This document shows, piece after piece, positions 1 through 64,000 of a DNA stretch of 64,000 nt; within the stretch, counting starts at the first letter, position 1; every line of letters starts with the position of its first letter. Location: contig CAUJCU010000021.1 of NCBI GenBank assembly GCA_963169745.1, forward strand, positions 1 to 64,000, given 5' to 3'. This DNA comes from Bacteroidota bacterium. GTDB taxonomy: Bacteria > Bacteroidota > Bacteroidia > UBA4408. A model generated the notes under the pieces. It did not search any database and was not told where the DNA came from. It saw nothing but the letters and a program-made list of their open reading frames with translations. The position numbers and the translations under genes are program-made.

Positions 1-407
1 AAGCCACTGCTGTCCAATCTAAGCAATCCTACTTTTTTGTTTCCAAAATTGGTGCGTGTTTCCCCCAAAAATCCTACAAAATTATTGGCAAAAGAAGTGT
101 CTTGGCTTCGTAACCAAACATTGGCAACCATTTTCACATCGTTTAAAAATGCAATGATGGGATGATGGCTGTTTCTGCCCCTCTTCTTGGGGTTATAACC
201 CTTTTTCGCTCCTTCCTGTTCGCCATATCGGGTAATGACAGAGGAGTCAATATCCAGCGTAAAATAATTAACCTGCAGATTTTTGAAAAATAATTTTAAA
301 AAATGATGCCCAACTTCTAGATTGATACTTTGATTAAATTTACCAAAATACTTCTTGAGTGTATCCTGAGCAGGAGTTTGCTTCCAGTTAGATGAAGGAG
401 GATGTAA
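1..407 (-). pseudogene. IS1380-type transposase remnant, cut by window edge
   Basis: Read on the minus strand, this stretch encodes the central part of a DDE transposase of the IS1380 type. Visible blocks are LDIDSSVITRYGEQEGAKKG, then YNPKKRGRNSHHP, and near the window edge LLRLDSSG. These match the first and second catalytic-Asp regions of that family. Upstream the frame is broken: an in-frame TAA lies at 408-410 and a TAG at 459-461, with only scraps of N-terminal sequence between and beyond them. The 5' part is therefore degenerate and the element is probably inactive. The 3' half lies outside the window, so the terminal inverted repeats cannot be judged. The family call rests on recognised motifs, not on an alignment. 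Confidence 0.75.
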
Positions 408-578
408 TTAACAAAAGGCAACAATACTCCTGCTGGCAGAAAGAAGTTTATAGGAACTCTATTTTATATTTGAAGTGGATATGATAACTTTTCGGAAGTG
501 ATTAATAGCTTTTGTACTATTGAGAATGACACCGTAAAAGGAGCATATAAATAAGAGTAAATTAATTAAAAGTCACTT

Positions 579-2225
579 TTATTCTTTCTTCCAACCGTCT
601 TTAAGGGTTACAGTACGGTTAAATACTAACTTTTGAGTAGTAGTATCCTTATCTAAACAAAAATAGCCCTTTCGCAAAAATTGATAACGCTCCTGCAATG
701 TCGCCTTTGCCAAATAAGGCTCTGCAAATCCTTCGGTAATTCTTAAACTTTCCGGATTAATATAAGATTTGAAATTATCTCCTGCTGGATTTTCGACTTT
801 AAACAAGCGATCATAAATTCTAAGTTCTACAGGTATGGCTTGTTGTGCGCTAACCCAATGTAAAACCCCTTTGGCTTGTAACCCACTGGTGTCGCTTCCG
901 CTTCGGCTTTCCTGAAAATAATCACAAAATACGGTATGCACTTTCCCAAAACTGTCTTTTTCAAAACCAGTACATTTTATAATAAACCCGTGCTTTAAGC
1001 GCACCATACCACCCGGAAACAAACGAAAATATTTTTTTGGTGGATCTTCCATAAAATCTTCGCGCTCTATAAGTAATTCGCGGCTAAAAGGAATAGCTCT
1101 ATGCCCACAGCTTTCGTCTTCTGGATTAATTTCACCTGACATCATTTCAATCTGGCCTTCAGGATAATTATTGATGATAAGCTTTATGGGATCTTCTACC
1201 ACCATGGCGCGATGTGCTCTTTTGTTTAAATCTTCGCGGATACAAAATTCCAACAACCCAAAATCAATAATGTTTTCTCTGCGAGCAATTCCAATTTTAT
1301 CACAAAAATGGCGCACACTTTCGGGAGTAAAGCCCCTTCTGCGTAACCCACTAATAGTAGGCATACGAGGGTCATCCCAACCATGTACGTGATTTTCGTT
1401 TACTAATTGAAGCAATTTACGTTTGCTCATAACGGTATAATTCAAATTGAGGCGGGCAAATTCAAATTGGCGGCTGGGATATATTTCAAGCTCCTGAATA
1501 AACCAATTGTATAAAGGGCGATGTACCTCAAATTCGAGTGTACAAATTGAGTGTGTAATTTTTTCAATCGAATCACATTGACCATGAGCAAAATCATACA
1601 TAGGGTATATACACCATTGGCTACCGGTACGGTGATGTTCAGCATGTTTAATACGATACATCAAGGGGTCACGAAGGTGCATATTGGGTGAAGTCATATC
1701 TATTTTTGCACGCAATACTTTTTCACCATCCTTAAACTCGCCTTGACGCATACGCTCAAATAAAATTAAGTTTTCTTCTACGCTTCTGTTGCGAAAAGGG
1801 CTTTCTTTACCGGGTTCAGTGGGTGTTCCCTTTTGATGAGCTATTTCAGCAGCAGATAAATCATCCACATAAGCCTTTCCTTTTTTTATCAGTTTTACAG
1901 CATAACCGTAAAGGGTTTCAAAATAATCAGATGAATAATAAACGGCATCCCATTCAAAACCAAGCCATTTGATATTTTCCATTATACTCTCTACATATTC
2001 CGTCTCTTCGGTAACAGGATTGGTGTCATCAAAGCGTAAATTTGTTTTGCCACTATATGTTTTTGCTAAACCAAAATTAAGACATATTGATTTGGCATGA
2101 CCAATATGCAAGTAACCATTTGGCTCCGGTGGAAAGCGGGTAATAATACCTCCAGGAAACTTTCCTTCTTGCAGCTCTTCGCTTATAATTTCCTCTAAAA
2201 AATTAGGCCCTTTTTCAGAACTCAT
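579..2225 (-). CDS. glnS: Glutaminyl-tRNA synthetase
   Basis: Charges tRNA-Gln with glutamine in the cytoplasm (class I aminoacyl-tRNA synthetase). The 548-residue protein has the class I HIGH signature at residues 40-43, inside PPEPNGYLHIGHAKS. It has a KMSKS-type loop, here MSKRK, at residues 266-270, and the LRFDDTNP motif that follows the first nucleotide-binding half. Length fits bacterial GlnRS, and the C-terminal part has the beta-barrel anticodon-binding region. It starts 10 bases after the end of gltX on the same strand, so the two synthetase genes are probably co-transcribed. No promoter is visible in the gap. The presence of a true GlnRS suggests direct Gln-tRNA charging rather than only the amidotransferase route. 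Confidence 0.97.
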   Translation of the reverse strand: MSSEKGPNFLEEIISEELQEGKFPGGIITRFPPEPNGYLHIGHAKSICLNFGLAKTYSGKTNLRFDDTNPVTEETEYVESIMENIKWLGFEWDAVYYSSDYFETLYGYAVKLIKKGKAYVDDLSAAEIAHQKGTPTEPGKESPFRNRSVEENLILFERMRQGEFKDGEKVLRAKIDMTSPNMHLRDPLMYRIKHAEHHRTGSQWCIYPMYDFAHGQCDSIEKITHSICTLEFEVHRPLYNWFIQELEIYPSRQFEFARLNLNYTVMSKRKLLQLVNENHVHGWDDPRMPTISGLRRRGFTPESVRHFCDKIGIARRENIIDFGLLEFCIREDLNKRAHRAMVVEDPIKLIINNYPEGQIEMMSGEINPEDESCGHRAIPFSRELLIEREDFMEDPPKKYFRLFPGGMVRLKHGFIIKCTGFEKDSFGKVHTVFCDYFQESRSGSDTSGLQAKGVLHWVSAQQAIPVELRIYDRLFKVENPAGDNFKSYINPESLRITEGFAEPYLAKATLQERYQFLRKGYFCLDKDTTTQKLVFNRTVTLKDGWKKE

Positions 2226-2235
2226 ATTTCGTAAT

Positions 2236-3792
2236 TTAAAAGTGAGTATTTATTTCGTTTAAAAACTTTGTTATTCTTTTCTTTACAGTGTCTTTATTTA
2301 ATAATGCCATCATTCCAAATAAGTCAACACCACTGCCTTGCCCGCTTAAAGCCACTCTTAAAAGCGGTAACACATCACCCGGCTTTAGTTGCATGGCAAC
2401 TACAGTTTGTTTAAAACAATTTTCTATTGAAGTGTTGTCAAAATTGGTTAGATGCTCTAGATCATTTAAAAACTGTTCAAAAAAAGGTTTTAAAGCAGGC
2501 TTCCAACGTTTTTCAATTATTTGGCGATCGTAATTTTCAGGAGCAGTAAATAAATAAGGAGCAGTTGAATAAAGCTCTGAGGTAAAGTGTATGCGAGGTT
2601 TAATGAGTTCAATGGCTGATTCCAAATAGATTTGATCTAAAATACCACTATTTGAATCAAGATGAAGAACTTCGATTATTTGTGCTTTAAGTTTTTTTGC
2701 CAGTGTAGCAGTTGGCAAGTGTTGTACATATTGTTTGTTAAACCAAAGTGCTTTTTCAGGGTTAAACTTGGCTCCTGCTTTATGCACATGGTCAAATGAA
2801 AACAGTTCAATTAACTCGTGCATATTGAATATTTCTTGTTCGGTACCAGGATTCCACCCTAGCAAAGCCAGCATATTAACAAAGGCATCTGGCTCATAAC
2901 CTTTTTCACGATATCCGGTTGAAATTTCACCACTTACCGGATCTTTCCATTGAAGTGGAAAAACAGGAAACCCTAATCGGTCACCATCTCGTTTGCTTAA
3001 CTTCCCATTTCCGTCAGGCTTAAGCAACAAAGGCAAATGACCATATTCGGGCATTTTATCTAACCAGCCCAAGTAGCGGTAAATTAAAATATGAGCAGGG
3101 GCGCTAGGCAGCCATTCTTCACCCCGTACAGCATGGGTAATTTCCATCAAATAATCATCTACTATATGGGCTAAGTGATAGGTAGGCATTCCATCTGATT
3201 TTAGCAGCACTTTATCATCAACAACATTGGAGTTGAACTTTACAACCCCGCGTATCAAATCAGTAAATACAATTTCTTCGCCTGCATCTACTTTTAATCG
3301 AATAACATAAGCTTGCTCTTTTAAAAGGAGTTCTACTTCATTGGCAGGCAAACTCAAAGAGTTACGCATTTTTGTTCGCGTTTGAGCATTATATGAAAAT
3401 GAGCTGCCAGAGCTTTCAGCTTCCTTTCGGGCTTGGTCTAACTCATCAGCGGTATCAAAAGCATAATAGGCATGACCAGTAGCTATTAATTCCAAAGCAT
3501 ACTTTAGATAAATACCTAATTCTTTACGCTCACTCTGTCTGTAAGGAGCATGTTTCCCACCTACCGAAACACCTTCGTCAATCTTTATTCCACACCAATT
3601 TAATGATTCTATGATATATTCTTCAGCTCCGGGAACAAAACGCGTTTGATCGGTATCCTCAATGCGGAGTAAAAAATCACCTCCATGTTTTTTTGCAAAT
3701 AAAAAACTATATAAGGCAGTTCTTACACCTCCTATATGCAAAGGTCCTGTAGGGCTTGGTGCAAATCGTAATCGTATGCTGCGGTTTATCAT
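2236..3792 (-). CDS. gltX: Glutamyl-tRNA synthetase
   Basis: Attaches glutamate to tRNA-Glu in the cytoplasm. The 518-residue protein begins with the class I signature RFAPSPTGPLHIGG (HIGG at 19-22) and carries the KMSKS-type loop KLSKRDGDR at 264-272. The spacing, with a glutamate-specific insert between them and an alpha-helical C-terminal anticodon domain, is that of bacterial GltX. The ATG at 3790-3792 follows a TATCTTTG box (3813-3820) by about 20 bases, which supports this start. It is the first gene of a two-gene unit with glnS. It is the discriminating GluRS or a non-discriminating one; the sequence alone does not settle this, but the adjacent glnS favours discriminating. Confidence 0.97.
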   Translation of the reverse strand: MINRSIRLRFAPSPTGPLHIGGVRTALYSFLFAKKHGGDFLLRIEDTDQTRFVPGAEEYIIESLNWCGIKIDEGVSVGGKHAPYRQSERKELGIYLKYALELIATGHAYYAFDTADELDQARKEAESSGSSFSYNAQTRTKMRNSLSLPANEVELLLKEQAYVIRLKVDAGEEIVFTDLIRGVVKFNSNVVDDKVLLKSDGMPTYHLAHIVDDYLMEITHAVRGEEWLPSAPAHILIYRYLGWLDKMPEYGHLPLLLKPDGNGKLSKRDGDRLGFPVFPLQWKDPVSGEISTGYREKGYEPDAFVNMLALLGWNPGTEQEIFNMHELIELFSFDHVHKAGAKFNPEKALWFNKQYVQHLPTATLAKKLKAQIIEVLHLDSNSGILDQIYLESAIELIKPRIHFTSELYSTAPYLFTAPENYDRQIIEKRWKPALKPFFEQFLNDLEHLTNFDNTSIENCFKQTVVAMQLKPGDVLPLLRVALSGQGSGVDLFGMMALLNKDTVKKRITKFLNEINTHF

Positions 3793-4135
3793 AATTAAAG
3801 ATTAACAAACGGCAAAGATAGTTTTTATAAAGCTTTGTTACATAGAACCAATGAAAAATTAGGTCTGTACCCAATCAAAAATATTTAATATTTTAGACCT
3901 AAAGAACCAAGCTGTTTTTTTAATAAAATTACCAATTTCATGGCTTTTATTTTGTTGCGGTTTCAATTTTTTATACCATTGTCTCATAAGGCCGTTCAAA
4001 ACATTTATTTTTAGAATAGGCTCAATTAGTATTAGGTACATATCATGAGATCAAGAAAAACAATGTACATTTAAAATAAATTTGAAATAATACCAACAAA
4101 AACTATATTTGAGTAAACAATTAAAACCCAACAAC
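3793..4135. other. Divergent intergenic region
   Basis: This 343-base gap separates gltX (leftward) from a secreted-protein gene (rightward). It holds the gltX -7 box at 3813-3820. A 60-codon open frame on the minus strand (3859-4041) has no recognisable domain, no promoter box and biased AT-rich content, so it is not called as a gene. Nothing else convincing is seen. Confidence 0.5.
3813..3820 (-). promoter_or_regulatory. Promoter -7 box of gltX-glnS
   Basis: On the minus strand this reads TATCTTTG, a full match to the Bacteroidota primary-sigma -7 consensus TAnnTTTG. Transcription would begin near 3809, giving a leader of about 16 bases before the gltX ATG. No clear -33 TTTG was seen. Confidence 0.6.
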
Positions 4136-5938
4136 ATGAAAAAATATATACTTATTACATTTATTTTTTTTGTAAGTGTTTTGACATTAAGAGCCCAATG
4201 TCCCGGATGTGTAATTGATCAAACCTGTGTGGCAAACCCGGCTGCGCCCACATTATGCCCGGCCACTTTACCCGATGGCACGCTAAATGTAGCCTATGAT
4301 GAGAATATTACCTTTTATATGCCTGCTCAGTTTCAAGCCCAGGGGGTTAATGTAACGCTAAATAAAATTACCGTAATAGGTCTTACGGGTATGCCTCCAG
4401 GATTAAACTGGCAAACAAGTGCCTCACCACAAAATATTTTTTATCCCTCTTCAAACCCTCCAACTTCCGAAAGAGGATGTGTAAAAATATGTGGTACTCC
4501 AACAGCTTTTGGGCAGTTTAATTTAGTGGTTTCAGTTGTTGCTGAGGTAATCACTCCTTTTGGAAATATGACTCAAAATGAATCATTTTCTATTCCTCTA
4601 AATATTATTACACCTCCGGGTGCAAATGCCTCCTATACCTATGCCCCTGCTTTAGGCTGTGTTCCTCTTGATGTTAATTTTGAAGCCACCATAAATCCAC
4701 AAGGTTTTGAATACTTAACCTATAACTGGGACTTTAATAATGGAGCTAATTCAACAGATAAAATTCCGCCAACTCAAACCTTTGCGCAACCAGATACTTA
4801 TTACGTATCACTCAATACCAAGAAATATGCTTATCGCTTATCTTCAATAACTGTTACAGCCACCGGAACAGCTTGGTGTGGTGATGTAGAAGAACCCAAT
4901 ATTTTTGGCTGCGTTGGTTCGCCCGATTTTTATTTCTTACTGACTAATGCTGGAGTAACACAAACTTCAGCTACTATTAATGATCAAACAACTGCAACAT
5001 TTACGGGGTTAAATTTTATAATTACCGATCCTGTATTATCACTGCAATTTTTTGACGAGGATGCTATTTCGGTCGATGATAACTTAGGAACATATCTTTT
5101 TACCGCTCCGGGTGCAGGAACTTTTAATTTTAGTACCAACGAAACAATGGGTAGCTTTACAATTGATACTGTTTTTACCCAACAATTTACCGAAACAGAT
5201 ACTGTTATTGCCTACCCAACTCCTGCTGTTCCAATTATTACAGCCAGCAATAGTTTAAACATTTGCCAGGGCGATTCTTTAGTGCTTTCTGTTCCCCAAA
5301 ATAGCAGTACTTTTCAGTGGTATTTGAATGATACTACCCTGCTCATTGGAGCCACTACAAATAGTTTAGCTATTGTTAACAGCGGTTCTTACAAAATTAC
5401 TGAAACTAATATTTATGGCTGTAATGCTACTTCGGCAAATACAAATGTTCAAGTTTTTCCACTGCCCCCTGCACCTAACTTAATGGTTAATGGAGGCACT
5501 ATTATAAGTGGAGCCTCCGGAAACTTTCAATGGTACTTTAACGGAACAACAATTCCAGGAGCCAATCAACCTAATTTACTTTATACCGATACCGGTTCCT
5601 ATACACTTGTGGTTACCTCTTCTGATGGCTGCATAAATTCCTCTACAATACATATTACAACTCCGAGTGGTTTATATAGCTTAACAAACAATCAGGTAAT
5701 TTCCATAGCTCCCAACCCAGCTCAAAATACATTAAATATTATTCCTGAAAGTGCTCTAAACACTCCGGTAAATATCGAAATTACAGATATTAGAGGAACA
5801 AAGATTTACAATAAAAATGAAATACTGTTGCATCAACCAATAGCTTTAGATGTAAGCGTATTAAGTAATGGAATTTACTTTATTTCAGTTTATAACGAAC
5901 AATTTAGGCAACTGCAAAAAGTGATTATCAGCAAATAG
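4136..5938 (+). CDS. Secreted PKD-domain protein with T9SS type A sorting domain
   Basis: A 600-residue exported protein, probably surface-attached or released through the type IX secretion system. It starts with a signal peptide (MKKYILITFIFFVSVLTLRA) ending near RAQ, followed by a cysteine-rich segment. A PKD-like beta-sandwich lies around residues 165-250, with the typical YNWDFNNG turn. Two Ig-like segments containing FQWYLNDT and FQWYFNGT come after residue 380. The last ~80 residues form a type A sorting domain (SIAPNPAQNTLNI ... LSNGIYFISVYN ... KVIISK). The ATG at 4136 is preferred over an upstream TTG nine codons earlier because the signal peptide begins there. Its ligand or substrate cannot be told; no catalytic domain is visible. 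Confidence 0.85.
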   Translation: MKKYILITFIFFVSVLTLRAQCPGCVIDQTCVANPAAPTLCPATLPDGTLNVAYDENITFYMPAQFQAQGVNVTLNKITVIGLTGMPPGLNWQTSASPQNIFYPSSNPPTSERGCVKICGTPTAFGQFNLVVSVVAEVITPFGNMTQNESFSIPLNIITPPGANASYTYAPALGCVPLDVNFEATINPQGFEYLTYNWDFNNGANSTDKIPPTQTFAQPDTYYVSLNTKKYAYRLSSITVTATGTAWCGDVEEPNIFGCVGSPDFYFLLTNAGVTQTSATINDQTTATFTGLNFIITDPVLSLQFFDEDAISVDDNLGTYLFTAPGAGTFNFSTNETMGSFTIDTVFTQQFTETDTVIAYPTPAVPIITASNSLNICQGDSLVLSVPQNSSTFQWYLNDTTLLIGATTNSLAIVNSGSYKITETNIYGCNATSANTNVQVFPLPPAPNLMVNGGTIISGASGNFQWYFNGTTIPGANQPNLLYTDTGSYTLVVTSSDGCINSSTIHITTPSGLYSLTNNQVISIAPNPAQNTLNIIPESALNTPVNIEITDIRGTKIYNKNEILLHQPIALDVSVLSNGIYFISVYNEQFRQLQKVIISK

Positions 5939-5995
5939 CTTATTTTAACGTAGGGTCTAAGCCCTCAAAGGCTATATTTGTATTGATTTAAAAGA

Positions 5996-7828
5996 TTGAA
6001 AACCTATTTTAGACTCATAAGCTTTGCCAGACCTTTAGGAAAGTATTTTCCTGAGTATCTTATATATACATTGTTGGGAGTAGTTTTCGGATTAATCAAC
6101 TTTACCTTGTTTATTCCGTTGCTCAATTTGCTGTTTACTTCATATAACCCCAACGAATTACCAACTACCTTACCGGCCTTTAGTTTAACAATTGATTATT
6201 TTAAAAACGTATTCAACTATTACTTTTATCAAATTATTCAACAAGGTGGAAAAACAGCGGCTTTACAATATGTATGCTGGGTTATTTTCTTTTCTGTATT
6301 GTTAAGTAATTTATTTAAGTTTCTGTCTCAACGAGTGCTCACTTCGGTACGAACCAAAGTTGTTAAAAATATTCGCGAGGCGGTTTTTAATAAAATAACC
6401 GAAAGTGATATCCGCTTTTTTTACAACCATCGAAAAGGGGATTTAATTTCTACCTTGAGTAATGATGTTCACGAAGTTGAAAACTCCGTTGTAAGCTCTC
6501 TTCAGGTAATCATTAGGGAGCCTTTTATGCTTATCGGATTTTTTATTTTGCTGTTTAGTATGTCGGCACGCTTAACTTTATTTACACTCTTGTTGCTCCC
6601 CCTTTCTTTTCTAATTATAGCGCAAATTACCAAACGATTAAAAAGAGATGCCTTGCGAAGTCAAGACTTATTGGGCTATATTATGGGAACTATTGAAGAA
6701 ACCATTTCGGGTATTCGCATTGTAAAGGCTTTTAGTGGGGAGGAATACACTAAAAAGAAATTCGATATTCAAAATAATAAGTACCGGGAGTTGTTGAAAG
6801 CTGTAGTTAACAAGCGTGAATTAGCTTCGCCTTTAAGTGAATTTATGGGGGTAACGGTTTTAACTATTATGTTTTTTTATGGAGGCAGTTTGGTGCTTGA
6901 GAACTCAGGCGATTTAACGGCAAGTGAGTTTATTACCTATATTATTCTTTATTCGCAGGTATTGGTGCCGGCCAAAAACATTTCTACCGCTGTAACAAAT
7001 ATTCAAAAAGGATTAGTTTCGGGACAAAGATTGTTGAATTTAATAGATACAAAAATTGAAATAGTAGAAAAAGAGAATGCTCTTATTTTAAAAGATTTTT
7101 GGCATCAGATTGATTTTAAAGAGGTATCTTTTTCTCACGGAAGCTTTCAGGTTCTTAAGGCAATTAATTTGCGTATTGAAAAAGGGAAAACCGTTGCTTT
7201 AGTTGGCCCTTCAGGAGCGGGTAAAAGCACATTGGCCGATATGGTTCCTCGTTTTTATGATGTAAGTGAGGGGGCCATACTGATTGACGGAGTAAATATT
7301 AAAGAAGTAAGCCTTAAAAGCCTACGCCAATTAATGGGAACAGTTACTCAGGAGTCAATATTGTTTAATGACTCAGTAGCGGCTAATATTGCTTATGGCG
7401 AAGAAAATCCGGATATGAATAAAGTAAAAGAAGCCGCCTGTATTGCCAATGCTCATGAGTTTATTATGGCTTTGGCCGAAGGATACCAAACGAATATTGG
7501 CGACCGAGGTGGAAAGCTTTCAGGTGGTCAACGCCAGCGTTTATCTATAGCCCGTGCCGTTTATAAAAATCCTCCAATTTTAATTTTAGATGAAGCTACC
7601 TCTGCTTTGGATACAGAGTCAGAAAAAATGGTACAAGAAGCTTTAACCAACCTTATGAAAAATCGTACCACCCTTGTAATTGCTCATCGCTTAAGCACTA
7701 TTCAGCATGCTGATGAAATAATTGTTTTAGATCAAGGTCATATTGTAGAACAAGGTACTCACAGCTCCTTAATGAATGCACGCGGCTTATATCATAAACT
7801 CTGCCAAATGCAAGCGTTTAACAGTTAA
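5996..7828 (+). CDS. ABC exporter, fused permease and ATPase (MsbA-like)
   Basis: A half-transporter of 610 residues that works as a homodimer in the inner membrane to export lipids, drugs or peptides using ATP. Residues ~1-330 contain the six-helix ABC transmembrane domain. The nucleotide-binding domain follows, with Walker A GPSGAGKST at 404-412, the signature LSGGQ at 508-512, Walker B ILILDEATSALD just after, and the switch histidine in VIAHRLST. The start is TTG at 5996: no ATG is available near it, and the protein aligns from MKTYFRLIS as expected for this family. It stands alone, convergent with the methyltransferase gene. MsbA-type lipid A flipping is possible but the substrate is inference. 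Confidence 0.93.
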   Translation: MKTYFRLISFARPLGKYFPEYLIYTLLGVVFGLINFTLFIPLLNLLFTSYNPNELPTTLPAFSLTIDYFKNVFNYYFYQIIQQGGKTAALQYVCWVIFFSVLLSNLFKFLSQRVLTSVRTKVVKNIREAVFNKITESDIRFFYNHRKGDLISTLSNDVHEVENSVVSSLQVIIREPFMLIGFFILLFSMSARLTLFTLLLLPLSFLIIAQITKRLKRDALRSQDLLGYIMGTIEETISGIRIVKAFSGEEYTKKKFDIQNNKYRELLKAVVNKRELASPLSEFMGVTVLTIMFFYGGSLVLENSGDLTASEFITYIILYSQVLVPAKNISTAVTNIQKGLVSGQRLLNLIDTKIEIVEKENALILKDFWHQIDFKEVSFSHGSFQVLKAINLRIEKGKTVALVGPSGAGKSTLADMVPRFYDVSEGAILIDGVNIKEVSLKSLRQLMGTVTQESILFNDSVAANIAYGEENPDMNKVKEAACIANAHEFIMALAEGYQTNIGDRGGKLSGGQRQRLSIARAVYKNPPILILDEATSALDTESEKMVQEALTNLMKNRTTLVIAHRLSTIQHADEIIVLDQGHIVEQGTHSSLMNARGLYHKLCQMQAFNS

Positions 7829-7835
7829 TTCAGGG

Positions 7836-7872
7836 GGCTAAAAAAACAGATAATTATAAAGGCTTTTTAGCC
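7836..7872. terminator. Possible bidirectional terminator between convergent genes
   Basis: GGCTAAAAA at 7836-7844 is matched by TTTTTAGCC at 7864-7872 around an AT-rich loop. It lies between the ends of the ABC exporter and the methyltransferase, and overlaps the last codons of the latter. The stem is short, so this is tentative. Confidence 0.4.
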
Positions 7873-8795
7873 AATACGTAAAAATAACGTTTAAATATTT
7901 CTCCTTTTTCAACAATAAACCCTTTCTCTTTCATCCCGGTTTCAAAAGGCTCTAAAGAAGTAAAATGATAGGTATGATCATCATGCCCAACCTTACTTTT
8001 TTTGTAGTATAAATACCTTGACAAACGTTCAAAAAAACTATCTGAGAATAATTTTTGAGATGTTGAAGTAACATCTTCGGCATGGGCAGGAATATCTAAA
8101 TGACTGCTTACAAATAAGGTACCCCCTGGCTTTAATATTCGGAAAGCTTCAGCAAAAAAAGCTTTATAATCTTTAAAATGGTCAATTGATGAAAGACTCA
8201 TAACCACATCAGCAAAATTATTTTTAAATGGCAACTCTTCGGCATAAGCCATTATGTGTTTAAGCTTGAGCTGAGTTAATTTAGGATAAATACGAACAAA
8301 CTGATCATGCAATAAACGCAAATTAGGATCTACCAAATAATAATCAATGGTTTCTGGGTACTGGAAAAAAGAACACCAAGCATGCCCCGTTCCGGCTCCA
8401 ATATCTACTACAATTTTATCTTTTATAGCTCCCATTCCCGACCGTAAAGCCAAATAATTATTTATAGGAGCACTATTAAGCAATGTATAAGGCGATAAAG
8501 ATTTATGATAGTTCATAAACTGCACATTTAAACGTTCCCATTCTTTGTCTTCAGGCTTAGAATCTGTTGCCTTAATAAAATCTAGTACATTGTTTTGTTT
8601 AGTAAATTTTTTTCCATTCTTATTACAAATAACCATATCGCCCTCTATGCTTAAAACGCCTTCGCTTTCTCCAGGACTGCGCATATTGTTCAAATAATTT
8701 TCAACAGCCTCGCGATTTTGATGGTAAAGTTGAGCCGGTTCGTATATGTTGCGCTCTTTATCTATTAAATTAAAATAAATTTCTTCAGAATTCAT
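7854..8795 (-). CDS. Class I SAM-dependent methyltransferase
   Basis: A 313-residue protein with a Rossmann methyltransferase domain from about residue 120 onward. Motif I is VVDIGAGTGHAW, the acidic end of strand 2 is YYLVDPN, and motif IV-like ADVVMSLSSIDHF is followed by AFRILKPGGTLFVSS. This is the UbiE/COQ5 or Methyltransf_11 pattern. The N-terminal ~100 residues resemble the short domain often found before such domains in polysaccharide or natural-product methyltransferases, but the substrate is unknown. The ATG at 8795 is chosen over a TTG six codons upstream because a TACTTTTG box at 8811-8818 puts the transcription start near 8807, after that TTG. The neighbour upstream is a glycosyltransferase, which may hint at a role in glycan modification. 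Confidence 0.85.
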   Translation of the reverse strand: MNSEEIYFNLIDKERNIYEPAQLYHQNREAVENYLNNMRSPGESEGVLSIEGDMVICNKNGKKFTKQNNVLDFIKATDSKPEDKEWERLNVQFMNYHKSLSPYTLLNSAPINNYLALRSGMGAIKDKIVVDIGAGTGHAWCSFFQYPETIDYYLVDPNLRLLHDQFVRIYPKLTQLKLKHIMAYAEELPFKNNFADVVMSLSSIDHFKDYKAFFAEAFRILKPGGTLFVSSHLDIPAHAEDVTSTSQKLFSDSFFERLSRYLYYKKSKVGHDDHTYHFTSLEPFETGMKEKGFIVEKGEIFKRYFYVLAKKPL

Positions 8796-8810
8796 AATTA
8801 CAGTTTCGTA

Positions 8811-8818
8811 CAAAAGTA
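8811..8818 (-). promoter_or_regulatory. Promoter -7 box of methyltransferase gene
   Basis: Minus strand TACTTTTG matches TAnnTTTG. Predicted start of transcription is near 8807 with a leader of about 12 bases to the ATG at 8795. Confidence 0.5.
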
Positions 8819-8843
8819 TTAGTTTTTTATTAATAGTATGGCT

Positions 8844-10064
8844 TTAATTAGAGAGATGCGAATCCAGCATTTTCACAAATGAACCAAAGTTTTTTTCGGC
8901 ATTATATTTTTCATTCCACGTTTCGTATGCTTTATCAGAATACAATTTGTATTCTGAAGCATCCATTTCATAAAAACGAATAATTTCTGACGCAATTTCA
9001 TCAATATTGGGGTGTGAGGGCAACAAGCAGCCATTTTGAAGATTTACAATTTCGGCACTCCCTCCAACATTTGTAGCAAGAACTGGAATTCCAAAACTCA
9101 TAGCCTCCATAATGGAAACAGGAACCCCCTCCGAAGAGCTGACATTGATAAAAAGATGCGGTTGAATTTCTGAATAGGCATTTAAAACTTCAGTATTAGG
9201 AATGAAACCCGGAAGTTGAACCCGAATGTTGGATGGGAGCTTTGATACGGCATTTTTTAAAATATCCATTGTTGGACCACTGCCAAAATGAGTCCAAAAA
9301 ATTGTTCTTTCTCCCATTTTTCCAAGTGCTTCGGCTATATACTGTACTCTTTTGGTTTGATAAACACTAGAACAACTAACAATTGAAAAAGGAGCACTAT
9401 TAGGTTTTATTCTAACACTGTGATTAACGACACCCAGACGCGATAAAGTAAAAACACTTGGTTTTACATGCCATTTTTTTACGGCATAATCTATACCATC
9501 TTGAGAAATGGAATAGATAGGAATATAATCGGTAATAAATTTTTTGAACGGAAGATAAAGGTAGTCGCTTTCTTCAAAATAAATATCCCAACGGTGCATT
9601 CGCGATACGGCTTTAATTTCATATTTTCTTTTCAATAGGGCAAGTGAAATGGCACATTCTGTATTCCAATAGGCATAAAAAAGGGTGTTGTGAGTACGTT
9701 TAATTTTTGTATCTAAAAAACGAGCTATTCTCCTACTTTGTCTAAGCGTAATTAGCAATGTTGAAAGTATTCCAAAGCTAATTTTTACATTGTAGTTATT
9801 TCGAATATGTTTTATTTCTTGCCAAAATAATGGAGAAAAGACACCCCATAAAGCGATTGCTTTTTGAAATTTTGTAAGTGGAATATGACAGAGCAGTACG
9901 TCACAATTTTGAGGAATTTTTCGAAGTTTATTATCTTGTTGATGTATAGGAACAATGGTTACTTTTTCAAATTGGGTACACAAATATTCAATTTCACTTT
10001 CCAAATACGCTTCGCCCATTCCAAAAGGGAAGCCGTAAGTAATAAGTACTACCTGTTTTTGCAT
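8844..10064 (-). CDS. Glycosyltransferase family 4 (GT-B fold)
   Basis: A 406-residue cytoplasmic glycosyltransferase that likely transfers a sugar from a nucleotide-activated donor during surface polysaccharide or glycan assembly. The N-terminal lobe begins MQKQVVLITYGFPFGMGEAY. The C-terminal donor-binding lobe includes SSVYQTKRVQYIAEAL and the retaining-GT EX7E motif in SSSEGVPVSIMEAMSFG, followed by IPVLATNVGGSAEIV, all typical of GT4. A longer frame reaches 10184, but the added 40 residues are hydrophobic and basic with no family match. A TATCTTTG promoter box at 10069-10076 lies right before the ATG at 10064, so 10064 is taken as the start. Acceptor and donor sugars are unknown. Confidence 0.88.
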   Translation of the reverse strand: MQKQVVLITYGFPFGMGEAYLESEIEYLCTQFEKVTIVPIHQQDNKLRKIPQNCDVLLCHIPLTKFQKAIALWGVFSPLFWQEIKHIRNNYNVKISFGILSTLLITLRQSRRIARFLDTKIKRTHNTLFYAYWNTECAISLALLKRKYEIKAVSRMHRWDIYFEESDYLYLPFKKFITDYIPIYSISQDGIDYAVKKWHVKPSVFTLSRLGVVNHSVRIKPNSAPFSIVSCSSVYQTKRVQYIAEALGKMGERTIFWTHFGSGPTMDILKNAVSKLPSNIRVQLPGFIPNTEVLNAYSEIQPHLFINVSSSEGVPVSIMEAMSFGIPVLATNVGGSAEIVNLQNGCLLPSHPNIDEIASEIIRFYEMDASEYKLYSDKAYETWNEKYNAEKNFGSFVKMLDSHLSN

Positions 10065-10068
10065 AGTG

Positions 10069-10076
10069 CAAAGATA
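10069..10076 (-). promoter_or_regulatory. Promoter -7 box abutting glycosyltransferase start
   Basis: Minus strand TATCTTTG matches TAnnTTTG. Only four bases separate the G of the box from the ATG at 10064, so transcription should begin at or one base before the start codon, giving a leaderless mRNA. Confidence 0.6.
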
Positions 10077-10218
10077 ATAAAATAGCCCTTTACAGAAAGA
10101 ATAAATCAGCCTCAACAAGGAGAAAAAGAGACGCAAAACAGAGCCTACAAATTTATATACATAATATCTCTTTTTGTGTGCCATAATAAGCTATCTTAGA
10201 GGCATATTTCTTATCCTC

Positions 10219-10509
10219 ATGCGCCATTCCAATGAACAAAGTTTGAAAGAAGTATTGGAGGCACTGCTCAAAGCTTATCGTATTGAGAGTGCTGTAAATA
10301 CTGCTATGATAAAAGCAAGCTGGGAAAAAATGATGGGCAAAACAATTGCTAAACACACTTCAGAAATTCAACTTCGCGATAAAAAACTTTTTCTAAAAAT
10401 TGATCTCCCGGCTCTTCGGCATGAATTAAGTTTTGCAAAAGAAAAAATAAAGAGCAATATCAACGAGGAGTTTAAAATTGATCTGATCGAGGAGGTTATT
10501 ATTCGATAA
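10219..10509 (+). CDS. DciA/DUF721 family protein
   Basis: A 96-residue protein of the DUF721 family, whose best-studied members (DciA) help load the replicative helicase DnaB. The N-terminal half has the typical helical pattern (SLKEVLEALLKAYRIES), then the WEKMMGKTIAKHT segment, and the second half the strand-rich piece LRDKKLFLKIDLPALRHEL. These are the conserved parts of the family. The ATG at 10219 is chosen because the preceding 15 in-frame codons do not resemble family members and run into the upstream divergent region. It is divergent from the glycosyltransferase and convergent with the helicase gene at 10518. A role in replication is inferred from the family. Confidence 0.8.
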   Translation: MRHSNEQSLKEVLEALLKAYRIESAVNTAMIKASWEKMMGKTIAKHTSEIQLRDKKLFLKIDLPALRHELSFAKEKIKSNINEEFKIDLIEEVIIR

Positions 10510-10517
10510 GGAAAGTG

Positions 10518-11960
10518 TTACTCTTCTTGAAATTCGGGAAAAAACCTCTTGTTAAAGTTAACCAAATATAGTTTTTCTACAGCCCTTGTAAGGGCTGTAT
10601 ATAGCCAACGTTTAAATGAAGTGTCCATCATTTCATCTGTTAAATAACCTTGTTCAACAAAGGCTGCTTTCCATTGACCCCCTTGTGCTTTGTGACAGGT
10701 AACGGCATAAGCAAACTTTACTTGTAAGGCATTAAAAAAAGGGTCTTGTTTTACTTTCAACAGCCGAGCAGCTTTACTCTTTATATCGCTATAATAAGCC
10801 ATTACCTCATTAAAAAGTTTATGATTTTGATCCGATGTTAATGCCGGAGCTTCACTGGTTAAAGTGTTTAATATTATTTTGGCTTCAAACTCCGGTTCTT
10901 CAGGATAATCAATTAATCGCAAAACAACATCCGCAAATAAAAAACCAAATATTTCAACGTCTCTTTTTCGTATTCGAACAATCTCAGCAATATCCCCATT
11001 AGCAATAAAACTGGTTCGGTCTTTATTGTTCAACCAATAATAGTTGTTCTTTACAACCATAAGGTAATCACCGGTACTAATACTTTCTTCATGAAATTTA
11101 ATTCTTTTTCTTATTTCCTGATTATATATATTGGCACGCTTATTACTGCGACAAATAATAATGGTGTTGTCATCACCATAGTCGCGGTAACACTGGTTTA
11201 TGGTGTCCACAAGTTCAGAACCGGGAAGATTTATAATGTCGGTATAGTTTTTTATGTGAAATTCGGGAGTCTTATTTTGTTCATGCCGAATCATGTTTCT
11301 TAAGGCAGTAGCATTGTTTAATATACCACTGCTAAGGGCTTGCCTAACAACTTCGGTAAGCTCATATTGATGAATGGTATAATGAAAACTACTTTGCAGA
11401 TAGGCGCAATTTAATGCAGGGCTTTCTGTCATTCCAACAGGGGGCAACTGTGCTGTGTCGCCAATTAAAATTAACTTGCAATTTTCACCATTATAAACAT
11501 AGCTCATTAAATCCTCCAAGAGACTTCTACTTCCCAATAGTTTCCCCTCGCCAGAGTTGCTTCCATCGCCAATCATCGAAGCCTCATCAACAATAAACAA
11601 GGTGTTTTTGTGCAAATTAGGTTGTAGTATAAACGAACCATAACCTTGTGCATTGGTAACAGGCTTATATATTTTCTTGTGTATGGTAAAAGCTACTTTG
11701 CCTGAGTATGTTGAGAGAACTTTTGCAGCTCGGCCCGTTGGGGCTAATAGTACTGATTGGTATTTAATTACTTTTAAGCTTTTAATAACAGCACTTATTA
11801 AGCTTGTTTTTCCGGTACCGGCATACCCCTTAATTAAAAATAATTCATCTTGTGTTTCACTTAAAAGAAAGGTACTTATCTGACGCATCAGCTCATTTTG
11901 CCCACTTGTAGGAGTATGTTTAAAATGATTCCGTAATTCGGATAGGAATTTTTCTTTCAT
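10518..11960 (-). CDS. RecD-like superfamily 1 DNA helicase
   Basis: A 480-residue ATP-dependent helicase related to RecD/RecD2 and other SF1B enzymes. Walker A is GYAGTGKT at residues 45-52. The Walker B motif is TLFIVDEASM, followed by motif III LILIGDTAQLPPVG. The C-terminal UvrD_C_2 region has FAYAVTCHKAQGGQW and the final WLYTALTRAVEKLYLV. It lacks the N-terminal domain of RecD2, so it is a short form common in Bacteroidota and annotated there as an AAA ATPase or exodeoxyribonuclease V alpha-like protein. It probably acts in DNA repair or recombination; the partner is unknown. No recB or recC is near it. Confidence 0.88.
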   Translation of the reverse strand: MKEKFLSELRNHFKHTPTSGQNELMRQISTFLLSETQDELFLIKGYAGTGKTSLISAVIKSLKVIKYQSVLLAPTGRAAKVLSTYSGKVAFTIHKKIYKPVTNAQGYGSFILQPNLHKNTLFIVDEASMIGDGSNSGEGKLLGSRSLLEDLMSYVYNGENCKLILIGDTAQLPPVGMTESPALNCAYLQSSFHYTIHQYELTEVVRQALSSGILNNATALRNMIRHEQNKTPEFHIKNYTDIINLPGSELVDTINQCYRDYGDDNTIIICRSNKRANIYNQEIRKRIKFHEESISTGDYLMVVKNNYYWLNNKDRTSFIANGDIAEIVRIRKRDVEIFGFLFADVVLRLIDYPEEPEFEAKIILNTLTSEAPALTSDQNHKLFNEVMAYYSDIKSKAARLLKVKQDPFFNALQVKFAYAVTCHKAQGGQWKAAFVEQGYLTDEMMDTSFKRWLYTALTRAVEKLYLVNFNKRFFPEFQEE

Positions 11961-12015
11961 TGGTTAAGAAAACGAACCATCAAGGGCATAGGAATGAAAA
12001 ATAGGCTATAAAATT

Positions 12016-12049
12016 AAAAACCAGATTGTTTTCATACAAACCGGTTTTT
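12016..12049 (-). terminator. Hairpin terminator after the coiled-coil gene
   Basis: AAAAACC at 12016-12022 pairs with GGTTTTT at 12043-12049, with further pairs inside. On the minus strand it lies 18 bases after the stop of the gene at 12067 and ends in a run of T. Confidence 0.45.
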
Positions 12050-12066
12050 AAAATACAGATAAATGG

Positions 12067-12978
12067 TTATTTTAACTCAAATGAAGTGGTGCCAATAGTT
12101 ACACCATCAACAAACACTTCAACTTTATATTTTCCTTGTTTAAAATCAACATTCCCTTTCTTAGTAAAAGCCAAGCACATTTCTTTTGCGTCTTGCTCAT
12201 AAAAAATGTCTTTTTTGGCACTAAAGTATTGTTTTATACCATCTCCACTAAAAGTGTTTCCATCATCTGTGCTTGTTACTAATACCTCGTCACCAGGGGC
12301 TGTAACTTTTAAATAAACAGTTTTATTTTCCTTTTTTGCTATTTTGTTTTCGCTAAGGGTAAAACAAGCACGAATTTTATCTGCCCTGCGGGCTTTGGTG
12401 GTCGTTACTTCTTTATCAGAACCCTTAACGTTAATAGCATCGGCAAATAACTGATAAGCTTTTAGTTTTGAGCCCAAATCAACCTTCTCAGTTAGGCTAT
12501 TCTTTTCTTGTACCAATTGCTCATTTTTTCCTTTCTCTGTTTTTAAATCGGTTTTAACCTGAACATTTTCGTTTTGTAAACCAATATTAGCTTGTTGAAG
12601 TGAGTCAATATCATGCAAATAGCTCTTAATTAAGGCTCTAATGGTATCTAACTCTCGTTTAAGTTTCTTTACCATAGCGGCATCGCCTTTGTATTTTTCT
12701 AATTGAATTCCTAGATCCTCTATTTCTTCTTTCTTAGCGTCTAGTTCAGACTGTAACTGCTTGTTATCTGTATTCAATTCATCGTATGCTTTTTTTACTT
12801 CTTCAAAATCAGATTTTACAGCTTCAAAGTCGGTCTCTACCTTTACTTTCTCTATATAAACGGTTGCTTTTTCTGCACTGATATTATATAACTTCCAGCC
12901 TAAAAAAGCCGAAAGCAGGAATAACACAGCCGAAATGACCATAAAGAGTTTTTTCCCTTGATTTCCTTGGGTTTCCAT
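12067..12978 (-). CDS. Membrane-anchored coiled-coil protein of unknown function
   Basis: A 303-residue protein with one transmembrane helix near the N-terminus (about residues 11-30, LFMVISAVLFLLSAFLGWKL). It is followed by a long coiled coil rich in E, K, Q and D, about residues 35-165. A C-terminal beta-rich domain of ~110 residues contains ACFTLSENKIAKKENKTVYL and ends KVEVFVDGVTIGTTSFELK. The layout, a single anchor with the bulk outside the cytoplasm, suggests a periplasmic structural or scaffolding role. It is a known kind of Bacteroidota hypothetical protein, sometimes wrongly labelled as a chromosome-segregation ATPase because of the coil. It stands in its own unit with a terminator behind it. 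Confidence 0.7.
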   Translation of the reverse strand: METQGNQGKKLFMVISAVLFLLSAFLGWKLYNISAEKATVYIEKVKVETDFEAVKSDFEEVKKAYDELNTDNKQLQSELDAKKEEIEDLGIQLEKYKGDAAMVKKLKRELDTIRALIKSYLHDIDSLQQANIGLQNENVQVKTDLKTEKGKNEQLVQEKNSLTEKVDLGSKLKAYQLFADAINVKGSDKEVTTTKARRADKIRACFTLSENKIAKKENKTVYLKVTAPGDEVLVTSTDDGNTFSGDGIKQYFSAKKDIFYEQDAKEMCLAFTKKGNVDFKQGKYKVEVFVDGVTIGTTSFELK

Positions 12979-13105
12979 ATATATTTTGTTTTTCAGTTAC
13001 ACTTTAAAAGTGCAACGAAATTAAGTATTAATTACAAATTACAAGTATAAAACTCATATTTTAGCAATAAAAAAATAATATAGTTAAAACTTTATTTCAC
13101 AAAAC

Positions 13106-13801
13106 ATGCTTTCCTATTTCGAAGATTTAGTCTCTTTGGTGTTCCCGATTATCTGCAATTCTTGCGGTAAATCTTTAATGAAACAAGAGCAAATCATTTG
13201 TAATAGTTGCCTTTACCAATTACCGTACACTAATTTTCATCAGCTCCCGAATAATCCTATTGAAAAAATATTTTGGGGGCGAGCAATTGTTGAGCAGGCA
13301 GGGGCTTATTTGTACTTTAACAAAGGAAATAAAGTACAAAACTTAATGCATCGGTTTAAGTATAAAGGAGTAAAAGATATTGGAAAATATATTGGGGCGG
13401 CCTATGGTAGAGAGCTTTATAAGGCCAATTATTTAAGCAACGCAGATGTTTTAATTCCTGTTCCTCTTTACCCTGAGAAGCAACGTAAAAGAGGGTATAA
13501 TCAAAGCCAATGCTTTGCCGAAGGCCTTTCTGAGGGGCTTGGAATCAAGACAGAAAGCGAGACACTGATTCGGGTAAAAAACTCAGCAACACAAACCCAA
13601 AAAAACCGTTTTGAAAGATGGCAAAATGTGGAACATATTTTTGAAATAGCCAATCAGGCTGCAATTCAGAACAAGCATATTATTTTGGTTGACGATGTAA
13701 TAACAACCGGAGCTACTGTTGAGGCCTGTATAGCTACCCTTAAAAAAACAACGCCCTGCAAAATATCTTTTTTAGCATTAGCTTATGCTACTCAAAGTTG
13801 A
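13106..13801 (+). CDS. comF: ComF family phosphoribosyltransferase-like protein
   Basis: A 231-residue ComF-type protein, linked in other bacteria to DNA uptake during natural transformation. The N-terminus has a zinc-finger-like set of cysteines in CNSCGKSLMKQEQIICNSC. The C-terminal half is a PRTase fold with ADVLIPVPLYPEKQRKRGYN and the PRPP-binding loop HIILVDDVITTGATVEAC. These are the defining parts of the family. Its actual reaction is not known. The last 10 bases overlap the end of the convergent 360-residue gene. Confidence 0.9.
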   Translation: MLSYFEDLVSLVFPIICNSCGKSLMKQEQIICNSCLYQLPYTNFHQLPNNPIEKIFWGRAIVEQAGAYLYFNKGNKVQNLMHRFKYKGVKDIGKYIGAAYGRELYKANYLSNADVLIPVPLYPEKQRKRGYNQSQCFAEGLSEGLGIKTESETLIRVKNSATQTQKNRFERWQNVEHIFEIANQAAIQNKHIILVDDVITTGATVEACIATLKKTTPCKISFLALAYATQS

Positions 13802-14874
13802 TGGTTGCGCTCTTTAAGCAACAAAAGATACTCTAACCAAAGTACCTCAGCATAAGCCAAAGCATGGTATTGAATATGAGAAAACTTTAAAAAGCCTAAG
13901 GCCCGCAGCCATTTAGGTTTAACTTCCCCAAGTAATCCGGCTACAAAAAAAGGGTAAGACGATTTCTCACTTTGGGTGGGCTCAGCAATAGAGGTTGCCG
14001 TACCACCTAATTTTAGAATACATATTTGTAAAATTAGCTTTTCCATAGCTTTTAATTGAGGTTTGTTGTATAACCCATAACATTTTTCAAGAAGCGTATC
14101 TTTATATGGAAGCAAAATACCGGGTTCTAAATCAACTATTAAACGAATGTAATGATATATAATAAGTATTGAGTTTGGGTAATATGGAGCTATCTGATAG
14201 GGGCGATTTAAATAATCATCTTGGGCAATACTTTGCGCAATAAGTTGTAAGCTATGCTCATCCTGCTCTTGCAGATTGAACTTGTTATACAAAATAAAAT
14301 ACAGGGTATTGCACAAAGCACACACATCAAAACTTGAAGGCATGTTTTTCACAAAAAAAGTATTGTATGCTTTAAAATGCTCAAAACCTTTTACAGGCCT
14401 ATCAGGCCACTTTAAGACTCCTAAAGCATAACGAATCATTTTTTCACGTAGGGCAACTTTTTCTTTATCGGAATGCTCTAAAACTAAGTGTATAAGAGCA
14501 CTGTCATCAATATCATCAGGAATCATAAAAAAGGCCAAACGATAGGCTATATACCCCCCCGGAAACTGCCCTCCCGGAATAGTCATCCAAAAGTTATAAG
14601 ATGAATGGTTGTCCTTATTTTTAAATCGGGCAAAAGCTGGTTTCATTTTATCAATGATTGAACGAGCCCAAAGCGCTTCCTCATCTGTAAACCTATCCAT
14701 ATAACGGAGCAGTGTAAAACCAATGCAAGCACTAAAAAAAGCCGTATTGTCCTTTCTAGAATACAACCCTCCAAGCCACGTGCGAACAGCCGGGAACAAG
14801 CCGTCAGAATAGATTTTGTGTTGACTGCATTGAAGCGCTGCTATACGTTTTAATTGCTCCCCGGTTTTTTTCAT
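13792..14874 (-). CDS. Conserved hypothetical protein, predicted all-helical
   Basis: I do not recognise a named family for this 360-residue protein. It has no signal peptide and no clear transmembrane helix. It is rich in aromatic residues and predicted helices. Repeated features such as WLGGLYSRKDNTAFFSACIG, YNFWMTIPGGQFPGGYIAYR and AYNTFFVKNMPSSFDVCALC recall alpha/alpha-toroid enzymes (terpene cyclase or glycosidase-like folds), but this is only an impression. The ATG at 14874 is followed by a normal N-terminus. It converges with comF and is divergent from the PorV-like gene, so no operon partner hints at its role. Confidence 0.6.
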   Translation of the reverse strand: MKKTGEQLKRIAALQCSQHKIYSDGLFPAVRTWLGGLYSRKDNTAFFSACIGFTLLRYMDRFTDEEALWARSIIDKMKPAFARFKNKDNHSSYNFWMTIPGGQFPGGYIAYRLAFFMIPDDIDDSALIHLVLEHSDKEKVALREKMIRYALGVLKWPDRPVKGFEHFKAYNTFFVKNMPSSFDVCALCNTLYFILYNKFNLQEQDEHSLQLIAQSIAQDDYLNRPYQIAPYYPNSILIIYHYIRLIVDLEPGILLPYKDTLLEKCYGLYNKPQLKAMEKLILQICILKLGGTATSIAEPTQSEKSSYPFFVAGLLGEVKPKWLRALGFLKFSHIQYHALAYAEVLWLEYLLLLKERNHQL

Positions 14875-14970
14875 AAGCTAAATAAAGGTATTTCTATTTA
14901 CAATTATGTGAAAAAGATGCTTAACAGTTACACGATTTGTGGTCTTATTTACAACAGCTATTAGTAAAGG

Positions 14971-15003
14971 TTTGTTATACTTGCAATAATAAATATAATT
15001 TTG
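14971..15003 (+). promoter_or_regulatory. Promoter (-33 and -7) of PorV-like gene
   Basis: TTTG at 14971-14974, 21 bases of spacer and TAATTTTG at 14996-15003 give a complete Bacteroidota-type promoter. Transcription should start near 15007, 27 bases before the ATG. Confidence 0.6.
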
Positions 15004-15033
15004 CGTTTGATTTTGACCTGAAGAAATTACTTT

Positions 15034-16107
15034 ATGAAGTGCTTTTTTTTATGCCTTACTATAGTTTTAGCCGGAACTCTTGGAGTATATGCACAAGCCC
15101 CAAAGTACAGCAACGAGTTTCTTGCTATTGGTGTTGGATCTCAGGCACTGGGTGTTGGTAAGGCTGTGGTAGCAACTAGTGCAGATGTAACATCAGGATA
15201 TTGGAACCCTGCAGGCCTTGCCTTAACAGAGAATAATATTCAGGCTGTTTTTATGCACTCTGAGTATTTTGCAGGTATAGCTAAATTTGATTATGGAGCT
15301 GTTTCCAAAAAAATAGATAGCGTATCTGCTATGGCTATTAGCGTGATACGTTTTGGGGTTGATGATATTCCCAATACAACAGAATTAATAAATAGCAACG
15401 GACAAATTGATTATAACCGGATTACAAAATTTTCGGCAGCAGATTATGGGTTTATTGGTTCATATTCTCGAAAACTCAAACAACCCGGCTTGAGCTTTGG
15501 GGCTAATGTTAAAGTAGTTAGACGCGTAATTGGTGATTTTGCAAACTCATGGGGTTTTGGCCTTGATGCAGGGTTACAGTACCGAAATAAGAATTTTAAG
15601 GCAGGCATCATGTTACGTGATGTAACAGGAACTTTTAACGCCTGGACATACTCCCTTAGTGACCGAACTAAGGAGATTTTTACTCAAACAGGGAATGAAA
15701 TTCCGGTTAACAGCATGGAGGTTACACTCCCTAAAATAATACCCGGTTTAGCTTACACGTTTACAGTTAAAAAATTTAATGCTACTCCTACCTTAGATTT
15801 TGACATCAGCACTGATGGGAAAAGGAATGTTTTTATAAAGTCAAAAACAATCAGTATTGATCCACATTTTGGTGTAGAGCTAAACTATAATAAACTAATT
15901 TTTTTGAGAGCAGGGGTTAACAATATTCAGGAAGTTAAGGAACAAAATAATATTATTACACAAACGGCACAACCTAATTTTGGAGTGGGGGTAAAAGTTT
16001 ATAATATCTCTTTAGATTATGCCCTCACAAATGTTGGCCAACAGGTGGGCTTGCTTTCTCATGTTTTTACCCTACGCGCCAATATTGATGCGCTAATAAA
16101 ACATTAA
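15034..16107 (+). CDS. PorV/PorQ-family outer-membrane beta-barrel protein (PorV2-like)
   Basis: A 357-residue outer-membrane protein. The signal peptide (MKCFFLCLTIVLAGTLGVYA) ends at AQA. It is followed by the family hallmark FLAIGVGSQALGVGKAVVAT and SADVTSGYWNPAGLAL, in which the GxGxRxxGMG-like start and YWNPAG are conserved across PorV, PorQ and FadL-like relatives. The rest alternates as amphipathic strands to an aromatic-rich C-terminus. PorV shuttles type IX cargo from the translocon to the sortase; PorV2-like paralogues are annotated by analogy. Several T9SS cargo genes lie in this window, which fits, but a direct role in secretion is inference. Confidence 0.75.
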   Translation: MKCFFLCLTIVLAGTLGVYAQAPKYSNEFLAIGVGSQALGVGKAVVATSADVTSGYWNPAGLALTENNIQAVFMHSEYFAGIAKFDYGAVSKKIDSVSAMAISVIRFGVDDIPNTTELINSNGQIDYNRITKFSAADYGFIGSYSRKLKQPGLSFGANVKVVRRVIGDFANSWGFGLDAGLQYRNKNFKAGIMLRDVTGTFNAWTYSLSDRTKEIFTQTGNEIPVNSMEVTLPKIIPGLAYTFTVKKFNATPTLDFDISTDGKRNVFIKSKTISIDPHFGVELNYNKLIFLRAGVNNIQEVKEQNNIITQTAQPNFGVGVKVYNISLDYALTNVGQQVGLLSHVFTLRANIDALIKH

Positions 16108-16937
16108 GGTTTTATTATTTTTGTTCTATATTCATTTTGATTCGTATAAAGGCGAACAAAATAGATACCGCTATTTAATTCTGAAAAATTAAGCTCTGCT
16201 TTATATTTTCCTTCCGGTAAATATTCATTTAGAGGTTCTGCAACTTCATGTCCCAAAAAATCAAACACTTTTATAACAGCTTTTCCACTTTGGGGTTGGT
16301 TAAAAATTAAAAAGCAAAAATCTTGGGTTGGATTAGGAAAAGCTTGTACAATACCCGAATCATTATTATTTTCATGTAGTGCTGTATTATCTGCTCCCAA
16401 ATACAAATCATCAATTGTTACTGTTGTGGTAGTTTCTAAGGAGGTATTAAACGGGGTATTTATAAAAAAAGAAATTTGGGCTTGTCCGAGTAAGGATGGC
16501 GAACCATAAGGCAAAATATTGTAAAACTTGTATTGATAAACAGGGCTAATATTATTTAAATAGTTTTGCTCGCCATAGGCTAAAATTGTGGTGTCGTGCT
16601 CTGAAAGCAGAAATGAAGCATTTAGATAATTACTGCCCGACAAGTTTCCTTTTACCCAAAAAGAAAGAACTTGAGGCATAGTAGTTAATGGAAAATTAGT
16701 AATAGCATACGCTGTTGTAGCAACACCATTACTGTCGTTTGCAATTTGAAGTTGTAAAGCAAAGTTACCTCCATGTGCGTCAGTTGATTGTAAAGCTGTT
16801 GCTGAGTTATCTACGGCAGAAGTTATCCAACCATCGGGATAGCCATTTCCCCATACTTCAAAGGAGGGGTTAAGTACTTGAGCTTTGCTACTCACTATAA
16901 CTAAGGTAAAATAAAAAAGAAGTATAGTTTTTTTCAT
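16104..16937 (-). CDS. Secreted protein with T9SS type A sorting domain
   Basis: A 277-residue exported protein. The signal peptide MKKTILLFYFTLVIVSSKA is followed directly by VLNPSFEVWGNGYPDGW, the start of a carbohydrate-binding-like jelly-roll seen in many Bacteroidota secreted proteins. Residues ~190-277 form a type A sorting domain (AFPNPTQDFCFLIF ... GIYFVRLYTNQNEYRTKIIKP). No catalytic motif is visible. Its ATG overlaps the ybeY stop by four bases, which suggests translational coupling to ybeY; its own stop overlaps the end of the convergent PorV-like gene by four bases. Confidence 0.78.
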   Translation of the reverse strand: MKKTILLFYFTLVIVSSKAQVLNPSFEVWGNGYPDGWITSAVDNSATALQSTDAHGGNFALQLQIANDSNGVATTAYAITNFPLTTMPQVLSFWVKGNLSGSNYLNASFLLSEHDTTILAYGEQNYLNNISPVYQYKFYNILPYGSPSLLGQAQISFFINTPFNTSLETTTTVTIDDLYLGADNTALHENNNDSGIVQAFPNPTQDFCFLIFNQPQSGKAVIKVFDFLGHEVAEPLNEYLPEGKYKAELNFSELNSGIYFVRLYTNQNEYRTKIIKP

Positions 16938-17407
16938 TTTTTTTGTACACTAGTTTTTTGGAGGGACATAAATAATTCACTTAACAGAGCAAGGGCTTTA
17001 TCTTCTTCAATTCGCATCCGTTTTTTCTGTTGTGCTGTATGGTCTTTAAAACCACATAAATGCAACAAACCATGAATCATAACCCGATACAGTTCTTGTT
17101 GAAATGTGCTTTTAAATTGTAAGGCATTCTCTTTTACCCGGTCAATACTGATATATATCTCACCGGAAAGTTTCTTTGAGGTTTTTAAAGAGGTACTGTA
17201 ATCAAAAGTGATGATATCTGTAAGTGTATGATGATTTAAGAAACGGACGTTTATTTGATATAAAAAATCATCTGTACAAAAAATATAATTTATTTGCTGA
17301 ATAGAGCTGTTGTATCCTTTTGCAACTTGCTTTAGCCATTCTTTTAAAACGAACCTACCAGACAATGTGAAAGTTACATTACTTTTTGAAAAGCGGATAG
17401 TACTCAA
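16934..17407 (-). CDS. ybeY: Endoribonuclease YbeY
   Basis: A 157-residue single-strand RNA endonuclease used in 16S rRNA 3' end maturation and ribosome quality control. The metal-binding motif H3-x5-H appears as MIHGLLHLCGFKDHT, with three zinc-ligand histidines. The upstream block LTDIITFDYS fits the conserved TDVLSFP region. Length is normal for the family. It sits between the anti-sigma-type ATPase gene (24-base gap) and the T9SS protein gene (4-base overlap), all on the minus strand, and is likely part of that transcript. Confidence 0.93.
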   Translation of the reverse strand: MSTIRFSKSNVTFTLSGRFVLKEWLKQVAKGYNSSIQQINYIFCTDDFLYQINVRFLNHHTLTDIITFDYSTSLKTSKKLSGEIYISIDRVKENALQFKSTFQQELYRVMIHGLLHLCGFKDHTAQQKKRMRIEEDKALALLSELFMSLQKTSVQKK

Positions 17408-17430
17408 TGATACAGAAAATTATAAGATAA

Positions 17431-17895
17431 TTATTGAGCCATTACGGAGTCTAATAAAAACTCTAATTGTACTGTTTTTCCATTTTCAAAAAAAACTACC
17501 TGATCGGCTAAATTGCGCATTAAAAAAACACCTCTTCCGTTAATCTTTTCAATATTAACAGGGTCTGTAGGATCCGGAATGTTTTCGTAATCAAAGCCTT
17601 CACCTTCATCTTTTACAGTAAACAGCAACGTGTTATCTTCTTGCCTAAATATGACCTCAATATTTTTATCGGGATTTGACTTGTTTCCGTGCTGAATTGC
17701 ATTATTTACTGCTTCGGTTACGGCTACCAGCATATTTCCATAATAATCTTCGGGTAAATGAAGCGTATCACTTACCTGATTAATTAGTTTTTCTGCCAAT
17801 GCTAGATTTTCATAACGTGAAGCAAACTTAATTGATTGGTTAGAAATCATTCCATACACATTTTTAGGGTTAATTAAAGTTGTTGAAATACTCAT
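17431..17895 (-). CDS. RsbW-like ATP-binding protein (anti-sigma factor type HATPase)
   Basis: A 154-residue protein made of a single GHKL ATPase domain of the RsbW/SpoIIAB kind. The N-box is MLVAVTEAVNNAIQHGNKS, the G1 box TVKDEGEGFDYENIP, and the G2 region INGRGVFLMRNLADQVVFF. Such proteins act as serine kinases or anti-sigma factors in partner-switching, or as simple regulatory ATPases. No anti-anti-sigma or sigma gene is next to it. The start at 17895 overlaps the DUF4175 gene by 26 bases; an ATG at 17850 (MISNQSIKF) is an alternative that removes the overlap. Confidence 0.85.
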   Translation of the reverse strand: MSISTTLINPKNVYGMISNQSIKFASRYENLALAEKLINQVSDTLHLPEDYYGNMLVAVTEAVNNAIQHGNKSNPDKNIEVIFRQEDNTLLFTVKDEGEGFDYENIPDPTDPVNIEKINGRGVFLMRNLADQVVFFENGKTVQLEFLLDSVMAQ

Positions 17896-20800
17896 TTACT
17901 TTGTTTTTATAAAATTGATTTAATGATGGAGGAATTGTCTGTAACAACTCTGCCTCTTTTTGTTTCAGCATATTATACTCTAAAAACTGATTTTGGTTAC
18001 GTAAAAATTCATTTTTATGCTCTTGAGACTCTCTCTTTTCATCTAATTCACGCTCTCTCTCAGATTTTTCGGCCTCTAAAAGCCGGGTTAAGATATCTTG
18101 TTGCCGCTTTAGGGTTTCTTGGGTAATTCGTTTGTTTACCAAGTCATTTTCAGTTTTTTCCATATCATCGGTTAGTTTTTGTAACCCTCCATTGCCTTGT
18201 TTCCCGTCTTTATTTAACTGGTCGGCAGCTTTTTGAAGCTCTCTTCTTAAGGCTTCTTGCTGGGCAGCAAGTTTAGCCAACCCTTCACTCATTCCTCCCT
18301 GGCCACCGGGTTTACCTGAACCCTTTTCTTTCCCTTTTTCTCCTTCTTTTCCTTTCTCTTTGGCCATTTGATCTTTTAATTTTTCAATTTGTTTATTTAT
18401 TTGCTCTTGCATACTCTTCATTTTGGCCATTGAGGGTTTACCACCACCGCTTCCTCCGGGCTTTTTACAGCTTCCAGAACCAGGCTTAGAATTTTTATTC
18501 TGCTGTTGCTCTAGTTGCATTTTTTGCAACGATTCACTCAAGAGTAAAGCCAAATTGTTTACGGCTGTCATTACATATTGTCCTCTTGATGCAGCCTCTC
18601 CGGTATTTCGATCTTCCATAAACTTGAGCGTCTTTCCCATATTGCTGTTAATATCGGCTATTTCTCGATTTACTATAGCTTCAATTTTGGGTTGTCTTTT
18701 ACTTAATGCAAATAATGAATCTTCTATTAGTTTGGCATCGTCTTTAATTTTTTTCTGTTGTTGAATTAGCTTAAGGTATTGTGGGTTTGAACGGTCAATA
18801 CTGCTAACTTTAGTCATCAAATCTTCTTGTGCAAAAGATACGGCCAGTAAATTTTCCAATATTTGACGAAGCGCTTGTTCGTCTTCAGCATTGTCTTGCT
18901 CTTCTTGCTGTGCTTGTTTCATTTGGGCACTCATTTTTTGCATTTTATCAGATGCGCTTTTTTGTGCTTTCGATGCCTTTTTATTTTGTTTTTGGTTTAA
19001 CAGATCACTGCCTTCTTGCATATCTTTCTTAATGTCATCTTCCTGATTTTGAGTATCAGGCATTTTCATGGGGTCTTCTAAGTCGTTATTCTTTTTTTGA
19101 ATATCATCTAAATCTTTTTTCAGATCATCAAATTTTTTATTCAAATCGTCTTGTTGTTTCTTTAAATCGTTGTTATCACCTTGTTTTTGTTCAGTTTTAT
19201 CAGCTAGTTTTTTTTGTTCTTCACTGAGTTTGTCTAACTCCTTAATGGCATCATCAAATTTTTGCTCTAACTCCATTTTTTTAAACATTTCTAAAGTCCG
19301 ATCTAACTCCTTTTCCATGTCTTTTGCATCTAATTTCATTTTTTCCAAGGCATCCTGTGTTTTATCCTTATCCATTTGTTGTAATAACTTCTCAAGTTCT
19401 TTAAGCTTCTCCTTCATCTCTTCAGATAAAATGTTTTCCATAAGTTTCTCAATTTGCTGGTGCTTTTCAAGAAACATTTCATCAGGATTTTTAAATTCGT
19501 TTTGTTTTTCAAAATTCTGGTTATAATCTTTTTTTATTTGTTCGGTTTTGTTTTGTAACTCTTTTTGCTTGTCCACAAGGTCTTTCAGCTTTTTTATATC
19601 ATCAAAGTTTAAAGTTTTTTTATCAATAAGCTTTTTGTTAATTTCGTTCATTTCACGCTGTAAATCTTTAGCCTTTTGAGCTGATGCACTAAGTTCTTCT
19701 TTTATTTTATTGTTTTCTTTTTCAGCATTTTGGGCTATTTCTTTTAGAGATGGAGTTTTGTACACTGCCTTTTGTGTTCGGGTTGGCTTAAATCCGTTTA
19801 GCGCATCATTGTCTCTTACTTCAAAATAATATTCGTAAACATCACCTGCCTTAATATTTGCATTATTCAAATCCCAATGAAAAAAGAAGTTGTCATGCAA
19901 GCTGTTTTTGTTTACAGGAAGCGCTATTTTAATTTCTCTTGTATCAGCAATTATTCCCGAATCGGAAGCTGTTTTTCTATAAATAAAATGGAGTGCCGAA
20001 AAACCATAATCATCATTTACATTTCCCTTAAAGTATAGGTGTTTTACTGTGGTGCTGTCCTTGGTCTCATCGGCTTTAATTGTAGGATAGGCATCAGGAA
20101 TTACCTCTATAGTGTAGGCTATTCCCTCTTTGGGTTGCACATACTTGTTACCAGTTTGTAAGCTATATGATTGTGATTGAGTAAAAGTTTTGCGGAATGT
20201 AAATAAATTTTCAACACCCGAGTTTAATTTCTCTTGTTCGCCATTAAAAGAGGTAATAACCGTACTGGTATTTTGTGTTCTTATTGTCCATCGCACTTGT
20301 GTTCCAGAGGGAATAACCAAGTCACCGGTATTGTTAATTTGCTCATTTTTTTTGTTTAAATAAGCCGGATAAGTTAAATCAATGGTAAAATTGAGCAGCG
20401 TAGGATTGGGTAGGGCATTAATGGTATAGGGCTTACTGTAAAACCCATCAGCAAATAAACGGAAATGAATGTTTTTTGGAAGGCTTTTTATGAGGTATTC
20501 AAAATGCAATTTATCCAATTTTTGAAGCTTAAAAAGATTATGGTCTATCTCTATATAAACGGCATCAGGAATTTCGGTTCCGGAAACTTTTACTTTTAGG
20601 TCAAAATCTTGTTGCTGCAACCCTTCTAGTTGATCGTTTTGAATATTAAATGTAAACGGAGCCTTTTTTTCGAAATAGGTTTCATGTTTTACTATGCGTT
20701 TGGTACTTTCGGTAATTATTGAAGGTGAGGCTAAGAATAAGGCAACCAAAATAAATAAAGGAGCCAAGGCGTACTTAAGGTGCTTTTTATTTTGCGATAA

Positions 20801-21247
20801 GTCAATAGCAGCTGTAAAAGGCACTGGTTTAAGAGCAGTAATTTTTTGATTAATGGCAGCCTCAAGTAAATCTTTAGACACAAAGGCATGGCTTTCTTGC
20901 ATTTGCAGTTGAAGCACATTCAGCAATTTATCCTTAACATGAGTAAAGTGAGTTCCTATAATTTCGGCTGCTTGTTGATGGCTAATAACTTTTCCCAATC
21001 GGTATATTTTACCAAGGGGCAACAAAATCCAGATAAATATTACCGAAATGGCAGCTATAATAAATCCATAAAATAAAAATGTTCTTACTCCTGTCCCAAA
21101 ATTCCCGAAATACTCAATAAGATTAAGGCTTAAAAAGGCCAATAATAGTAAAGCGATGCTAAAAATCGATCCTCTAAGAACTAAGTTTTTGTAATATTTC
21201 CTAATAAACTCATCCAGCTTTTGGATAAGCAAATCATAGTTGCTCAT
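17870..21247 (-). CDS. DUF4175 family membrane protein with long coiled coil
   Basis: A 1125-residue protein of the DUF4175 type, common in Bacteroidota. Residues ~25-75 hold two transmembrane helices and another lies near 155-172. A periplasmic beta-rich region of about 300 residues follows, with YFEKKAPFTFNIQND and later YEYYFEVRDNDALNG. From ~500 to the end the protein is a very charged coiled coil (repeated KEL, EKM and QKK patterns), with a Gly/Lys/Pro-rich linker around 930-990. Function is unknown. The charged coil also creates many long but false open frames on the opposite strand. It is followed on the same strand by the RsbW-like gene with a small overlap, so the two may be one unit. 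Confidence 0.85.
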   Translation of the reverse strand: MSNYDLLIQKLDEFIRKYYKNLVLRGSIFSIALLLLAFLSLNLIEYFGNFGTGVRTFLFYGFIIAAISVIFIWILLPLGKIYRLGKVISHQQAAEIIGTHFTHVKDKLLNVLQLQMQESHAFVSKDLLEAAINQKITALKPVPFTAAIDLSQNKKHLKYALAPLFILVALFLASPSIITESTKRIVKHETYFEKKAPFTFNIQNDQLEGLQQQDFDLKVKVSGTEIPDAVYIEIDHNLFKLQKLDKLHFEYLIKSLPKNIHFRLFADGFYSKPYTINALPNPTLLNFTIDLTYPAYLNKKNEQINNTGDLVIPSGTQVRWTIRTQNTSTVITSFNGEQEKLNSGVENLFTFRKTFTQSQSYSLQTGNKYVQPKEGIAYTIEVIPDAYPTIKADETKDSTTVKHLYFKGNVNDDYGFSALHFIYRKTASDSGIIADTREIKIALPVNKNSLHDNFFFHWDLNNANIKAGDVYEYYFEVRDNDALNGFKPTRTQKAVYKTPSLKEIAQNAEKENNKIKEELSASAQKAKDLQREMNEINKKLIDKKTLNFDDIKKLKDLVDKQKELQNKTEQIKKDYNQNFEKQNEFKNPDEMFLEKHQQIEKLMENILSEEMKEKLKELEKLLQQMDKDKTQDALEKMKLDAKDMEKELDRTLEMFKKMELEQKFDDAIKELDKLSEEQKKLADKTEQKQGDNNDLKKQQDDLNKKFDDLKKDLDDIQKKNNDLEDPMKMPDTQNQEDDIKKDMQEGSDLLNQKQNKKASKAQKSASDKMQKMSAQMKQAQQEEQDNAEDEQALRQILENLLAVSFAQEDLMTKVSSIDRSNPQYLKLIQQQKKIKDDAKLIEDSLFALSKRQPKIEAIVNREIADINSNMGKTLKFMEDRNTGEAASRGQYVMTAVNNLALLLSESLQKMQLEQQQNKNSKPGSGSCKKPGGSGGGKPSMAKMKSMQEQINKQIEKLKDQMAKEKGKEGEKGKEKGSGKPGGQGGMSEGLAKLAAQQEALRRELQKAADQLNKDGKQGNGGLQKLTDDMEKTENDLVNKRITQETLKRQQDILTRLLEAEKSERERELDEKRESQEHKNEFLRNQNQFLEYNMLKQKEAELLQTIPPSLNQFYKNKVNEYFNNFN

Positions 21248-21357
21248 AGTGCACCTTCTATCGTTATCTGAATTATAGTTGCTTCAAAGTTAATAAAAAT
21301 AGTACTTTGACGTGTTTATATTATGTTAATGGGAATTCAGAATTAACCGAATTTTTT

Positions 21358-24300
21358 TTAAAGAATAAGTGTAACGATACCTCGTAGCTGGCTATGATGG
21401 CCGTTTACTGTAGTATAATTGAGTTCGTAGTAATACACTGCCTGCGGAAGCTTGTAGCCATTTTGAGTGCCATCCCATTTAAAATCAATATTATCAGAAG
21501 AATAAATGAGCTCTCCCCAACGATTAAATATTTTTATATCGCCCAATTTTATTGTTTCAGAGTGTGCAGCATAAAAGTGGTCATTAAGCCCATCACTATT
21601 TGGGGTAAATGACGATGGAATATAAACCGCTGGGGTTATTTCTTCCTTAAGTTTAAAACGGGCAATTATAGTATCTTCAGCAAGCATTGTAAAGCTTACC
21701 TTTTCATTTAAACTGTCAGGGAAAAATGTATGATGTTTGGACTTCCAGGAATTAAACCTATATGTTTCAAATGGCTTAGCAACTAAATTAACAGTTGTGT
21801 TAACTAATAAACTGTCGCGATAAGGGAAATGACTTATGGAAAGAAAATTGAACTCTACCTCACCGCTTTGCTCCGGAACCGTTACGATAGTTATTTTTTT
21901 ATGTGATAAAGGTTCAAAAATAGCGATAATGGTGTCTGGAAAAGCTATAGTAAAGTTAACATCGGGAGTGAAGTTATCAGGAAGTAAACTATGCTCTTTG
22001 GTAATGAATTTAACAAATTTATAACCATAATTTGGGGTGGCCGAAAGCGAAAAAACATCATTCAAGTTCTGAATAGTTGTTCTGGGATTGGGAGTAACTA
22101 ATACCCCATTGGCCGTTAATAAGCCACCATCAAGAGGTAAAACACCTAAAGTTAATTCATATACCACAATAGGGGCAAACACAGCAATTACCGTATCGGT
22201 GGCCGTTAAGTTAAAAAACACATTAGGGGTACTATCGTTAGGAGTAAAGGTGTGGTGGTTAACAAGGTAATGTATAAACGTATATCCTGGAGCGGCTTGG
22301 GCTGCAAGGTTAAATGGACTATTATTGGGATAAGTGTTTGTAATTGGCAGTGCAGGGGGGGTACTCCCATTTATAGAAACAGTACCGCCTATGGGGGGCT
22401 GGGCAATTACAGTTAGTTGATAGGTAATATCGGGGACAAAATGAGCAATAATGGTATCTGTTCCAGATATGGGGTAGTTTATTGTAGATAGCAGTGTGTC
22501 AGGCCCAAGGTTCGTGTTTTTAATTTCCCAATAGGCAAAACTATACCCGGGCTCAGGTAGAGCAGTTAGTGTGGCCGTAACATTGCCAAAATAACTGTTC
22601 GTATTGGGATATGTTTGAATGGTATTTAGGTCCCACTTTACTTTACCTGAAAGAGGCGGTGTTACATCAACCATTATGGCATAAGGCCCATCAACATCGT
22701 AACAATCAATAATACCTTGTGTTATTACGGAACACCTTCCGGTAATTTGGTCTTTTAATTGTTGTACATGATTTTGCCAAGTATTAATATTCCCACCCCA
22801 ACGGGCAATTTGTCCGGGCATTTCGGGAGCTATATTGGCAACCATACTATCTAAAAAACCGAGGGCATAACTACAACTATAGTAAGAGTTTATTAATTCA
22901 TTATAACGATTAATATACAAAGACTTAAATCCGGGGTTTTCCATCAAGGCATTAAAAATATCAAAATGCCCCATTGAAGGCCCTGCATTTGTAAAGTTAT
23001 TACTTAGGTCACAGGGGTCAGCAGTATAGTTAGTTGTAGGCCATCCAGAATAATTTTGTCCTAATCCCAAAGTGTTATCCATATCCCAATTACAATACTT
23101 CCACTTTACCTTGGGGTTGGCATTGCCGCGCCACCACATGGTGTTCCAGTTTATCCAGTCTGAATTAACAGACCACGTATTCTCAATCATATAATCAATC
23201 ACACTCATTACATCTATTCTATTGGCAGCTTGGTTATAATTAGCCTGGTTGGCCATACTATTGCTGGTAATGAAGTTGTATAAATTAAACCAATCAGCAG
23301 AACTTCCATAACGTACCGTTAAACCACCCCAATAACTTAAAAAATCAAGATCTTTTTCTTCCTGCCCATAGTAGTATTCTGTATAATCGGGGTCAACTGT
23401 TTTTTCTCTTATTTCATAAACGCCCCAATACTGTCCATTAATATATACAATACAACTTTCGCTAGCTCGGTAATCAACATTCAAGTGGGCTCTTTCTCCA
23501 AGAGACTGGATAAAAGCATCTCGAATATGACAACTTGGGCCACCAAATCCGGGATAGTTATCACTAGCTCCTGCTTTTAAAATAACTCTTTGAAACTTTT
23601 GTCTTGTTTTATTGTGAAATATATTATAGTCAAAATCATGTGCATAGCCATATTGATCACGAACTACATAATCAATCCCTTTTTGAGGGAAGGCCCAAGA
23701 GTCGTTGCCATGTTTGTCAGATTCACCGTAACCTTCGAAACGAAAAATACCGCTTTTGTCAAAAAACTCAAAACTGGAAGGCAGGCGCAACCCTCCCCAA
23801 CTCGAAAAAAGTGAAGCGAAAGAACCCCCTAGTGAAACCACAGGCAAGGTGTGTGTAACCCCAATAAAGTACGTGTTTGTTTCAATAAAACTCGGAAGTA
23901 AAGAGCTGTTTGAGCTAAAACTGCGTGCTCTAATAAGTGTTGTTTGTGAAATGTTTAATGGAACTGTATAAGCCGTTGAGGTGGGCAATGGGTCCGAACC
24001 ATCAGTTGTATACCTAATTGTACAGGTAGGGTTACTTACTGTTAAAGAGATTGTTTGTGCTCCGGGGTAAAACCCGGGGGCAATGGAAAATACGGGTTTT
24101 AAGGCATACCCCGAAAAACCGCTAGAATTAGAAGCATTAGGAGTAGGGTTTGTAAAAACACTCCAGGTTAGTGCACCATTAGAAGTGCGCCCATTTGAGT
24201 GATCCAACTGATTAGGCCGAATGGTTATGGAATCAATAATAACGCCCGATGGATTGGCTAATACTACTTCTTCATTACTTGTTTGAGTTAGTTTAAAACT

Positions 24301-24630
24301 GGTATGACTAAACCCACCTGCAACCAAATCACGTCCCGAGGCAAAAAACAATCTAAATCCTCCGGGATTAATAACTCCTGAGGGTATTTGCCATTTGGTA
24401 GGATTGTTTTTATTGTCACTTAGGTAGTAACCGGTTAAATCAACAGCTCCACTACCCGCATTATAGAGCTCTATCCAATCTTCATATTCACTGTAATTAT
24501 CAGTAATAGTATTTTTATTAGCTGCCGAATATTCATTAATAAGCACTTGTGCCTGAACACAAGTAAACATTTGCCCTATATAGAATACAAGCACAAAATA
24601 GAATGACGTAATTTTAAGAATACGATTCAT
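21358..24630 (-). CDS. Large secreted CotH/lamin-tail protein with T9SS type B sorting domain
   Basis: A 1090-residue exported multidomain protein. After the signal peptide (MNRILKITSFYFVLVFYIGQ...) a lamin-tail domain spans about residues 27-145 (INEYSAANKNTITDN, EDWIELYNAGSGAVDLTG). A chitobiase-like C-terminal domain (CTIRYTTDGSDPLPTSTAY) comes next, then a CotH kinase-like domain of ~330 residues with WGVYEIREKTVDPDY and CNWDMDNTLGLG. Four InlB-B-type repeats (about 670-1000; AAPGYTFIHYLVNHH, ATPNYGYKFVKFITK) follow. The end is a gliding-motility-associated type B sorting domain with IFNRWGELIYSSD and KLPQAVYYYELNY. The start at 24630 is preferred to an upstream frame extension to 24663 because the signal peptide begins there. 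CotH activity on a surface target is possible but unproven. Confidence 0.85.
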   Translation of the reverse strand: MNRILKITSFYFVLVFYIGQMFTCVQAQVLINEYSAANKNTITDNYSEYEDWIELYNAGSGAVDLTGYYLSDNKNNPTKWQIPSGVINPGGFRLFFASGRDLVAGGFSHTSFKLTQTSNEEVVLANPSGVIIDSITIRPNQLDHSNGRTSNGALTWSVFTNPTPNASNSSGFSGYALKPVFSIAPGFYPGAQTISLTVSNPTCTIRYTTDGSDPLPTSTAYTVPLNISQTTLIRARSFSSNSSLLPSFIETNTYFIGVTHTLPVVSLGGSFASLFSSWGGLRLPSSFEFFDKSGIFRFEGYGESDKHGNDSWAFPQKGIDYVVRDQYGYAHDFDYNIFHNKTRQKFQRVILKAGASDNYPGFGGPSCHIRDAFIQSLGERAHLNVDYRASESCIVYINGQYWGVYEIREKTVDPDYTEYYYGQEEKDLDFLSYWGGLTVRYGSSADWFNLYNFITSNSMANQANYNQAANRIDVMSVIDYMIENTWSVNSDWINWNTMWWRGNANPKVKWKYCNWDMDNTLGLGQNYSGWPTTNYTADPCDLSNNFTNAGPSMGHFDIFNALMENPGFKSLYINRYNELINSYYSCSYALGFLDSMVANIAPEMPGQIARWGGNINTWQNHVQQLKDQITGRCSVITQGIIDCYDVDGPYAIMVDVTPPLSGKVKWDLNTIQTYPNTNSYFGNVTATLTALPEPGYSFAYWEIKNTNLGPDTLLSTINYPISGTDTIIAHFVPDITYQLTVIAQPPIGGTVSINGSTPPALPITNTYPNNSPFNLAAQAAPGYTFIHYLVNHHTFTPNDSTPNVFFNLTATDTVIAVFAPIVVYELTLGVLPLDGGLLTANGVLVTPNPRTTIQNLNDVFSLSATPNYGYKFVKFITKEHSLLPDNFTPDVNFTIAFPDTIIAIFEPLSHKKITIVTVPEQSGEVEFNFLSISHFPYRDSLLVNTTVNLVAKPFETYRFNSWKSKHHTFFPDSLNEKVSFTMLAEDTIIARFKLKEEITPAVYIPSSFTPNSDGLNDHFYAAHSETIKLGDIKIFNRWGELIYSSDNIDFKWDGTQNGYKLPQAVYYYELNYTTVNGHHSQLRGIVTLIL

Positions 24631-24757
24631 TTTACATTTTTTCAAATGTATAAAACATTTCATACAAATTACTCATATTCAAAATGTTTTAACATGAGCA
24701 ATATACGAATCTTCCTTTTGTCTTGTTAGTATGAAATAAAAATAAAATAAAAAATTC

Positions 24758-25846
24758 TTAAGCTGCCCTACCTACTTGCTTTAGGTGAGTAAGATGCGAT
24801 TTATATGCCGAAAAAACAGTAGGGAACTCTAAATATGTGATATTATGCTCTTTGCAAGTTTCTTGAACAATCTTGTTTATTTTAGGATAATGGATATGGC
24901 AAACCTTTGGAAAGAGATGATGTTCAACTTGATAGTTAAGACCCCCTATAAACCAGGAAACAAACTTATTCTTAGTAGCAAAATTAGCAGTAGATCGAAG
25001 TTGATGTATGGCCCATTCTGTTTCAATTTTTAACAAGGGCGTATCTTCAGTAATTTCGGGGAAATAAGCTCCTTCAACGATATGTGCTAGCTGAAAAACA
25101 ACACTAATCACAAAGCCGGTTACCATAGCAGCCAGGGTATATCCAATAAGGGTATCCCAGAGACCAACTTTTAATATAGGAATAACTAAAAAAAGAATAA
25201 GATATATGACTTTACTTCCCCAAAAAATAATTTGATCTTTTAAGCTCATTTTTTTGATTTTTATTTCCCCTATTTTTCCTGAAAAATACTTGCGATAGTC
25301 AAGCCAAAAAACCCAAAGAATATAGGTTAGTGCATAAAGAAAAGAGGAGTAAATATGCTGAAAACGATGATACCATTTTTTAGGTTGATCCTGACTTACC
25401 CGTATAAAGGGTTTGATGTCAATATCATCATCCATACCTTCAATATTGGTAAAGGTATGATGGTTTTGATTGTGCTTTAAATTCCACATAAATGAACTGC
25501 CTCCCATTAATTCAAGGGAATGCGCCATCATCTTATTTACCCAAGGCTTGCTACTAAAACTACCATGACCCCCATCGTGCATTAAATTAAAACCTATTGC
25601 AGCAAAATTTATACCTAAAAGAAAACATAAAGCCAAGCTTATATAATCATTTTGAGGGGTAAAAAAAACTAATACCACATACAATGCAACGAGTGTAGTA
25701 ACTAAAATAATAGCTTTATAATATAATTTTAAATTACCCGATTGCTTTATCTTATTCTCAGAAAAATAATGGTCAATCTTCTTTTTTAAAGCGTCAAAAA
25801 AGAAACTATTTTTATTATTAAAAGTTGCTTTGGATACGGTAGGCAT
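24758..25846 (-). CDS. Membrane fatty acid desaturase (acyl-CoA/linoleoyl type)
   Basis: A 362-residue integral membrane di-iron desaturase that introduces a double bond in an acyl chain. The three histidine boxes are HDGGH (residues 90-94), HNQNHH (125-130) and QVEHH (306-310). The last, with glutamine in place of histidine, is typical of front-end type (delta-5/delta-6-like) enzymes. Hydrophobic pairs near 45-90 and 200-260 form the membrane anchors. The ATG at 25846 is chosen because a TACTTTTG promoter box at 25863-25870 would start transcription about 13 bases upstream of it; the 28 extra codons of the longer frame would lie before the RNA. It stands alone on its strand. Confidence 0.9.
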   Translation of the reverse strand: MPTVSKATFNNKNSFFFDALKKKIDHYFSENKIKQSGNLKLYYKAIILVTTLVALYVVLVFFTPQNDYISLALCFLLGINFAAIGFNLMHDGGHGSFSSKPWVNKMMAHSLELMGGSSFMWNLKHNQNHHTFTNIEGMDDDIDIKPFIRVSQDQPKKWYHRFQHIYSSFLYALTYILWVFWLDYRKYFSGKIGEIKIKKMSLKDQIIFWGSKVIYLILFLVIPILKVGLWDTLIGYTLAAMVTGFVISVVFQLAHIVEGAYFPEITEDTPLLKIETEWAIHQLRSTANFATKNKFVSWFIGGLNYQVEHHLFPKVCHIHYPKINKIVQETCKEHNITYLEFPTVFSAYKSHLTHLKQVGRAA

Positions 25847-25862
25847 TATAAGTAATTTTTTG

Positions 25863-25870
25863 CAAAAGTA
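25863..25870 (-). promoter_or_regulatory. Promoter -7 box of desaturase gene
   Basis: Minus strand TACTTTTG matches TAnnTTTG. Predicted transcription start is near 25859, with a leader of about 13 bases. Confidence 0.5.
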
Positions 25871-26057
25871 ATCATTTTTTTCAATTTTAAAATTGATTAT
25901 CAGCTTGTTGTTAAACCGCAACAGGCTCAATAAACAACAATATAAAACTTTTTGATGAAATTATCTACTAACTTTTTTGCTGTAAAATAATAGATTCTTA
26001 TTCTTAACAAAACAATTGAATCTTGGGCAAAGTAAAGATACGCAAGGTTTAATTGAT

Positions 26058-26789
26058 CTAATCAATAGCATCAGCTAATTGACGAATCATTTCAGGTTTT
26101 TCTTCCAGTAAATTCCCAACTACAACAATTTGCGCCCCAGCTTTGCAGCAATCACGAATTGTTTTGGCATCTCTTATGCCACCACCAACAATAAGGGGTA
26201 TTTCTATTTCCTGTTTTACAGCATTTATCATTTCGGCAGTAATGGGCTGGCAAGCACCACTGCCCGCGTCCATATAAATAAGTTTTAATCCCAGCATTTG
26301 ACCGGCCAATGCTGTTGCTGCAGCTATTTCAGGCTTATCCATAGGTATAGGCAGGGTGTTACTCATATATTGTACAGAGGTTGTTTGTCCGCCATGAATA
26401 AGCATATATCCAGTTGAAATGCACTCTAGTTGTGCCTCCTTTATAATTGGAGCCGCAAGAACCTGATTCCCGATCAGCATTTCGGCATTTCGCCCCGAAA
26501 TTAATGAAAGGAGCAAAATGGCATCAGCCTGAGAACTAATTTGCAGTGTACTACCCGGAAAAAGAATAACAGGAATATCAGTTTCCGATTTCAATAAAGT
26601 GATACTAGTTTCAAAATTATTTTTACGTAATAAGCTACCACCAACTAATATATAATCTACTCGTTCTGATTGTGCAATTTGATGAGTAAATTTCTTTAAA
26701 CTTTCATCATTGTGTTTATCAGGATCTACTAATACACAAAATTGTTTCTTTTTAGATTGAAGAATTTGGGAATAAATCGCTTTTTTCAT
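26058..26789 (-). CDS. Geranylgeranylglyceryl/heptaprenylglyceryl phosphate synthase family (PcrB/GGGPS)
   Basis: A 243-residue TIM-barrel prenyltransferase that joins a polyprenyl diphosphate to sn-glycerol-1-phosphate, the first step of ether-type lipid synthesis in archaea and of related products in some bacteria. Key signs are LVDPDKH (residues 20-26) near the N-terminus, VDYILVGGSLL, LFPGSTLQIS, YMDAGSGACQPI, and the phosphate-binding VGGGIRDAK and AQIVVVGNLLEE toward the end. This is the family-I/II pattern known from Bacteroidota. The ATG at 26789 is chosen because a TACTTTTG box at 26796-26803 lies directly before it; a TTG three codons upstream would be within the promoter. Product chain length is not deducible. 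Confidence 0.9.
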   Translation of the reverse strand: MKKAIYSQILQSKKKQFCVLVDPDKHNDESLKKFTHQIAQSERVDYILVGGSLLRKNNFETSITLLKSETDIPVILFPGSTLQISSQADAILLLSLISGRNAEMLIGNQVLAAPIIKEAQLECISTGYMLIHGGQTTSVQYMSNTLPIPMDKPEIAAATALAGQMLGLKLIYMDAGSGACQPITAEMINAVKQEIEIPLIVGGGIRDAKTIRDCCKAGAQIVVVGNLLEEKPEMIRQLADAID

Positions 26790-26795
26790 GCTGTG

Positions 26796-26803
26796 CAAAA
26801 GTA
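26796..26803 (-). promoter_or_regulatory. Promoter -7 box abutting GGGPS start
   Basis: Minus strand TACTTTTG matches TAnnTTTG. The predicted transcription start near 26792 leaves about three bases before the ATG at 26789, so the transcript should be nearly leaderless. Confidence 0.55.
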
Positions 26804-27066
26804 ATTCTTTTTAAAGAATACATGAAATAGGAATGGTCATTTAAAAAAATTAAAATGAATTTAATTAAATGGGTTTGAACGCTTAATATTCAAAGCATTG
26901 CAAAAATATTTTTAAATGCTATAAATGGAGAAAGCAAAAAAAGAAAACATTCAGCTATTTTAAATTTGTTCTAAAACTTTTTTACTTGATATTTGTCAGC
27001 AATTTTTATGATAACAATCTGTTTAATTGTGTGATTGAAGTCATAATAAAGTAAATACTAATAATT

Positions 27067-27074
27067 TAATTTTG
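27067..27074 (+). promoter_or_regulatory. Promoter -7 box of cytochrome c gene
   Basis: TAATTTTG matches TAnnTTTG and lies 17 bases before the ATG at 27092. No well-spaced -33 TTTG is seen, so the site is tentative. Confidence 0.45.
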
Positions 27075-27091
27075 CACCAAATCTTTTAGCT

Positions 27092-27580
27092 ATGAAAAAA
27101 ACAGTCTTAATTTTAGCCTTTGCAGTTACAACCTTTTTGATTGGTTGTGGAAATAATGAAAAAACCACCACCACTACTGATGAACAAGCAACTACTCAGG
27201 AACAACCGGCTCCCGAAGCAGAAGCCTATGATGCCCAAAGAGGAGAAGGTAAATATACTGCCGAAAGCCTTGCTCTTACGGATAAACTAGACGCGCCTAT
27301 GGCCAAAAAAGGGGAAGATGCTTTTGGTGTAAAATGTGCCTCATGTCATAAAACATCAGACGAAAAGCTTGTAGGGCCTGGGTTGAAAGATGTTACAACC
27401 CGAAGAACTCCGGAATGGATTATGAACTTTATTACCAATCCCGACCCTATGTTAGATAAAGACCCGGAAGCGCAAGCCATGTTAGAACTATGTCTGGTTC
27501 GTATGCCCAATCAGAATTTGTCTGATGATGAGGCAAGAAATATTTTAGAATTTATGCGTAAGATTGACGGTGTCAAGTAG
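27092..27580 (+). CDS. Class I c-type cytochrome, predicted lipoprotein
   Basis: A 162-residue exported haem protein. The N-terminal lipobox (TFLIGC, Cys19) predicts lipid anchoring on the periplasmic face, and a Thr/Glu-rich linker of ~30 residues follows. The haem c site is CASCH at 82-86. The likely axial methionine is in LVRMPNQNLSDDE (Met138), and the last helix ends EFMRKIDGVK. One haem only. It probably carries electrons in the periplasm, but no oxidase or dehydrogenase gene is next to it. It stands alone, preceded by a TAATTTTG box. Confidence 0.87.
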   Translation: MKKTVLILAFAVTTFLIGCGNNEKTTTTTDEQATTQEQPAPEAEAYDAQRGEGKYTAESLALTDKLDAPMAKKGEDAFGVKCASCHKTSDEKLVGPGLKDVTTRRTPEWIMNFITNPDPMLDKDPEAQAMLELCLVRMPNQNLSDDEARNILEFMRKIDGVK

Positions 27581-27997
27581 TTCTTTTGAACAACAGATAG
27601 CTTTTACAATCGCTAAATGAGCAAATTCTATATGGATTAGTAAAGTGTTTATGAATCATTTTCATAGTTCCATCACGTTTGCTTAATGCTTTAAAAAGAG
27701 ATATATCAACGTAATTACTAAAATATTTATATAGCTTCGGGTAAAGCTATTTCCAAGTGTTTTTTATTTATCGCTGATAAGTGAATAGGCGTTTAAAAAG
27801 GTGAAAATATTATAATGTTGATATAGAGTGCAGATATTGCTTTTCTAAATAAGAAGCTTTAAGTTGTTTGTATCCTAAGTTAAACATATTGTACCGATGC
27901 TTTTTCATAGAGTGCTTTATTGAACAAGATTTACTTCTTTTTGAGCTTATTTTAATATTGTCCCTATAATAGATTTCAATGCTAAAAACGATACATA
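27581..27997. other. Intergenic region with no gene seen
   Basis: This 417-base AT-rich gap lies between the cytochrome and the truncated haemoglobin genes. A small hairpin, ATAGCTT (27731-27737) with AAGCTAT (27744-27750), is visible but has no run of T behind it. I see no convincing gene, RNA or known regulatory site. Confidence 0.5.
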
Positions 27998-28384
27998 ATG
28001 ACAGGTAAAAACATGAAAAATGACATTGTGAATAAAAAGGATTTAAAGCAACTGGTAATAAGATTTTATGGAAAACTTAGGGAAGATAAAATTTTAGGAC
28101 ACTTTTTTAATCATGTAACACCGGTTAATTGGAATGAACATATTAAGATGATGTATGGTTTTTGGGAAAACGTTTTATTTTTTACCGGTGATTATTCAGG
28201 AGACCCCATGAGAAAACATGTTGCTATTCATAAAAAACATCCCTTTTCACTAAGTGATTTTACACATTGGAACAAACTCTTTATTGAAACGGTTGACGAA
28301 ATGTATAAAGGCGAAAATGCTGAAATAATAAAACAACGAGCCCAAAGTATAAGCACCATTATGCAGATAAAACTTTTCAAATAG
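27998..28384 (+). CDS. Group III truncated haemoglobin
   Basis: A 128-residue 2-over-2 globin of the group III (Cgb/trHbP) kind, which binds haem and oxygen or nitric oxide. Diagnostic parts are LVIRFYGKLREDKILGHFF (helix B-C, with Tyr at B10), WNEHIKMMYGFWENVLFF (helix E-F, with Trp), RKHVAIHKKHPFSLSDFTHW (proximal His in the F helix region) and LFIETVDEMYKG. Helix A is short as expected for the class. The start at 27998 or five codons later (28013) are both possible; the conserved part starts after either. A role in nitric-oxide or oxygen handling is inferred from the family. It sits just left of the accessory island. Confidence 0.88.
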   Translation: MTGKNMKNDIVNKKDLKQLVIRFYGKLREDKILGHFFNHVTPVNWNEHIKMMYGFWENVLFFTGDYSGDPMRKHVAIHKKHPFSLSDFTHWNKLFIETVDEMYKGENAEIIKQRAQSISTIMQIKLFK

Positions 28385-28405
28385 TTTAACTACAAAGATT
28401 TCGGA

Positions 28406-28486
28406 ATGGTTATACAAAAAGCAGAAATAGAACAAATTGAAACTTCCCTTCATAACCCTTCCGAATTAAAAAACATACTTTCTTAA
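28406..28486 (+). other. Very short open frame after the haemoglobin gene
   Basis: A 26-codon frame (MVIQKAEIEQIETSLHNP...) starts 21 bases after the haemoglobin stop and ends before a promoter box at 28510. It is too short to recognise. It could be the intact beginning of a gene truncated by later rearrangement at the island edge, or chance. Confidence 0.25.
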
Positions 28487-28509
28487 AGTATTTACATTTC
28501 AAGCTTTTG

Positions 28510-28517
28510 TACCTTTG
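28510..28517 (+). promoter_or_regulatory. Promoter -7 box before BRO-like remnant
   Basis: TACCTTTG matches TAnnTTTG. It would start transcription near 28521, ahead of the broken antirepressor-like gene. Confidence 0.4.
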
Positions 28518-28537
28518 CATTTAAACGGTTAAATTAG

Positions 28538-28651
28538 GTGGGTAAAGAAAACATCATAAAAATGTTGGAGCAAAAACAAGTTCGTACCCATTGTGACGAA
28601 GAAAAAAATCTTAGATATTTTTGGGTTATTGATGTAATTGACTTATTATGA
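28538..28651 (+). pseudogene. Remnant of BRO/phage antirepressor-like gene
   Basis: A 37-codon frame from GTG at 28538 (or ATG at 28562) to TGA at 28649-28651 reads KENIIKMLEQKQVRTHCDEE and then RYFWVIDVIDLL. This resembles the N-terminus of BRO-N/antirepressor-type proteins of prophages, in which a KxxRxxWDEExxxWYFSVVDVV block is usual. The protein stops where the domain should continue, and the next frame (28667-28750) has no clear match. It is called a truncated remnant. It marks the left side of the accessory island. The family call is from a short block, so confidence is moderate. Confidence 0.45.
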
Positions 28652-28812
28652 AATAGATTGACAGAGATGTTAACGTTATTTAGCACAAAACGAGTCAAAA
28701 AAGAAGAACTAAAGAGCCCGGTTTTACCGCCCACAGAAAGATTTTTTTAGAGCGACACACTTTGGCGTTTCATGCTTCTACTTTTATTGCAGAAATTAGA
28801 AACAAAGAAAGT

Positions 28813-29949
28813 ATGCAAACAAATAATCTAACACTTAGCCCAACAACTGACAGACCTTTTGAACTTGCTAAGACATCCGCAAAAATAAACTTGTCCGAAG
28901 TTTTTGCAGGAAGAAACAGTTCATACTTGAATGAGTTTATGCTGTTTGTTGCTCACTTTAACAGTATTCCTAACTTTATGAATGAAGTAGATATTGACTG
29001 TAAAAAAGCGAATAACTGGTTTGTCGAAAATTACGCATCAGAAGTAAAAGAAAATTATTATAACAAGAGATACTACAATCGTAGTAAGAAAGCTGAACTT
29101 GATGATATTTTTTATTTCCTCTATGAGGATTTAATTGTTGACTTTGATACGAATTGTTCAATAGTTCGTTTTCTATATCGCAAAACCGACCTATCTAAGA
29201 TTGAAGAAATTATTGCGGGCATTCACAAATTCAAAAAAAGAAAACAAAGGCAAAAGCCAGAAATTTCATTGCTTGTAAATGCTATGACAGGCATTGAAAC
29301 AAAATCTTTACAGATTACAAAACCAAGATTGAGCATTGAGGATAACTATAATGAGGACTTCAAGGAAATTCATCAAACAATTTTAAAAAGACTTTCCCGT
29401 AAGAATGACAAAGGTTTGGTTCTGCTACATGGTAAACCAGGAACGGGAAAGACATCATACATCCGATATTTGATTGCTTCCTTAAAAAAGGATGTAATTT
29501 TTTTGCCCCCTAATATGGCAAGTGCCATTACAAACCCAAACCTTATTTCAATTCTTATAGACAATCCCAATTCGATTTTCGTAATAGAAGATGCTGAAAA
29601 CATTGTTGTTGACCGAGAACAAGACGGAGGTTCTCCTGTTTCTGCATTACTGAACATTTCTGATGGATTACTTGCCGATTGTTTGAATGTTCAAGTTATC
29701 TGTTCATTTAATACCGACATTTCAAAAATTGACAATGCCTTAATGAGAAAAGGACGGTTGATTGCAAAGTATGAGTTTAAAGAATTGGAAATAGAAAAGG
29801 CTCAACAACTGTCAAACAAATTGGGCTTTAATACAAACATCAACAAGCCAATGACATTGACATCAATTTATAACCAAGACGAAAAAGATTTTCAACAATC
29901 AAGAAAAAATAATCCAATAGGATTTCAGGCAATAAACAATAACTGGTAA
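28813..29949 (+). CDS. AAA family ATPase, Bcs1-like
   Basis: A 378-residue ATPase. Residues 1-~165 form an N-terminal region of unknown function, rich in charged and aromatic residues (YNKRYYNRSKKAELDDIFYF). The AAA domain starts near 185. Walker A is GKPGTGKT at 207-214, Walker B IFVIEDAEN with Glu259-Asp260, sensor 1 in CSFNTDISKID, and the arginine finger region ALMRKGRLIAKYEF, typical of Bcs1/FtsH-like AAA proteins. The ATG at 28813 is used; an earlier in-frame TTG adds 17 residues without family support. It begins a run of same-strand genes in the island. The gap to the next gene is 45 bases and contains a copy of a 25-base repeat, so whether it is co-transcribed is open. Confidence 0.88.
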   Translation: MQTNNLTLSPTTDRPFELAKTSAKINLSEVFAGRNSSYLNEFMLFVAHFNSIPNFMNEVDIDCKKANNWFVENYASEVKENYYNKRYYNRSKKAELDDIFYFLYEDLIVDFDTNCSIVRFLYRKTDLSKIEEIIAGIHKFKKRKQRQKPEISLLVNAMTGIETKSLQITKPRLSIEDNYNEDFKEIHQTILKRLSRKNDKGLVLLHGKPGTGKTSYIRYLIASLKKDVIFLPPNMASAITNPNLISILIDNPNSIFVIEDAENIVVDREQDGGSPVSALLNISDGLLADCLNVQVICSFNTDISKIDNALMRKGRLIAKYEFKELEIEKAQQLSNKLGFNTNINKPMTLTSIYNQDEKDFQQSRKNNPIGFQAINNNW

Positions 29950-29972
29950 GCCGAAAACTAAACAGAGTAGGC
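29948..29972 (+). repeat. 25-base intergenic repeat, copy 1
   Basis: AAGCCGAAAACTAAACAGAG followed by TAGGC. It overlaps the stop of the AAA ATPase gene and recurs at 36936-36960 with three mismatches, each time about 20 bases before the next ATG. Sequences with similar beginnings (AGCC then ACACACA) follow the stops at 33567 and 35619. Confidence 0.6.
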
Positions 29973-29994
29973 ATAAATTAAAACAAATAAACAA

Positions 29995-30294
29995 ATGATT
30001 TCAGACGTAAGAGAAAAAGGAAGCCTAATTGAGGTTTACGATGCAAACAGCAAAAGAATATCCTACATGAGTGCAGGAAGCAAAGAACTTGTAGGCGTAG
30101 CAAGTAGTTTCTTTGTGATTATCAATAGTTCATTAATTGAAGTATATGATGAAAAATGTAAACGCATTTCATACATGAGCCAAGGAAGTAAAATTGTGAG
30201 AGGTGCAGCAGGCAACACTTTTACGGTTAAAAACGGTAGCCTTATTGAAACCTACGATGAAAAATGTAAAAGAATAAGCTACAAAAATGCATAA
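29995..30294 (+). CDS. Small protein of three 36-residue repeats
   Basis: A 99-residue cytoplasmic protein built from a repeat with a period of exactly 36 residues. The repeats begin at residues 10, 46 and 82, each with SLIE(V/T)YD, then KRISYMS and a GS-rich turn. The third is truncated after 18 residues. The pattern of alternating strand-like segments suggests a small beta-structure, perhaps a beta-solenoid or propeller-like sheet. No signal peptide or catalytic residue is seen. Its stop overlaps the exonuclease ATG by eight bases, so the two are translationally coupled. I do not know its function; in this context it may be a binding or sensor subunit. Confidence 0.75.
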   Translation: MISDVREKGSLIEVYDANSKRISYMSAGSKELVGVASSFFVIINSSLIEVYDEKCKRISYMSQGSKIVRGAAGNTFTVKNGSLIETYDEKCKRISYKNA

Positions 30295-30781
30295 CTCCTA
30301 TACAGCAATAGATTTTGAAACCGCACAAGGCAAGCGTTGGAGCATTTGCCAAGTTGGTTTGGTTCGTGTAGAAAATCAAATTATTACAGAGCAGTTATCA
30401 ATTTTGGTACAACCGCCCGATAATTATTACTGGAATAACTTTATTGATATTCACGGAATTTGCCCCCAACAAACGTCAGATGCACCAACATTTGATAGAG
30501 TTTGGCATCAAATTGAGCCATTCATCAAAAATCAAAATGTTGTTGCTCACAATGGTTTTGGATTTGACTTTCATTGTTTAAATCAGACATTGGAATACTA
30601 TAACATCCCAAACCCAGAATTTACAGGGCATTGCACCTATAGAATTTTTAGGGATAATTTGGCATCGCTTTGTAAACAATATAAAATCAACTTAAATCAT
30701 CATGATGCTTTGAGTGATGCAAGGGCTTGTGCCCAACTTTTTAAAATACACTTATCACAAAATAAAAATGGCAGCAATTAA
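30287..30781 (+). CDS. DEDDh 3'-5' exonuclease (DnaQ-like)
   Basis: A 164-residue exonuclease of the DnaQ/RNase T kind acting on DNA or RNA 3' ends with two metal ions. The four acidic residues are visible as AIDFET (Asp9, Glu11), a central Asp in HNGFGFDFHCL, and HHDALSDARACAQLF with the His and final Asp of the DEDDh class. It is a stand-alone exonuclease domain without a polymerase. Its ATG overlaps the end of the repeat-protein gene, and its end overlaps the DUF262 gene by 14 bases. This tight overlap links it in one operon with both. Confidence 0.88.
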   Translation: MHNSYTAIDFETAQGKRWSICQVGLVRVENQIITEQLSILVQPPDNYYWNNFIDIHGICPQQTSDAPTFDRVWHQIEPFIKNQNVVAHNGFGFDFHCLNQTLEYYNIPNPEFTGHCTYRIFRDNLASLCKQYKINLNHHDALSDARACAQLFKIHLSQNKNGSN

Positions 30782-32645
30782 TTTATTTGAATTATTTAAT
30801 GGGAAAAATTTCCGAATACCTGACTACCAAAGAGGATATGCTTGGGAAGAAAAACAGTTACAGGAGTTGTGGGATGATATTGAAGAAATTCCCGAAGAGA
30901 ACGGAGAGTTAAAAAAACATTACACAGGAACAATTTACTTAGAAGAAATTGCTGCAAATGAGAATGAAAAGTGGCTTTCAGCAGTAAAATTTTATGATGT
31001 TGTTGACGGACAACAACGATTAACTACAATAAGTATTCTCATTTATGAACTTCTCAAATTAGCAGACAGCGGATATAATGGAGAAAGCACAGGGGATTTG
31101 AAAAAAACTTACTTGAGCAAAACAAATTCTTCTGGTAACAGCACAGTTTATAAATTTAGCTATGCACAAACAGACAACAATTACAATTTTCTTTTGCGAA
31201 ATATTTTTGAAAACGGTTCATTTATTCTGAAAGACAATAGTCTAAATCTTTATACGAAGAATTTACTTTTTGCGAAAGAATTTTTTGAAGCAAAACTTCA
31301 AAGTTTAAACCACTCACAGCGAGAAGTAATTTTCAAAAAACTAACTGCTTCATTGCAGTTTGACATCAGAACAATTGAAAAGGACTTAGATGTTCAAGCT
31401 GTTTTTGAAACAATGAATAATAGAGGTAAACCTTTATCAACACTTGAAAAGTTGAAGAACAGGTTAATTTATTTAACCGAAAAATTGACAAGTGAAAAAG
31501 AAGACAAAAAGAATTTGAGAAATAAAATCAATGATGCTTGGGGCAAAATATATTCTTGCTTGGCTCAAAATCCTGATTCGATTTTAGACGAAGACGTTTT
31601 TCTTTCTGCACACTTATCACTATACAGGAAGCCAAAAGAAGCCGTCTTTTCTGAAAAAGTTGCAGAAGAAAAAGTTTTTCAAATGTTCTGTAACAAATCA
31701 GAGAAGTTTGATAAAGACGAAAGCGGAGAGAAAGAACCAAAAGTTACATATAACAAGATTGAAGATTACATAATAAAATTGTCTGAAGCAGCTCCAATCT
31801 GGTATAAGATTCACAACTCCAATTCTCTCATTCTCAAAAAAATCCTTTTACTCAATAGTGGTAAAGAATTGAAGGTATTTCTCCTTGCATTACTACTTGA
31901 AAGCAATGAAGAAAGTTTGCAGTATATATTTTTCAATCTTGAAAAAATAATGTTTAGAAACAGAACACTTTGGTTGTTTGATGAACGGACAGTGGCAACT
32001 TGGGGCAGAGATATTTACTTGAATGAAGATAGTGTTGACGGAATAAACAAGAAAATTGAAGCGCTGATTCAAACTCCAATCGTAAATCAAAATCTTATTC
32101 AGAATATGAATAATTTATTCACTTACGAAAGAGGTGCAAAAGGATTTCACAGGTGGGGAACTCTGAAATATTTTTTATTTGCGTATGAAGAAATGTTGAA
32201 AGAGCAATTCCGAGAGTCGAATGATAAAGTAAGCATTGATGATTACGATACCACTACAATTGAACACATCATTCCTCAACAGTTTTGGGATAATTGGACA
32301 ACAATTGTAAATGATTTTACAACAGGACTTGAAGAAGATGAAATCACAATGGCTCATAAGGTTTTGATAAACACATTAGGCAATTTGACGATTTTAAAAA
32401 ACGGCAAAAATTCTTCATTAGGAAATTTAGGCTGGATGGACAAGCAAAATAGATTTAGCACTGGTTCATACAATGAAATTGACATTAGCAAGAACACCGA
32501 ATGGACAAAAAAGGAAATTTTGCAAAGAGGACTTGCTATGCTTTTGTTTTTAGAGAATAAAATTGACGGATTGAAATTTACAAACGAGGAAAAAAACAAA
32601 ATACTTTTCTATCAGGAAAATGTAATCAAAAAATTCACAGAGTAG
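30768..32645 (+). CDS. DUF262-DUF1524 nuclease (GmrSD-like)
   Basis: A 625-residue fusion of the two domains of GmrS and GmrD. The N-terminal DUF262 region has FRIPDYQRGYAW and the ParB/sulfiredoxin-like motif DGQQRLTT at 80-87, which in characterised members binds or hydrolyses nucleotide. The C-terminal DUF1524 region carries the HNH-type nuclease block IEHIIPQQFWDNW (His500) and LINTLGNLTIL. Related proteins restrict phages with modified DNA (GmrSD, BrxU) or phosphorothioate-linked ones (SspE). The ATG at 30768 is used rather than 18 codons earlier, since the conserved AINLFELFNGKNF starts there. It is four bases before the WYL regulator gene, and overlaps the exonuclease gene. Whether it cuts modified DNA is inference. 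Confidence 0.9.
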   Translation: MAAINLFELFNGKNFRIPDYQRGYAWEEKQLQELWDDIEEIPEENGELKKHYTGTIYLEEIAANENEKWLSAVKFYDVVDGQQRLTTISILIYELLKLADSGYNGESTGDLKKTYLSKTNSSGNSTVYKFSYAQTDNNYNFLLRNIFENGSFILKDNSLNLYTKNLLFAKEFFEAKLQSLNHSQREVIFKKLTASLQFDIRTIEKDLDVQAVFETMNNRGKPLSTLEKLKNRLIYLTEKLTSEKEDKKNLRNKINDAWGKIYSCLAQNPDSILDEDVFLSAHLSLYRKPKEAVFSEKVAEEKVFQMFCNKSEKFDKDESGEKEPKVTYNKIEDYIIKLSEAAPIWYKIHNSNSLILKKILLLNSGKELKVFLLALLLESNEESLQYIFFNLEKIMFRNRTLWLFDERTVATWGRDIYLNEDSVDGINKKIEALIQTPIVNQNLIQNMNNLFTYERGAKGFHRWGTLKYFLFAYEEMLKEQFRESNDKVSIDDYDTTTIEHIIPQQFWDNWTTIVNDFTTGLEEDEITMAHKVLINTLGNLTILKNGKNSSLGNLGWMDKQNRFSTGSYNEIDISKNTEWTKKEILQRGLAMLLFLENKIDGLKFTNEEKNKILFYQENVIKKFTE

Positions 32646-32649
32646 AAAA

Positions 32650-33567
32650 ATGTCAAAACGAGGCTACATATCAAGATACTTGCTAATTCTCAAAAAGTTG
32701 AAAGTGAAACCTTTCTCAACTTATGAGGAATTACAGAGCTATATAGAAAATCAGTTTGACTATCTGCAAATGCAAGACGATAATTTGCAAATAGGTTTTT
32801 CAAAACGAACCTTGCAACGTGATATTAAGGAAATCAGAAACATATTTGGAATTGACATTGAGTATTCAAAATCTCAAAAGGGCTATTTCATCAGCCAAAA
32901 TGAAAATGAAAACATGAATTTTCAAAGAATGATGGAGGCTTTTGATATGTTCAATTCTTTAAACCTTGCACAAGATTTAACACCGTTTATTCATTTAGAA
33001 AAACGCAGACCGCTAGGAACTGAAAATTTATATGGTTTGCTTCATGCAATCAAAAACAGGTTTAAAATCAAATTCACTTATCAGAAATTTTGGGAAGAAG
33101 AATTAAGCCAGCGTTTGGTAGAACCTTACGCTTTAAAGGAGTTTAAAAACCGTTGGTATATCATTGCTAAAGACAGCAAAGACAATAACATTAAAAGTTT
33201 TGCTCTTGACCGATTGACAAATCTTGAAATTACTAACCAAACGTATCAATACCCCGACAATTACAGCATCGAACAAAGTTATCGCTATTGCTTTGGTATT
33301 ATAAGCCCGAATGACGAAGAACCACAAGACATCATATTATCGTTTGCCCCATTTCAAGGCAAATACATCAAAACGTTGCCATTACACGACACTCAACAGG
33401 TTTTGGTGGACAATGACGAAGAAATGAAAATCAAACTAAGACTTTGCTTAACACACGACTTGTTAATGGAGTTACTTTCATTTGGCGACAACATGAAAGT
33501 AATTGAACCCAAATCATTGGCAGACGAAATCAAAGAAGCACATGAAAACGCATACAAACAATATTAG
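32650..33567 (+). CDS. WYL-domain transcriptional regulator
   Basis: A 305-residue regulator. The N-terminal ~90 residues form a winged helix (YISRYLLILKKLKVKPFSTY and FSKRTLQRDIKEIRNIFGIDI). The WYL domain follows at about 130-210 (IKFTYQKFWEEE, VEPYALKEFKNRWYIIAKD), with the family's W/Y/I-type residues, and a C-terminal extension (ELLSFGDNMKVIEP) that closes the fold. Such proteins often control defence operons, for example BrxR and CapW types. It starts only four bases after the DUF262 gene, so it is probably translated from the same mRNA and may sense damage or ligand to control the operon. Confidence 0.9.
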   Translation: MSKRGYISRYLLILKKLKVKPFSTYEELQSYIENQFDYLQMQDDNLQIGFSKRTLQRDIKEIRNIFGIDIEYSKSQKGYFISQNENENMNFQRMMEAFDMFNSLNLAQDLTPFIHLEKRRPLGTENLYGLLHAIKNRFKIKFTYQKFWEEELSQRLVEPYALKEFKNRWYIIAKDSKDNNIKSFALDRLTNLEITNQTYQYPDNYSIEQSYRYCFGIISPNDEEPQDIILSFAPFQGKYIKTLPLHDTQQVLVDNDEEMKIKLRLCLTHDLLMELLSFGDNMKVIEPKSLADEIKEAHENAYKQY

Positions 33568-33606
33568 CCGACACACAAGGTAAGCGCATGCGTCATTTAG
33601 AAATAT

Positions 33607-33640
33607 TTTGCGATTTATACCGAAAAGTGGTACTTTTGGC
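33607..33640 (+). promoter_or_regulatory. abiE promoter with overlapping inverted repeat
   Basis: TTTG at 33607-33610, a 20-base spacer and TACTTTTG at 33631-33638 make a full promoter. Transcription should start near 33642, 13 bases before the abiEi ATG. An inverted repeat, AAAAGT (33623-33628), GGT, ACTTTT (33632-33637), covers the -7 box. It is a likely binding site for the AbiEi antitoxin, which in studied systems represses its own promoter. Confidence 0.6.
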
Positions 33641-33654
33641 AAAAAATATCTTAA

Positions 33655-34479
33655 ATGAGTTCGGACAGTAATTACAACCGTTTAGAATATTGGGTTGAAG
33701 AACAGCAATCTAAAGGCAAGTTGGCGTTCTGTATTGCCGAACTCAAAAAAGGCTTTGCTAATGACAGCGAAACCGCTTTAAAAAGAGCGTTAGACAGGCT
33801 TTCCAAAAAAGAAAAAATCGTTTCCGTTTTCAAAGGTTACTATGTAATTGTTCCGCCACAATATTTCGCAAAAGGCATTTTACCACCTACCCTATTCATT
33901 GACGGATTGATGAAATATTTGGAACGTAATTATTACATCGGACTTTTAAATGCAGCCGCTTTGAACGGTGCAGGACATCAACAACCGCAAGAATATTTTG
34001 TAATAACGGAATATCCCGTTTTGCGACCAACGAACAAACGAGGCATTAAAATCAATTACATCAGTACAAAACAATTATCGCCAGAAACATTACTTGAAAA
34101 AAAGAAAACCGAAACAGGTTACATCAATGTTTCCAATTCGATTTTAACTGCAATAGATTTAATCAATTACGAAAAACGAATTGGCGGTTTAAGTCGGGCA
34201 GTAACAGTAATCAATGAATTGTTAGAAAACATAAAACCAAAAGACATCATACAAGAATTAGTCGCTTACACAAGTGCTACAACCTTACAACGCTTGGGTT
34301 TTATTTTGGAAGAAATTTTAGGAAAACAAGATTTAGCCGACAAACTTTTTTCGCTTTGCAAAAAATCAGAAGTGAAATTTTACACTATTCCATTAAAAGC
34401 ATCGGGCGAAAAAAACAAAGAACAGCTAAACGATAAATGGAAAATTTGGATTAACGCAGAAATTGAATTTGAAGAATGA
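33655..34479 (+). CDS. abiEi: AbiEi-type antitoxin of type IV toxin-antitoxin system
   Basis: A 274-residue antitoxin of the AbiEi family, which has a winged-helix DNA-binding N-terminus and a larger C-terminal antitoxin domain. Here the winged helix is at residues ~10-75 (KLAFCIAELKKGFANDSETALKRALDRLSKKEKI ends with a wing VFKGYYVIVPP); the typical block YIGLLNAAALNGAGHQQPQ follows. A type IV antitoxin does not bind the toxin directly but counters its effect. Four-base overlap with abiEii (ATGA) shows tight coupling. The promoter holds an inverted repeat suitable for autorepression. Assigned from family motifs; experimentally the pair may act in abortive infection. Confidence 0.88.
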   Translation: MSSDSNYNRLEYWVEEQQSKGKLAFCIAELKKGFANDSETALKRALDRLSKKEKIVSVFKGYYVIVPPQYFAKGILPPTLFIDGLMKYLERNYYIGLLNAAALNGAGHQQPQEYFVITEYPVLRPTNKRGIKINYISTKQLSPETLLEKKKTETGYINVSNSILTAIDLINYEKRIGGLSRAVTVINELLENIKPKDIIQELVAYTSATTLQRLGFILEEILGKQDLADKLFSLCKKSEVKFYTIPLKASGEKNKEQLNDKWKIWINAEIEFEE

Positions 34480-35267
34480 TACCTCAAGCATACATAACTG
34501 AATGGAGCAATTTTGTTCCTTGGAAAACAAATGAACAAGTTGAACAAGATTTAATTATTTGCCGTGCATTGACCGAAATTTTCAGCAACAAATTTTTGGC
34601 AGAAAGTTTAGCGTTTAGAGGCGGAACGGCTTTGCACAAATTGTATTTACAGCCACAACCAAGATATTCGGAAGATATTGATTTGGTACAAATTCGGGCA
34701 GAGCCTATAAAAGAAACCATACAGCAACTTCAAAAAGCACTTTCATTTTTAGGAAAATCAAACATAACGCCCAAGAAAGACAACAATACGATTTACTACA
34801 AATTTGAATCGGAATTTCCACCTGTTCAGATTTTAAAACTGAAAGTAGAAACAAATTGCAGAGAGCATTTTTCGGTTTTAGGTTGGGAGAAAAAAGACTT
34901 TGAAGTTTCATCAAGTTATTTTAACGGAAAATGTGCTTTGACAACTTACAAATTAGAAGAATTATTGGGGACAAAATTGCGGGCATTATACCAACGTAGA
35001 AAAGGCAGAGATTTGTTTGACTTGTGGAAAGCCTTAACATCTGCAAAACCCGACAATGATTTGATTTTGAAATGCTACAAAGAATATATGAAGTTTTCAC
35101 TGGACAAACCGATACCAACCCAAAAAGAATTTTTACTAAACATTGAACACAAAAAAACAGACAGCGAATTTTTAGGCGACACAGTTGCTTTACTACGACA
35201 TAGCGAAAACTATAATCAAGACGAAGCGTTTGGAATTGTAACAGAAACACTAATTGAAAAAATGTAA
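34476..35267 (+). CDS. abiEii: AbiEii-type nucleotidyltransferase toxin
   Basis: A 263-residue toxin of the AbiEii/MenT-like nucleotidyltransferase superfamily. The motif FRGGTALHKLY at ~47-57 (GGT at 49-51) and YSEDIDLV with Asp67 and Asp69 are the diagnostic active-site blocks. A later Lys/Leu block (YKLEELLGTKLRALYQRRKGRDLFDLW) is typical too. Relatives add nucleotides to tRNA 3' ends or other targets and stop growth; which target this one uses is unknown. It starts within the stop of abiEi, and its end is five bases before the DUF3024 gene, so the three may be one operon. Confidence 0.88.
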   Translation: MIPQAYITEWSNFVPWKTNEQVEQDLIICRALTEIFSNKFLAESLAFRGGTALHKLYLQPQPRYSEDIDLVQIRAEPIKETIQQLQKALSFLGKSNITPKKDNNTIYYKFESEFPPVQILKLKVETNCREHFSVLGWEKKDFEVSSSYFNGKCALTTYKLEELLGTKLRALYQRRKGRDLFDLWKALTSAKPDNDLILKCYKEYMKFSLDKPIPTQKEFLLNIEHKKTDSEFLGDTVALLRHSENYNQDEAFGIVTETLIEKM

Positions 35268-35271
35268 GAAT

Positions 35272-35619
35272 ATGGCACTTGACAACTTACAAACAGTAGA
35301 TATAATAGAGGCATTAGAAAATCTCGTTGAACGAAAAAGACCACCTGAACACATCAGAACAAAGTTAGACATCGGTTACAAAATTGAAGACCAAGACGTT
35401 TTTATTTTTGAAATCAGACCACAATGGAACAATCCCGAAATAATACGAGAACACCCCATTGCCAAAGCGACTTTTGTAAAGTCAAAAAATCATTGGAAAA
35501 TTTTTTGGATGCGAGCCGACTTAAAATGGTACAGTTACGACCCAATGCCAACGGTTAAAACAATTCGTGAATTTGGAGAAATCGTTGAAAAAGATACACA
35601 TCATTGTTTCTTCGGATAA
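35272..35619 (+). CDS. DUF3024 family protein
   Basis: A 115-residue protein of the DUF3024 type, whose function is not known. The recognised blocks are ALENLVERKRPPEHIRTKLD, FEIRPQWNNPEIIREHPIAK and WKIFWMRADLKWYSYDP. DUF3024 proteins often sit beside toxin-antitoxin and defence genes in accessory regions. The ATG at 35272 comes five bases after the abiEii stop, so it probably shares that transcript. An in-frame TTG six codons earlier inside abiEii is less likely. Confidence 0.8.
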   Translation: MALDNLQTVDIIEALENLVERKRPPEHIRTKLDIGYKIEDQDVFIFEIRPQWNNPEIIREHPIAKATFVKSKNHWKIFWMRADLKWYSYDPMPTVKTIREFGEIVEKDTHHCFFG

Positions 35620-35684
35620 GCCAACACACAGGAATAAGTACATTGTCTTGTCCAGAATAGGGTTACACAAAATAACGTGTAAAA

Positions 35685-35760
35685 ATGAAAAAGACAGATC
35701 AAAAGAAACCACCTAATCCAGCTCTGTTTTATAGTGATGATTTAAAACGAAAAATTGCTC
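35685..35760 (+). pseudogene. Possible IS3-type OrfA N-terminal remnant
   Basis: An open frame from 35685 begins MKKTDQKKPPNPALFYSDDL followed by KRKIAQ, which recalls the YSDEFKRKIVQE start of IS3-family OrfA proteins in Bacteroidota. After that the match is lost, about where the direct repeat copy at 35775 begins; the frame runs on to 35867 without meaning. It is tentative because the matching part is only about 10 residues long. Confidence 0.25.
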
Positions 35761-35774
35761 AAAGAGCTTGCTCA

Positions 35775-35943
35775 TTATTTTCTCGTTCTAAGAAGCCTTT
35801 TTGCGACATTTTACTTCCCCAAAAAATTTACTCTTCCTCTAAAATAACTCTCACTTTAAGTGCTTGAAATCGGATTTATTTGCTTAGTTTAGCAAAACAA
35901 TGGATGAGAAAATTAAGTTATTAGGCGAACTGCCGTTAGTCAG
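35775..35943 (+). repeat. ~168-bp direct repeat, copy 1 (left of GNAT gene)
   Basis: This stretch is matched at 36735-36901, roughly 85% by eye. The shared core includes CCCCAAAAAATTTACTC, AAGTGCTTGAAATCGGATTT and a final TTAGTCAG. The two copies are about 960 bases apart and bracket the acetyltransferase gene. In this copy only, a short frame from ATG at 35900 (MDEKIKLLGELPLVRALSNP) runs to 35989, into the start of the acetyltransferase gene. Confidence 0.75.
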
Positions 35944-35975
35944 AGCCTTATCGAACCCCAAAGTAAGAGAAGAAA

Positions 35976-36500
35976 ATGACAGAATTTAGAATTGACAAAA
36001 TAACGCTTGATGATATTGACCAATTACAAAAAATTGGCAGACAAACTTTCTATGAAACTTTTTCGACAGGAAATACTGAAGAAAATATGGCGAAATATTT
36101 AGAAGAAGGATTTTCTACCGAGAAATTGACAACTGAACTTAACGATAAAAATGCAGCTTTTTATTTTGCGATACTTCACCCAAATGTAATCGGTTACTTG
36201 AAACTAAACTTTGGACAATCGCAAACTGAACTTCAAGACGACAAAGGGCTTGAAATAGAGAGAATTTATGTTTTGAAAGACTTCCACGGAAAAAGTGTTG
36301 GACAACTACTGTATAACAAAGCAATTGAAGTCGCTAAACAAAAAAAATCCGACTATGTTTGGTTAGGTGTTTGGGAAGAAAATCCAGGAGCGATAAACTT
36401 TTATAAGAAAAACGGTTTTATAGAGTTTGACAAACACATTTTCAAGTTAGGCGAAGACAAGCAGACAGACATAATGATGAAACTTAAACTGAAAAACTAA
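35976..36500 (+). CDS. GNAT family N-acetyltransferase
   Basis: A 174-residue acetyltransferase using acetyl-CoA to modify an amino group on a small molecule or protein. The fold is clear from RQTFYETFSTGNTEENM near the N-terminus, the strand IGYLKLNFGQSQ, and motif A IERIYVLKDFHGKSVGQLLY with the acetyl-CoA phosphate loop (DFHGKSVG). It is followed by DYVWLGVWEENPGAINFYKK and NGFIEF. The start ATG at 35976 follows within 33 bases of the repeat copy 1. Gene order puts it between two ~168-bp direct repeats, so it may have come as a discrete mobile segment. Its substrate is unknown; resistance to an antibiotic or toxin is possible but not shown. Confidence 0.88.
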   Translation: MTEFRIDKITLDDIDQLQKIGRQTFYETFSTGNTEENMAKYLEEGFSTEKLTTELNDKNAAFYFAILHPNVIGYLKLNFGQSQTELQDDKGLEIERIYVLKDFHGKSVGQLLYNKAIEVAKQKKSDYVWLGVWEENPGAINFYKKNGFIEFDKHIFKLGEDKQTDIMMKLKLKN

Positions 36501-36734
36501 ACGGATGCCTAAAGAGGCTGCCACTAACTTTTTACTATTCGGTGTTCAGCGACACCGGTATTTTTTATGTAGGAGGGTTTCATAGTTGCCTGTTGGGCTA
36601 TTTTGCTTGTTTGAAGATGATTTAACTTAGGCACATAATTACCCTTACCCCATATATTTGGAATTTTTGATGCTTTTATTATAATTGTTGTTGTCATGGT
36701 GTTTGATTAATAGGTCTTTGGAATTCCTTGTCCT

Positions 36735-36901
36735 TTATTTTCTCGATTTTAAGCCCTTTTACCGTATTTTATTTCCCCAAAAAATTTACTCCTCCTCTAA
36801 AATATGCCTCATTTTAAGTGCTTGAAATCGGATTTATTTACTTAGATTAGCAAAGCAATTAATGAGAGGTTTAAGTTATTTGATGAACTGATGTTAGTCA
36901 G
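36735..36901 (+). repeat. ~168-bp direct repeat, copy 2 (right of GNAT gene)
   Basis: Direct partner of 35775-35943 in the same orientation. It lacks the open frame found in copy 1 because of small insertions and substitutions. Confidence 0.75.
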
Positions 36902-36935
36902 AATGTTTAGAGAGCATCGCTCAGCATAAACGGGG

Positions 36936-36960
36936 AAGCTGAAAACTGACCAGAGTAGGC
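36936..36960 (+). repeat. 25-base intergenic repeat, copy 2
   Basis: AAGCTGAAAACTGACCAGAG followed by TAGGC, matching 29948-29972 at 22 of 25 positions. It lies 17 bases before the ATG of the broken outer-membrane gene, a placement similar to copy 1. Confidence 0.6.
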
Positions 36961-36977
36961 GGACAAAAATTATATAC

Positions 36978-37786
36978 ATGAAAAAATTACTCGCACTTAC
37001 AGTAGCTTTAGTTTTTACCAACCTTCTGTACGGACAGACAGGAAATTGGGAAGAAGTCGTTTACTTAAAAAACGGTAGCGTTATTCGTGGAACTATTATT
37101 GAACAAGTTCCGAAAAAGACAATCAAAATTCAGACAAAGGACAGAAATGTTTTTGTTTACAACATAGACGAAGTGGAGAAAATTGCGAAAGAGGAAATCA
37201 AAGAAGAGCAAACAAACCAAACAACAAGTAACAAGTTAAACAACTCAAAAGTAAAGGAGAGCCGCTTTTCAATTGTTACAGAGCTTGGAGGCATTTTTGG
37301 TGTAGGAAACACCTTACAAGAAATTTATGGGCAAGCAATCCTTTAAAGAGTCCTAACGTGACAAATTTGTTTTCATTGACCACAATTTGCGGTTATCAAA
37401 TAAAATGACAAGGTTTTATAGGCGTTGGTTTAGGAACTGAGGTTGGTAAATCAGTTGTATATTTACCTTTATTTTTGGACGGAAGATATTACCCACTTAA
37501 AAAGCGAGTTACTCCTTACATTGCGGAAGGTGGTGGCTATGCTCTTAGTTGGTTAGACAATACACCCGGTACGACTTTTACAAAAGGCGGAGTACTTGCT
37601 TACTCGCAACTTGGTATTCGCATTTATATTTCTAAAAATGTGGCGTGGATTTTCGGACTTGGTTACAGGTTTCAGCAAGGTTGGGCTTCTCAAATTTTCA
37701 CTGATGTAAACGGTAATGTGGTTGGTGAGCGAGAATGGAGCATGAATTCTCACTTTTTTACTGTGAAAACAGGTTTTACATTTTGA
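36978..37786 (+). pseudogene. Broken outer-membrane beta-barrel protein gene
   Basis: The first part (36978-37346) encodes a signal peptide (MKKLLALTVALVFTNLLYG) and a short beta domain with VVYLKNGSVIRGTIIEQVPK, which is common at the N-terminus of Bacteroidota outer-membrane proteins. It stops at 37344-37346 after a one-base frame change near 37336-37345. The frame that carries on (SPNVTNLFSLTTICGYQIK) hits a TGA, then continues as GFIGVGLGTEVGKSVVYLPL and DGRYYPLKKRVTPYIAEGGG to a barrel-like end TVKTGFTF at 37786. Two lesions thus separate the pieces. The intact protein would be about 265 residues. A sequencing error could explain one lesion, but not easily both. Confidence 0.7.
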
Positions 37787-38158
37787 GGAAGCATTAACAC
37801 TGCCGCTATCATGGGGCTTAAACGAGACTTAAAAAAGTAGGGGTGAAATACTTAGACCAAGGGTGTCGTATTCTTTTTAGTTTAGCATTAATGCGAAAAA
37901 TATGCAACACAACAATGCAGAAGATTTTTTCCCATTAGTTGTTTTTTTTTGCGAGACAGTTTGTTTTTTTCTATCACTTTTTTTAAACTCCGTTAGCCCA
38001 AGAACTGTCTAAAAACTAAAGTGATTGTTACTTAAAATTCTCGAAGTCCTTATCTTTGAAAAAATAATACATCCAATTCACGATAGCTCTGCTCTAAGTT
38101 ATTATGCATACTGCCGGTGCGTGACAATGACTCTTCCTAGAATCAATAAGCATCTGTT
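37787..38158. other. Intergenic region at right island edge
   Basis: This 372-base gap separates the broken barrel gene from rfbA. It has several runs of T, and a widely spaced inverted repeat, AGACAGTT (37956-37963) with AACTGTCT (38003-38010). No coding frame or RNA is recognised. Confidence 0.5.
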
Positions 38159-39016
38159 CTAGAGTAAATTCATTAAATATGTACCATAACCACTTTTTAA
38201 TAAAGGCTGTGCCAATTTTTGTAACTGTTCCTTTGTAATAAAACCCATACGATATGCAATTTCCTCAATACAACCTATTTTTAAACCTTGCCTTTCTTCA
38301 ATTACCTGTACAAACTGACCAGCTTGCATTAAAGAAGCAAATGTTCCTGTGTCAAGCCAGGCAGTGCCGCGATTAAGTATGCCTACTTTCAGCTTTCCTG
38401 CTTGCAGATAGTGTTTGTTTATATCTGTAATTTCATACTCGCCACGAGCACTGGGTTTTAAATTTTTAGCTATTTCAACTACATTATTGTCATAAAAGTA
38501 AAGACCAGGTACGGCATAATTTGATTTAGGCTTTAAGGGTTTTTCTTCAATACTTATTACTTGCTTATTTTCATCAAATTCAACTACACCATATCGCTCC
38601 GGGTCTGAAACATGATAGGCAAAAACAACGCCACCAACAGGGTCTTTAAACTGTTGCATTAACCCCCCAAGCCCCGAACCGTAAAAAATATTATCACCCA
38701 GCACCAGAGCAACTTTTTCTTTTCCAATAAAATCGGCACCAATTACAAAAGCTTGCGCCAAGCCATTGGGTACGGGCTGTTCGGCAAAACTGAAAGTACA
38801 TCCCAAATCTTTTCCATCACCCAAAAGGCGCTTAAAGTGAGGTAAATCATGTGGGGTTGAAATTATTAATATTTCATTTATACCGGCCATCATCAGTACA
38901 GACAAAGGATAATAAATCATAGGTTTATCATAAACCGGCATAAGCTGTTTACTAACGGCTAAAGTAAGCGGATGTAATCTTGTTCCGGATCCACCGGCTA
39001 ATATGATTCCTTTCAT
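38159..39016 (-). CDS. rfbA: Glucose-1-phosphate thymidylyltransferase
   Basis: A 285-residue nucleotidyltransferase that makes dTDP-glucose from glucose-1-phosphate and dTTP, the first step to dTDP-rhamnose and related sugars of surface polysaccharides. The signature loop [11 protein letters not shown] follows MKGIILA, then [30 protein letters not shown] and [15 protein letters not shown]-like blocks (here [15 protein letters not shown]) are present. Length matches RfbA/RmlA. No rfbB, C or D is adjacent within this window, so the rest of the pathway lies elsewhere. It is the first core gene right of the accessory island. Confidence 0.94.
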
Positions 39017-39111
39017 GAGCTAAAAAATTATGCGACTAATATAAAAATTAATAATGTTTGTTATTTCAGAATTAACTCAGAATATATTTTTAAATGCAAA
39101 CTTCAGTTTTA

Positions 39112-39119
39112 TAACTTTG
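39112..39119 (+). promoter_or_regulatory. Promoter -7 box of TlpA-like gene, with 4-codon leader frame
   Basis: TAACTTTG matches TAnnTTTG; transcription should start near 39123. An ATG at 39126 opens a frame of four codons (MKIL) whose TGA stop at 39138-39140 overlaps the gene's ATG at 39137. This may be chance or couple the start. Confidence 0.45.
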
Positions 39120-39136
39120 TCAATTATGAAAATCCT

Positions 39137-40624
39137 ATGAAAAAATTTTTGTTTGTAGTATGGCTTACTATTTCGGCCTTGAACATTGTAATAGCACAAT
39201 CACGCATCATACTTACGGGTAATACTGACGGTTCTGTTAAATCTGTAAAAACAACATATTTACCTACTTATTTCGAAGAATTAAGCGACAGTCAAAATTT
39301 AGTTTTAAGTGGCACAGCTTTTAAAACCGAGCTAAAAACAATAATTCCTCAGGAAATTCAAGTATGGGCCGACTCATCAGTTTATTATCTGATATCAATT
39401 AATGAATATAATGAAAAAATGGCCATTCGGAAAGGGCAAGAAGAACAAGTGATAAATAACGAAGTAAATTTTTATGTAAAAAATGGCCAACTAGTGGGAA
39501 CAGGAGGGGGAAAAAATGCCATACCGCAATCATTCTATAACGAATACAAACACCAGTTTCCGGACGATTACGAAAGTATGATGAAAAAATCAAAAGATTT
39601 GACTATAGATGCTTTTGAAGATCTCTTGTATAAACAAAAAAGTAATAAAATGAAATGGCTTGAAAAAGCTCGACAAGAAAACCCATTTATTATAACCTTA
39701 ACTACTTTAATTAAAAAGGAAATAAACTACAGTTACTATTCCTTATTGTTAGGCTATGCCGCTCATGATTGTGTACAAAAGAAATCGGCCACTAGCCGAT
39801 CTTTACCAAGCAGTATAAGCGAAGAAATAAGATCAGCTCCTGTAAATGACGATCAAATGATGTTTAGTTCGTGGTATCGTAATTTCTTATTAAACTATGC
39901 TGCCTATTTTGGGAGTGAAGCAAATGGATTTAAAAATACAAGCGACTTCAACACTCAGGCAAGGCAAGAGTTTAACTTGATAGAGAATAACTATAAAGGA
40001 AACAGTAAACTATATGCCTTAGGCAAGTTGTGCCTATTCAGTTGCGATAAAATTAATCCTGAATTGGTTAAAAGTATGGTAACCCAAATAAAAGAATATG
40101 ATCAAGATAAAAAGGTATTAAAATTTATTGAAAAACATTGTGAAACACCATTGTCATCTAAGGCTGTAAAATTAAAAGAAGAAAAACAGACCGAAAAAAA
40201 CAGTTTATATCCGGTACTTTCTGATTTAAAAGGAATGCCGGTTAATTTAGAACAGTTTATTGGGAAAGTCGTTTATATTGATTTCTGGGCTAGTTGGTGT
40301 GGGCCTTGCCGACAACAATTTCCGTTTTCAAAGAAGTTACATAGTTCTTTAACGAAAAAGCAATTAGAAAAAATAGTGTTTCTATATGTTTCAATTGACG
40401 AAAGTGAAACAGCATGGAAAAATGCCGTAGAACAATTTAGCTTACCCGGTATTCATACAATTAGCCGAGGGGGATGGACTAGCGAAGTTTGTAAGTTTTT
40501 TCAAATCACTAGCATACCGCGCTATATGATTCTTAATAAAAAAGGAAAAATAGTTGAACAAGATGCCAAGCGTCCATCAGATGAATCGTTAAAAGAAGAC
40601 TTATTAAATCTTATAGCTGAATAA
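39137..40624 (+). CDS. TlpA-family thioredoxin-like protein
   Basis: A 495-residue exported protein with a C-terminal thioredoxin domain that likely handles disulfides in the periplasm. The signal peptide is MKKFLFVVWLTISALNIVIA. The N-terminal ~330 residues are helical and unassigned. The thioredoxin domain spans about 360-495 with the active site DFWASWCGPCRQQF (Cys388 and Cys391), the cis-Pro region SIPRYMILNKKG, and a TlpA-like start VYIDFW. This architecture is common in Bacteroidota, where such proteins are linked to cytochrome maturation, T9SS folding or general redox balance. Partners are not seen nearby. Confidence 0.86.
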   Translation: MKKFLFVVWLTISALNIVIAQSRIILTGNTDGSVKSVKTTYLPTYFEELSDSQNLVLSGTAFKTELKTIIPQEIQVWADSSVYYLISINEYNEKMAIRKGQEEQVINNEVNFYVKNGQLVGTGGGKNAIPQSFYNEYKHQFPDDYESMMKKSKDLTIDAFEDLLYKQKSNKMKWLEKARQENPFIITLTTLIKKEINYSYYSLLLGYAAHDCVQKKSATSRSLPSSISEEIRSAPVNDDQMMFSSWYRNFLLNYAAYFGSEANGFKNTSDFNTQARQEFNLIENNYKGNSKLYALGKLCLFSCDKINPELVKSMVTQIKEYDQDKKVLKFIEKHCETPLSSKAVKLKEEKQTEKNSLYPVLSDLKGMPVNLEQFIGKVVYIDFWASWCGPCRQQFPFSKKLHSSLTKKQLEKIVFLYVSIDESETAWKNAVEQFSLPGIHTISRGGWTSEVCKFFQITSIPRYMILNKKGKIVEQDAKRPSDESLKEDLLNLIAE

Positions 40625-40630
40625 TAAACA

Positions 40631-41953
40631 TTATAATTTTATCAGTTTTGTATAATGTACATTACCGTCTTTTTGTATAATTCTAAGAAAGTAAAATCCA
40701 CTTTGTAGCGTTTCAAAATTTTCTCTCTCTATAGAGTTACCGGAGTAAATTACCTTACCGTTTCCATCATACAGCAAACAATCAGAACCCTTATTATGGG
40801 ATGATAGCGTAATGGTATGACTAAAAGGATTGGGTCCGGCTAAAAACACATCGTGAGCTTGCCCTGTTTGGGATGTTATGGAACAGTTTAAATCATTTAT
40901 TTTTTGCCACAATTTATTATCAAAAGTAGTTAGTGCTAACCCTGAAGTATCAGCGGCATTTCCAAACCGCACTACAACTAATTTTTGAGAAGGAACCACA
41001 TAAATTTTCTGATCGTTTTTTCCTAAAGCAGCATACATATCTGGTGGTGCAGCACTAATTATTGAACCGTTAAAAACATATTGTATTTGTGGTATCATAT
41101 AACTTTGTTTGCCGTTGAGCCAGGTTAAATATCCATAAGATAGATTTAAATTTTGAGAGCTCTGTGTCATGGCATTAAAATAAGAGGAGTCTGTCAGTAT
41201 GGTATCGTTCTGCCATATTCCCCTATTTAAGCAAAGTAAACCAAAACGAGCTGCATCGCGTAGTTTACTGTAATACACGCCTTGAAACCAAACTCCTGAA
41301 TCCATTCCCGTTTTAGCCTTAACCTTTTGGTTGGTGTACTCATTTATTGTATTTCCTGATAACGATTGAATAACACTATGCAGTTTTCTGTAAGCACCTG
41401 TATGATAAGCCCAACGACTTGAAGGGGAAGTCAAACAAGACAAACAGTTTGCAGCCTCATCCAGGTTGTCGCAGGGAGGTGGCATATTGTCGTTTAACCC
41501 ACTAGTCATGGTTAATAAATTTTTTAAAGTAATAGAATCTTCTTGAGTAGTCCCACAACTTGTCCAGCCATTACCAATATATTGTGAAACAGATTGGGTA
41601 AGTGAAACAGCTCCTTGTTGCTGTAAAATGCCAATTAAAAAGGCCGTAAGTGTTTTTCCGGCCGAAGCCCAATACCAAAGAGAATCAGCATTATAATTAC
41701 CAAAGTATTTCTCAAGAACAATCTTACCGTCTTTTAATAGAATAAATCCTTTACTGTTTTTTGCTTGTAAAAACTGATATAAACTATCAATTCTTTCCGG
41801 GCACCATCCTAAACTTGCCGAACTTATGGTGTCCCAGCTTTGAGGTGCAGGAGGTGGAAAGTAAGCGTTTTGCCCTTTAACAAATAAGGAAAATAATATA
41901 CCTAAAATAAGAAGTAGAATTTGCTTTTTCAATGTAGTGTTTTTTAGTTCCAT
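40631..41953 (-). CDS. Secreted class C beta-lactamase-like serine hydrolase with T9SS sorting domain
   Basis: A 440-residue exported hydrolase of the beta-lactamase/transpeptidase-like (penicillin-binding, class C) fold. After the signal peptide, the block WASAGKTLTAFLIGIL has the SxxK catalytic Ser97 and Lys100. A later Tyr motif region (YHTGAYRKLHSVIQSLSG) holds the second catalytic residue, and the LLCLNRGIWQND block is usual in the family. Residues ~350-440 carry a type A sorting domain (NPFSHTITLSSHN ... LQSGFYFLRIIQKDG). The ATG at 41953 is chosen over a hydrophobic upstream extension to 42040 since it gives a standard signal peptide. It is probably an esterase or peptidase, not antibiotic resistance. 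Confidence 0.82.
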   Translation of the reverse strand: MELKNTTLKKQILLLILGILFSLFVKGQNAYFPPPAPQSWDTISSASLGWCPERIDSLYQFLQAKNSKGFILLKDGKIVLEKYFGNYNADSLWYWASAGKTLTAFLIGILQQQGAVSLTQSVSQYIGNGWTSCGTTQEDSITLKNLLTMTSGLNDNMPPPCDNLDEAANCLSCLTSPSSRWAYHTGAYRKLHSVIQSLSGNTINEYTNQKVKAKTGMDSGVWFQGVYYSKLRDAARFGLLCLNRGIWQNDTILTDSSYFNAMTQSSQNLNLSYGYLTWLNGKQSYMIPQIQYVFNGSIISAAPPDMYAALGKNDQKIYVVPSQKLVVVRFGNAADTSGLALTTFDNKLWQKINDLNCSITSQTGQAHDVFLAGPNPFSHTITLSSHNKGSDCLLYDGNGKVIYSGNSIERENFETLQSGFYFLRIIQKDGNVHYTKLIKL

Positions 41954-42111
41954 AAAATATAACTTCAAATGAATATAAAAGTTTAATACCATTTCCAAAA
42001 ATAATTTATACAACAGCACATTTTTTAAAATACAAAACACTTTTGTTGTTGCCTATACGCCCCCGCCAAATAAAAAGCAGGGTTTCATTTTGAACTGTAG
42101 CAATTGGCTGC

Positions 42112-42119
42112 TACCTTTG
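42112..42119 (+). promoter_or_regulatory. Promoter -7 box of folA
   Basis: TACCTTTG matches TAnnTTTG. Transcription would begin near 42123, 14 bases upstream of the TTG start at 42137 and after the earlier in-frame TTG at 42104. Confidence 0.5.
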
Positions 42120-42136
42120 TCCTTATTTTTATTACT

Positions 42137-42625
42137 TTGAATCTATCACTTATCGTTGCTGTCGCCCAAAATGGCGGTATAGGACTCCATAACAAGCTTT
42201 TATGGCATTTACCTGCCGATTGGCAGTTTTTTAAGCAAACAACACTTAATAGTGCAGTAATTATGGGGCGTAAAACTTTTGAAAGTATTGGAAAAGCATT
42301 GCCTAAAAGAAAAAACATAGTACTTAGTTCTGATAAAAACTATTTAGCACCGGGCTGTACAGTCGTTAATAATATTGACGATGCTTTGGCAGAAGCCAAC
42401 TCGGATGAAGTTTTTATTATTGGTGGAGCTGCTTTATATGAACAAACAATATTTAGAGCTCACAAACTTTATGTAACCGAAGTGCACCATAACTTTGATG
42501 CAGACACCTTTTTCCCAAAAATAAGTTTGGAAATATGGAAAGAAACAAGCCGTGAATTTCATCAAAATGATGAAAAAAACAGCTATGACTATTCATTTGT
42601 CACCTACCAAAGAAGAGCTTTATGA
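42137..42625 (+). CDS. folA: Dihydrofolate reductase
   Basis: A 162-residue enzyme that reduces dihydrofolate to tetrahydrofolate with NADPH. The N-terminus LSLIVAVAQNGGIGLHNKLL is followed by WHLPADWQFFKQTT, with the substrate-binding Asp in LPADW, then VIMGRKTFESIG and the final strands FIIGGAALYEQ and LYVTEVHH. No ATG is found at the right place. The TTG at 42137 is used because it follows a promoter box at 42112-42119 by about 20 bases; the 11 codons further upstream have no family match. It overlaps the dehydrogenase gene by four bases (ATGA), so the two are coupled. Confidence 0.93.
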   Translation: MNLSLIVAVAQNGGIGLHNKLLWHLPADWQFFKQTTLNSAVIMGRKTFESIGKALPKRKNIVLSSDKNYLAPGCTVVNNIDDALAEANSDEVFIIGGAALYEQTIFRAHKLYVTEVHHNFDADTFFPKISLEIWKETSREFHQNDEKNSYDYSFVTYQRRAL

Positions 42626-43593
42626 TAATGAAAAATACGGCCATTCTCGTTTTAGATACGATACACCAAGACTTACTTCAAGTATTACTGAAACATAATT
42701 TTAAACTTACAGAAGCGTATTCTTGGGATCGGGAAAAGCTGATTTTGGAAATAAAGAATTATTCCGGACTAATTATCAGAAGTCGCTTGACTATTGATAA
42801 AACAATTATTGATGCAGCAAGCAACCTTAAATTTATTGCACGTTACGGAGCCGGAATGGAAAATATAGATGTAGCTTATGCCACCGGTAAAAACATAAAG
42901 TGCCTTCATGCGGCTGCCGGAAATAAAGATGCTGTGGCTGAACATGCTCTAGGTATGCTACTTGCTTTAATGAATAATATACCACGTGCCGACCAAGAAG
43001 TAAGACAATACCAATGGCTTAGAGAAACAAATCGGGGCGAGGAATTATCAGGAAAAACAGTAGGTATTATCGGCTACGGTAATATGGGGAGTGCTTTTGC
43101 TAAAAGGCTACAAGGGTTTAATGTAAAAGTATTGGTTTATGATAAATACAAAACAAATTATATTTCTCAAGAATCTTGGATAAAGGAGAGCACCCTAGAG
43201 CAGATATTTGCAGAGAGTGATGTCCTCTCGCTGCATACTCCGCTTACCTCTGAAACGAATAATATGGTGAACTACAAATGGCTTTTGAATTTTAAAAAAC
43301 CTATTTATCTTATTAACACATCAAGAGGAAAAGTTTTGAATACTGCTGATACATTGAAACTCGTTGAGGAAAACAGAATCAAAGGACTTTGTTTGGATGT
43401 ATTAGAATATGAAGACACCTCTTTTGAACAATTAAAATCTGCCGGAAACAATCCTGATATTGAAAAGCTTTTTCAATCCGGTAAAGTAATTTTAACCCCT
43501 CATATTGCCGGATGGTCACGCCAAAGCCATTGGAAATTGGCACAAGTTTTAGGGCAAGAAATTATTTTATTTTGGGAGTCTAATATGCTATGA
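42622..43593 (+). CDS. D-2-hydroxyacid dehydrogenase, SerA-like
   Basis: A 323-residue NAD-dependent dehydrogenase of the D-isomer 2-hydroxyacid family. The NAD-binding Rossmann block is GKTVGIIGYGNMGSAF, the catalytic Arg lies in LINTSRGKVLNTAD, and the catalytic His in LTPHIAGWSRQSHWKL. It is short for SerA and lacks the ACT regulatory domain, so it may be phosphoglycerate dehydrogenase or a related enzyme. Start ATG overlaps the folA stop. The end overlaps the convergent gldC gene by six bases. Confidence 0.9.
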   Translation: MIMKNTAILVLDTIHQDLLQVLLKHNFKLTEAYSWDREKLILEIKNYSGLIIRSRLTIDKTIIDAASNLKFIARYGAGMENIDVAYATGKNIKCLHAAAGNKDAVAEHALGMLLALMNNIPRADQEVRQYQWLRETNRGEELSGKTVGIIGYGNMGSAFAKRLQGFNVKVLVYDKYKTNYISQESWIKESTLEQIFAESDVLSLHTPLTSETNNMVNYKWLLNFKKPIYLINTSRGKVLNTADTLKLVEENRIKGLCLDVLEYEDTSFEQLKSAGNNPDIEKLFQSGKVILTPHIAGWSRQSHWKLAQVLGQEIILFWESNML

Positions 43594-43932
43594 TTTAGGA
43601 GGTGTAACTTCTAAGTCAAGCTTTTTGGCTAGGTGGTTACTAAATTCTCTTAAATCGGCAGCGGCACTTGTTTCTCCGGTTGCTCGTTCTAATGTAGCCG
43701 AAAGACTAACAAGTGTTTGGTAAAAAAATAATTTCATTTCATCCACTTTCATGTCCTTTGTCCATAAATCAATTTTAAGTGTATTTTGATTTTCACTATC
43801 CCACAAGGCTAACATAAGTGATTTACATTCATTTTCCCCGCTCATTCCAGAGTCTGTTGCTTGCCATTTTAGTTGCTCAGGCAAATGATTTTCATCGGTT
43901 ATAACTTTGATGGTTATTTCTGAAGTTTTCAT
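43588..43932 (-). CDS. gldC: Gliding motility protein GldC
   Basis: A 114-residue cytoplasmic protein of the GldC family, found in gliding Bacteroidota next to gldB. The matching parts are KTSEITIKVITDENHLPE, KWQATDSGMSGENECKSLML and MKLFFYQTLVSLSATLERAT. In Flavobacterium johnsoniae, deleting gldC reduces but does not abolish gliding. It follows gldB by six bases on the same strand and is likely co-transcribed, an arrangement that matches the known gldBC pair. Confidence 0.9.
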   Translation of the reverse strand: MKTSEITIKVITDENHLPEQLKWQATDSGMSGENECKSLMLALWDSENQNTLKIDLWTKDMKVDEMKLFFYQTLVSLSATLERATGETSAAADLREFSNHLAKKLDLEVTPPKS

Positions 43933-43938
43933 AAATTT

Positions 43939-44961
43939 TTATTTAGGTTTATATTTTGATTGTGATAAAATTTGTTCGGCATTCCGCATCTCAAATAACT
44001 GCGATACCGAAATGTCAGCCTTTTGATCGGTAAGTTTTTTAATAATTTGATAGCCTACCCATACCCCCAATTTCCCTGGCGACTCTCTGGGAAAGCCTGC
44101 GGTAAAAGGCCCTTCGTTAATGTACTTATTGCTATCGCCACGCAACGAACCAAATAAAACTTTCTTATCTATAAAATTCTTCCATATTGCAGCCTCATTA
44201 CTTTCACACCAATTTAATTGTGCTTTTGAATAACCAAAAACAACACTATCGGGCACTTCGGGTAATAATTTTTTAGTTAAATAAATTATTTTCCCTTTAT
44301 AAAGCATCTGACTTAATAATGAAGCATAATCTTCTTTCTCCTCAAACTCAGTACTAATCCATACTTGTAAGGCATCGCTTACCAGGTACTCCTTTTGCAT
44401 AATTTGTTGCTTATACCTTGGAATTTCTAAATAGGTATATGGCTGATACCGATTTCCTAAATACATCTCTAAGCCAATACCTAAAGTTGTTTCAGTAGTA
44501 ATATTGGTGTAGTTATAGCCCGAAACAAAATAGATAACTGCTGGTATTTTAGCTTTCGGAAAAAAATAACGATAACCCTTAAAAGCATCTGTAAGCTGTT
44601 TATTGTATGGGTCTAATTGCGGAAACTGTTTTTTTACTTCAGCATACATTTCCCGAATATAACGATCTTTTAAAAAACCTTTTAAAAGATTTGCCATTTG
44701 TGGATTTGTACTATCGCCAATATTGATGATGCGTTGGGTAAATAAGTAAAAAAAATCAGGATATTTTGCGGCAATGTTTTTATAAAAAAAAGCAGCAGTA
44801 TCGTTCTGCAAAGCAAATAAGTCATCGTGAAAACTATAAATGGGAAGTATAAATTTTTCTTCCAATACAGCCTCAGGAACCTTATGCCTTTTATTTTCTT
44901 GTGTGCATGAGAGATAACAAGATGCTGTTAACAAGAAAAGAAGTAGGATTTTATTTTTCAT
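43939..44961 (-). CDS. gldB: Gliding motility lipoprotein GldB
   Basis: A 340-residue lipoprotein needed for gliding motility in Bacteroidota. The signal peptide MKNKILLLFLLTASCYLSC gives a lipobox with Cys19 and predicts anchoring in the cytoplasmic or outer membrane. Family blocks include IYSFHDDLFALQ, DFFYLFTQRIINIGDS, VIYFVSGYNYTNITTETTLG and LQVWISTEFEEKEDYASLLS. The ATG at 44961 is used, since upstream codons to 45069 lie in the divergent promoter region. It is co-oriented with gldC downstream. A TACTTTTG box (minus strand, 45000-45007) fits a promoter about 35 bases upstream. Confidence 0.9.
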   Translation of the reverse strand: MKNKILLLFLLTASCYLSCTQENKRHKVPEAVLEEKFILPIYSFHDDLFALQNDTAAFFYKNIAAKYPDFFYLFTQRIINIGDSTNPQMANLLKGFLKDRYIREMYAEVKKQFPQLDPYNKQLTDAFKGYRYFFPKAKIPAVIYFVSGYNYTNITTETTLGIGLEMYLGNRYQPYTYLEIPRYKQQIMQKEYLVSDALQVWISTEFEEKEDYASLLSQMLYKGKIIYLTKKLLPEVPDSVVFGYSKAQLNWCESNEAAIWKNFIDKKVLFGSLRGDSNKYINEGPFTAGFPRESPGKLGVWVGYQIIKKLTDQKADISVSQLFEMRNAEQILSQSKYKPK

Positions 44962-44999
44962 TAAAAAAATACTTAATATTGTACGTAACAAAAAACCCT

Positions 45000-45007
45000 C
45001 AAAAGTA
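45000..45007 (-). promoter_or_regulatory. Promoter -7 box of gldB-gldC
   Basis: Minus strand TACTTTTG matches TAnnTTTG. It overlaps the first base of the divergent ATG at 45007. Predicted leader to the gldB ATG is about 35 bases. Confidence 0.4.
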
Positions 45008-45795
45008 TGAAAAAGCTTTTCTTGTTCGCTTTTTGTTTTATTTTGACAGCCCCCCGAATAATGGCTCAAGATAAAACAACAGATTCAAAGTTCAGGTTTG
45101 GTTTAAAGGTTGCCCCGGCTATAACATGGATGAAACCGGATGACAAAAAGAAATTAGGTAATGATGGCGTAGCCCTAAAATTTGCTTATGGGCTGGTTAC
45201 CGAATTTAAGATTAACTCTGTAGCTAGTTTTGCTACCGGTTTTGATGTGAATTACAGTGGCGGGCGTTTAAACTTTGTTAGTAAAGCAGATTCAAATTAT
45301 TATGACCCTTCAGAATATACCGTTCCTCCTCAAGGCACCATTGATCGATTCCTAATTGACAAAAGGTCATATAAAATAACCTATATTGACTTGCCTCTAC
45401 TTTTGAAAATGAAAACGCCCGAAGTTGGAGGATTCACTTATTTTGGAATGTTTGGGCTAAATATATCCGTTAGAGGAAAAGCCAAAGCCAATGATACAGG
45501 AACTTTAGTTTCAATAAAAGACACTACAGTAAAGGTGGTTACTGATTATGAAATACCCGATTTAATTATTACAAAAGAAATTGGCTTGTTGAGAGCCGGA
45601 CTCAATGTGGGGGCTGGTGCTGAGTATAATATTGCAGGTAACACATCTATGTTTGTGAGCCTAAATTTTCAAAATGGATTTACCAATGTTTTAAAAAAGA
45701 AATCAAAAGAGATTTACTCGAATACCAAAAAACAATTTTTGGAACAAAATGCCAAAACCAGCTTTTTTCAGTTAAATGTAGGGGTGTTATTTTAA
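45007..45795 (+). CDS. PorT-like outer-membrane beta-barrel protein
   Basis: A 262-residue exported barrel protein. The signal peptide MKKLFLFAFCFILTAPRIMA ends at QDK. The rest has alternating strands starting FRFGLKVAPAITWMKP, with SYKITYIDLPLLLKMKTPEV and YFGMFGLNISVRGK, the pattern of PorT/OMP_b-brl_2 proteins. The last strand ends FFQLNVGVLF with a terminal aromatic, as for outer-membrane insertion. PorT is a T9SS component in some species, but this looser family has many members, so a role in secretion is a guess. It is divergent from gldB and followed by nadE after 52 bases. Confidence 0.75.
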   Translation: MKKLFLFAFCFILTAPRIMAQDKTTDSKFRFGLKVAPAITWMKPDDKKKLGNDGVALKFAYGLVTEFKINSVASFATGFDVNYSGGRLNFVSKADSNYYDPSEYTVPPQGTIDRFLIDKRSYKITYIDLPLLLKMKTPEVGGFTYFGMFGLNISVRGKAKANDTGTLVSIKDTTVKVVTDYEIPDLIITKEIGLLRAGLNVGAGAEYNIAGNTSMFVSLNFQNGFTNVLKKKSKEIYSNTKKQFLEQNAKTSFFQLNVGVLF

Positions 45796-45847
45796 ACATC
45801 TAAAAGGTATAAGGCCCTATTAAAGCCCCAAATAATAAAAAAGAATA

Positions 45848-47467
45848 ATGAAAGTAGCTTGGGCACAACTTAACTTCTGTATTGGCGATTTTGAATCAAA
45901 TACAAAAAGAATAATTCAAAATATTTTAAAAGCAAAAGCCGAAGAGGTTGATTTGATTGTTTTTTCCGAACTGGCAGTATGTGGCTATCCCCCATTAGAC
46001 CAGCTGCAATCACAAACTTTTTTAAATGCCTGCCAGGAGAGTATAGCCGAAATATCAAAACATTGCATTAACATAGCAGCTATTATTGGTGCTCCTGAAA
46101 TAAATAAAAATGCACATGGAAAAAAACTTTTTAATGCAGCCTATTTTATAGAAAACCAACAAGTCAAAAAAATTATTCGAAAAACATTGTTACCCAATTA
46201 TGATGTTTTTGATGAGTCTCGTTACTTTGAACCAAACAACATGTTTGAGCTCATTAGCTTAGGAAATGCTAAAATTGCTTTAACAATATGTGAAGACTTA
46301 TGGGATGATCACTCAAAGCTTTATACCATAAGCCCCTTACAGGAGCTAATGAAGCTAAACCCTGACTTTATCGTTAATATTGCAGCCTCCCCTTTTCATT
46401 ACTCACAGCACCAAATTCGACAAAACATTATCCAGGAAAAAGCATTAAAATATAAAATTCCGGTGTTATACGTTAATCAGTTTGGAGCTCAAACCGACTT
46501 GATTTTTGATGGAGGTTCCTGTGCTGTAAACGCCCAGGCTCAAATTATTGCACAAGCTCCTTTTTTTAAACAACATTACCAAAGTTTTCAGATTTTTGAC
46601 AATAAAAGTGATTTTAAAGCTCCGGCACCTACAAAAGTTGAATTAATGTATGAAGCGCTGATTTGTGGCGTACACGACTTTTTTACAAAACAAAACTTTA
46701 ATAAAGCCGTTTTGGGTTTAAGTGGAGGAATAGACTCTGCCTTAACCTTGGTTTTAGCTGTTGAGGCTCTAGGAAAAGAAAATGTATTAGCTGTACTTTT
46801 GCCATCGGCCTATAGCACCGACCATAGCGTTAATGATGCCTTGCAATTAGCTCAAAATTTAGGCTGTAAACATGAAGTACTTCCTATTGAGCAAAGCTTC
46901 ACAACCATTTTACAAACATTAAAACCCCAATTTAAAGAAACTCCTTTTAATTTAGCCGAAGAAAACATTCAAGCTCGATTAAGAGGCTTGCTGCTAATGG
47001 CGCTTAGCAATAAATTCGGCTATATATTATTAAATACAAGTAATAAAAGCGAAATGGCTGTTGGTTATGGCACTCTATATGGTGATATGTGCGGAGGATT
47101 GGCTGTAATTGGAGATGTTTATAAAACAGAAGTTTATGACCTTTGTCGTTATATTAATCGAAAAAAAGAAATAATTCCGATAAATACTATACACAAGCCA
47201 CCATCGGCCGAGTTAAGGCACAATCAAAAAGATAGTGACTCCTTACCCGAGTATGACGTATTGGATATGATATTGAAGCTCTATATTGAGGAGCAGAGGA
47301 CAATCCAAGAAATTACTGAAAATGGTTTCGACAAGGCCTTAGTAGAAAGTTTAATAACTATGGTAAATAAAAATGAGTATAAACGAAAACAAGCTCCACC
47401 GGTTTTAAGACTCTCTCCAAAAGCTTTTGGAACCGGGCGTAGAATACCGTTAGTGGCAAAGTATTAA
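45848..47467 (+). CDS. nadE: Glutamine-dependent NAD+ synthetase
   Basis: A 539-residue enzyme that makes NAD+ from nicotinic acid adenine dinucleotide, using ammonia released from glutamine. The N-terminal nitrilase-like glutaminase domain has the triad residues in FSELAVCGYPPLD (Glu), the lysine in RKTLLPNYDVFDE and the cysteine in ALTICEDLWDD. The C-terminal synthetase domain contains the ATP-binding loop LGLSGGIDSALTLVLA and NTSNKSEMAVGYGTLYGD. Length and order are those of the two-domain NadE. In Flavobacterium, nadE also lies next to gldB, so this neighbourhood is conserved. Confidence 0.96.
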   Translation: MKVAWAQLNFCIGDFESNTKRIIQNILKAKAEEVDLIVFSELAVCGYPPLDQLQSQTFLNACQESIAEISKHCINIAAIIGAPEINKNAHGKKLFNAAYFIENQQVKKIIRKTLLPNYDVFDESRYFEPNNMFELISLGNAKIALTICEDLWDDHSKLYTISPLQELMKLNPDFIVNIAASPFHYSQHQIRQNIIQEKALKYKIPVLYVNQFGAQTDLIFDGGSCAVNAQAQIIAQAPFFKQHYQSFQIFDNKSDFKAPAPTKVELMYEALICGVHDFFTKQNFNKAVLGLSGGIDSALTLVLAVEALGKENVLAVLLPSAYSTDHSVNDALQLAQNLGCKHEVLPIEQSFTTILQTLKPQFKETPFNLAEENIQARLRGLLLMALSNKFGYILLNTSNKSEMAVGYGTLYGDMCGGLAVIGDVYKTEVYDLCRYINRKKEIIPINTIHKPPSAELRHNQKDSDSLPEYDVLDMILKLYIEEQRTIQEITENGFDKALVESLITMVNKNEYKRKQAPPVLRLSPKAFGTGRRIPLVAKY

Positions 47468-47484
47468 ACTATAAAAAATAGATT

Positions 47485-47970
47485 ATGATAAAAAAAAGTG
47501 TATTGATTTTTATATTTGCTCTTATAGCGATAACGCCTTTTGCAAAAGCTCAACCTCAGTTGTATTATACAGCCATTGGGCTAAATATGAGCTATAATTA
47601 TGGTCTTACCTTAAAACATTACATGAGTACCCGTAATATGGTTGAACTAATTGGGAACTTTAATTATGGCCCCGGACTAACTATATTATATGAACGAAAC
47701 AACAGGCATCCTTTTAATATAGATAACTTTGATTGGTTTTATGGTGTTGGTGCTCATGTTAAATTTGTAAATGGCAGAAAGGCAAATGTTTTTTATGCCG
47801 ACAGGCTGAATCATACGACATTGGGATTTGACGCTATATTAGGATTGGAATATACATTTAAGGAAAGTCCGTTTAATTTAGGGATTAATGTAAAACCTGA
47901 ATTTAACTTAACCACAAAAAATCCAATTTGGGTTGATGGAGCACTTACATTACGCTATGTTTTAAAATAG
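47485..47970 (+). CDS. Small outer-membrane beta-barrel protein
   Basis: A 161-residue exported protein with signal peptide MKKSVLIFIFALIAITPFAK and mature start near QPQ. It has amphipathic strands such as YYTAIGLNMSYNYGLTLKHY, NMVELIGNFNYGPGLTILYE and LGFDAILGLEYTFKESPFNL, ending in WVDGALTLRYVLK. This is typical of a small eight-stranded barrel. It starts 17 bases after nadE, so it may be in the same transcript. I do not recognise a named family or function. Confidence 0.65.
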   Translation: MIKKSVLIFIFALIAITPFAKAQPQLYYTAIGLNMSYNYGLTLKHYMSTRNMVELIGNFNYGPGLTILYERNNRHPFNIDNFDWFYGVGAHVKFVNGRKANVFYADRLNHTTLGFDAILGLEYTFKESPFNLGINVKPEFNLTTKNPIWVDGALTLRYVLK

Positions 47971-48099
47971 CTATTTTACAGATTTTATTTATGAGGAATA
48001 AAATTATTAACACAGCTTATGTGAAACTTTTATAGGGCTAATTTTGCACTTTAAAATAATGATACTATTTTTGGCTATATATTTTTAAAAAAATTAAAC

Positions 48100-48137
48100 A
48101 AAAAACAACTTTAAACTATGAAAAAAACAACTTTAAA
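48100..48137 (+). repeat. 16-base direct repeat straddling a start codon
   Basis: AAAAAACAACTTTAAA occurs at 48100-48115 and again at 48122-48137, on either side of the ATG at 48118-48120. The second copy is inside the first codons of the lipoprotein gene. It could be chance in A-rich sequence or affect translation initiation. Confidence 0.5.
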
Positions 48138-48591
48138 ATCAATGGCTCTATTGGCTTTTTTTGCTTTAGCCATAAGCAGTTGTACCACCATTGACAAATC
48201 AATGCGTGAGCCGAACAATCGAGTTCAATTTACAAAAAGTGATTTTACATTTTCTGACCAGGTAAAAGGAGAAGCTTCAACAACTACTATACTTTCTATT
48301 GACTGGGCTCGTTTATTCATGAAAAAAGCAGGAAACATTACTTCTCCAGTTCCTGCTGGAGGATTTTTACCAATTAGCTTTGCTTCTTTACCAATAATTG
48401 GTGGCTTTGTAAGTGGCGATAGAACTGTTAATTACGCTTTATACAATATGATGCAGGATAATCCAGGATACGATGTTATTCTTTATCCAACCTACGAAGT
48501 AAAAGTTGTAAAACCTATATTGGGACTCGGATTCTTAATCAAAATAACCGATGTAAAAGCAACAGCTCGCTTAGGTAAGTTGAATAAATAA
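48118..48591 (+). CDS. Predicted lipoprotein of unknown function
   Basis: A 157-residue exported protein. The signal MKKTTLKSMALLAFFALAIS ends in a lipobox with Cys22 (ISSC), so it is probably a membrane-anchored lipoprotein. The mature part has VQFTKSDFTFSDQVKGEAST, an internal hydrophobic stretch FLPISFASLPIIGGFV that is not long enough for a firm membrane call, and a final VVKPILGLGFLIKITDVKA. No known family is recognised. Its gene stands alone and ends at a strong palindromic terminator. Confidence 0.65.
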   Translation: MKKTTLKSMALLAFFALAISSCTTIDKSMREPNNRVQFTKSDFTFSDQVKGEASTTTILSIDWARLFMKKAGNITSPVPAGGFLPISFASLPIIGGFVSGDRTVNYALYNMMQDNPGYDVILYPTYEVKVVKPILGLGFLIKITDVKATARLGKLNK

Positions 48592-48610
48592 TTAAAGAAT
48601 ACAATAATTT

Positions 48611-48650
48611 CAAATAAGCCTTTTTGTTTATAAACAAAAAGGCTTATTTG
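48611..48650. terminator. Perfect 40-base palindromic bidirectional terminator
   Basis: CAAATAAGCCTTTTTGTTTA is followed at once by its exact reverse complement. The palindrome serves the convergent lipoprotein and ferredoxin genes; the stop codon of the latter (48644-48646) lies inside it. Confidence 0.8.
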
Positions 48651-48982
48651 TTTTCAATACCGTCATTAAAATTAATAAGTAAACGCTCTACAGGACGGTT
48701 GTTGACTAAATGTTCCTCAACAATTTCAGCTACATCTGCTAAACCTACTTTTCCATAATAAACCCCTTCGGGGTAAACAATAACATTAGGGCCATACTCG
48801 CAAATATCAAAACACCCCGCTTTTTGTGCACGCATTTTTATATTTAATTTCCGGTCTTTTATAGCTTTTTTAAATGCAGCAGTTAGCTCCAAGCCAAGAG
48901 CTTCTCCGCAACAAATGCGCTCCCCCGGAGCACGTTGGTTGGTGCAAATAAAAATATGTTTTTCGAATTTAGAGTTATTCAT
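48644..48982 (-). CDS. Thioredoxin-like [2Fe-2S] ferredoxin
   Basis: A 112-residue protein of the thioredoxin-fold [2Fe-2S] ferredoxin family. The four likely cluster ligands are Cys13 (HIFICTNQ), Cys25 (ERICCGEA), Cys57 and Cys61 (AQKAGCFDICEYGP). Cys24 is an extra neighbour. The pattern C-x(11)-C-x(31)-C-x3-C fits the family. YPEGVYYGKV and a C-terminal helix follow. It probably moves single electrons between soluble enzymes, but a partner is not evident. It is monocistronic and ends in the shared palindrome. Confidence 0.85.
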   Translation of the reverse strand: MNNSKFEKHIFICTNQRAPGERICCGEALGLELTAAFKKAIKDRKLNIKMRAQKAGCFDICEYGPNVIVYPEGVYYGKVGLADVAEIVEEHLVNNRPVERLLINFNDGIENK

Positions 48983-49219
48983 TTTTTAAAATAAATTTAA
49001 CATATCGGGTTGTTTGTATAGGAAACAATAAATGAAAATTTTTAAATTTAGAACTATGAATTTCTACAAAAGCATCGTTCCATTATTTTGAAAAACAATG
49101 AGAAGTAGAATAAAGTTCAATTTTATTTAAAGCTACAATCTTTTAAAAATGCGGTTACAATACTAAAAACCGATAAACACCATACACATTTAGAGGTAAC
49201 CTGCGCTTAAAGGAGAGCC

Positions 49220-49981
49220 TTACCAGTTGCTGTTAGGATAGGCTCGTTGTAAAAATTGCATTTCTGTAAGCATATATCCTAAATGCTCGGTGTGAATCCC
49301 TTGTAAACTGCCCTTTTGCATATAGGTGCTCTCAGGAATACCTAAAGTTGCCTCTTTTAAAACAGATGCTACATTTTTAGTCCACTGCTCTTTTATTTTT
49401 CCCATATCAGGCACAATTTTGTTTTTCAATAATAGCTCATAATGTTCATCAGTATCAAACAAATCAGCTGTAAACATCCATAATTCATCTAAAGCTTCTT
49501 GTGCCTTTTCATGGCTTTCTTGAGTGCCATCACCTATTCTCAGTACCCATTCACTGCTATGACGATAATGGTATTCGGTTTCTTTTTGCGCTTTCCCTGC
49601 TATTCCGCGGAGCGTTTCATCGCTACTTTCGAAAAGTGCTTTGTAATACAGTTGCGAAAAAGCATCATATAAAAATTGACGCATAATAGTATTTCCAAAA
49701 TGACCATTCGGTTGTTCTGTAAGCAGTGCATTCCGATACTGATGAGCATCTCGTAAATAGGCTAAATCATCTTCAGTCTTTCCTAAGTTTTGTATTTGTG
49801 CAGCATAAGTGAGCAGGTTTCGGGTCAATCCAATATAGTCTAATGAAATATTAGTTAAGGCAATATCTTCTTCAATAATGTGAGCATGACCACACCATTC
49901 TGCTAGCCGATTCCCCAACATTAGCGCACTATCGCCAAGCCTAAGACAAAGTTCATATTTTGCAGTGTTTAAAGCATCCAT
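49220..49981 (-). CDS. paaC: Phenylacetyl-CoA epoxidase subunit PaaC
   Basis: A 253-residue ferritin-like subunit of the ring-1,2-phenylacetyl-CoA epoxidase, a structural partner of the catalytic PaaA. Matching blocks are LRLGDSALMLGNRLAEWCGH, EEDIALTNISLDYIGLTRN, LLTEQPNGHFGNTIMRQFLY and the C-terminal GIHTEHLGYMLTEMQFLQRA. Length is right for PaaC. It follows paaB by four bases on the same strand. No paaA, paaD or paaE lies next to it in the window, which is unusual for this system. Confidence 0.93.
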   Translation of the reverse strand: MDALNTAKYELCLRLGDSALMLGNRLAEWCGHAHIIEEDIALTNISLDYIGLTRNLLTYAAQIQNLGKTEDDLAYLRDAHQYRNALLTEQPNGHFGNTIMRQFLYDAFSQLYYKALFESSDETLRGIAGKAQKETEYHYRHSSEWVLRIGDGTQESHEKAQEALDELWMFTADLFDTDEHYELLLKNKIVPDMGKIKEQWTKNVASVLKEATLGIPESTYMQKGSLQGIHTEHLGYMLTEMQFLQRAYPNSNW

Positions 49982-49985
49982 AGCA

Positions 49986-50282
49986 TTATAAATATTTTAC
50001 ACCATCAGGTACTTTATAAAAAGTAGGATGACGGTAAGGTTTATCATTGGCAGGGTCAAAAAAGGCTCCTGAATCATCGGGACTACTGGCTGTTATTTGC
50101 ATTGATGGAACAACCCAAATGTTAATCCCCTCATTTCTTCGGGTGTAAACATCACGCGCTGCTTGCAGAGCCATTTCAGCATCCGAAGCATGTAAACTAC
50201 CAGCGTGTTTGTGGGGAATTCCGGCATTGGCCTGTATAAAAACTTCCCATAAAGTACCTTGTGAATTATCTGTTTTATCCAT
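49986..50282 (-). CDS. paaB: Phenylacetyl-CoA epoxidase subunit PaaB
   Basis: A 98-residue subunit that bridges PaaA-PaaC units in the epoxidase of phenylacetate breakdown. Conserved blocks are LWEVFIQANAGIPHKHAGSL, MALQAARDVYTRRNEGINIW and the C-terminal KPYRHPTFYKVPDGVKYL. It is the first gene of the pair; the divergent uppS gene starts 230 bases away, so paaA does not precede it. PaaB is needed with PaaA and PaaC for activity, so the rest must be elsewhere if the pathway works. Confidence 0.93.
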   Translation of the reverse strand: MDKTDNSQGTLWEVFIQANAGIPHKHAGSLHASDAEMALQAARDVYTRRNEGINIWVVPSMQITASSPDDSGAFFDPANDKPYRHPTFYKVPDGVKYL

Positions 50283-50499
50283 ATTATTTGCTTTTAAAAT
50301 GGGCTCAAAATAGCTATTTTTAATTAAAAATTCAAACTTTATCTAATAGAGCTTAGAATAGGGTTTTTGAGAAACGCTGTTTGCTTCAAATCCCATACAA
50401 TCAACCCTTCAGGCTTAGCCGCTTTAATTGGCAAACACAATAAAACACCATTATATGCGTTAAAATTAACAAACTTCTTTAATTTGAACCCGAATAATT

Positions 50500-50507
50500 T
50501 ACCTTTG
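50500..50507 (+). promoter_or_regulatory. Promoter -7 box abutting uppS start
   Basis: TACCTTTG matches TAnnTTTG. Four bases separate it from the uppS ATG at 50512, so the transcript should begin at or one base before the start codon (leaderless). Confidence 0.6.
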
Positions 50508-50511
50508 CGCC

Positions 50512-51255
50512 ATGATTGAAGACAAGCGTATTGATTATACCAAACTACCTCAGCACGTAGCCATTATTATGGATGGCAATGGGCGCTGGGCAAAAAAGCA
50601 GGGTGAACATCGAATTGTAGGCCACCAAAATGGAGTAAAAAGTGTGCGTGAATGTACCGAAACAGCTGCAGAGCTGGGAATAAAATACCTAACCTTATAT
50701 GCTTTCAGTACCGAAAATTGGTCAAGACCCAAAGAAGAGATAGATGCTCTTATGGAACTTCTGGTACAAACTATTGTTGCCGAAACCCCAACATTAAATA
50801 AAAACAACATTCGCTTACAAGCTATTGGTAACCTTAAATCACTGCCGGGTAACTGTTACAATCAGTTAAATGAAGCCATAGATGAAACATCAAAAAACAA
50901 CGGCTTAACATTAGTTTTGGCTTTAAGCTATAGCGCTAAATGGGAAATAATAGAAGCCGTAAAAACTATTGCTGCTGCAACACGCGATGAAAAATTACAA
51001 ATATCAGAAATAAACGAAAAGCTATTTGATAACTACTTAACTACAAAAGATATTCCACATCCTGAATTATTAATTAGAACAAGCGGTGAGTTTAGAATAA
51101 GCAACTTTCTTTTGTGGCAAATAGCTTATGCCGAACTTTATTTTACCGAAACCCTTTGGCCCGATTTTAACAGAGCCTGCTTTTTAGATGCAATTGTAGA
51201 TTACCAAACCCGTGAAAGACGCTTTGGTATGACCAGCGAACAGCTAATTTCTTAA
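50512..51255 (+). CDS. uppS: Isoprenyl transferase (undecaprenyl diphosphate synthase)
   Basis: A 247-residue cis-prenyltransferase that elongates farnesyl diphosphate to the C55 lipid carrier for peptidoglycan and polysaccharides. The catalytic Asp21 is in IIMDGNGRWAKKQGEHRIVG, followed by LTLYAFSTENWSRPKEEI and the C-terminal IRTSGEFRISNFLLWQIAYA and LYFTETLWPDF. All are diagnostic of UppS. It is the first gene of uppS-bamA-ompH-ompH, a common order in Bacteroidota. A TACCTTTG box lies at 50500-50507. Confidence 0.96.
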   Translation: MIEDKRIDYTKLPQHVAIIMDGNGRWAKKQGEHRIVGHQNGVKSVRECTETAAELGIKYLTLYAFSTENWSRPKEEIDALMELLVQTIVAETPTLNKNNIRLQAIGNLKSLPGNCYNQLNEAIDETSKNNGLTLVLALSYSAKWEIIEAVKTIAAATRDEKLQISEINEKLFDNYLTTKDIPHPELLIRTSGEFRISNFLLWQIAYAELYFTETLWPDFNRACFLDAIVDYQTRERRFGMTSEQLIS

Positions 51256-51280
51256 TGTGTGAAAAACTTCCTGAAGTAAA

Positions 51281-53812
51281 ATGATCTATATTAAAAAATT
51301 ACTGGCACTGTTATGCTTAATTAGCATTTGGGGAACAAAAAGTGGGTATGCACAAACCATTGTTGGCCAAGATGAGGTTCCCTTAAATACCAGCGTTCAG
51401 GTAGAATACGAAATTGGAGGTATAGTTGTAAATGGAACCGATTATCTGGATAAAAACGTAATTATTCTGTCTAGTGGATTGGCCGTAGGAGATAAAATTT
51501 TTGTTCCTGGAGAGGCCATTACCAAAGCAATCCGAAACCTTTGGGAGTTAAACTTGTTTAGCGATATTTCAATTAGTGCCGAAAAAATTTCAGAGAATAC
51601 TATTTTTTTAGGAATAAATGTAGAAGAACGACCACGACTTACACGCTTTACTTTTAAAGGCATTAAAAAAAGTGATGTCGATGACATTCGTGAAAAAATT
51701 AAACTAAACAGAGGCAAAATTGTAACAGATAATTTGATTGTTACTTCTAAAAATACAATTAAAAACTTTTATGTAGAAAAAGGCTACCTAGATGCCAAGA
51801 TAGATGTGATACAAACTCCTGATACGACCTCCCAAAATGGAGTGATATTAACCTTTAAAATTGATAAAAAGAAAAGAGTTAAAATTGAAAAAATTTGGTT
51901 TGAAGGAAATAAAAACATAGAGGCACGAAAGCTGAAAAGAATGATGAAAGAAACCAAAGAAAAACATTGGTACAATATTTTTAAAGCATCTAAGTATATT
52001 GAAGAAAATTATGATCAGGATAAACAAAAAATAATAGCAAAATATAATGCTAAAGGATATAGAGATGCCCGTATTGAGCAGGATACAATTTATTCATCAA
52101 ACCCGGGTTTACTTACGGTTAAAATAAAAATTAACGAAGGGCCTAAATACTATTTCCGAAATATAACCTGGGTAGGTAATAGTAAACACAGTACAGATGA
52201 ACTCAAGAATATACTCGGAATTAGAAAAGGAGACGTTTATAGCCAATCTACTCTTGATGCACGTTTGTTTATGAGTCAAGATAGTCGTGATATAAGTTCT
52301 TTGTATATGGATGACGGGTACCTGTTCTTTCAAATTCAACCGGTAGAAATTTTGGTAGAGCACGATAGTATTGATATTGAAATGCGTATATACGAAGGAA
52401 AACAAGCTACAATTAATAAAGTTACTCTTACCGGAAACACCAAAACCAACGATAAGGTTATTATTCGCGAAATAAGAACCAAGCCAGGGCAATTGTTTAG
52501 TCGTGCCGATATCATCAGAACACAGCGCGAATTAGCACAATTGGGCTACTTTAATGCCGAAAAGTTGGGAGTTAATCCAAAACCGAACCCGGCTGATGGA
52601 ACTGTAGATATTGAATATATTGTTGAAGAACAAGCGAGCGACAAACTTGAACTAAGCGGTGGATGGGGAGCCAATCGATTAATAGGTACTTTAGGAGTTT
52701 CTTTTAATAATTTTGCAGCCCGAAAATTTTTTAAACCTAATGCTTGGAGGCCTGTTCCAGCGGGTGATGGACAAGCTCTTAGCCTAAGAGCACAAACTAC
52801 CGGCCGATACTACTCCTCGCTCAGCGCTTCTTTTACAGAACCTTGGCTTGGAGGCAAAAAACCCAATAGCTTTAGTACAACAATATACCATAACCGCCAA
52901 AACCTTTCAGGGTTAGCCTATAATGATCCCAATAGACAAACACTTTTTATTACCGGAATTTCATTTGGTTTTGGAAAACGCCTAAAAAAACCAGACGACT
53001 ATTTTACCTTATTTCAAGAATTGAATGTTGCTCAGTATCAACTACATAATTTTAGAAGCACTTTTACTTTTTCTGATGGAAACGCAATTAACTCCAGCTA
53101 TAAAATATCGTTAAGCCGCAACTCTGTTGATGCCCCTATTTATCCAAGAACAGGTTCTCAAATTACCACCTCAATACAACTTACACCTCCATTCAGCAAA
53201 TTTAGAGATTCCAGTTTAAATACAACCGATTACTATACCCGGGAAACCAATCAAACACGAATGGTAGAATACTATAAATACAAATTTACAACCACTTGGT
53301 ATTTGCCTTTAGAAAAATCTAAAAAATTGGTACTGATGGCTAAATTAGGATTTGCCTACTTAGGCACCTACAACAAAAATTTAGGGTTTAGTCCATTTGA
53401 GCGGTTTTACTTAGGGGGTAGTGGCTTAACCGGATTTGCACTAGATGGAAGAGAAATTATTGCACTTAGGGGGTATATGGACCAATCCGTTGGAAATTTA
53501 AATGGAACAGGTTCAATAATTGTAAATAAATACTCTATGGAGCTTCGATATCCGATAAGCTTAAACCCTAGTGCCACTATTTATGCTTTAGGATTTGCTG
53601 ATGCCGGAAACGCTTGGGGGAATTATAAAAAGTACAGTCCTTTTGATGTGGTAAGAAGTGCCGGAATGGGGGTTCGTGTATTTTTACCTATGTTTGGATT
53701 ATTGGGACTTGACTATGGTTGGGGATTTGATAAAGTAGATAACAGAACAAACAACGGTAACGGAAAAGGCCAATTCCATTTCACAATAGGTGCAAATATT
53801 GGTGATTTATAA
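51281..53812 (+). CDS. bamA: Outer-membrane protein assembly factor BamA
   Basis: An 843-residue protein that inserts beta-barrels into the outer membrane. After a signal peptide (MIYIKKLLALLCLISIWGTK) the periplasmic part has repeated POTRA modules at about 40-440; examples are ITKAIRNLWELNLFSDISIS, LKRMMKETKEKHWYNIFKAS and IIRTQRELAQLGYFNAEKLG. The C-terminal 16-strand Omp85 barrel holds the VRSAGMGVRVFLPMFGLLGL stretch (VR-G-G-like) and ends FHFTIGANIGDL. The gene lies 25 bases after uppS and before two ompH-like chaperone genes, which is the usual assembly neighbourhood. Confidence 0.94.
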   Translation: MIYIKKLLALLCLISIWGTKSGYAQTIVGQDEVPLNTSVQVEYEIGGIVVNGTDYLDKNVIILSSGLAVGDKIFVPGEAITKAIRNLWELNLFSDISISAEKISENTIFLGINVEERPRLTRFTFKGIKKSDVDDIREKIKLNRGKIVTDNLIVTSKNTIKNFYVEKGYLDAKIDVIQTPDTTSQNGVILTFKIDKKKRVKIEKIWFEGNKNIEARKLKRMMKETKEKHWYNIFKASKYIEENYDQDKQKIIAKYNAKGYRDARIEQDTIYSSNPGLLTVKIKINEGPKYYFRNITWVGNSKHSTDELKNILGIRKGDVYSQSTLDARLFMSQDSRDISSLYMDDGYLFFQIQPVEILVEHDSIDIEMRIYEGKQATINKVTLTGNTKTNDKVIIREIRTKPGQLFSRADIIRTQRELAQLGYFNAEKLGVNPKPNPADGTVDIEYIVEEQASDKLELSGGWGANRLIGTLGVSFNNFAARKFFKPNAWRPVPAGDGQALSLRAQTTGRYYSSLSASFTEPWLGGKKPNSFSTTIYHNRQNLSGLAYNDPNRQTLFITGISFGFGKRLKKPDDYFTLFQELNVAQYQLHNFRSTFTFSDGNAINSSYKISLSRNSVDAPIYPRTGSQITTSIQLTPPFSKFRDSSLNTTDYYTRETNQTRMVEYYKYKFTTTWYLPLEKSKKLVLMAKLGFAYLGTYNKNLGFSPFERFYLGGSGLTGFALDGREIIALRGYMDQSVGNLNGTGSIIVNKYSMELRYPISLNPSATIYALGFADAGNAWGNYKKYSPFDVVRSAGMGVRVFLPMFGLLGLDYGWGFDKVDNRTNNGNGKGQFHFTIGANIGDL

Positions 53813-53951
53813 CCAGTCTTTTTAGTATCTTGGCACAACATTTGAAAAGGGATGTTAAATCATCTTCAAGATAATGTATTTTATCCAAATGATTTTAGTA
53901 TTTTCGCCCGCTTTAAAACGGGATTAATGTTTAACATAAATCTTTGAAAAA

Positions 53952-54479
53952 ATGAAAAAATTAATTTTAGTATTCTGGGTTGTCTTAACAACTGTATTTA
54001 CGGCATCAGCTCAAAAGTACGCTTATGTAGATTCGGATTATATTCTCAGCAATATTCCCGAATATAAAAGCTCACAACAACAAATTGATAATTTAAGTGT
54101 TCAATGGCAAAAAGAAATTGAAGCCAAATACTCCGAAATAGATAAACTATATAAAGCATTTCAGGCCGAGCAAATTTTACTTACCGAGGATATGAAAAGA
54201 AAAAGAGAAAATGAAATTATTGACAAGGAAAAAGAAGCAAAAGAACTTCAGAAAGCAAAATTTGGTGTTGACGGAGAGCTGTTTAAAAAACGTCAAGATT
54301 TAATAAAACCTATTCAAGATAAAGTATACAATGCTATTAAGGAAATGGCCGAAAAAGGAACCTTTGCCGTTGTTTTCGATAAAGCAAGCGGTACAACAAT
54401 GCTCTATACCAACCCCAAATACGATAAAAGTGACTTGATTTTATCAAATTTAGGATATAAAAAAGGGGTATCCAAATAA
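53952..54479 (+). CDS. OmpH/Skp-like periplasmic chaperone, copy 1
   Basis: A 175-residue periplasmic chaperone of the OmpH/Skp family, which binds unfolded outer-membrane proteins. The signal peptide MKKLILVFWVVLTTVFTASA precedes QKYAYVDSDYILSNIPEYK, the family's beta start. A long coiled coil spans about 45-125 (EIDKLYKAFQAEQILLTEDM), and the closing strands are FAVVFDKASGTTMLYTNPKY. It is followed by a second copy 39 bases later. Confidence 0.9.
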   Translation: MKKLILVFWVVLTTVFTASAQKYAYVDSDYILSNIPEYKSSQQQIDNLSVQWQKEIEAKYSEIDKLYKAFQAEQILLTEDMKRKRENEIIDKEKEAKELQKAKFGVDGELFKKRQDLIKPIQDKVYNAIKEMAEKGTFAVVFDKASGTTMLYTNPKYDKSDLILSNLGYKKGVSK

Positions 54480-54518
54480 TTAAAAACCATTTTATAAATA
54501 CACAAAACCATAACAATA

Positions 54519-55064
54519 ATGAAGAAACTGTTTGTAATTTTAACTGTTGCAGGAATGACTTTTGGTGGAAACACTTGGGCACAAAAAGTGGCTCATATCA
54601 ACCTTAATGATTTATTATTATTAATGCCAGAGCGTAAAAAAGCAGAGTCAGATATTCAGGAATACGCAAAAACTCTTGAGACACAAATGCGTACAATGAA
54701 TGCTGAATATGAAAGTAAAGTTCAGGATTATTCCTCAAAAGAAAGTATTATGACTGCACCGGTAAAGGCTGATAAACAAAAAGAAATTTCAGACTTGGAA
54801 GATAGAATTAGAAACTTTCAAAATACGGCACAAGAATCATTACAAAAAAAGCAAAATGAACTTTTAGAACCGATGATTAATAAGGCAAAAAAAGGAATTG
54901 AAGATGTAGCTAAAGAAAACAGCTATAAAATGGTGGTTGATAGCAGTCAAGGTGTATTGCTTTACTCAGACCCATCTGATGATATTATGAACTTAGTAAA
55001 AAAGAAATTAGGCTTAACAGCTTCGGCCGAAACCCCTAAAAAGGACGAAGCACCTAAGAAGTAA
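54519..55064 (+). CDS. OmpH/Skp-like periplasmic chaperone, copy 2
   Basis: A 181-residue paralogue of the preceding gene. The signal peptide MKKLFVILTVAGMTFGGNTW is followed by KVAHINLNDLLLLMPERKKA, a coil region (MRTMNAEYESKVQDYSSKES, DLEDRIRNFQNTAQESLQKK) and YKMVVDSSQGVLLYSDPSDD. The end is extended by KKDEAPKK. Tandem ompH genes after bamA are usual in this phylum. A strong terminator follows at 55081-55117. Confidence 0.9.
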   Translation: MKKLFVILTVAGMTFGGNTWAQKVAHINLNDLLLLMPERKKAESDIQEYAKTLETQMRTMNAEYESKVQDYSSKESIMTAPVKADKQKEISDLEDRIRNFQNTAQESLQKKQNELLEPMINKAKKGIEDVAKENSYKMVVDSSQGVLLYSDPSDDIMNLVKKKLGLTASAETPKKDEAPKK

Positions 55065-55080
55065 GTAAAGGATAGTAAAA

Positions 55081-55117
55081 AAATAAGGTCTGTAATTTTT
55101 ACAGACCTTATTTTTTT
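55081..55117 (+). terminator. Strong terminator after ompH copy 2
   Basis: AAATAAGGTCTGTAA (55081-55095), loop TTT, TTACAGACCTTATTT (55099-55113), then a run of T. The stem is 15 perfect pairs. It ends the uppS-bamA-ompH unit and may also stop leftward transcription of pth. Confidence 0.85.
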
Positions 55118-55154
55118 ACAGCCCCTGCCACAAAAGCAGAAACTTCAAGCCTAA

Positions 55155-55721
55155 TTATTTATTGTTAAATTGAGTCATAGTTAGCGACAAGCCAATACTG
55201 CAAAACGACTTAACCATATCAACTGCTGTCTGTATCCTGCTATTCAACAAGGTATTTTCATTCCTAGTCCATTGCCCTAAAACATAATCAACCTGCTTTC
55301 CCTTAGCAAAATTATTACCTACCCCAAAGCGTAAACGAGCGTAATTTTCAGTTCCCAAAATATCCTGAATACTTTTTAATCCATTATGCCCTCCATCACT
55401 CCCTTTAGGCTTTATGCGTAAGGTGCCAAATGGCAAAGCAATATCATCTGTTACAACAAGTAAATTTTCTATACTTATTTTTTCGGCTTGCATCCAATAG
55501 TTTACGGCTTTCCCGCTAAGATTCATATAAGTAGTCGGTTTTATGATTATTATAGTTTTTCCTTTGAGCTTCATTTCGCAGGTATATGCCAAGCGATTTG
55601 TAGTAAAAGGAGCACCTCCTTCAAGAGCCAAATTATCGGCCACTTTAAAGCCAATATTATGACGTGTGTTTTCATATTCGCTTCCTATATTCCCTAAGCA
55701 GGCAATTAAAAATTTACTCAT
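55155..55721 (-). CDS. pth: Peptidyl-tRNA hydrolase
   Basis: A 188-residue esterase that releases tRNA from dropped peptidyl-tRNA. Signature parts are the N-terminal CLGNIGSEYENTRHNIGF with Asn11 and His21, the KPTTYMNLSGKAVNYWM block, and DDIALPFGTLRIKPKGSDGG followed by HNGLKSI. All are typical of Pth. Its start overlaps the MBL hydrolase stop by four bases, so it is translationally coupled to that gene in a kdsD-MBL-pth unit. Confidence 0.95.
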   Translation of the reverse strand: MSKFLIACLGNIGSEYENTRHNIGFKVADNLALEGGAPFTTNRLAYTCEMKLKGKTIIIIKPTTYMNLSGKAVNYWMQAEKISIENLLVVTDDIALPFGTLRIKPKGSDGGHNGLKSIQDILGTENYARLRFGVGNNFAKGKQVDYVLGQWTRNENTLLNSRIQTAVDMVKSFCSIGLSLTMTQFNNK

Positions 55722-56362
55722 ACTTTAACAAATGGATTATTTACTTTTTCATAACCAATTGTGGTACTTGAACCATGTCCCGAAAAAACCCGCGTACTTT
55801 CAGGCAAAGCATATAACTTTGTTTTTATACTGTTAGCCAAGGTTTCAAAACTACCTCCAGGTAAGTCTGTTCTACCCACACTTTCATAAAAAAGCACATC
55901 GCCCCCAATTAAAAACTGATTATCTTTTTGATAAAAACAAACACTTCCGGGTGAGTGACCGGGGGCATGTATAATTTCTAACTTTTGGTTTTCTAGGAGA
56001 AGCTCTGATGATGGGAGTAAAAAACCTGCAGGCTGAGGTCCTTGTTTATATGAAATTCCATACATACGTGCAATATTTCCTGCGGTATTATATAACTCTA
56101 AATCATCTTGATGCAATTCGGGTTTTAGTTGATACTGTTGATGAACAAAAGAAACTCCCAAAATATGATCTATATGGGCGTGGGTAAGAATGAGTCTAAT
56201 GGGATTCAGCTTTTTTTCTTGTATAAAAGAACGCAATAATTGTTCTTCACTAGAATCAGCACAACCCGGATCTATAATTATGCAGTCCTTATTGTCAGCA
56301 TATAAAATATACGTGTTTTCACTAAATGGATTAAAAGTAAACCACTTTAAATGTAAAGCCAT
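55718..56362 (-). CDS. MBL-fold metallo-hydrolase (glyoxalase II-like)
   Basis: A 214-residue metallo-beta-lactamase-fold hydrolase, related to YcbL and hydroxyacylglutathione hydrolase. The metal motif HxHxDH is in LTHAHIDHILG, the second metal ligand region in IHAPGHSPGSVCFYQ, a further Asp in FLIGGDVLFYESVGRTDL and the final His in RVFSGHGSSTTIG. Short relatives act on thioesters or as persulfide or glyoxalase enzymes; the substrate cannot be fixed here. It lies between kdsD and pth on the same strand, with a 12-base gap before it and a 4-base overlap after it. Confidence 0.9.
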   Translation of the reverse strand: MALHLKWFTFNPFSENTYILYADNKDCIIIDPGCADSSEEQLLRSFIQEKKLNPIRLILTHAHIDHILGVSFVHQQYQLKPELHQDDLELYNTAGNIARMYGISYKQGPQPAGFLLPSSELLLENQKLEIIHAPGHSPGSVCFYQKDNQFLIGGDVLFYESVGRTDLPGGSFETLANSIKTKLYALPESTRVFSGHGSSTTIGYEKVNNPFVKV

Positions 56363-56374
56363 AAATAATATAGG

Positions 56375-57340
56375 TTATAAAATTCCTTCTCTTAATAAAT
56401 CATGTAAATGAATAAAGCCAAAAAAATGATGGTTTTGTGTTACAATAATTTGTGATATGTTTTCTTGCTGCATAATAGTTAGGGCGCTAACCGCAAGCTC
56501 TCCCAAATCAATAGTTTTGGGTTGGGTGTTCATAATATTTGCAGCCTTTAAAAGGTTTATGTTTTCATACTTTTCTAATGTACGCCTTATGTCACCATCA
56601 GTAATAATACCAACTAGCTTGTTATGATCTGTTACAGCAACAGCTCCAAGCCTTTTTGATGAAATCTCAACAATTACACTTTTTAAAGTGCTATCAGGGC
56701 TTACTTGGGGCTTGGGATTTTGTTGAGCAATATCTTCGGCCTTTAAATACAAGCGCTTACCTAAGGCTCCCCCGGGATGAAACCGAGCAAAATCTTCACC
56801 CTTAAAATCACGATATTCTAATAAGCAAATTGCTATGGCATCACCCATTACCAATTGAGCTGTTGTGCTGCTGGTTGGAGCTAAATTATTAGGACAAGCC
56901 TCTTTGTTTACAGTACAGTTAATTACAAAATCAGCTTTTTGAGCCAAGTATGACTGCATATTGCCAGTTAATGCTATAAGTTTATTTCCGGCATTTCTCA
57001 AAAAAGGAAGCAATACTTTTATTTCAGGTGTGTTTCCACTTTTTGATATACAAATAATAATGTCGTCCTTCTGAATGATACCTAAATCACCATGCACAGC
57101 GTCAGCAGCATGCATAAACACTGCAGGGGTTCCTGTTGAATTTAAAGTAGCCGTTATCTTTTGTGCTATGATAGCACTTTTACCCACTCCGGTTAAAACC
57201 ACACGTCCCTGAGAATGATAAATAGACATGATGGCTTCAGCAAAAGTAGAATCAACGTGTGAAGCTAATGCAAAAACACTTTGTGCTTCTGTTTCAATTG
57301 TGGTTTTAGCTATTTGTATAAGTTGGTCGTGACTTTTCAA
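56375..57340 (-). CDS. kdsD: D-arabinose 5-phosphate isomerase (KpsF/GutQ family)
   Basis: A 321-residue isomerase that turns ribulose 5-phosphate into arabinose 5-phosphate, the first step toward Kdo for lipopolysaccharide. An N-terminal SIS domain (about 30-180) has RVVLTGVGKSAIIAQKITAT, STGTPAVFMHAADAVHGDLG and ICISKSGNTPEIKVLLPFL. A linker with ARFHPGGALGKRLYL follows and then two CBS domains from ~205. The start is TTG at 57340; no ATG fits and the family N-terminus begins here. It is the first of kdsD-MBL-pth. Confidence 0.92.
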   Translation of the reverse strand: MKSHDQLIQIAKTTIETEAQSVFALASHVDSTFAEAIMSIYHSQGRVVLTGVGKSAIIAQKITATLNSTGTPAVFMHAADAVHGDLGIIQKDDIIICISKSGNTPEIKVLLPFLRNAGNKLIALTGNMQSYLAQKADFVINCTVNKEACPNNLAPTSSTTAQLVMGDAIAICLLEYRDFKGEDFARFHPGGALGKRLYLKAEDIAQQNPKPQVSPDSTLKSVIVEISSKRLGAVAVTDHNKLVGIITDGDIRRTLEKYENINLLKAANIMNTQPKTIDLGELAVSALTIMQQENISQIIVTQNHHFFGFIHLHDLLREGIL

Positions 57341-57467
57341 GTCTTAATAGAATAAGAGTTAAAATTAATTTTTTTTTGTTATGCAGTTATCTAATATATT
57401 ATATCTTTACATCAGCAAAATAAAACAAAAATATTCATTAATCTTATAATAAAATTTTAATCAGGAA

Positions 57468-59669
57468 ATGACTGAAGTAGCAACTGCTTCCTTACACGAA
57501 TCCCTACATAAATATTTTGGGTTTGATAGTTTTAAAGGAGAACAGGAAGCCATTATTGCCAATCTGCTGGCCGGGAATGATACCTTTGTAATAATGCCTA
57601 CCGGAGGTGGGAAGAGTATGTGTTATCAATTACCTGCACTAATGAGTCAGGGAACTGCCATAATTATTTCACCACTCATTGCCCTTATGAAAAATCAGGT
57701 TGATGCTATTCGAAATTTTGGTACCGAAGATGGAATTGCCCACTTTATGAATTCTTCACTAAACAAAACGGAGATTACTAAAGTAAAAAGAGATATTTCA
57801 GAGGGTAAAACAAAACTATTATATGTAGCCCCTGAGTCTTTAACAAAAGAAGAAAATGTAGCTTTTTTAAAAGACATAAACATTTCATTTTTTGCTATTG
57901 ATGAAGCACACTGTATTTCAGAGTGGGGGCATGATTTTAGACCAGAGTACCGAAGGCTACGATCCATAATTGAACAAATAGGAACAGTGCCAATTATTGC
58001 CCTTACGGCAACGGCAACACCAAAGGTTCAGCAAGACATCATTAAAAACCTTGCCATGACCAATGCTCGGGTGTATTTGTCTTCATTTAACCGATCTAAT
58101 TTGTATTATGAAGTGCGCCCGAAACAAAATGTGGTTAAAGAAATCATCAAATACATAAAACAAAACTCAGGGAAATCGGGAATTGTATATTGCCTTAGCC
58201 GCAAAAAAGTAGAAGAAATAGCCGAAACACTAAAAGTTAATGGAATAAAAGCACTGCCCTATCATGCTGGCCTTGATGCTGCTGTTCGGGCGCAACATCA
58301 AGATATGTTTTTGATGGAAGAAGCAGACGTTATTGTTGCTACTATTGCTTTTGGAATGGGTATTGATAAACCAGATGTACGTTATGTTATACACCATGAT
58401 GTGCCAAAATCACTCGAAGGCTATTACCAAGAAACCGGACGTGCTGGTCGTGATGGGGGCGAGGGAAATTGTATCGCATTTTATCATTATGATGATATTG
58501 TGAAGCTGGAAAAATTTATGAAAGGCAAGCCGGTAGCAGAACAAGAAATAGGGAAACAGCTCCTGCAGGAAACCGTTGGTTATGCCGAATCATCTGTATG
58601 CCGAAGAAAAACACTATTACATTACTTTGGAGAGGAATACCAAGAATCCAAGTGTAATGCTATGTGTGATAACTGCCGTCATCCGAAACAAAAATTTGAG
58701 GCAGAAGACAGCTTGATTATGGTAATTGAATGTGTTTTGGATATTAAAGAAAAATTCAAATCGAAACATATTGTTCAAGTATTAATGGGAATCAAAACAG
58801 CGGCTACAAAATCATATAAGCACGAGGCCTTAGATGTATTTGGTAAAGGTTCGTTCGAAAATGAAAAATACTGGATGGCTATTATCCGTCAGGCTCTTGT
58901 TAATAATTACCTCGAAAAAGATATTGAAAACTACGGCTTACTTCATGTTACCCAAAAAGGGAAAGACTTTTTAGAAAATCCGCATAGCATTTTATTTACA
59001 AGAGACATTGACTATGAAGCTGCCGATGATGATGACGATATTATAACTGCTGGTGGTGGCCAAAAAGGGGGTGCTGCAGACGAAACCTTGTTTGTTCTTT
59101 TAAAAGATTTACGCAAAAAAATAGCTAAACAAAAAGGTGTTCCTCCTTATGTCGTATTTCAAGACCCATCATTAGAAGATATGGCCATACAATATCCGGT
59201 TAGCATGGACGAAATGAAACAAATAACTGGTGTGGGTTCAGGAAAAGCAATTCGGTTTGGAAAAGAATTTGTGGATTTGATTGCCAAATATGTTGAAGAA
59301 AATGAGATAACCCGGCCTATGGATATGGTTGTGAAATCTGTAGTTAATAAAAGTGGAGCTAAAGTTTACATTATACAAAGTATTGATCGTAAATTATCAT
59401 TAAATGATATTGCCAAGGCTAAAGGAATGTCTATGGATGAGGTTATTACCGAGATAGAAAGCATTGTGTCCTCAGGAACAAAAGTTAACATCAACTACTA
59501 CATTAATAACACGATTGATGAGGACAAGCAAGAAGACATTTTTGATTATTTTCGTGACTCAGAAACAGATAGCATAAACGAAGCTTTAAAAGAACTGGGT
59601 GAAGATAATTACTCTGAAGAAGAGATTAGACTTATGCGCATCAAGTTTATTGCAGAACTTGGTCATTAA
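57468..59669 (+). CDS. recQ: ATP-dependent DNA helicase RecQ
   Basis: A 733-residue 3'-5' DNA helicase used in recombination and replication-fork repair. Motif 0/I is FKGEQEAIIANLLAG and MPTGGGKSMCYQLPAL, motif II FFAIDEAHCISEWGHDFRP, motif III LTATATPKVQQD, and motif VI ETGRAGRDGGEGNCIAFY. The RQC zinc site has Cys residues in SSVCRRKTLLHYF and SKCNAMCDNCRH. An HRDC domain lies at ~535-620 (LFVLLKDLRKKIAKQKGVPP), followed by a C-terminal extension with a coil. Length is typical for Bacteroidota RecQ. Confidence 0.95.
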   Translation: MTEVATASLHESLHKYFGFDSFKGEQEAIIANLLAGNDTFVIMPTGGGKSMCYQLPALMSQGTAIIISPLIALMKNQVDAIRNFGTEDGIAHFMNSSLNKTEITKVKRDISEGKTKLLYVAPESLTKEENVAFLKDINISFFAIDEAHCISEWGHDFRPEYRRLRSIIEQIGTVPIIALTATATPKVQQDIIKNLAMTNARVYLSSFNRSNLYYEVRPKQNVVKEIIKYIKQNSGKSGIVYCLSRKKVEEIAETLKVNGIKALPYHAGLDAAVRAQHQDMFLMEEADVIVATIAFGMGIDKPDVRYVIHHDVPKSLEGYYQETGRAGRDGGEGNCIAFYHYDDIVKLEKFMKGKPVAEQEIGKQLLQETVGYAESSVCRRKTLLHYFGEEYQESKCNAMCDNCRHPKQKFEAEDSLIMVIECVLDIKEKFKSKHIVQVLMGIKTAATKSYKHEALDVFGKGSFENEKYWMAIIRQALVNNYLEKDIENYGLLHVTQKGKDFLENPHSILFTRDIDYEAADDDDDIITAGGGQKGGAADETLFVLLKDLRKKIAKQKGVPPYVVFQDPSLEDMAIQYPVSMDEMKQITGVGSGKAIRFGKEFVDLIAKYVEENEITRPMDMVVKSVVNKSGAKVYIIQSIDRKLSLNDIAKAKGMSMDEVITEIESIVSSGTKVNINYYINNTIDEDKQEDIFDYFRDSETDSINEALKELGEDNYSEEEIRLMRIKFIAELGH

Positions 59670-59901
59670 TAAGGACTTACTACAATTTAAATATTAGAAC
59701 ATAATATTAGTTGTGTGACTTAACTTCACTGTTTGTCCTATTTATTGTTACAGCCTTTGTTTTTCTTATCAATTACCATATACAACCAATGAATTCCTTT
59801 ATATTTTTTAAAAAAATATAAAAAATAAAACTTTCGATAATTTTTAACGTAGTATTAGCTTTGTAATAAAACCTAAAAACAATAAAAACAAAGAGAATTT
59901 T

Positions 59902-60198
59902 ATGAGTAAATCATTACTACATGCTTTAGTTGTGAGCAAAGAAAGCATCTCAAGCCTTAATTTTCCTGCAGAAGAAGTTTTAAGCAATAAAACAGAGATA
60001 AAGAACCGTCAATTAGATTTGGAACGGGCAACCACCCTAGGCAATGTGGAGCACACTAAAATTAAAATTATTTTTGAAGATAATGAATCCATCAAGCAAG
60101 TTGATACCACTATCTGGGCTACCACCGATAAAAGAATTATCCTTAAAGGTGGTGTTGTAATTCCAATAAATCGTATTTATGAGGTAAAAATAATATAA
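59902..60198 (+). CDS. Small conserved hypothetical protein
   Basis: A 98-residue cytoplasmic protein that I cannot assign. Its sequence alternates strand-like stretches: HTKIKIIFEDNESIKQVDTT, IWATTDKRIILKGG and VVIPINRIYEVKII. It has no signal peptide or membrane helix. It starts 232 bases after recQ and ends just before the promoter box of lemA. The shape recalls small all-beta regulatory proteins but no family is named with confidence. Confidence 0.6.
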   Translation: MSKSLLHALVVSKESISSLNFPAEEVLSNKTEIKNRQLDLERATTLGNVEHTKIKIIFEDNESIKQVDTTIWATTDKRIILKGGVVIPINRIYEVKII

Positions 60199-60206
60199 TA
60201 CCTTTG
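60199..60206 (+). promoter_or_regulatory. Promoter -7 box of lemA unit
   Basis: TACCTTTG matches TAnnTTTG. It begins right after the stop codon of the 98-residue gene. Transcription would start near 60210, 14 bases before the lemA ATG. Confidence 0.5.
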
Positions 60207-60223
60207 TCGCAAAAAACTAAAAT

Positions 60224-60814
60224 ATGAAAAAGACCTGGATAATAATAGGCATTGTAGTATTGTTGTTGTTTATATTATACCGCTTGTTTGCCGGTTCATA
60301 CAACAATTTGGTAAGTAAAGAAGAAGATGTAAAAAGTCAGTGGGCTCAAGTTGAAAACGCATATCAACGCAGAAGCGACCTAATTCCTAATTTGGTAAAT
60401 ACAGTAAAAGGCTATGCTGAATTTGAAAAATCAACATTAACCGAGGTGGTACAAGCCAGAGCAAGTGCAACGAGTGTAAAAATTGATGCCAACAATTTAA
60501 GCCCCGAAAGTATCTCAAAATTCCAGCAAGCTCAAGATGGCCTTTCTGGAGCTTTGTCAAGATTGCTTGTTACAATTGAAAAATATCCTGATTTAAAGGC
60601 GAATCAGAATTTTTTAGAATTACAATCTCAACTAGAAGGTACAGAAAATCGAATTTCAGTTGAACGAGGTCGTTTTAATGAAATGGTTCAGGTATATAAT
60701 AAGTATGTGCGTAGTTTCCCAACAAATATTTTTGCCGGAATGTTTGGCTTTGCCCAAAAAGGATATTTTCAGGCTGTAGCAGGTGCTGAAAAGGCTCCTG
60801 AAGTAAAATTTTAG
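60224..60814 (+). CDS. lemA: LemA family protein
   Basis: A 196-residue protein with one N-terminal membrane helix (WIIIGIVVLLLFILYRLFAG) and a cytoplasmic or periplasmic helical domain. Family signs are YNNLVSKEEDVKSQWAQVEN, YQRRSDLIPNLVNTVKGYAE, FEKSTLTEVVQARASATSVK and IFAGMFGFAQKGYFQAV. LemA proteins are widespread with unclear function. It is directly followed (one base gap) by two TPM-domain genes, a common set. Confidence 0.93.
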   Translation: MKKTWIIIGIVVLLLFILYRLFAGSYNNLVSKEEDVKSQWAQVENAYQRRSDLIPNLVNTVKGYAEFEKSTLTEVVQARASATSVKIDANNLSPESISKFQQAQDGLSGALSRLLVTIEKYPDLKANQNFLELQSQLEGTENRISVERGRFNEMVQVYNKYVRSFPTNIFAGMFGFAQKGYFQAVAGAEKAPEVKF

Positions 60815-60815
60815 A

Positions 60816-61247
60816 ATGCCGAAATTACTTACCAGCACCCAAGAACAAATTATTGTTGAAGCCATTTTAGCTGCTGAAAAAAACACCTCAGGAGAAATTC
60901 GTGTGCATATAGAAAAAATATGCAAAACAGATAGCTATAAAAGGGCCATAGAAGTGTTCAAAAAACTGGGTATGGCTGCAACAAAAGAACGCAATGCTGT
61001 GCTCATCTATATTGCTGAAGATTCTCACAAATTTGCGATAATAGGAGATAGCGGAATTCATGAAAAAGTAGGGAATGACTTTTGGGTAAAAAGTGCAGAT
61101 ACCTTAAATTCATATTTTAAGAATAAACTTTTTGTGGAGGGAATAAAAGAAACTATTTTGTTTTGTGGAGTTGCGTTAAAGCAATACTTCCCATACCAAA
61201 GCAATGATGCTAATGAGCTCTCCAACGAAATAACGTATGATTCTTAA
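60816..61247 (+). CDS. TPM-domain protein (short)
   Basis: A 143-residue protein with a TPM (phosphatase-like) domain. The start LTSTQEQIIVEAILAAEKNT is followed by SGEIRVHIEKICKTD, the strand VLIYIAEDSHKFAIIGDSGI and VEGIKETILFCGVALKQYFP. It has no signal peptide or membrane helix, unlike its downstream partner. The gene begins one base after lemA and overlaps the next frame's start region, so the three are one operon. Confidence 0.86.
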   Translation: MPKLLTSTQEQIIVEAILAAEKNTSGEIRVHIEKICKTDSYKRAIEVFKKLGMAATKERNAVLIYIAEDSHKFAIIGDSGIHEKVGNDFWVKSADTLNSYFKNKLFVEGIKETILFCGVALKQYFPYQSNDANELSNEITYDS

Positions 61248-61251
61248 AATA

Positions 61252-62025
61252 ATGAAAACCTTAAAAAGCCTGATCTTTTATTTTTTGGTCATCACTTTAG
61301 GTGGTTTTTCTGTTTGGGCACAAAAATTACCCGATAAACCAGTACCTCCAAAATTAGTCAACGACTTTGCCGGAATTCTAACAAGTTCTGAAACAAGCAA
61401 GCTCGAACAAAAACTAACAGACTTCAACAACAGCAACTCTACTCAAATAGCTGTAGTAACCCTTAAAAGTATTGAAGGTTACGATATTGCTGATTTTGCC
61501 TTTAAATTGGGCGAAAAATGGGGTATTGGCCGAAAGGGGAAAGACAATGGAGTACTGATTGTAGTTGCAATTGATGAGCGAAAAGTATTTATAGCAACAG
61601 GTTATGGCTCTGAAGAATTCGTAACGGACGCTATGGCTCGAAGAATTATTGAGCAACGGATTAAACCGGCTTTTAAAGAAGCTCGATACTACCAGGGCTT
61701 AGATGAAGGTACAGCGGATATAATTAACCTACTTACAGGTAAGTATAAGGCTGAAACAGTAGAGCAAAATAAACCTTCAGGCTCACTCTTTAAAATTTTG
61801 TTTATAATTATAGGAATAATAATAATCATTAAAATAATAGGAAGGAATAATGGAGGTGGCGGAAGCACATACCGCAGCAGTGGTCCTATAATTTGGGGAG
61901 GTGGCTTAGGGAGCTGGGGAAGAGGCTTTAGCGGTGGTGGCAGTTTTGGTGGAGGAAGTAGTGGCGGTTTTGGTGGCTTTGGTGGAGGGCGCTTTGGAGG
62001 AGGAGGAGCAGGAGGAAGCTGGTAA
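61252..62025 (+). CDS. TPM-domain protein with Gly-rich C-terminus (YgcG-like)
   Basis: A 257-residue exported membrane protein. The signal peptide MKTLKSLIFYFLVITLGGFS is followed by VNDFAGILTSSETSKLEQKL, the TPM domain start, then DIADFAFKLGEKWGIGRKGK, DNGVLIVVAIDERKVFIATG and YGSEEFVTDAMARRIIEQRI. After a membrane helix near 185-205 (LFIIIGIIIIIKII) there is a Gly/Ser-rich tail with many GG repeats. ATG at 61252 is chosen over 61237 because it gives a clean signal peptide. It is the last gene of the lemA set. Confidence 0.88.
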   Translation: MKTLKSLIFYFLVITLGGFSVWAQKLPDKPVPPKLVNDFAGILTSSETSKLEQKLTDFNNSNSTQIAVVTLKSIEGYDIADFAFKLGEKWGIGRKGKDNGVLIVVAIDERKVFIATGYGSEEFVTDAMARRIIEQRIKPAFKEARYYQGLDEGTADIINLLTGKYKAETVEQNKPSGSLFKILFIIIGIIIIIKIIGRNNGGGGSTYRSSGPIIWGGGLGSWGRGFSGGGSFGGGSSGGFGGFGGGRFGGGGAGGSW

Positions 62026-62201
62026 TTCTAGTAACTGTTAGTTATGGCTTTTTTGAAAGCGTTTCAATAAATAATTTTTAACCCTATGGTTTGGAATTAG
62101 GTCAAAAATAACTTAAATTTGACCATAATTCGCTTACTATTTGTTACTTTAACAAAGTGGCCTAATAGGAAAGCAAAAATAAAAAAAAGGGGAAATTAGC
62201 T

Positions 62202-62501
62202 ATGAATATACAAATTCAATCCATTCATTTTGATGCAGATAAAAAGTTACTGACCTATATTAAAGAAAAAGTAAATAAATTAAACCAATTTCATGACGGT
62301 ATTATAGAAGGAACCGTTTTTCTTAGGCTCGAAAAAGCTGAAAATACAGAAAACAAAGTTTCAGAAATAAAACTTCGGGTTTCAGGTCAGGATTTGTTTT
62401 CTAAAAAAAACTGCCAAACTTTTGAAGAAGCCGTAGATACCTCTGTAGAAGCTCTTGCAAAGCAGCTTAAAAAGCATAAGGAAAAATTGAAAAAGCTATA
62501 A
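62202..62501 (+). CDS. hpf: Ribosome hibernation promoting factor, short form
   Basis: A 99-residue HPF/RaiA-type protein that binds the 30S subunit when growth stops. The fold is evident from MNIQIQSIHFDADKKLLTYI, KEKVNKLNQFHDGIIEGTVF and EIKLRVSGQDLFSKKNCQTF, followed by the closing helix EEAVDTSVEALAKQLKKHKE. It is a short form, lacking the C-terminal dimerisation domain of long HPF. It is upstream of the tRNA-tuf cluster. Confidence 0.9.
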   Translation: MNIQIQSIHFDADKKLLTYIKEKVNKLNQFHDGIIEGTVFLRLEKAENTENKVSEIKLRVSGQDLFSKKNCQTFEEAVDTSVEALAKQLKKHKEKLKKL

Positions 62502-62536
62502 ACTTTCGTTTTTCTTTAAAAAAAATGAAAATATTT

Positions 62537-62567
62537 TTTGCAATTCTAAATTAGATTTATACATTTG
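62537..62567 (+). promoter_or_regulatory. Promoter (-33 and -7) of the tRNA-tuf cluster
   Basis: TTTG at 62537-62540, 19 bases and TACATTTG at 62560-62567 form a complete Bacteroidota-type promoter. Transcription should start near 62571, 62 bases before the first tRNA. Confidence 0.7.
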
Positions 62568-62632
62568 CAGTCCTTTTTCGCAGGGTGTATTGTCTGTATT
62601 TATGTACAAACACCCCAATGAAAGGGGTTTCA

Positions 62633-62706
62633 GCCGATGTAGCTCAGTTGGCCAGAGCAGCTGATTTGTAATCAGCTGGTCGGGGGTTCGAATCCCTCCA
62701 TCGGCT
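62633..62706 (+). tRNA. tRNA-Thr (anticodon TGT)
   Basis: The acceptor stem GCCGATG pairs with CATCGGC, with discriminator T at 62706. The D arm has TAGCTCAGTTGGCCAGAGC, the anticodon arm CTGAT-TTGTAAT-CAG presents TGT, and the T arm is GGGGGTTCGAATCCCTC. It is the first of four tRNAs before tuf. CCA is not encoded. Confidence 0.95.
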
Positions 62707-62762
62707 CTGAAAGTTAAGTTCTTTGAATTGAAAAATACTTTAATTTTTTCAATATTTAACGA

Positions 62763-62845
62763 GGGGAGATTCCAGAGTGGCCAAATGGATCAGACTGTAA
62801 ATCTGCCGTCTTTCGACTTCGGAGGTTCGAATCCTCCTCTCCCCA
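62763..62845 (+). tRNA. tRNA-Tyr (anticodon GTA)
   Basis: The acceptor GGGGAGA pairs with TCTCCCC, discriminator A at 62845. The anticodon arm AGACTGTAAATCT presents GTA. The long variable arm (GTCTTTCGACTTC region) is as expected of a class II tRNA-Tyr. CCA is not encoded. Confidence 0.95.
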
Positions 62846-62902
62846 CAGATTTTGAATTAAATTAAAGTGCATAAGTATAAGTATTAAACAATAAAAACAT
62901 AA

Positions 62903-62978
62903 GCGGAAGTAGCTCATTTGGTAGAGCGTCAGCCTTCCAAGCTGAGGGTGGCCGGTTCGAGCCCGGTCTTCCGCTCCA
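62903..62978 (+). tRNA. tRNA-Gly (anticodon TCC), CCA encoded
   Basis: The acceptor GCGGAAG pairs with CTTCCGC, discriminator T at 62975. The anticodon arm CAGCCTTCCAAGCTG presents TCC. The bases CCA follow at 62976-62978, so this one has an encoded 3' CCA, unlike its neighbours. Confidence 0.95.
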
Positions 62979-63009
62979 TTTTTTTAATAACACGGCTTAA
63001 TTCTTACCA

Positions 63010-63081
63010 GCCGTTGTAGCTCAGTGGCAGAGCACTTCCTTGGTAAGGAAGAGGTCGAGGGTTCAATTCCCTCCAACGGCT
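63010..63081 (+). tRNA. tRNA-Thr (anticodon GGT)
   Basis: The acceptor GCCGTTG pairs with CAACGGC, discriminator T at 63081. The anticodon arm CTTCCTTGGTAAGGAAG presents GGT. CCA is not encoded. It is the last tRNA before tuf. Confidence 0.95.
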
Positions 63082-63167
63082 CTAAGTAGGGGAGCTAAAT
63101 TAAACTAAAGAGAAGTAAAGATAAAATCTCATTAACTAAATAAAAACAACTTAAATTAATAATTGCA

Positions 63168-64000
63168 ATGGCAAAAGAAAAATTCGACCGCTCCAAACCG
63201 CACGTAAACATCGGTACTATCGGTCACGTTGACCACGGTAAAACTACCTTAACAGCAGCTATCACATCTGTTCTTGCAGATAAAGGATTGGCAGAAAGTA
63301 GAGATTTCTCTTCAATTGATAACGCCCCTGAAGAAAAAGAAAGAGGAATTACCATTAACACTTCACACGTGGAGTATGCAACAGCTAATCGTCACTATGC
63401 TCACGTTGACTGTCCGGGTCACGCGGATTATGTGAAGAACATGGTTACTGGTGCTGCTCAAATGGATGGTGCTATTCTTGTTGTAGCTTCTACAGATGGT
63501 CCAATGCCACAAACTCGTGAACATATCCTATTAGCTCGTCAGGTTGGTGTGCCAAAAATAGTTGTGTTTATGAATAAAGTAGATATGGTTGATGATCCAG
63601 AATTATTAGACCTAGTTGAAATGGAAATACGTGAGCTATTATCTTTCTATCAATTTGATGGTGATAACACTCCAATTATTCGTGGTTCTGCATTGGGTGG
63701 TTTGAATAAAGATCCAAAATGGGTTGATAAAATTATGGAATTAATGGAAGCTGTTGATACTTTCATTCCGGTTCCTCCACGTGAAGTTGATAAACCTTTC
63801 TTAATGCCAGTTGAAGACGTATTTTCAATTACTGGCCGTGGTACGGTAGCTACCGGTAGAGTTGAAACTGGAATTATCAACTCGGGCGATGAAGTTGAAA
63901 TACTTGGAATGCAAGAAGAAAAATTAAAATCAGTAGTTACCGGAGTAGAAATGTTCCGTAAACTTCTTGATAAAGGAGAAGCTGGAGATAACGTTGGTTT
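63168..64000 (+). CDS. tuf: Translation elongation factor Tu (5' part)
   Basis: The first 277 codons of EF-Tu, the GTPase that delivers aminoacyl-tRNA to the ribosome. The start [20 protein letters not shown] is followed by the G1 loop [10 protein letters not shown]2 in [13 protein letters not shown]3 [12 protein letters not shown] and G4 [12 protein letters not shown] (NKVD), then the domain 2 start [19 protein letters not shown]. The gene runs off the right edge, so the end at 64000 is the window limit. It follows a tRNA-Thr by 86 bases and is most likely co-transcribed with the tRNA cluster. Confidence 0.98.

Follow-up and report, generated by a model that had tools for sequence, protein, structure and literature searches.

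A probable chassis-and-cassette block with a GmrSD-family restriction enzyme in a Bacteroidota genome

We have found a compact block of five plus-strand genes (28813-33567) in a Bacteroidota genome. Positions refer to the window, which is the whole stretch of 64,000 nucleotides that was analyzed. A WYL regulator, a DEDDh exonuclease and an AAA ATPase appear to form a conserved chassis, to which an exchangeable cassette is added: a small protein and a GmrSD-family nuclease. We consider it moderately probable, from sequence comparisons, that this arrangement serves for anti-phage restriction. Gene order, intact motifs, recurrence in other genomes, gene-precise replacement and constraint on the chassis are all seen directly.

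Genes and domains of the block

The coordinates of the genes are shown in Table 1. They are packed as a previous sequence-only reading described them: There is a gap of 45 bases between the AAA and repeat-protein genes, overlaps of 8 bases (repeat protein and DEDDh) and 14 bases (DEDDh and nuclease), and a gap of 4 bases before the WYL gene. Such tight overlaps on the same strand suggest one transcription-unit-like block. A Bacteroidota-type promoter motif was considered as proof of separate units and rejected, its frequency in the window is not above chance and it can only be taken as a hint. The first 20 bases or so of the leader (GCGACACAnnnTTGGCGTT) are kept in L214, a locus of the same genus described below, and this leader is a candidate operator or promoter-proximal element.

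Table 1. Features of the block and of the genes that follow it.
Feature	Position	Strand	Evidence
Leader 5' of the AAA gene (candidate element)	28752..28812	+	DNA homology to L214 begins at 28752
AAA ATPase, 378 aa, conserved chassis gene	28813..29949	+	PF00004, 46.2 bits
Repeat protein, 99 aa, three 36-residue repeats, exchangeable gene	29995..30294	+	DNA repeats and self-alignment
DEDDh 3'-5' exonuclease, 164 aa, conserved chassis gene	30287..30781	+	PF00929, 63.4 bits
Single-chain GmrSD-family restriction enzyme (DUF262-DUF1524), 625 aa, exchangeable gene	30768..32645	+	PF03235 and PF07510
WYL-WCX transcriptional regulator, 305 aa, conserved chassis gene	32650..33567	+	PF13280 and PF25583
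AbiEi	33655-34479		
AbiEii	34476-35267		
DUF3024	35272-35619		

The two kinds of nuclease, the DUF262 domain and the WYL regulator named in that reading are all present, with their Pfam domains and motifs. The exonuclease (RNase_T) has all its catalytic motifs: DFE, GFDFH and HDALSD. The AAA protein has a Bcs1/CDC48-like domain in its C-terminal half, its best match among solved structures is mitochondrial BCS1, a weak one (E 1.6e-5). Elsewhere, genes of this AAA family, in some cases carrying stop codons, are also found beside unrelated housekeeping genes.

Both GmrSD halves are found in one protein. GmrSD_N scores 124.1 bits over residues 7-233, with DGQQR at 80-84, and GmrSD_C scores 58.9 bits over 455-592, with the HNH residues EHI H500, GN N539 and KN N548. 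Judged by these domains, the protein is a Type IV restriction enzyme of an already known kind, belonging to the GmrSD family. The top PADLOC models are those of HEC-06 (142 bits, residues 10-587 against model positions 19-552 of 569), and Orf5 models reach up to 127 bits on the same protein; these are raw scores, given without the cut-offs of the models. The closest relatives (55-82% identity) are mostly stand-alone genes in varied surroundings, usually without any partner gene, so the enzyme of the window can probably cut DNA without partners. A search of plasmids gave no GmrSD relative at E 1e-60.

The regulator has WYL (57.2 bits) and WCX (38.9 bits) domains above the cut-off and an HTH_11 domain (16.2 bits) below it. 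Its closest solved relatives are DriD and PafBC, which share the HTH-WYL-WCX layout. Unlike CapW, PafBC and DriD, its clade presents ALDR or GLDR instead of RLDR: The motif is ALDR in the window and RLDR in DriD, and the first position is A or G, rarely S or P, across nearly the whole clade. If RLDR is taken by its spacing as the PafBC arginine pair, one of the two ssDNA-binding arginines is kept, and the RxxR pair of ssDNA-sensing domains of the PafBC/DriD type is absent from the WYL domain of the window. Because of this replacement in the clade, ssDNA sensing cannot be assumed for this protein.

An AbiE pair does follow immediately (33655-35267), as the sequence-only reading noted, and should be considered as a separate unit. 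We have rejected it as a member of the block: It is not found downstream of the L214 block; the only trace of it there is a truncated AbiEi start, which lies upstream of the block and is inverted.

Conserved and exchanged genes

In L214 the order is AAA, small protein, DEDDh, DUF262/DUF1524 and WYL. The AAA, DEDDh and WYL proteins are 72%, 81% and 82% identical to those of the window, the small protein and the GmrSD protein do not match. DNA homology is limited to blocks at 28752-29894 (L214 6969-8111, 73%), 30292-30773 and 32649-33518, which end at or near gene borders. The only other match between window and L214 is 135 bases long and lies in the 5' part of AbiEi, so the L214 copy sits at a different locus. 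By these comparisons the three chassis genes are under strong purifying selection (pN 0.16 vs. pS 0.74 for AAA, 0.096 vs. 0.73 for WYL).

The exchanged genes are clearly different. The GmrSD protein of L214 belongs to another subfamily, it aligns with that of the window only over a short stretch (33% of 87 aa) and at the HNH end. No relative of the repeat protein is found in L214, which has in its place an unrelated 127 aa protein without repeats. The AAA gene, whose membership had been left open, is now counted in, as it also heads the block in L214. A fixed conserved operon of five genes is ruled out by the variation of nuclease and small protein. The exact set with this GmrSD is found in the window only, and the order AAA-x-DEDDh-DUF262-WYL in a single further genome, which belongs to the same genus. 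A comparison of sites within the family gave no clean empty site, since the flanking genes from the window are not adjacent in genome G003.

Related loci and small repeat proteins

Apart from L214, reshuffled sets occur in more distant Bacteroidota. WYL-DEDDh-DUF262-DUF262 is present in two loci (Prevotella plasmid NZ_CP091789 and L025), DEDDh-DUF262-DUF262-x-AAA-x-WYL, with a different kind of AAA, in the Chryseobacterium plasmid NZ_CP033935, and AAA-DEDDh-WYL with a PDDEXK_4 (PD-(D/E)XK) gene upstream in L122. Further cases are GmrSD-AAA-WYL (L031) and AAA-WYL (L216). When WYL loci were picked independently of DUF262, 8 of 35 had a DUF262 gene on the same strand within 3 kb, and 9 within 5 kb; 340 kb of control loci gave none. 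WYL-linked DEDDh genes cluster on the tree: That of the window groups with three others, and two additional cases fall separately. A phage or prophage origin was also considered and rejected: In viral_contigs, no relatives were found for GmrSD, DEDDh, WYL or the repeat protein, and only the AAA protein had one, on a 232-kb viral contig.

Whether these genes occur together elsewhere was a point the sequence-only reading had singled out for checking, and the gene set does recur. Its proposal of a new operon is not supported in so far as a wholly new kind of system is meant, since the GmrSD family is known, the best model is HEC-06, relatives are mostly found alone and the gene set is not fixed. 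That reading knew no named system with this gene set, and none was found in PADLOC or in the open-access literature searched.

The 36-residue repeats of the 99 aa protein are real: Its gene contains three DNA copies spaced by 108 nt, and self-alignment gives a z of about 38-41 against shuffles. The best of five single-sequence AlphaFold2 models (pLDDT 92) has four strands per repeat, and its top Foldseek matches are beta-propellers (TM about 0.6). Three beta-propeller-like blades are thus predicted. Small ORFs with tandem repeats are found in 5 of the 26 small ORFs just upstream of DUF262 or DEDDh genes and in 8 of 465 elsewhere (p 2.7e-4), a difference based on few cases and on loci, background included, which were collected for other reasons. 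The Myroides plasmid NZ_CP037428 provides one more case. These proteins form three sequence families: three-blade propeller-like, Cys-rich zinc-finger-like and BNR-like. The structure model of the BNR-like protein of L037 (pLDDT 50) is too poor to use.

Possible function and alternatives

We infer the anti-phage role, and every biochemical step in it, from better-known relatives. The WYL protein would hold expression low until a nucleic-acid-like infection signal binds to it and expression rises, as suggested by regulators of the BrxR, CapW and PafBC types. By analogy with GmrSD, BrxU and TgvAB, the DUF262 domain, with NTP, would recognize modified phage DNA, which the DUF1524 HNH domain would then cleave. 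The exonuclease may degrade or trim the cut DNA from its 3' ends, and the AAA ATPase may remodel or load the nuclease. Since an exchange of the nuclease goes together with an exchange of the small protein, the latter may be the cognate partner of that particular nuclease, either a specificity factor or an inhibitor.

Known systems share parts of this arrangement. Eco94GmrSD, BrxU and HEC-06 are also single chains with a DUF262 domain containing DGQQR and a DUF1524 HNH domain, found in defence islands (PMC4619093, PMC11411939). Unlike them, the enzyme of the window lies inside a block with DEDDh, AAA, small-protein and WYL genes, and is itself exchanged. TgvAB consists of two DUF262 genes, the second with DUF1524, in contrast with the single full-length gene of the window. 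The pair is described as lying within a Type I R-M operon that has no DEDDh, AAA or WYL gene (PMC11411939). Paired adjacent DUF262 genes as in TgvAB are found in the related loci L025, L163, L164 and L189, and the L025 pair is TgvAB-like. The BREX-BrxU island with BrxR also combines a WYL regulator and a GmrSD enzyme, and BrxR homologues often adjoin Type IV enzymes (PMC9122601). It differs in that the WYL gene of the window is the last one and DEDDh and AAA are added; Pfam and PADLOC detect no BREX core gene products in the eight proteins encoded at 28813-35619. Menshen, Dazbog and PD-T4-2 have a DUF262 gene, with partner genes in Menshen and Dazbog, but they lack DUF1524 (PMC10952713) and their partners differ.

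It is also possible, if unlikely, that these genes are defence-island neighbours without a common function: a stand-alone HEC-06-like GmrSD among accessory genes, sharing one promoter, with AbiE and a DUF3024 candidate downstream. Most close GmrSD relatives are indeed alone in varied surroundings, PADLOC matches GmrSD, AbiE and DUF3024 as separate items, and HEC-06 and BrxU act alone (PMC11411939). Nevertheless, the AAA, DEDDh and WYL genes stay together in L214 though GmrSD is swapped at its borders, and WYL, DEDDh and DUF262 co-occur in several arrangements in other families.

An abortive-infection or toxin-antitoxin-like function is improbable. The small protein would restrain the nuclease, infection would free it against host DNA, and DEDDh and AAA would modulate it. 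A small gene swapped along with the nuclease and lying directly before the nuclease module would fit, as would the small repeat proteins adjoining different DUF262 genes. GmrSD enzymes, however, require modified DNA, relatives exist without a small partner, and the repeat gene of the window borders DEDDh rather than the nuclease. It is very improbable that the block deals with DNA damage or repair, in which case exonuclease and ATPase would be under the control of a WYL-WCX protein similar to PafBC or DriD. The relatives of the WYL protein and the frequency of DEDDh exonucleases among repair enzymes point to it; the presence of A or G in place of one of the two ssDNA-binding arginines of PafBC in nearly the whole clade, the variable restriction enzyme built into the block and the presence of related gene sets on plasmids argue against it.

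A restriction block with conserved chassis and exchangeable cassette is thus the reading we prefer. We find it doubtful that this is a general type of Bacteroidota immunity, with interchangeable pairs of nuclease and small protein in a fixed WYL/DEDDh/AAA frame, and with small tandem-repeat proteins that work as sensors or inhibitors, each cognate to its DUF262 nuclease, and make up a new class of specificity factors. If the preferred reading is right, Type IV restriction enzymes would be swapped as cassettes within a fixed regulatory and processing frame, which would account for nuclease surveys missing the unit, and small repeat proteins would be overlooked partners of DUF262 enzymes. The question raised is whether DEDDh, AAA and the small protein alter the range or strength of GmrSD, and whether the frame would accept a foreign cassette.

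Organization of the block and its copy in the same genus

The positions, overlaps and gaps of the five genes agree with the sequence-only reading. Pfam identifies an AAA ATPase, an RNase_T/DEDDh exonuclease, a single protein with both GmrSD_N (DUF262) and GmrSD_C (DUF1524), and a WYL-WCX regulator. No family exceeds the Pfam cut-off for the 99 aa protein, whose repeat appears as three DNA copies spaced 108 nt. AbiEi, AbiEii and a DUF3024 protein are found downstream. AT skew over block and AbiE is higher than in most other parts of the window, which would fit acquired DNA that is read from a single strand.

Another genome of the genus (locus L214; genome G003, contig C19) has the same five-gene architecture, in the same order and strand, coding for AAA (378 aa), a small protein (127 aa), DEDDh (170 aa), GmrSD (608 aa) and WYL (305 aa). 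AAA, DEDDh and WYL can be read as a conserved chassis (72%, 81% and 82% identity), which is under purifying selection (pN/pS of 0.161/0.74, 0.114/0.58 and 0.096/0.73, respectively). The other two genes would form a cassette, exchanged with gene precision: The 127 aa protein has no similarity to the 99 aa repeat protein, and alignment of the GmrSD from L214, in which Pfam finds both domains, with that of the window is limited to the HNH end and the DUF262 core (33% of 87 aa). DNA homology is found in three blocks; outside them, L214 has no further match to the window except for 135 bases from the 5' region of AbiEi, inverted, upstream and running into stops. Given these homology blocks and the unmatched surroundings, the block is at another site in L214, as one piece, with its middle genes exchanged.

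AbiE is found near both copies, on opposite sides. A candidate AbiE promoter, which resembles those of Bacteroidota, lies in a region conserved in L214; motifs of this type alone are not more frequent in the window than expected by chance.

Features of the window and of the fetched loci (L numbers)
Feature	Location	Remarks
Five-gene block	window 28813-33567	plus strand
First homology block with L214	window 28752-29894	
Second homology block	window 30292-30773	almost entire DEDDh gene
Third homology block	window 32649-33518	starts one base 5' of WYL start codon
Raised AT skew (0.12-0.21)	window 28001-36000	
Region conserved with L214 AbiEi fragment and its upstream region	window 33595-33729	
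TTTG-N20-TACTTTTG	window 33607-33638	between WYL and AbiEi
DUF3024 protein	window 35272-35619	directly after AbiE; PADLOC candidate PDC-S43, full-length match, 160 bits
AbiEi fragment	L214 6479-6613 (G003:C19)	minus strand; truncated start, inverted 5' of AAA gene
AAA relative (46% identity)	L213 7629-8753	232-kb viral contig IMGVR_UViG_3300030329_004647
36-residue-repeat protein	L202 3002-3208	unannotated, like that of the window; 4.3-kb Komagataeibacter plasmid NC_016900
34-residue-repeat protein	L189 2383-2796	secreted-looking; annotated '5-fold beta-flower protein'

Proposed chassis and nuclease in other genomes

Whether AAA belongs to the block had been left undecided; it is part of it, though not exclusive to it. 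Weak sequence similarity places it in a Bcs1/CDC48-like family. Relatives are found in 19 of 390 Bacteroidota genomes, including the window's own. Some have WYL genes nearby (genomes G000, G149, G153, G157, G088 and G371), other copies adjoin housekeeping genes. In several relatives (in G256, G096 and G068) the reading frame is interrupted by stop codons, as if the genes were decaying or dispensable. The viral contig with an AAA relative has a size typical of jumbo phages.

The catalytic motifs of the window GmrSD are intact: DGQQR and the HNH residues H500, N539 and N548. Among PADLOC models, those of HEC-06 match best (142 bits), followed by Orf5; among solved structures, sequence comparison gives weak matches to SspE and a DUF262 protein. 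A scan of 84,980 species genomes detected 18 clear relatives (45-82% identity) and a partial match of 29 residues. WYL, DEDDh or AAA is encoded close to the relatives in L022, L025, L031 and L033, and only WYL in L036; the majority stand alone. The enzyme is thus of a known kind and does not need this neighbourhood.

The closest solved relatives of the window WYL are PafBC and DriD (chain names: WYL or DeoR-family protein, which we take to be DriD). In PafBC, each WYL domain has a pair of arginines by which ssDNA is bound (PMC11804915). Alignment spacing suggests that RLDR in the DriD chains corresponds to this pair; the window has ALDR, and across the clade A or G, in rare cases S or P, takes the place of the first arginine. 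It is plausible that WYL senses a nucleic-acid-like ligand.

Of 35 WYL loci that had been selected independently of DUF262, 8 have a DUF262 gene on the same strand at most 3 kb away, and another one has it within 5 kb; no DUF262 gene occurs in 340 kb of control loci, a non-random sample. Genes for BrxR-family WYL regulators are frequently located next to those of Type IV enzymes (PMC9122601), so that a link between WYL and GmrSD is expected. More distant ARRANGEMENTS are WYL-DEDDh-DUF262-DUF262 (Prevotella sp. E2-28 plasmid; Bacteroidetes MAG, L025), DEDDh-DUF262-DUF262-305 aa-AAA-77 aa-WYL (Chryseobacterium balustinum plasmid, its AAA weakly matching the window profile), WYL-DUF262-DUF262 and WYL-DUF262 (two Hymenobacter plasmids), WYL-DEDDh (a third one), PDDEXK_4-AAA-DEDDh-WYL (L122), GmrSD-AAA-WYL (L031) and AAA-WYL (L216, same family as the window genome). 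A quick tree groups the DEDDh proteins of the window, L163, L044 (= L122) and L025, all WYL-linked; those of L189 and L196 fall elsewhere, as separate cases. A family of 413-653 aa (cluster 6), DUF2779/Cas4-like by eye, is common to L031, L123, L124 and L125, near WYL and AAA genes, and is a candidate for another cassette on the same chassis.

Small repeat proteins and a possible mechanism

One of five single-sequence AlphaFold2 models of the 99 aa protein is confident, with a pLDDT of 92 and four strands per repeat; the remaining models have 72, 42, 40 and 37. Foldseek matches the confident model to beta-propellers (TM about 0.6), including a three-bladed fragment which assembles into a nine-bladed ring. 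A 50% identical relative is directly upstream of another GmrSD gene (L138), and a BNR-like three-repeat protein is two genes upstream of GmrSD in L037. A Cys-rich protein with two ~40-residue repeats is found upstream of DEDDh (L163), between WYL and DUF262 (L164), before PDDEXK-AAA-DEDDh-WYL (L122) and 60 bases before DUF262 in a Myroides plasmid. In a small sample, drawn for other purposes, tandem-repeat small ORFs are 5 of 26 just upstream of DUF262/DEDDh, compared with 8 of 465 elsewhere (p 2.7e-4). In L189, a WYL-DEDDh-DUF262-DUF262 set is found at a distance of 5 kb from the beta-flower protein.

The block had been proposed as a new operon. Our searches of open-access papers gave no description of this gene set. 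Both the nuclease and its link to WYL are already known. Apparently new to the literature are the DEDDh partner, the small repeat proteins and the combination of a chassis with an exchangeable cassette. WYL would control the block, GmrSD would recognise and cut modified phage DNA, DEDDh would digest the DNA ends and AAA may have a remodelling role, while each small protein would be the partner of its own nuclease.
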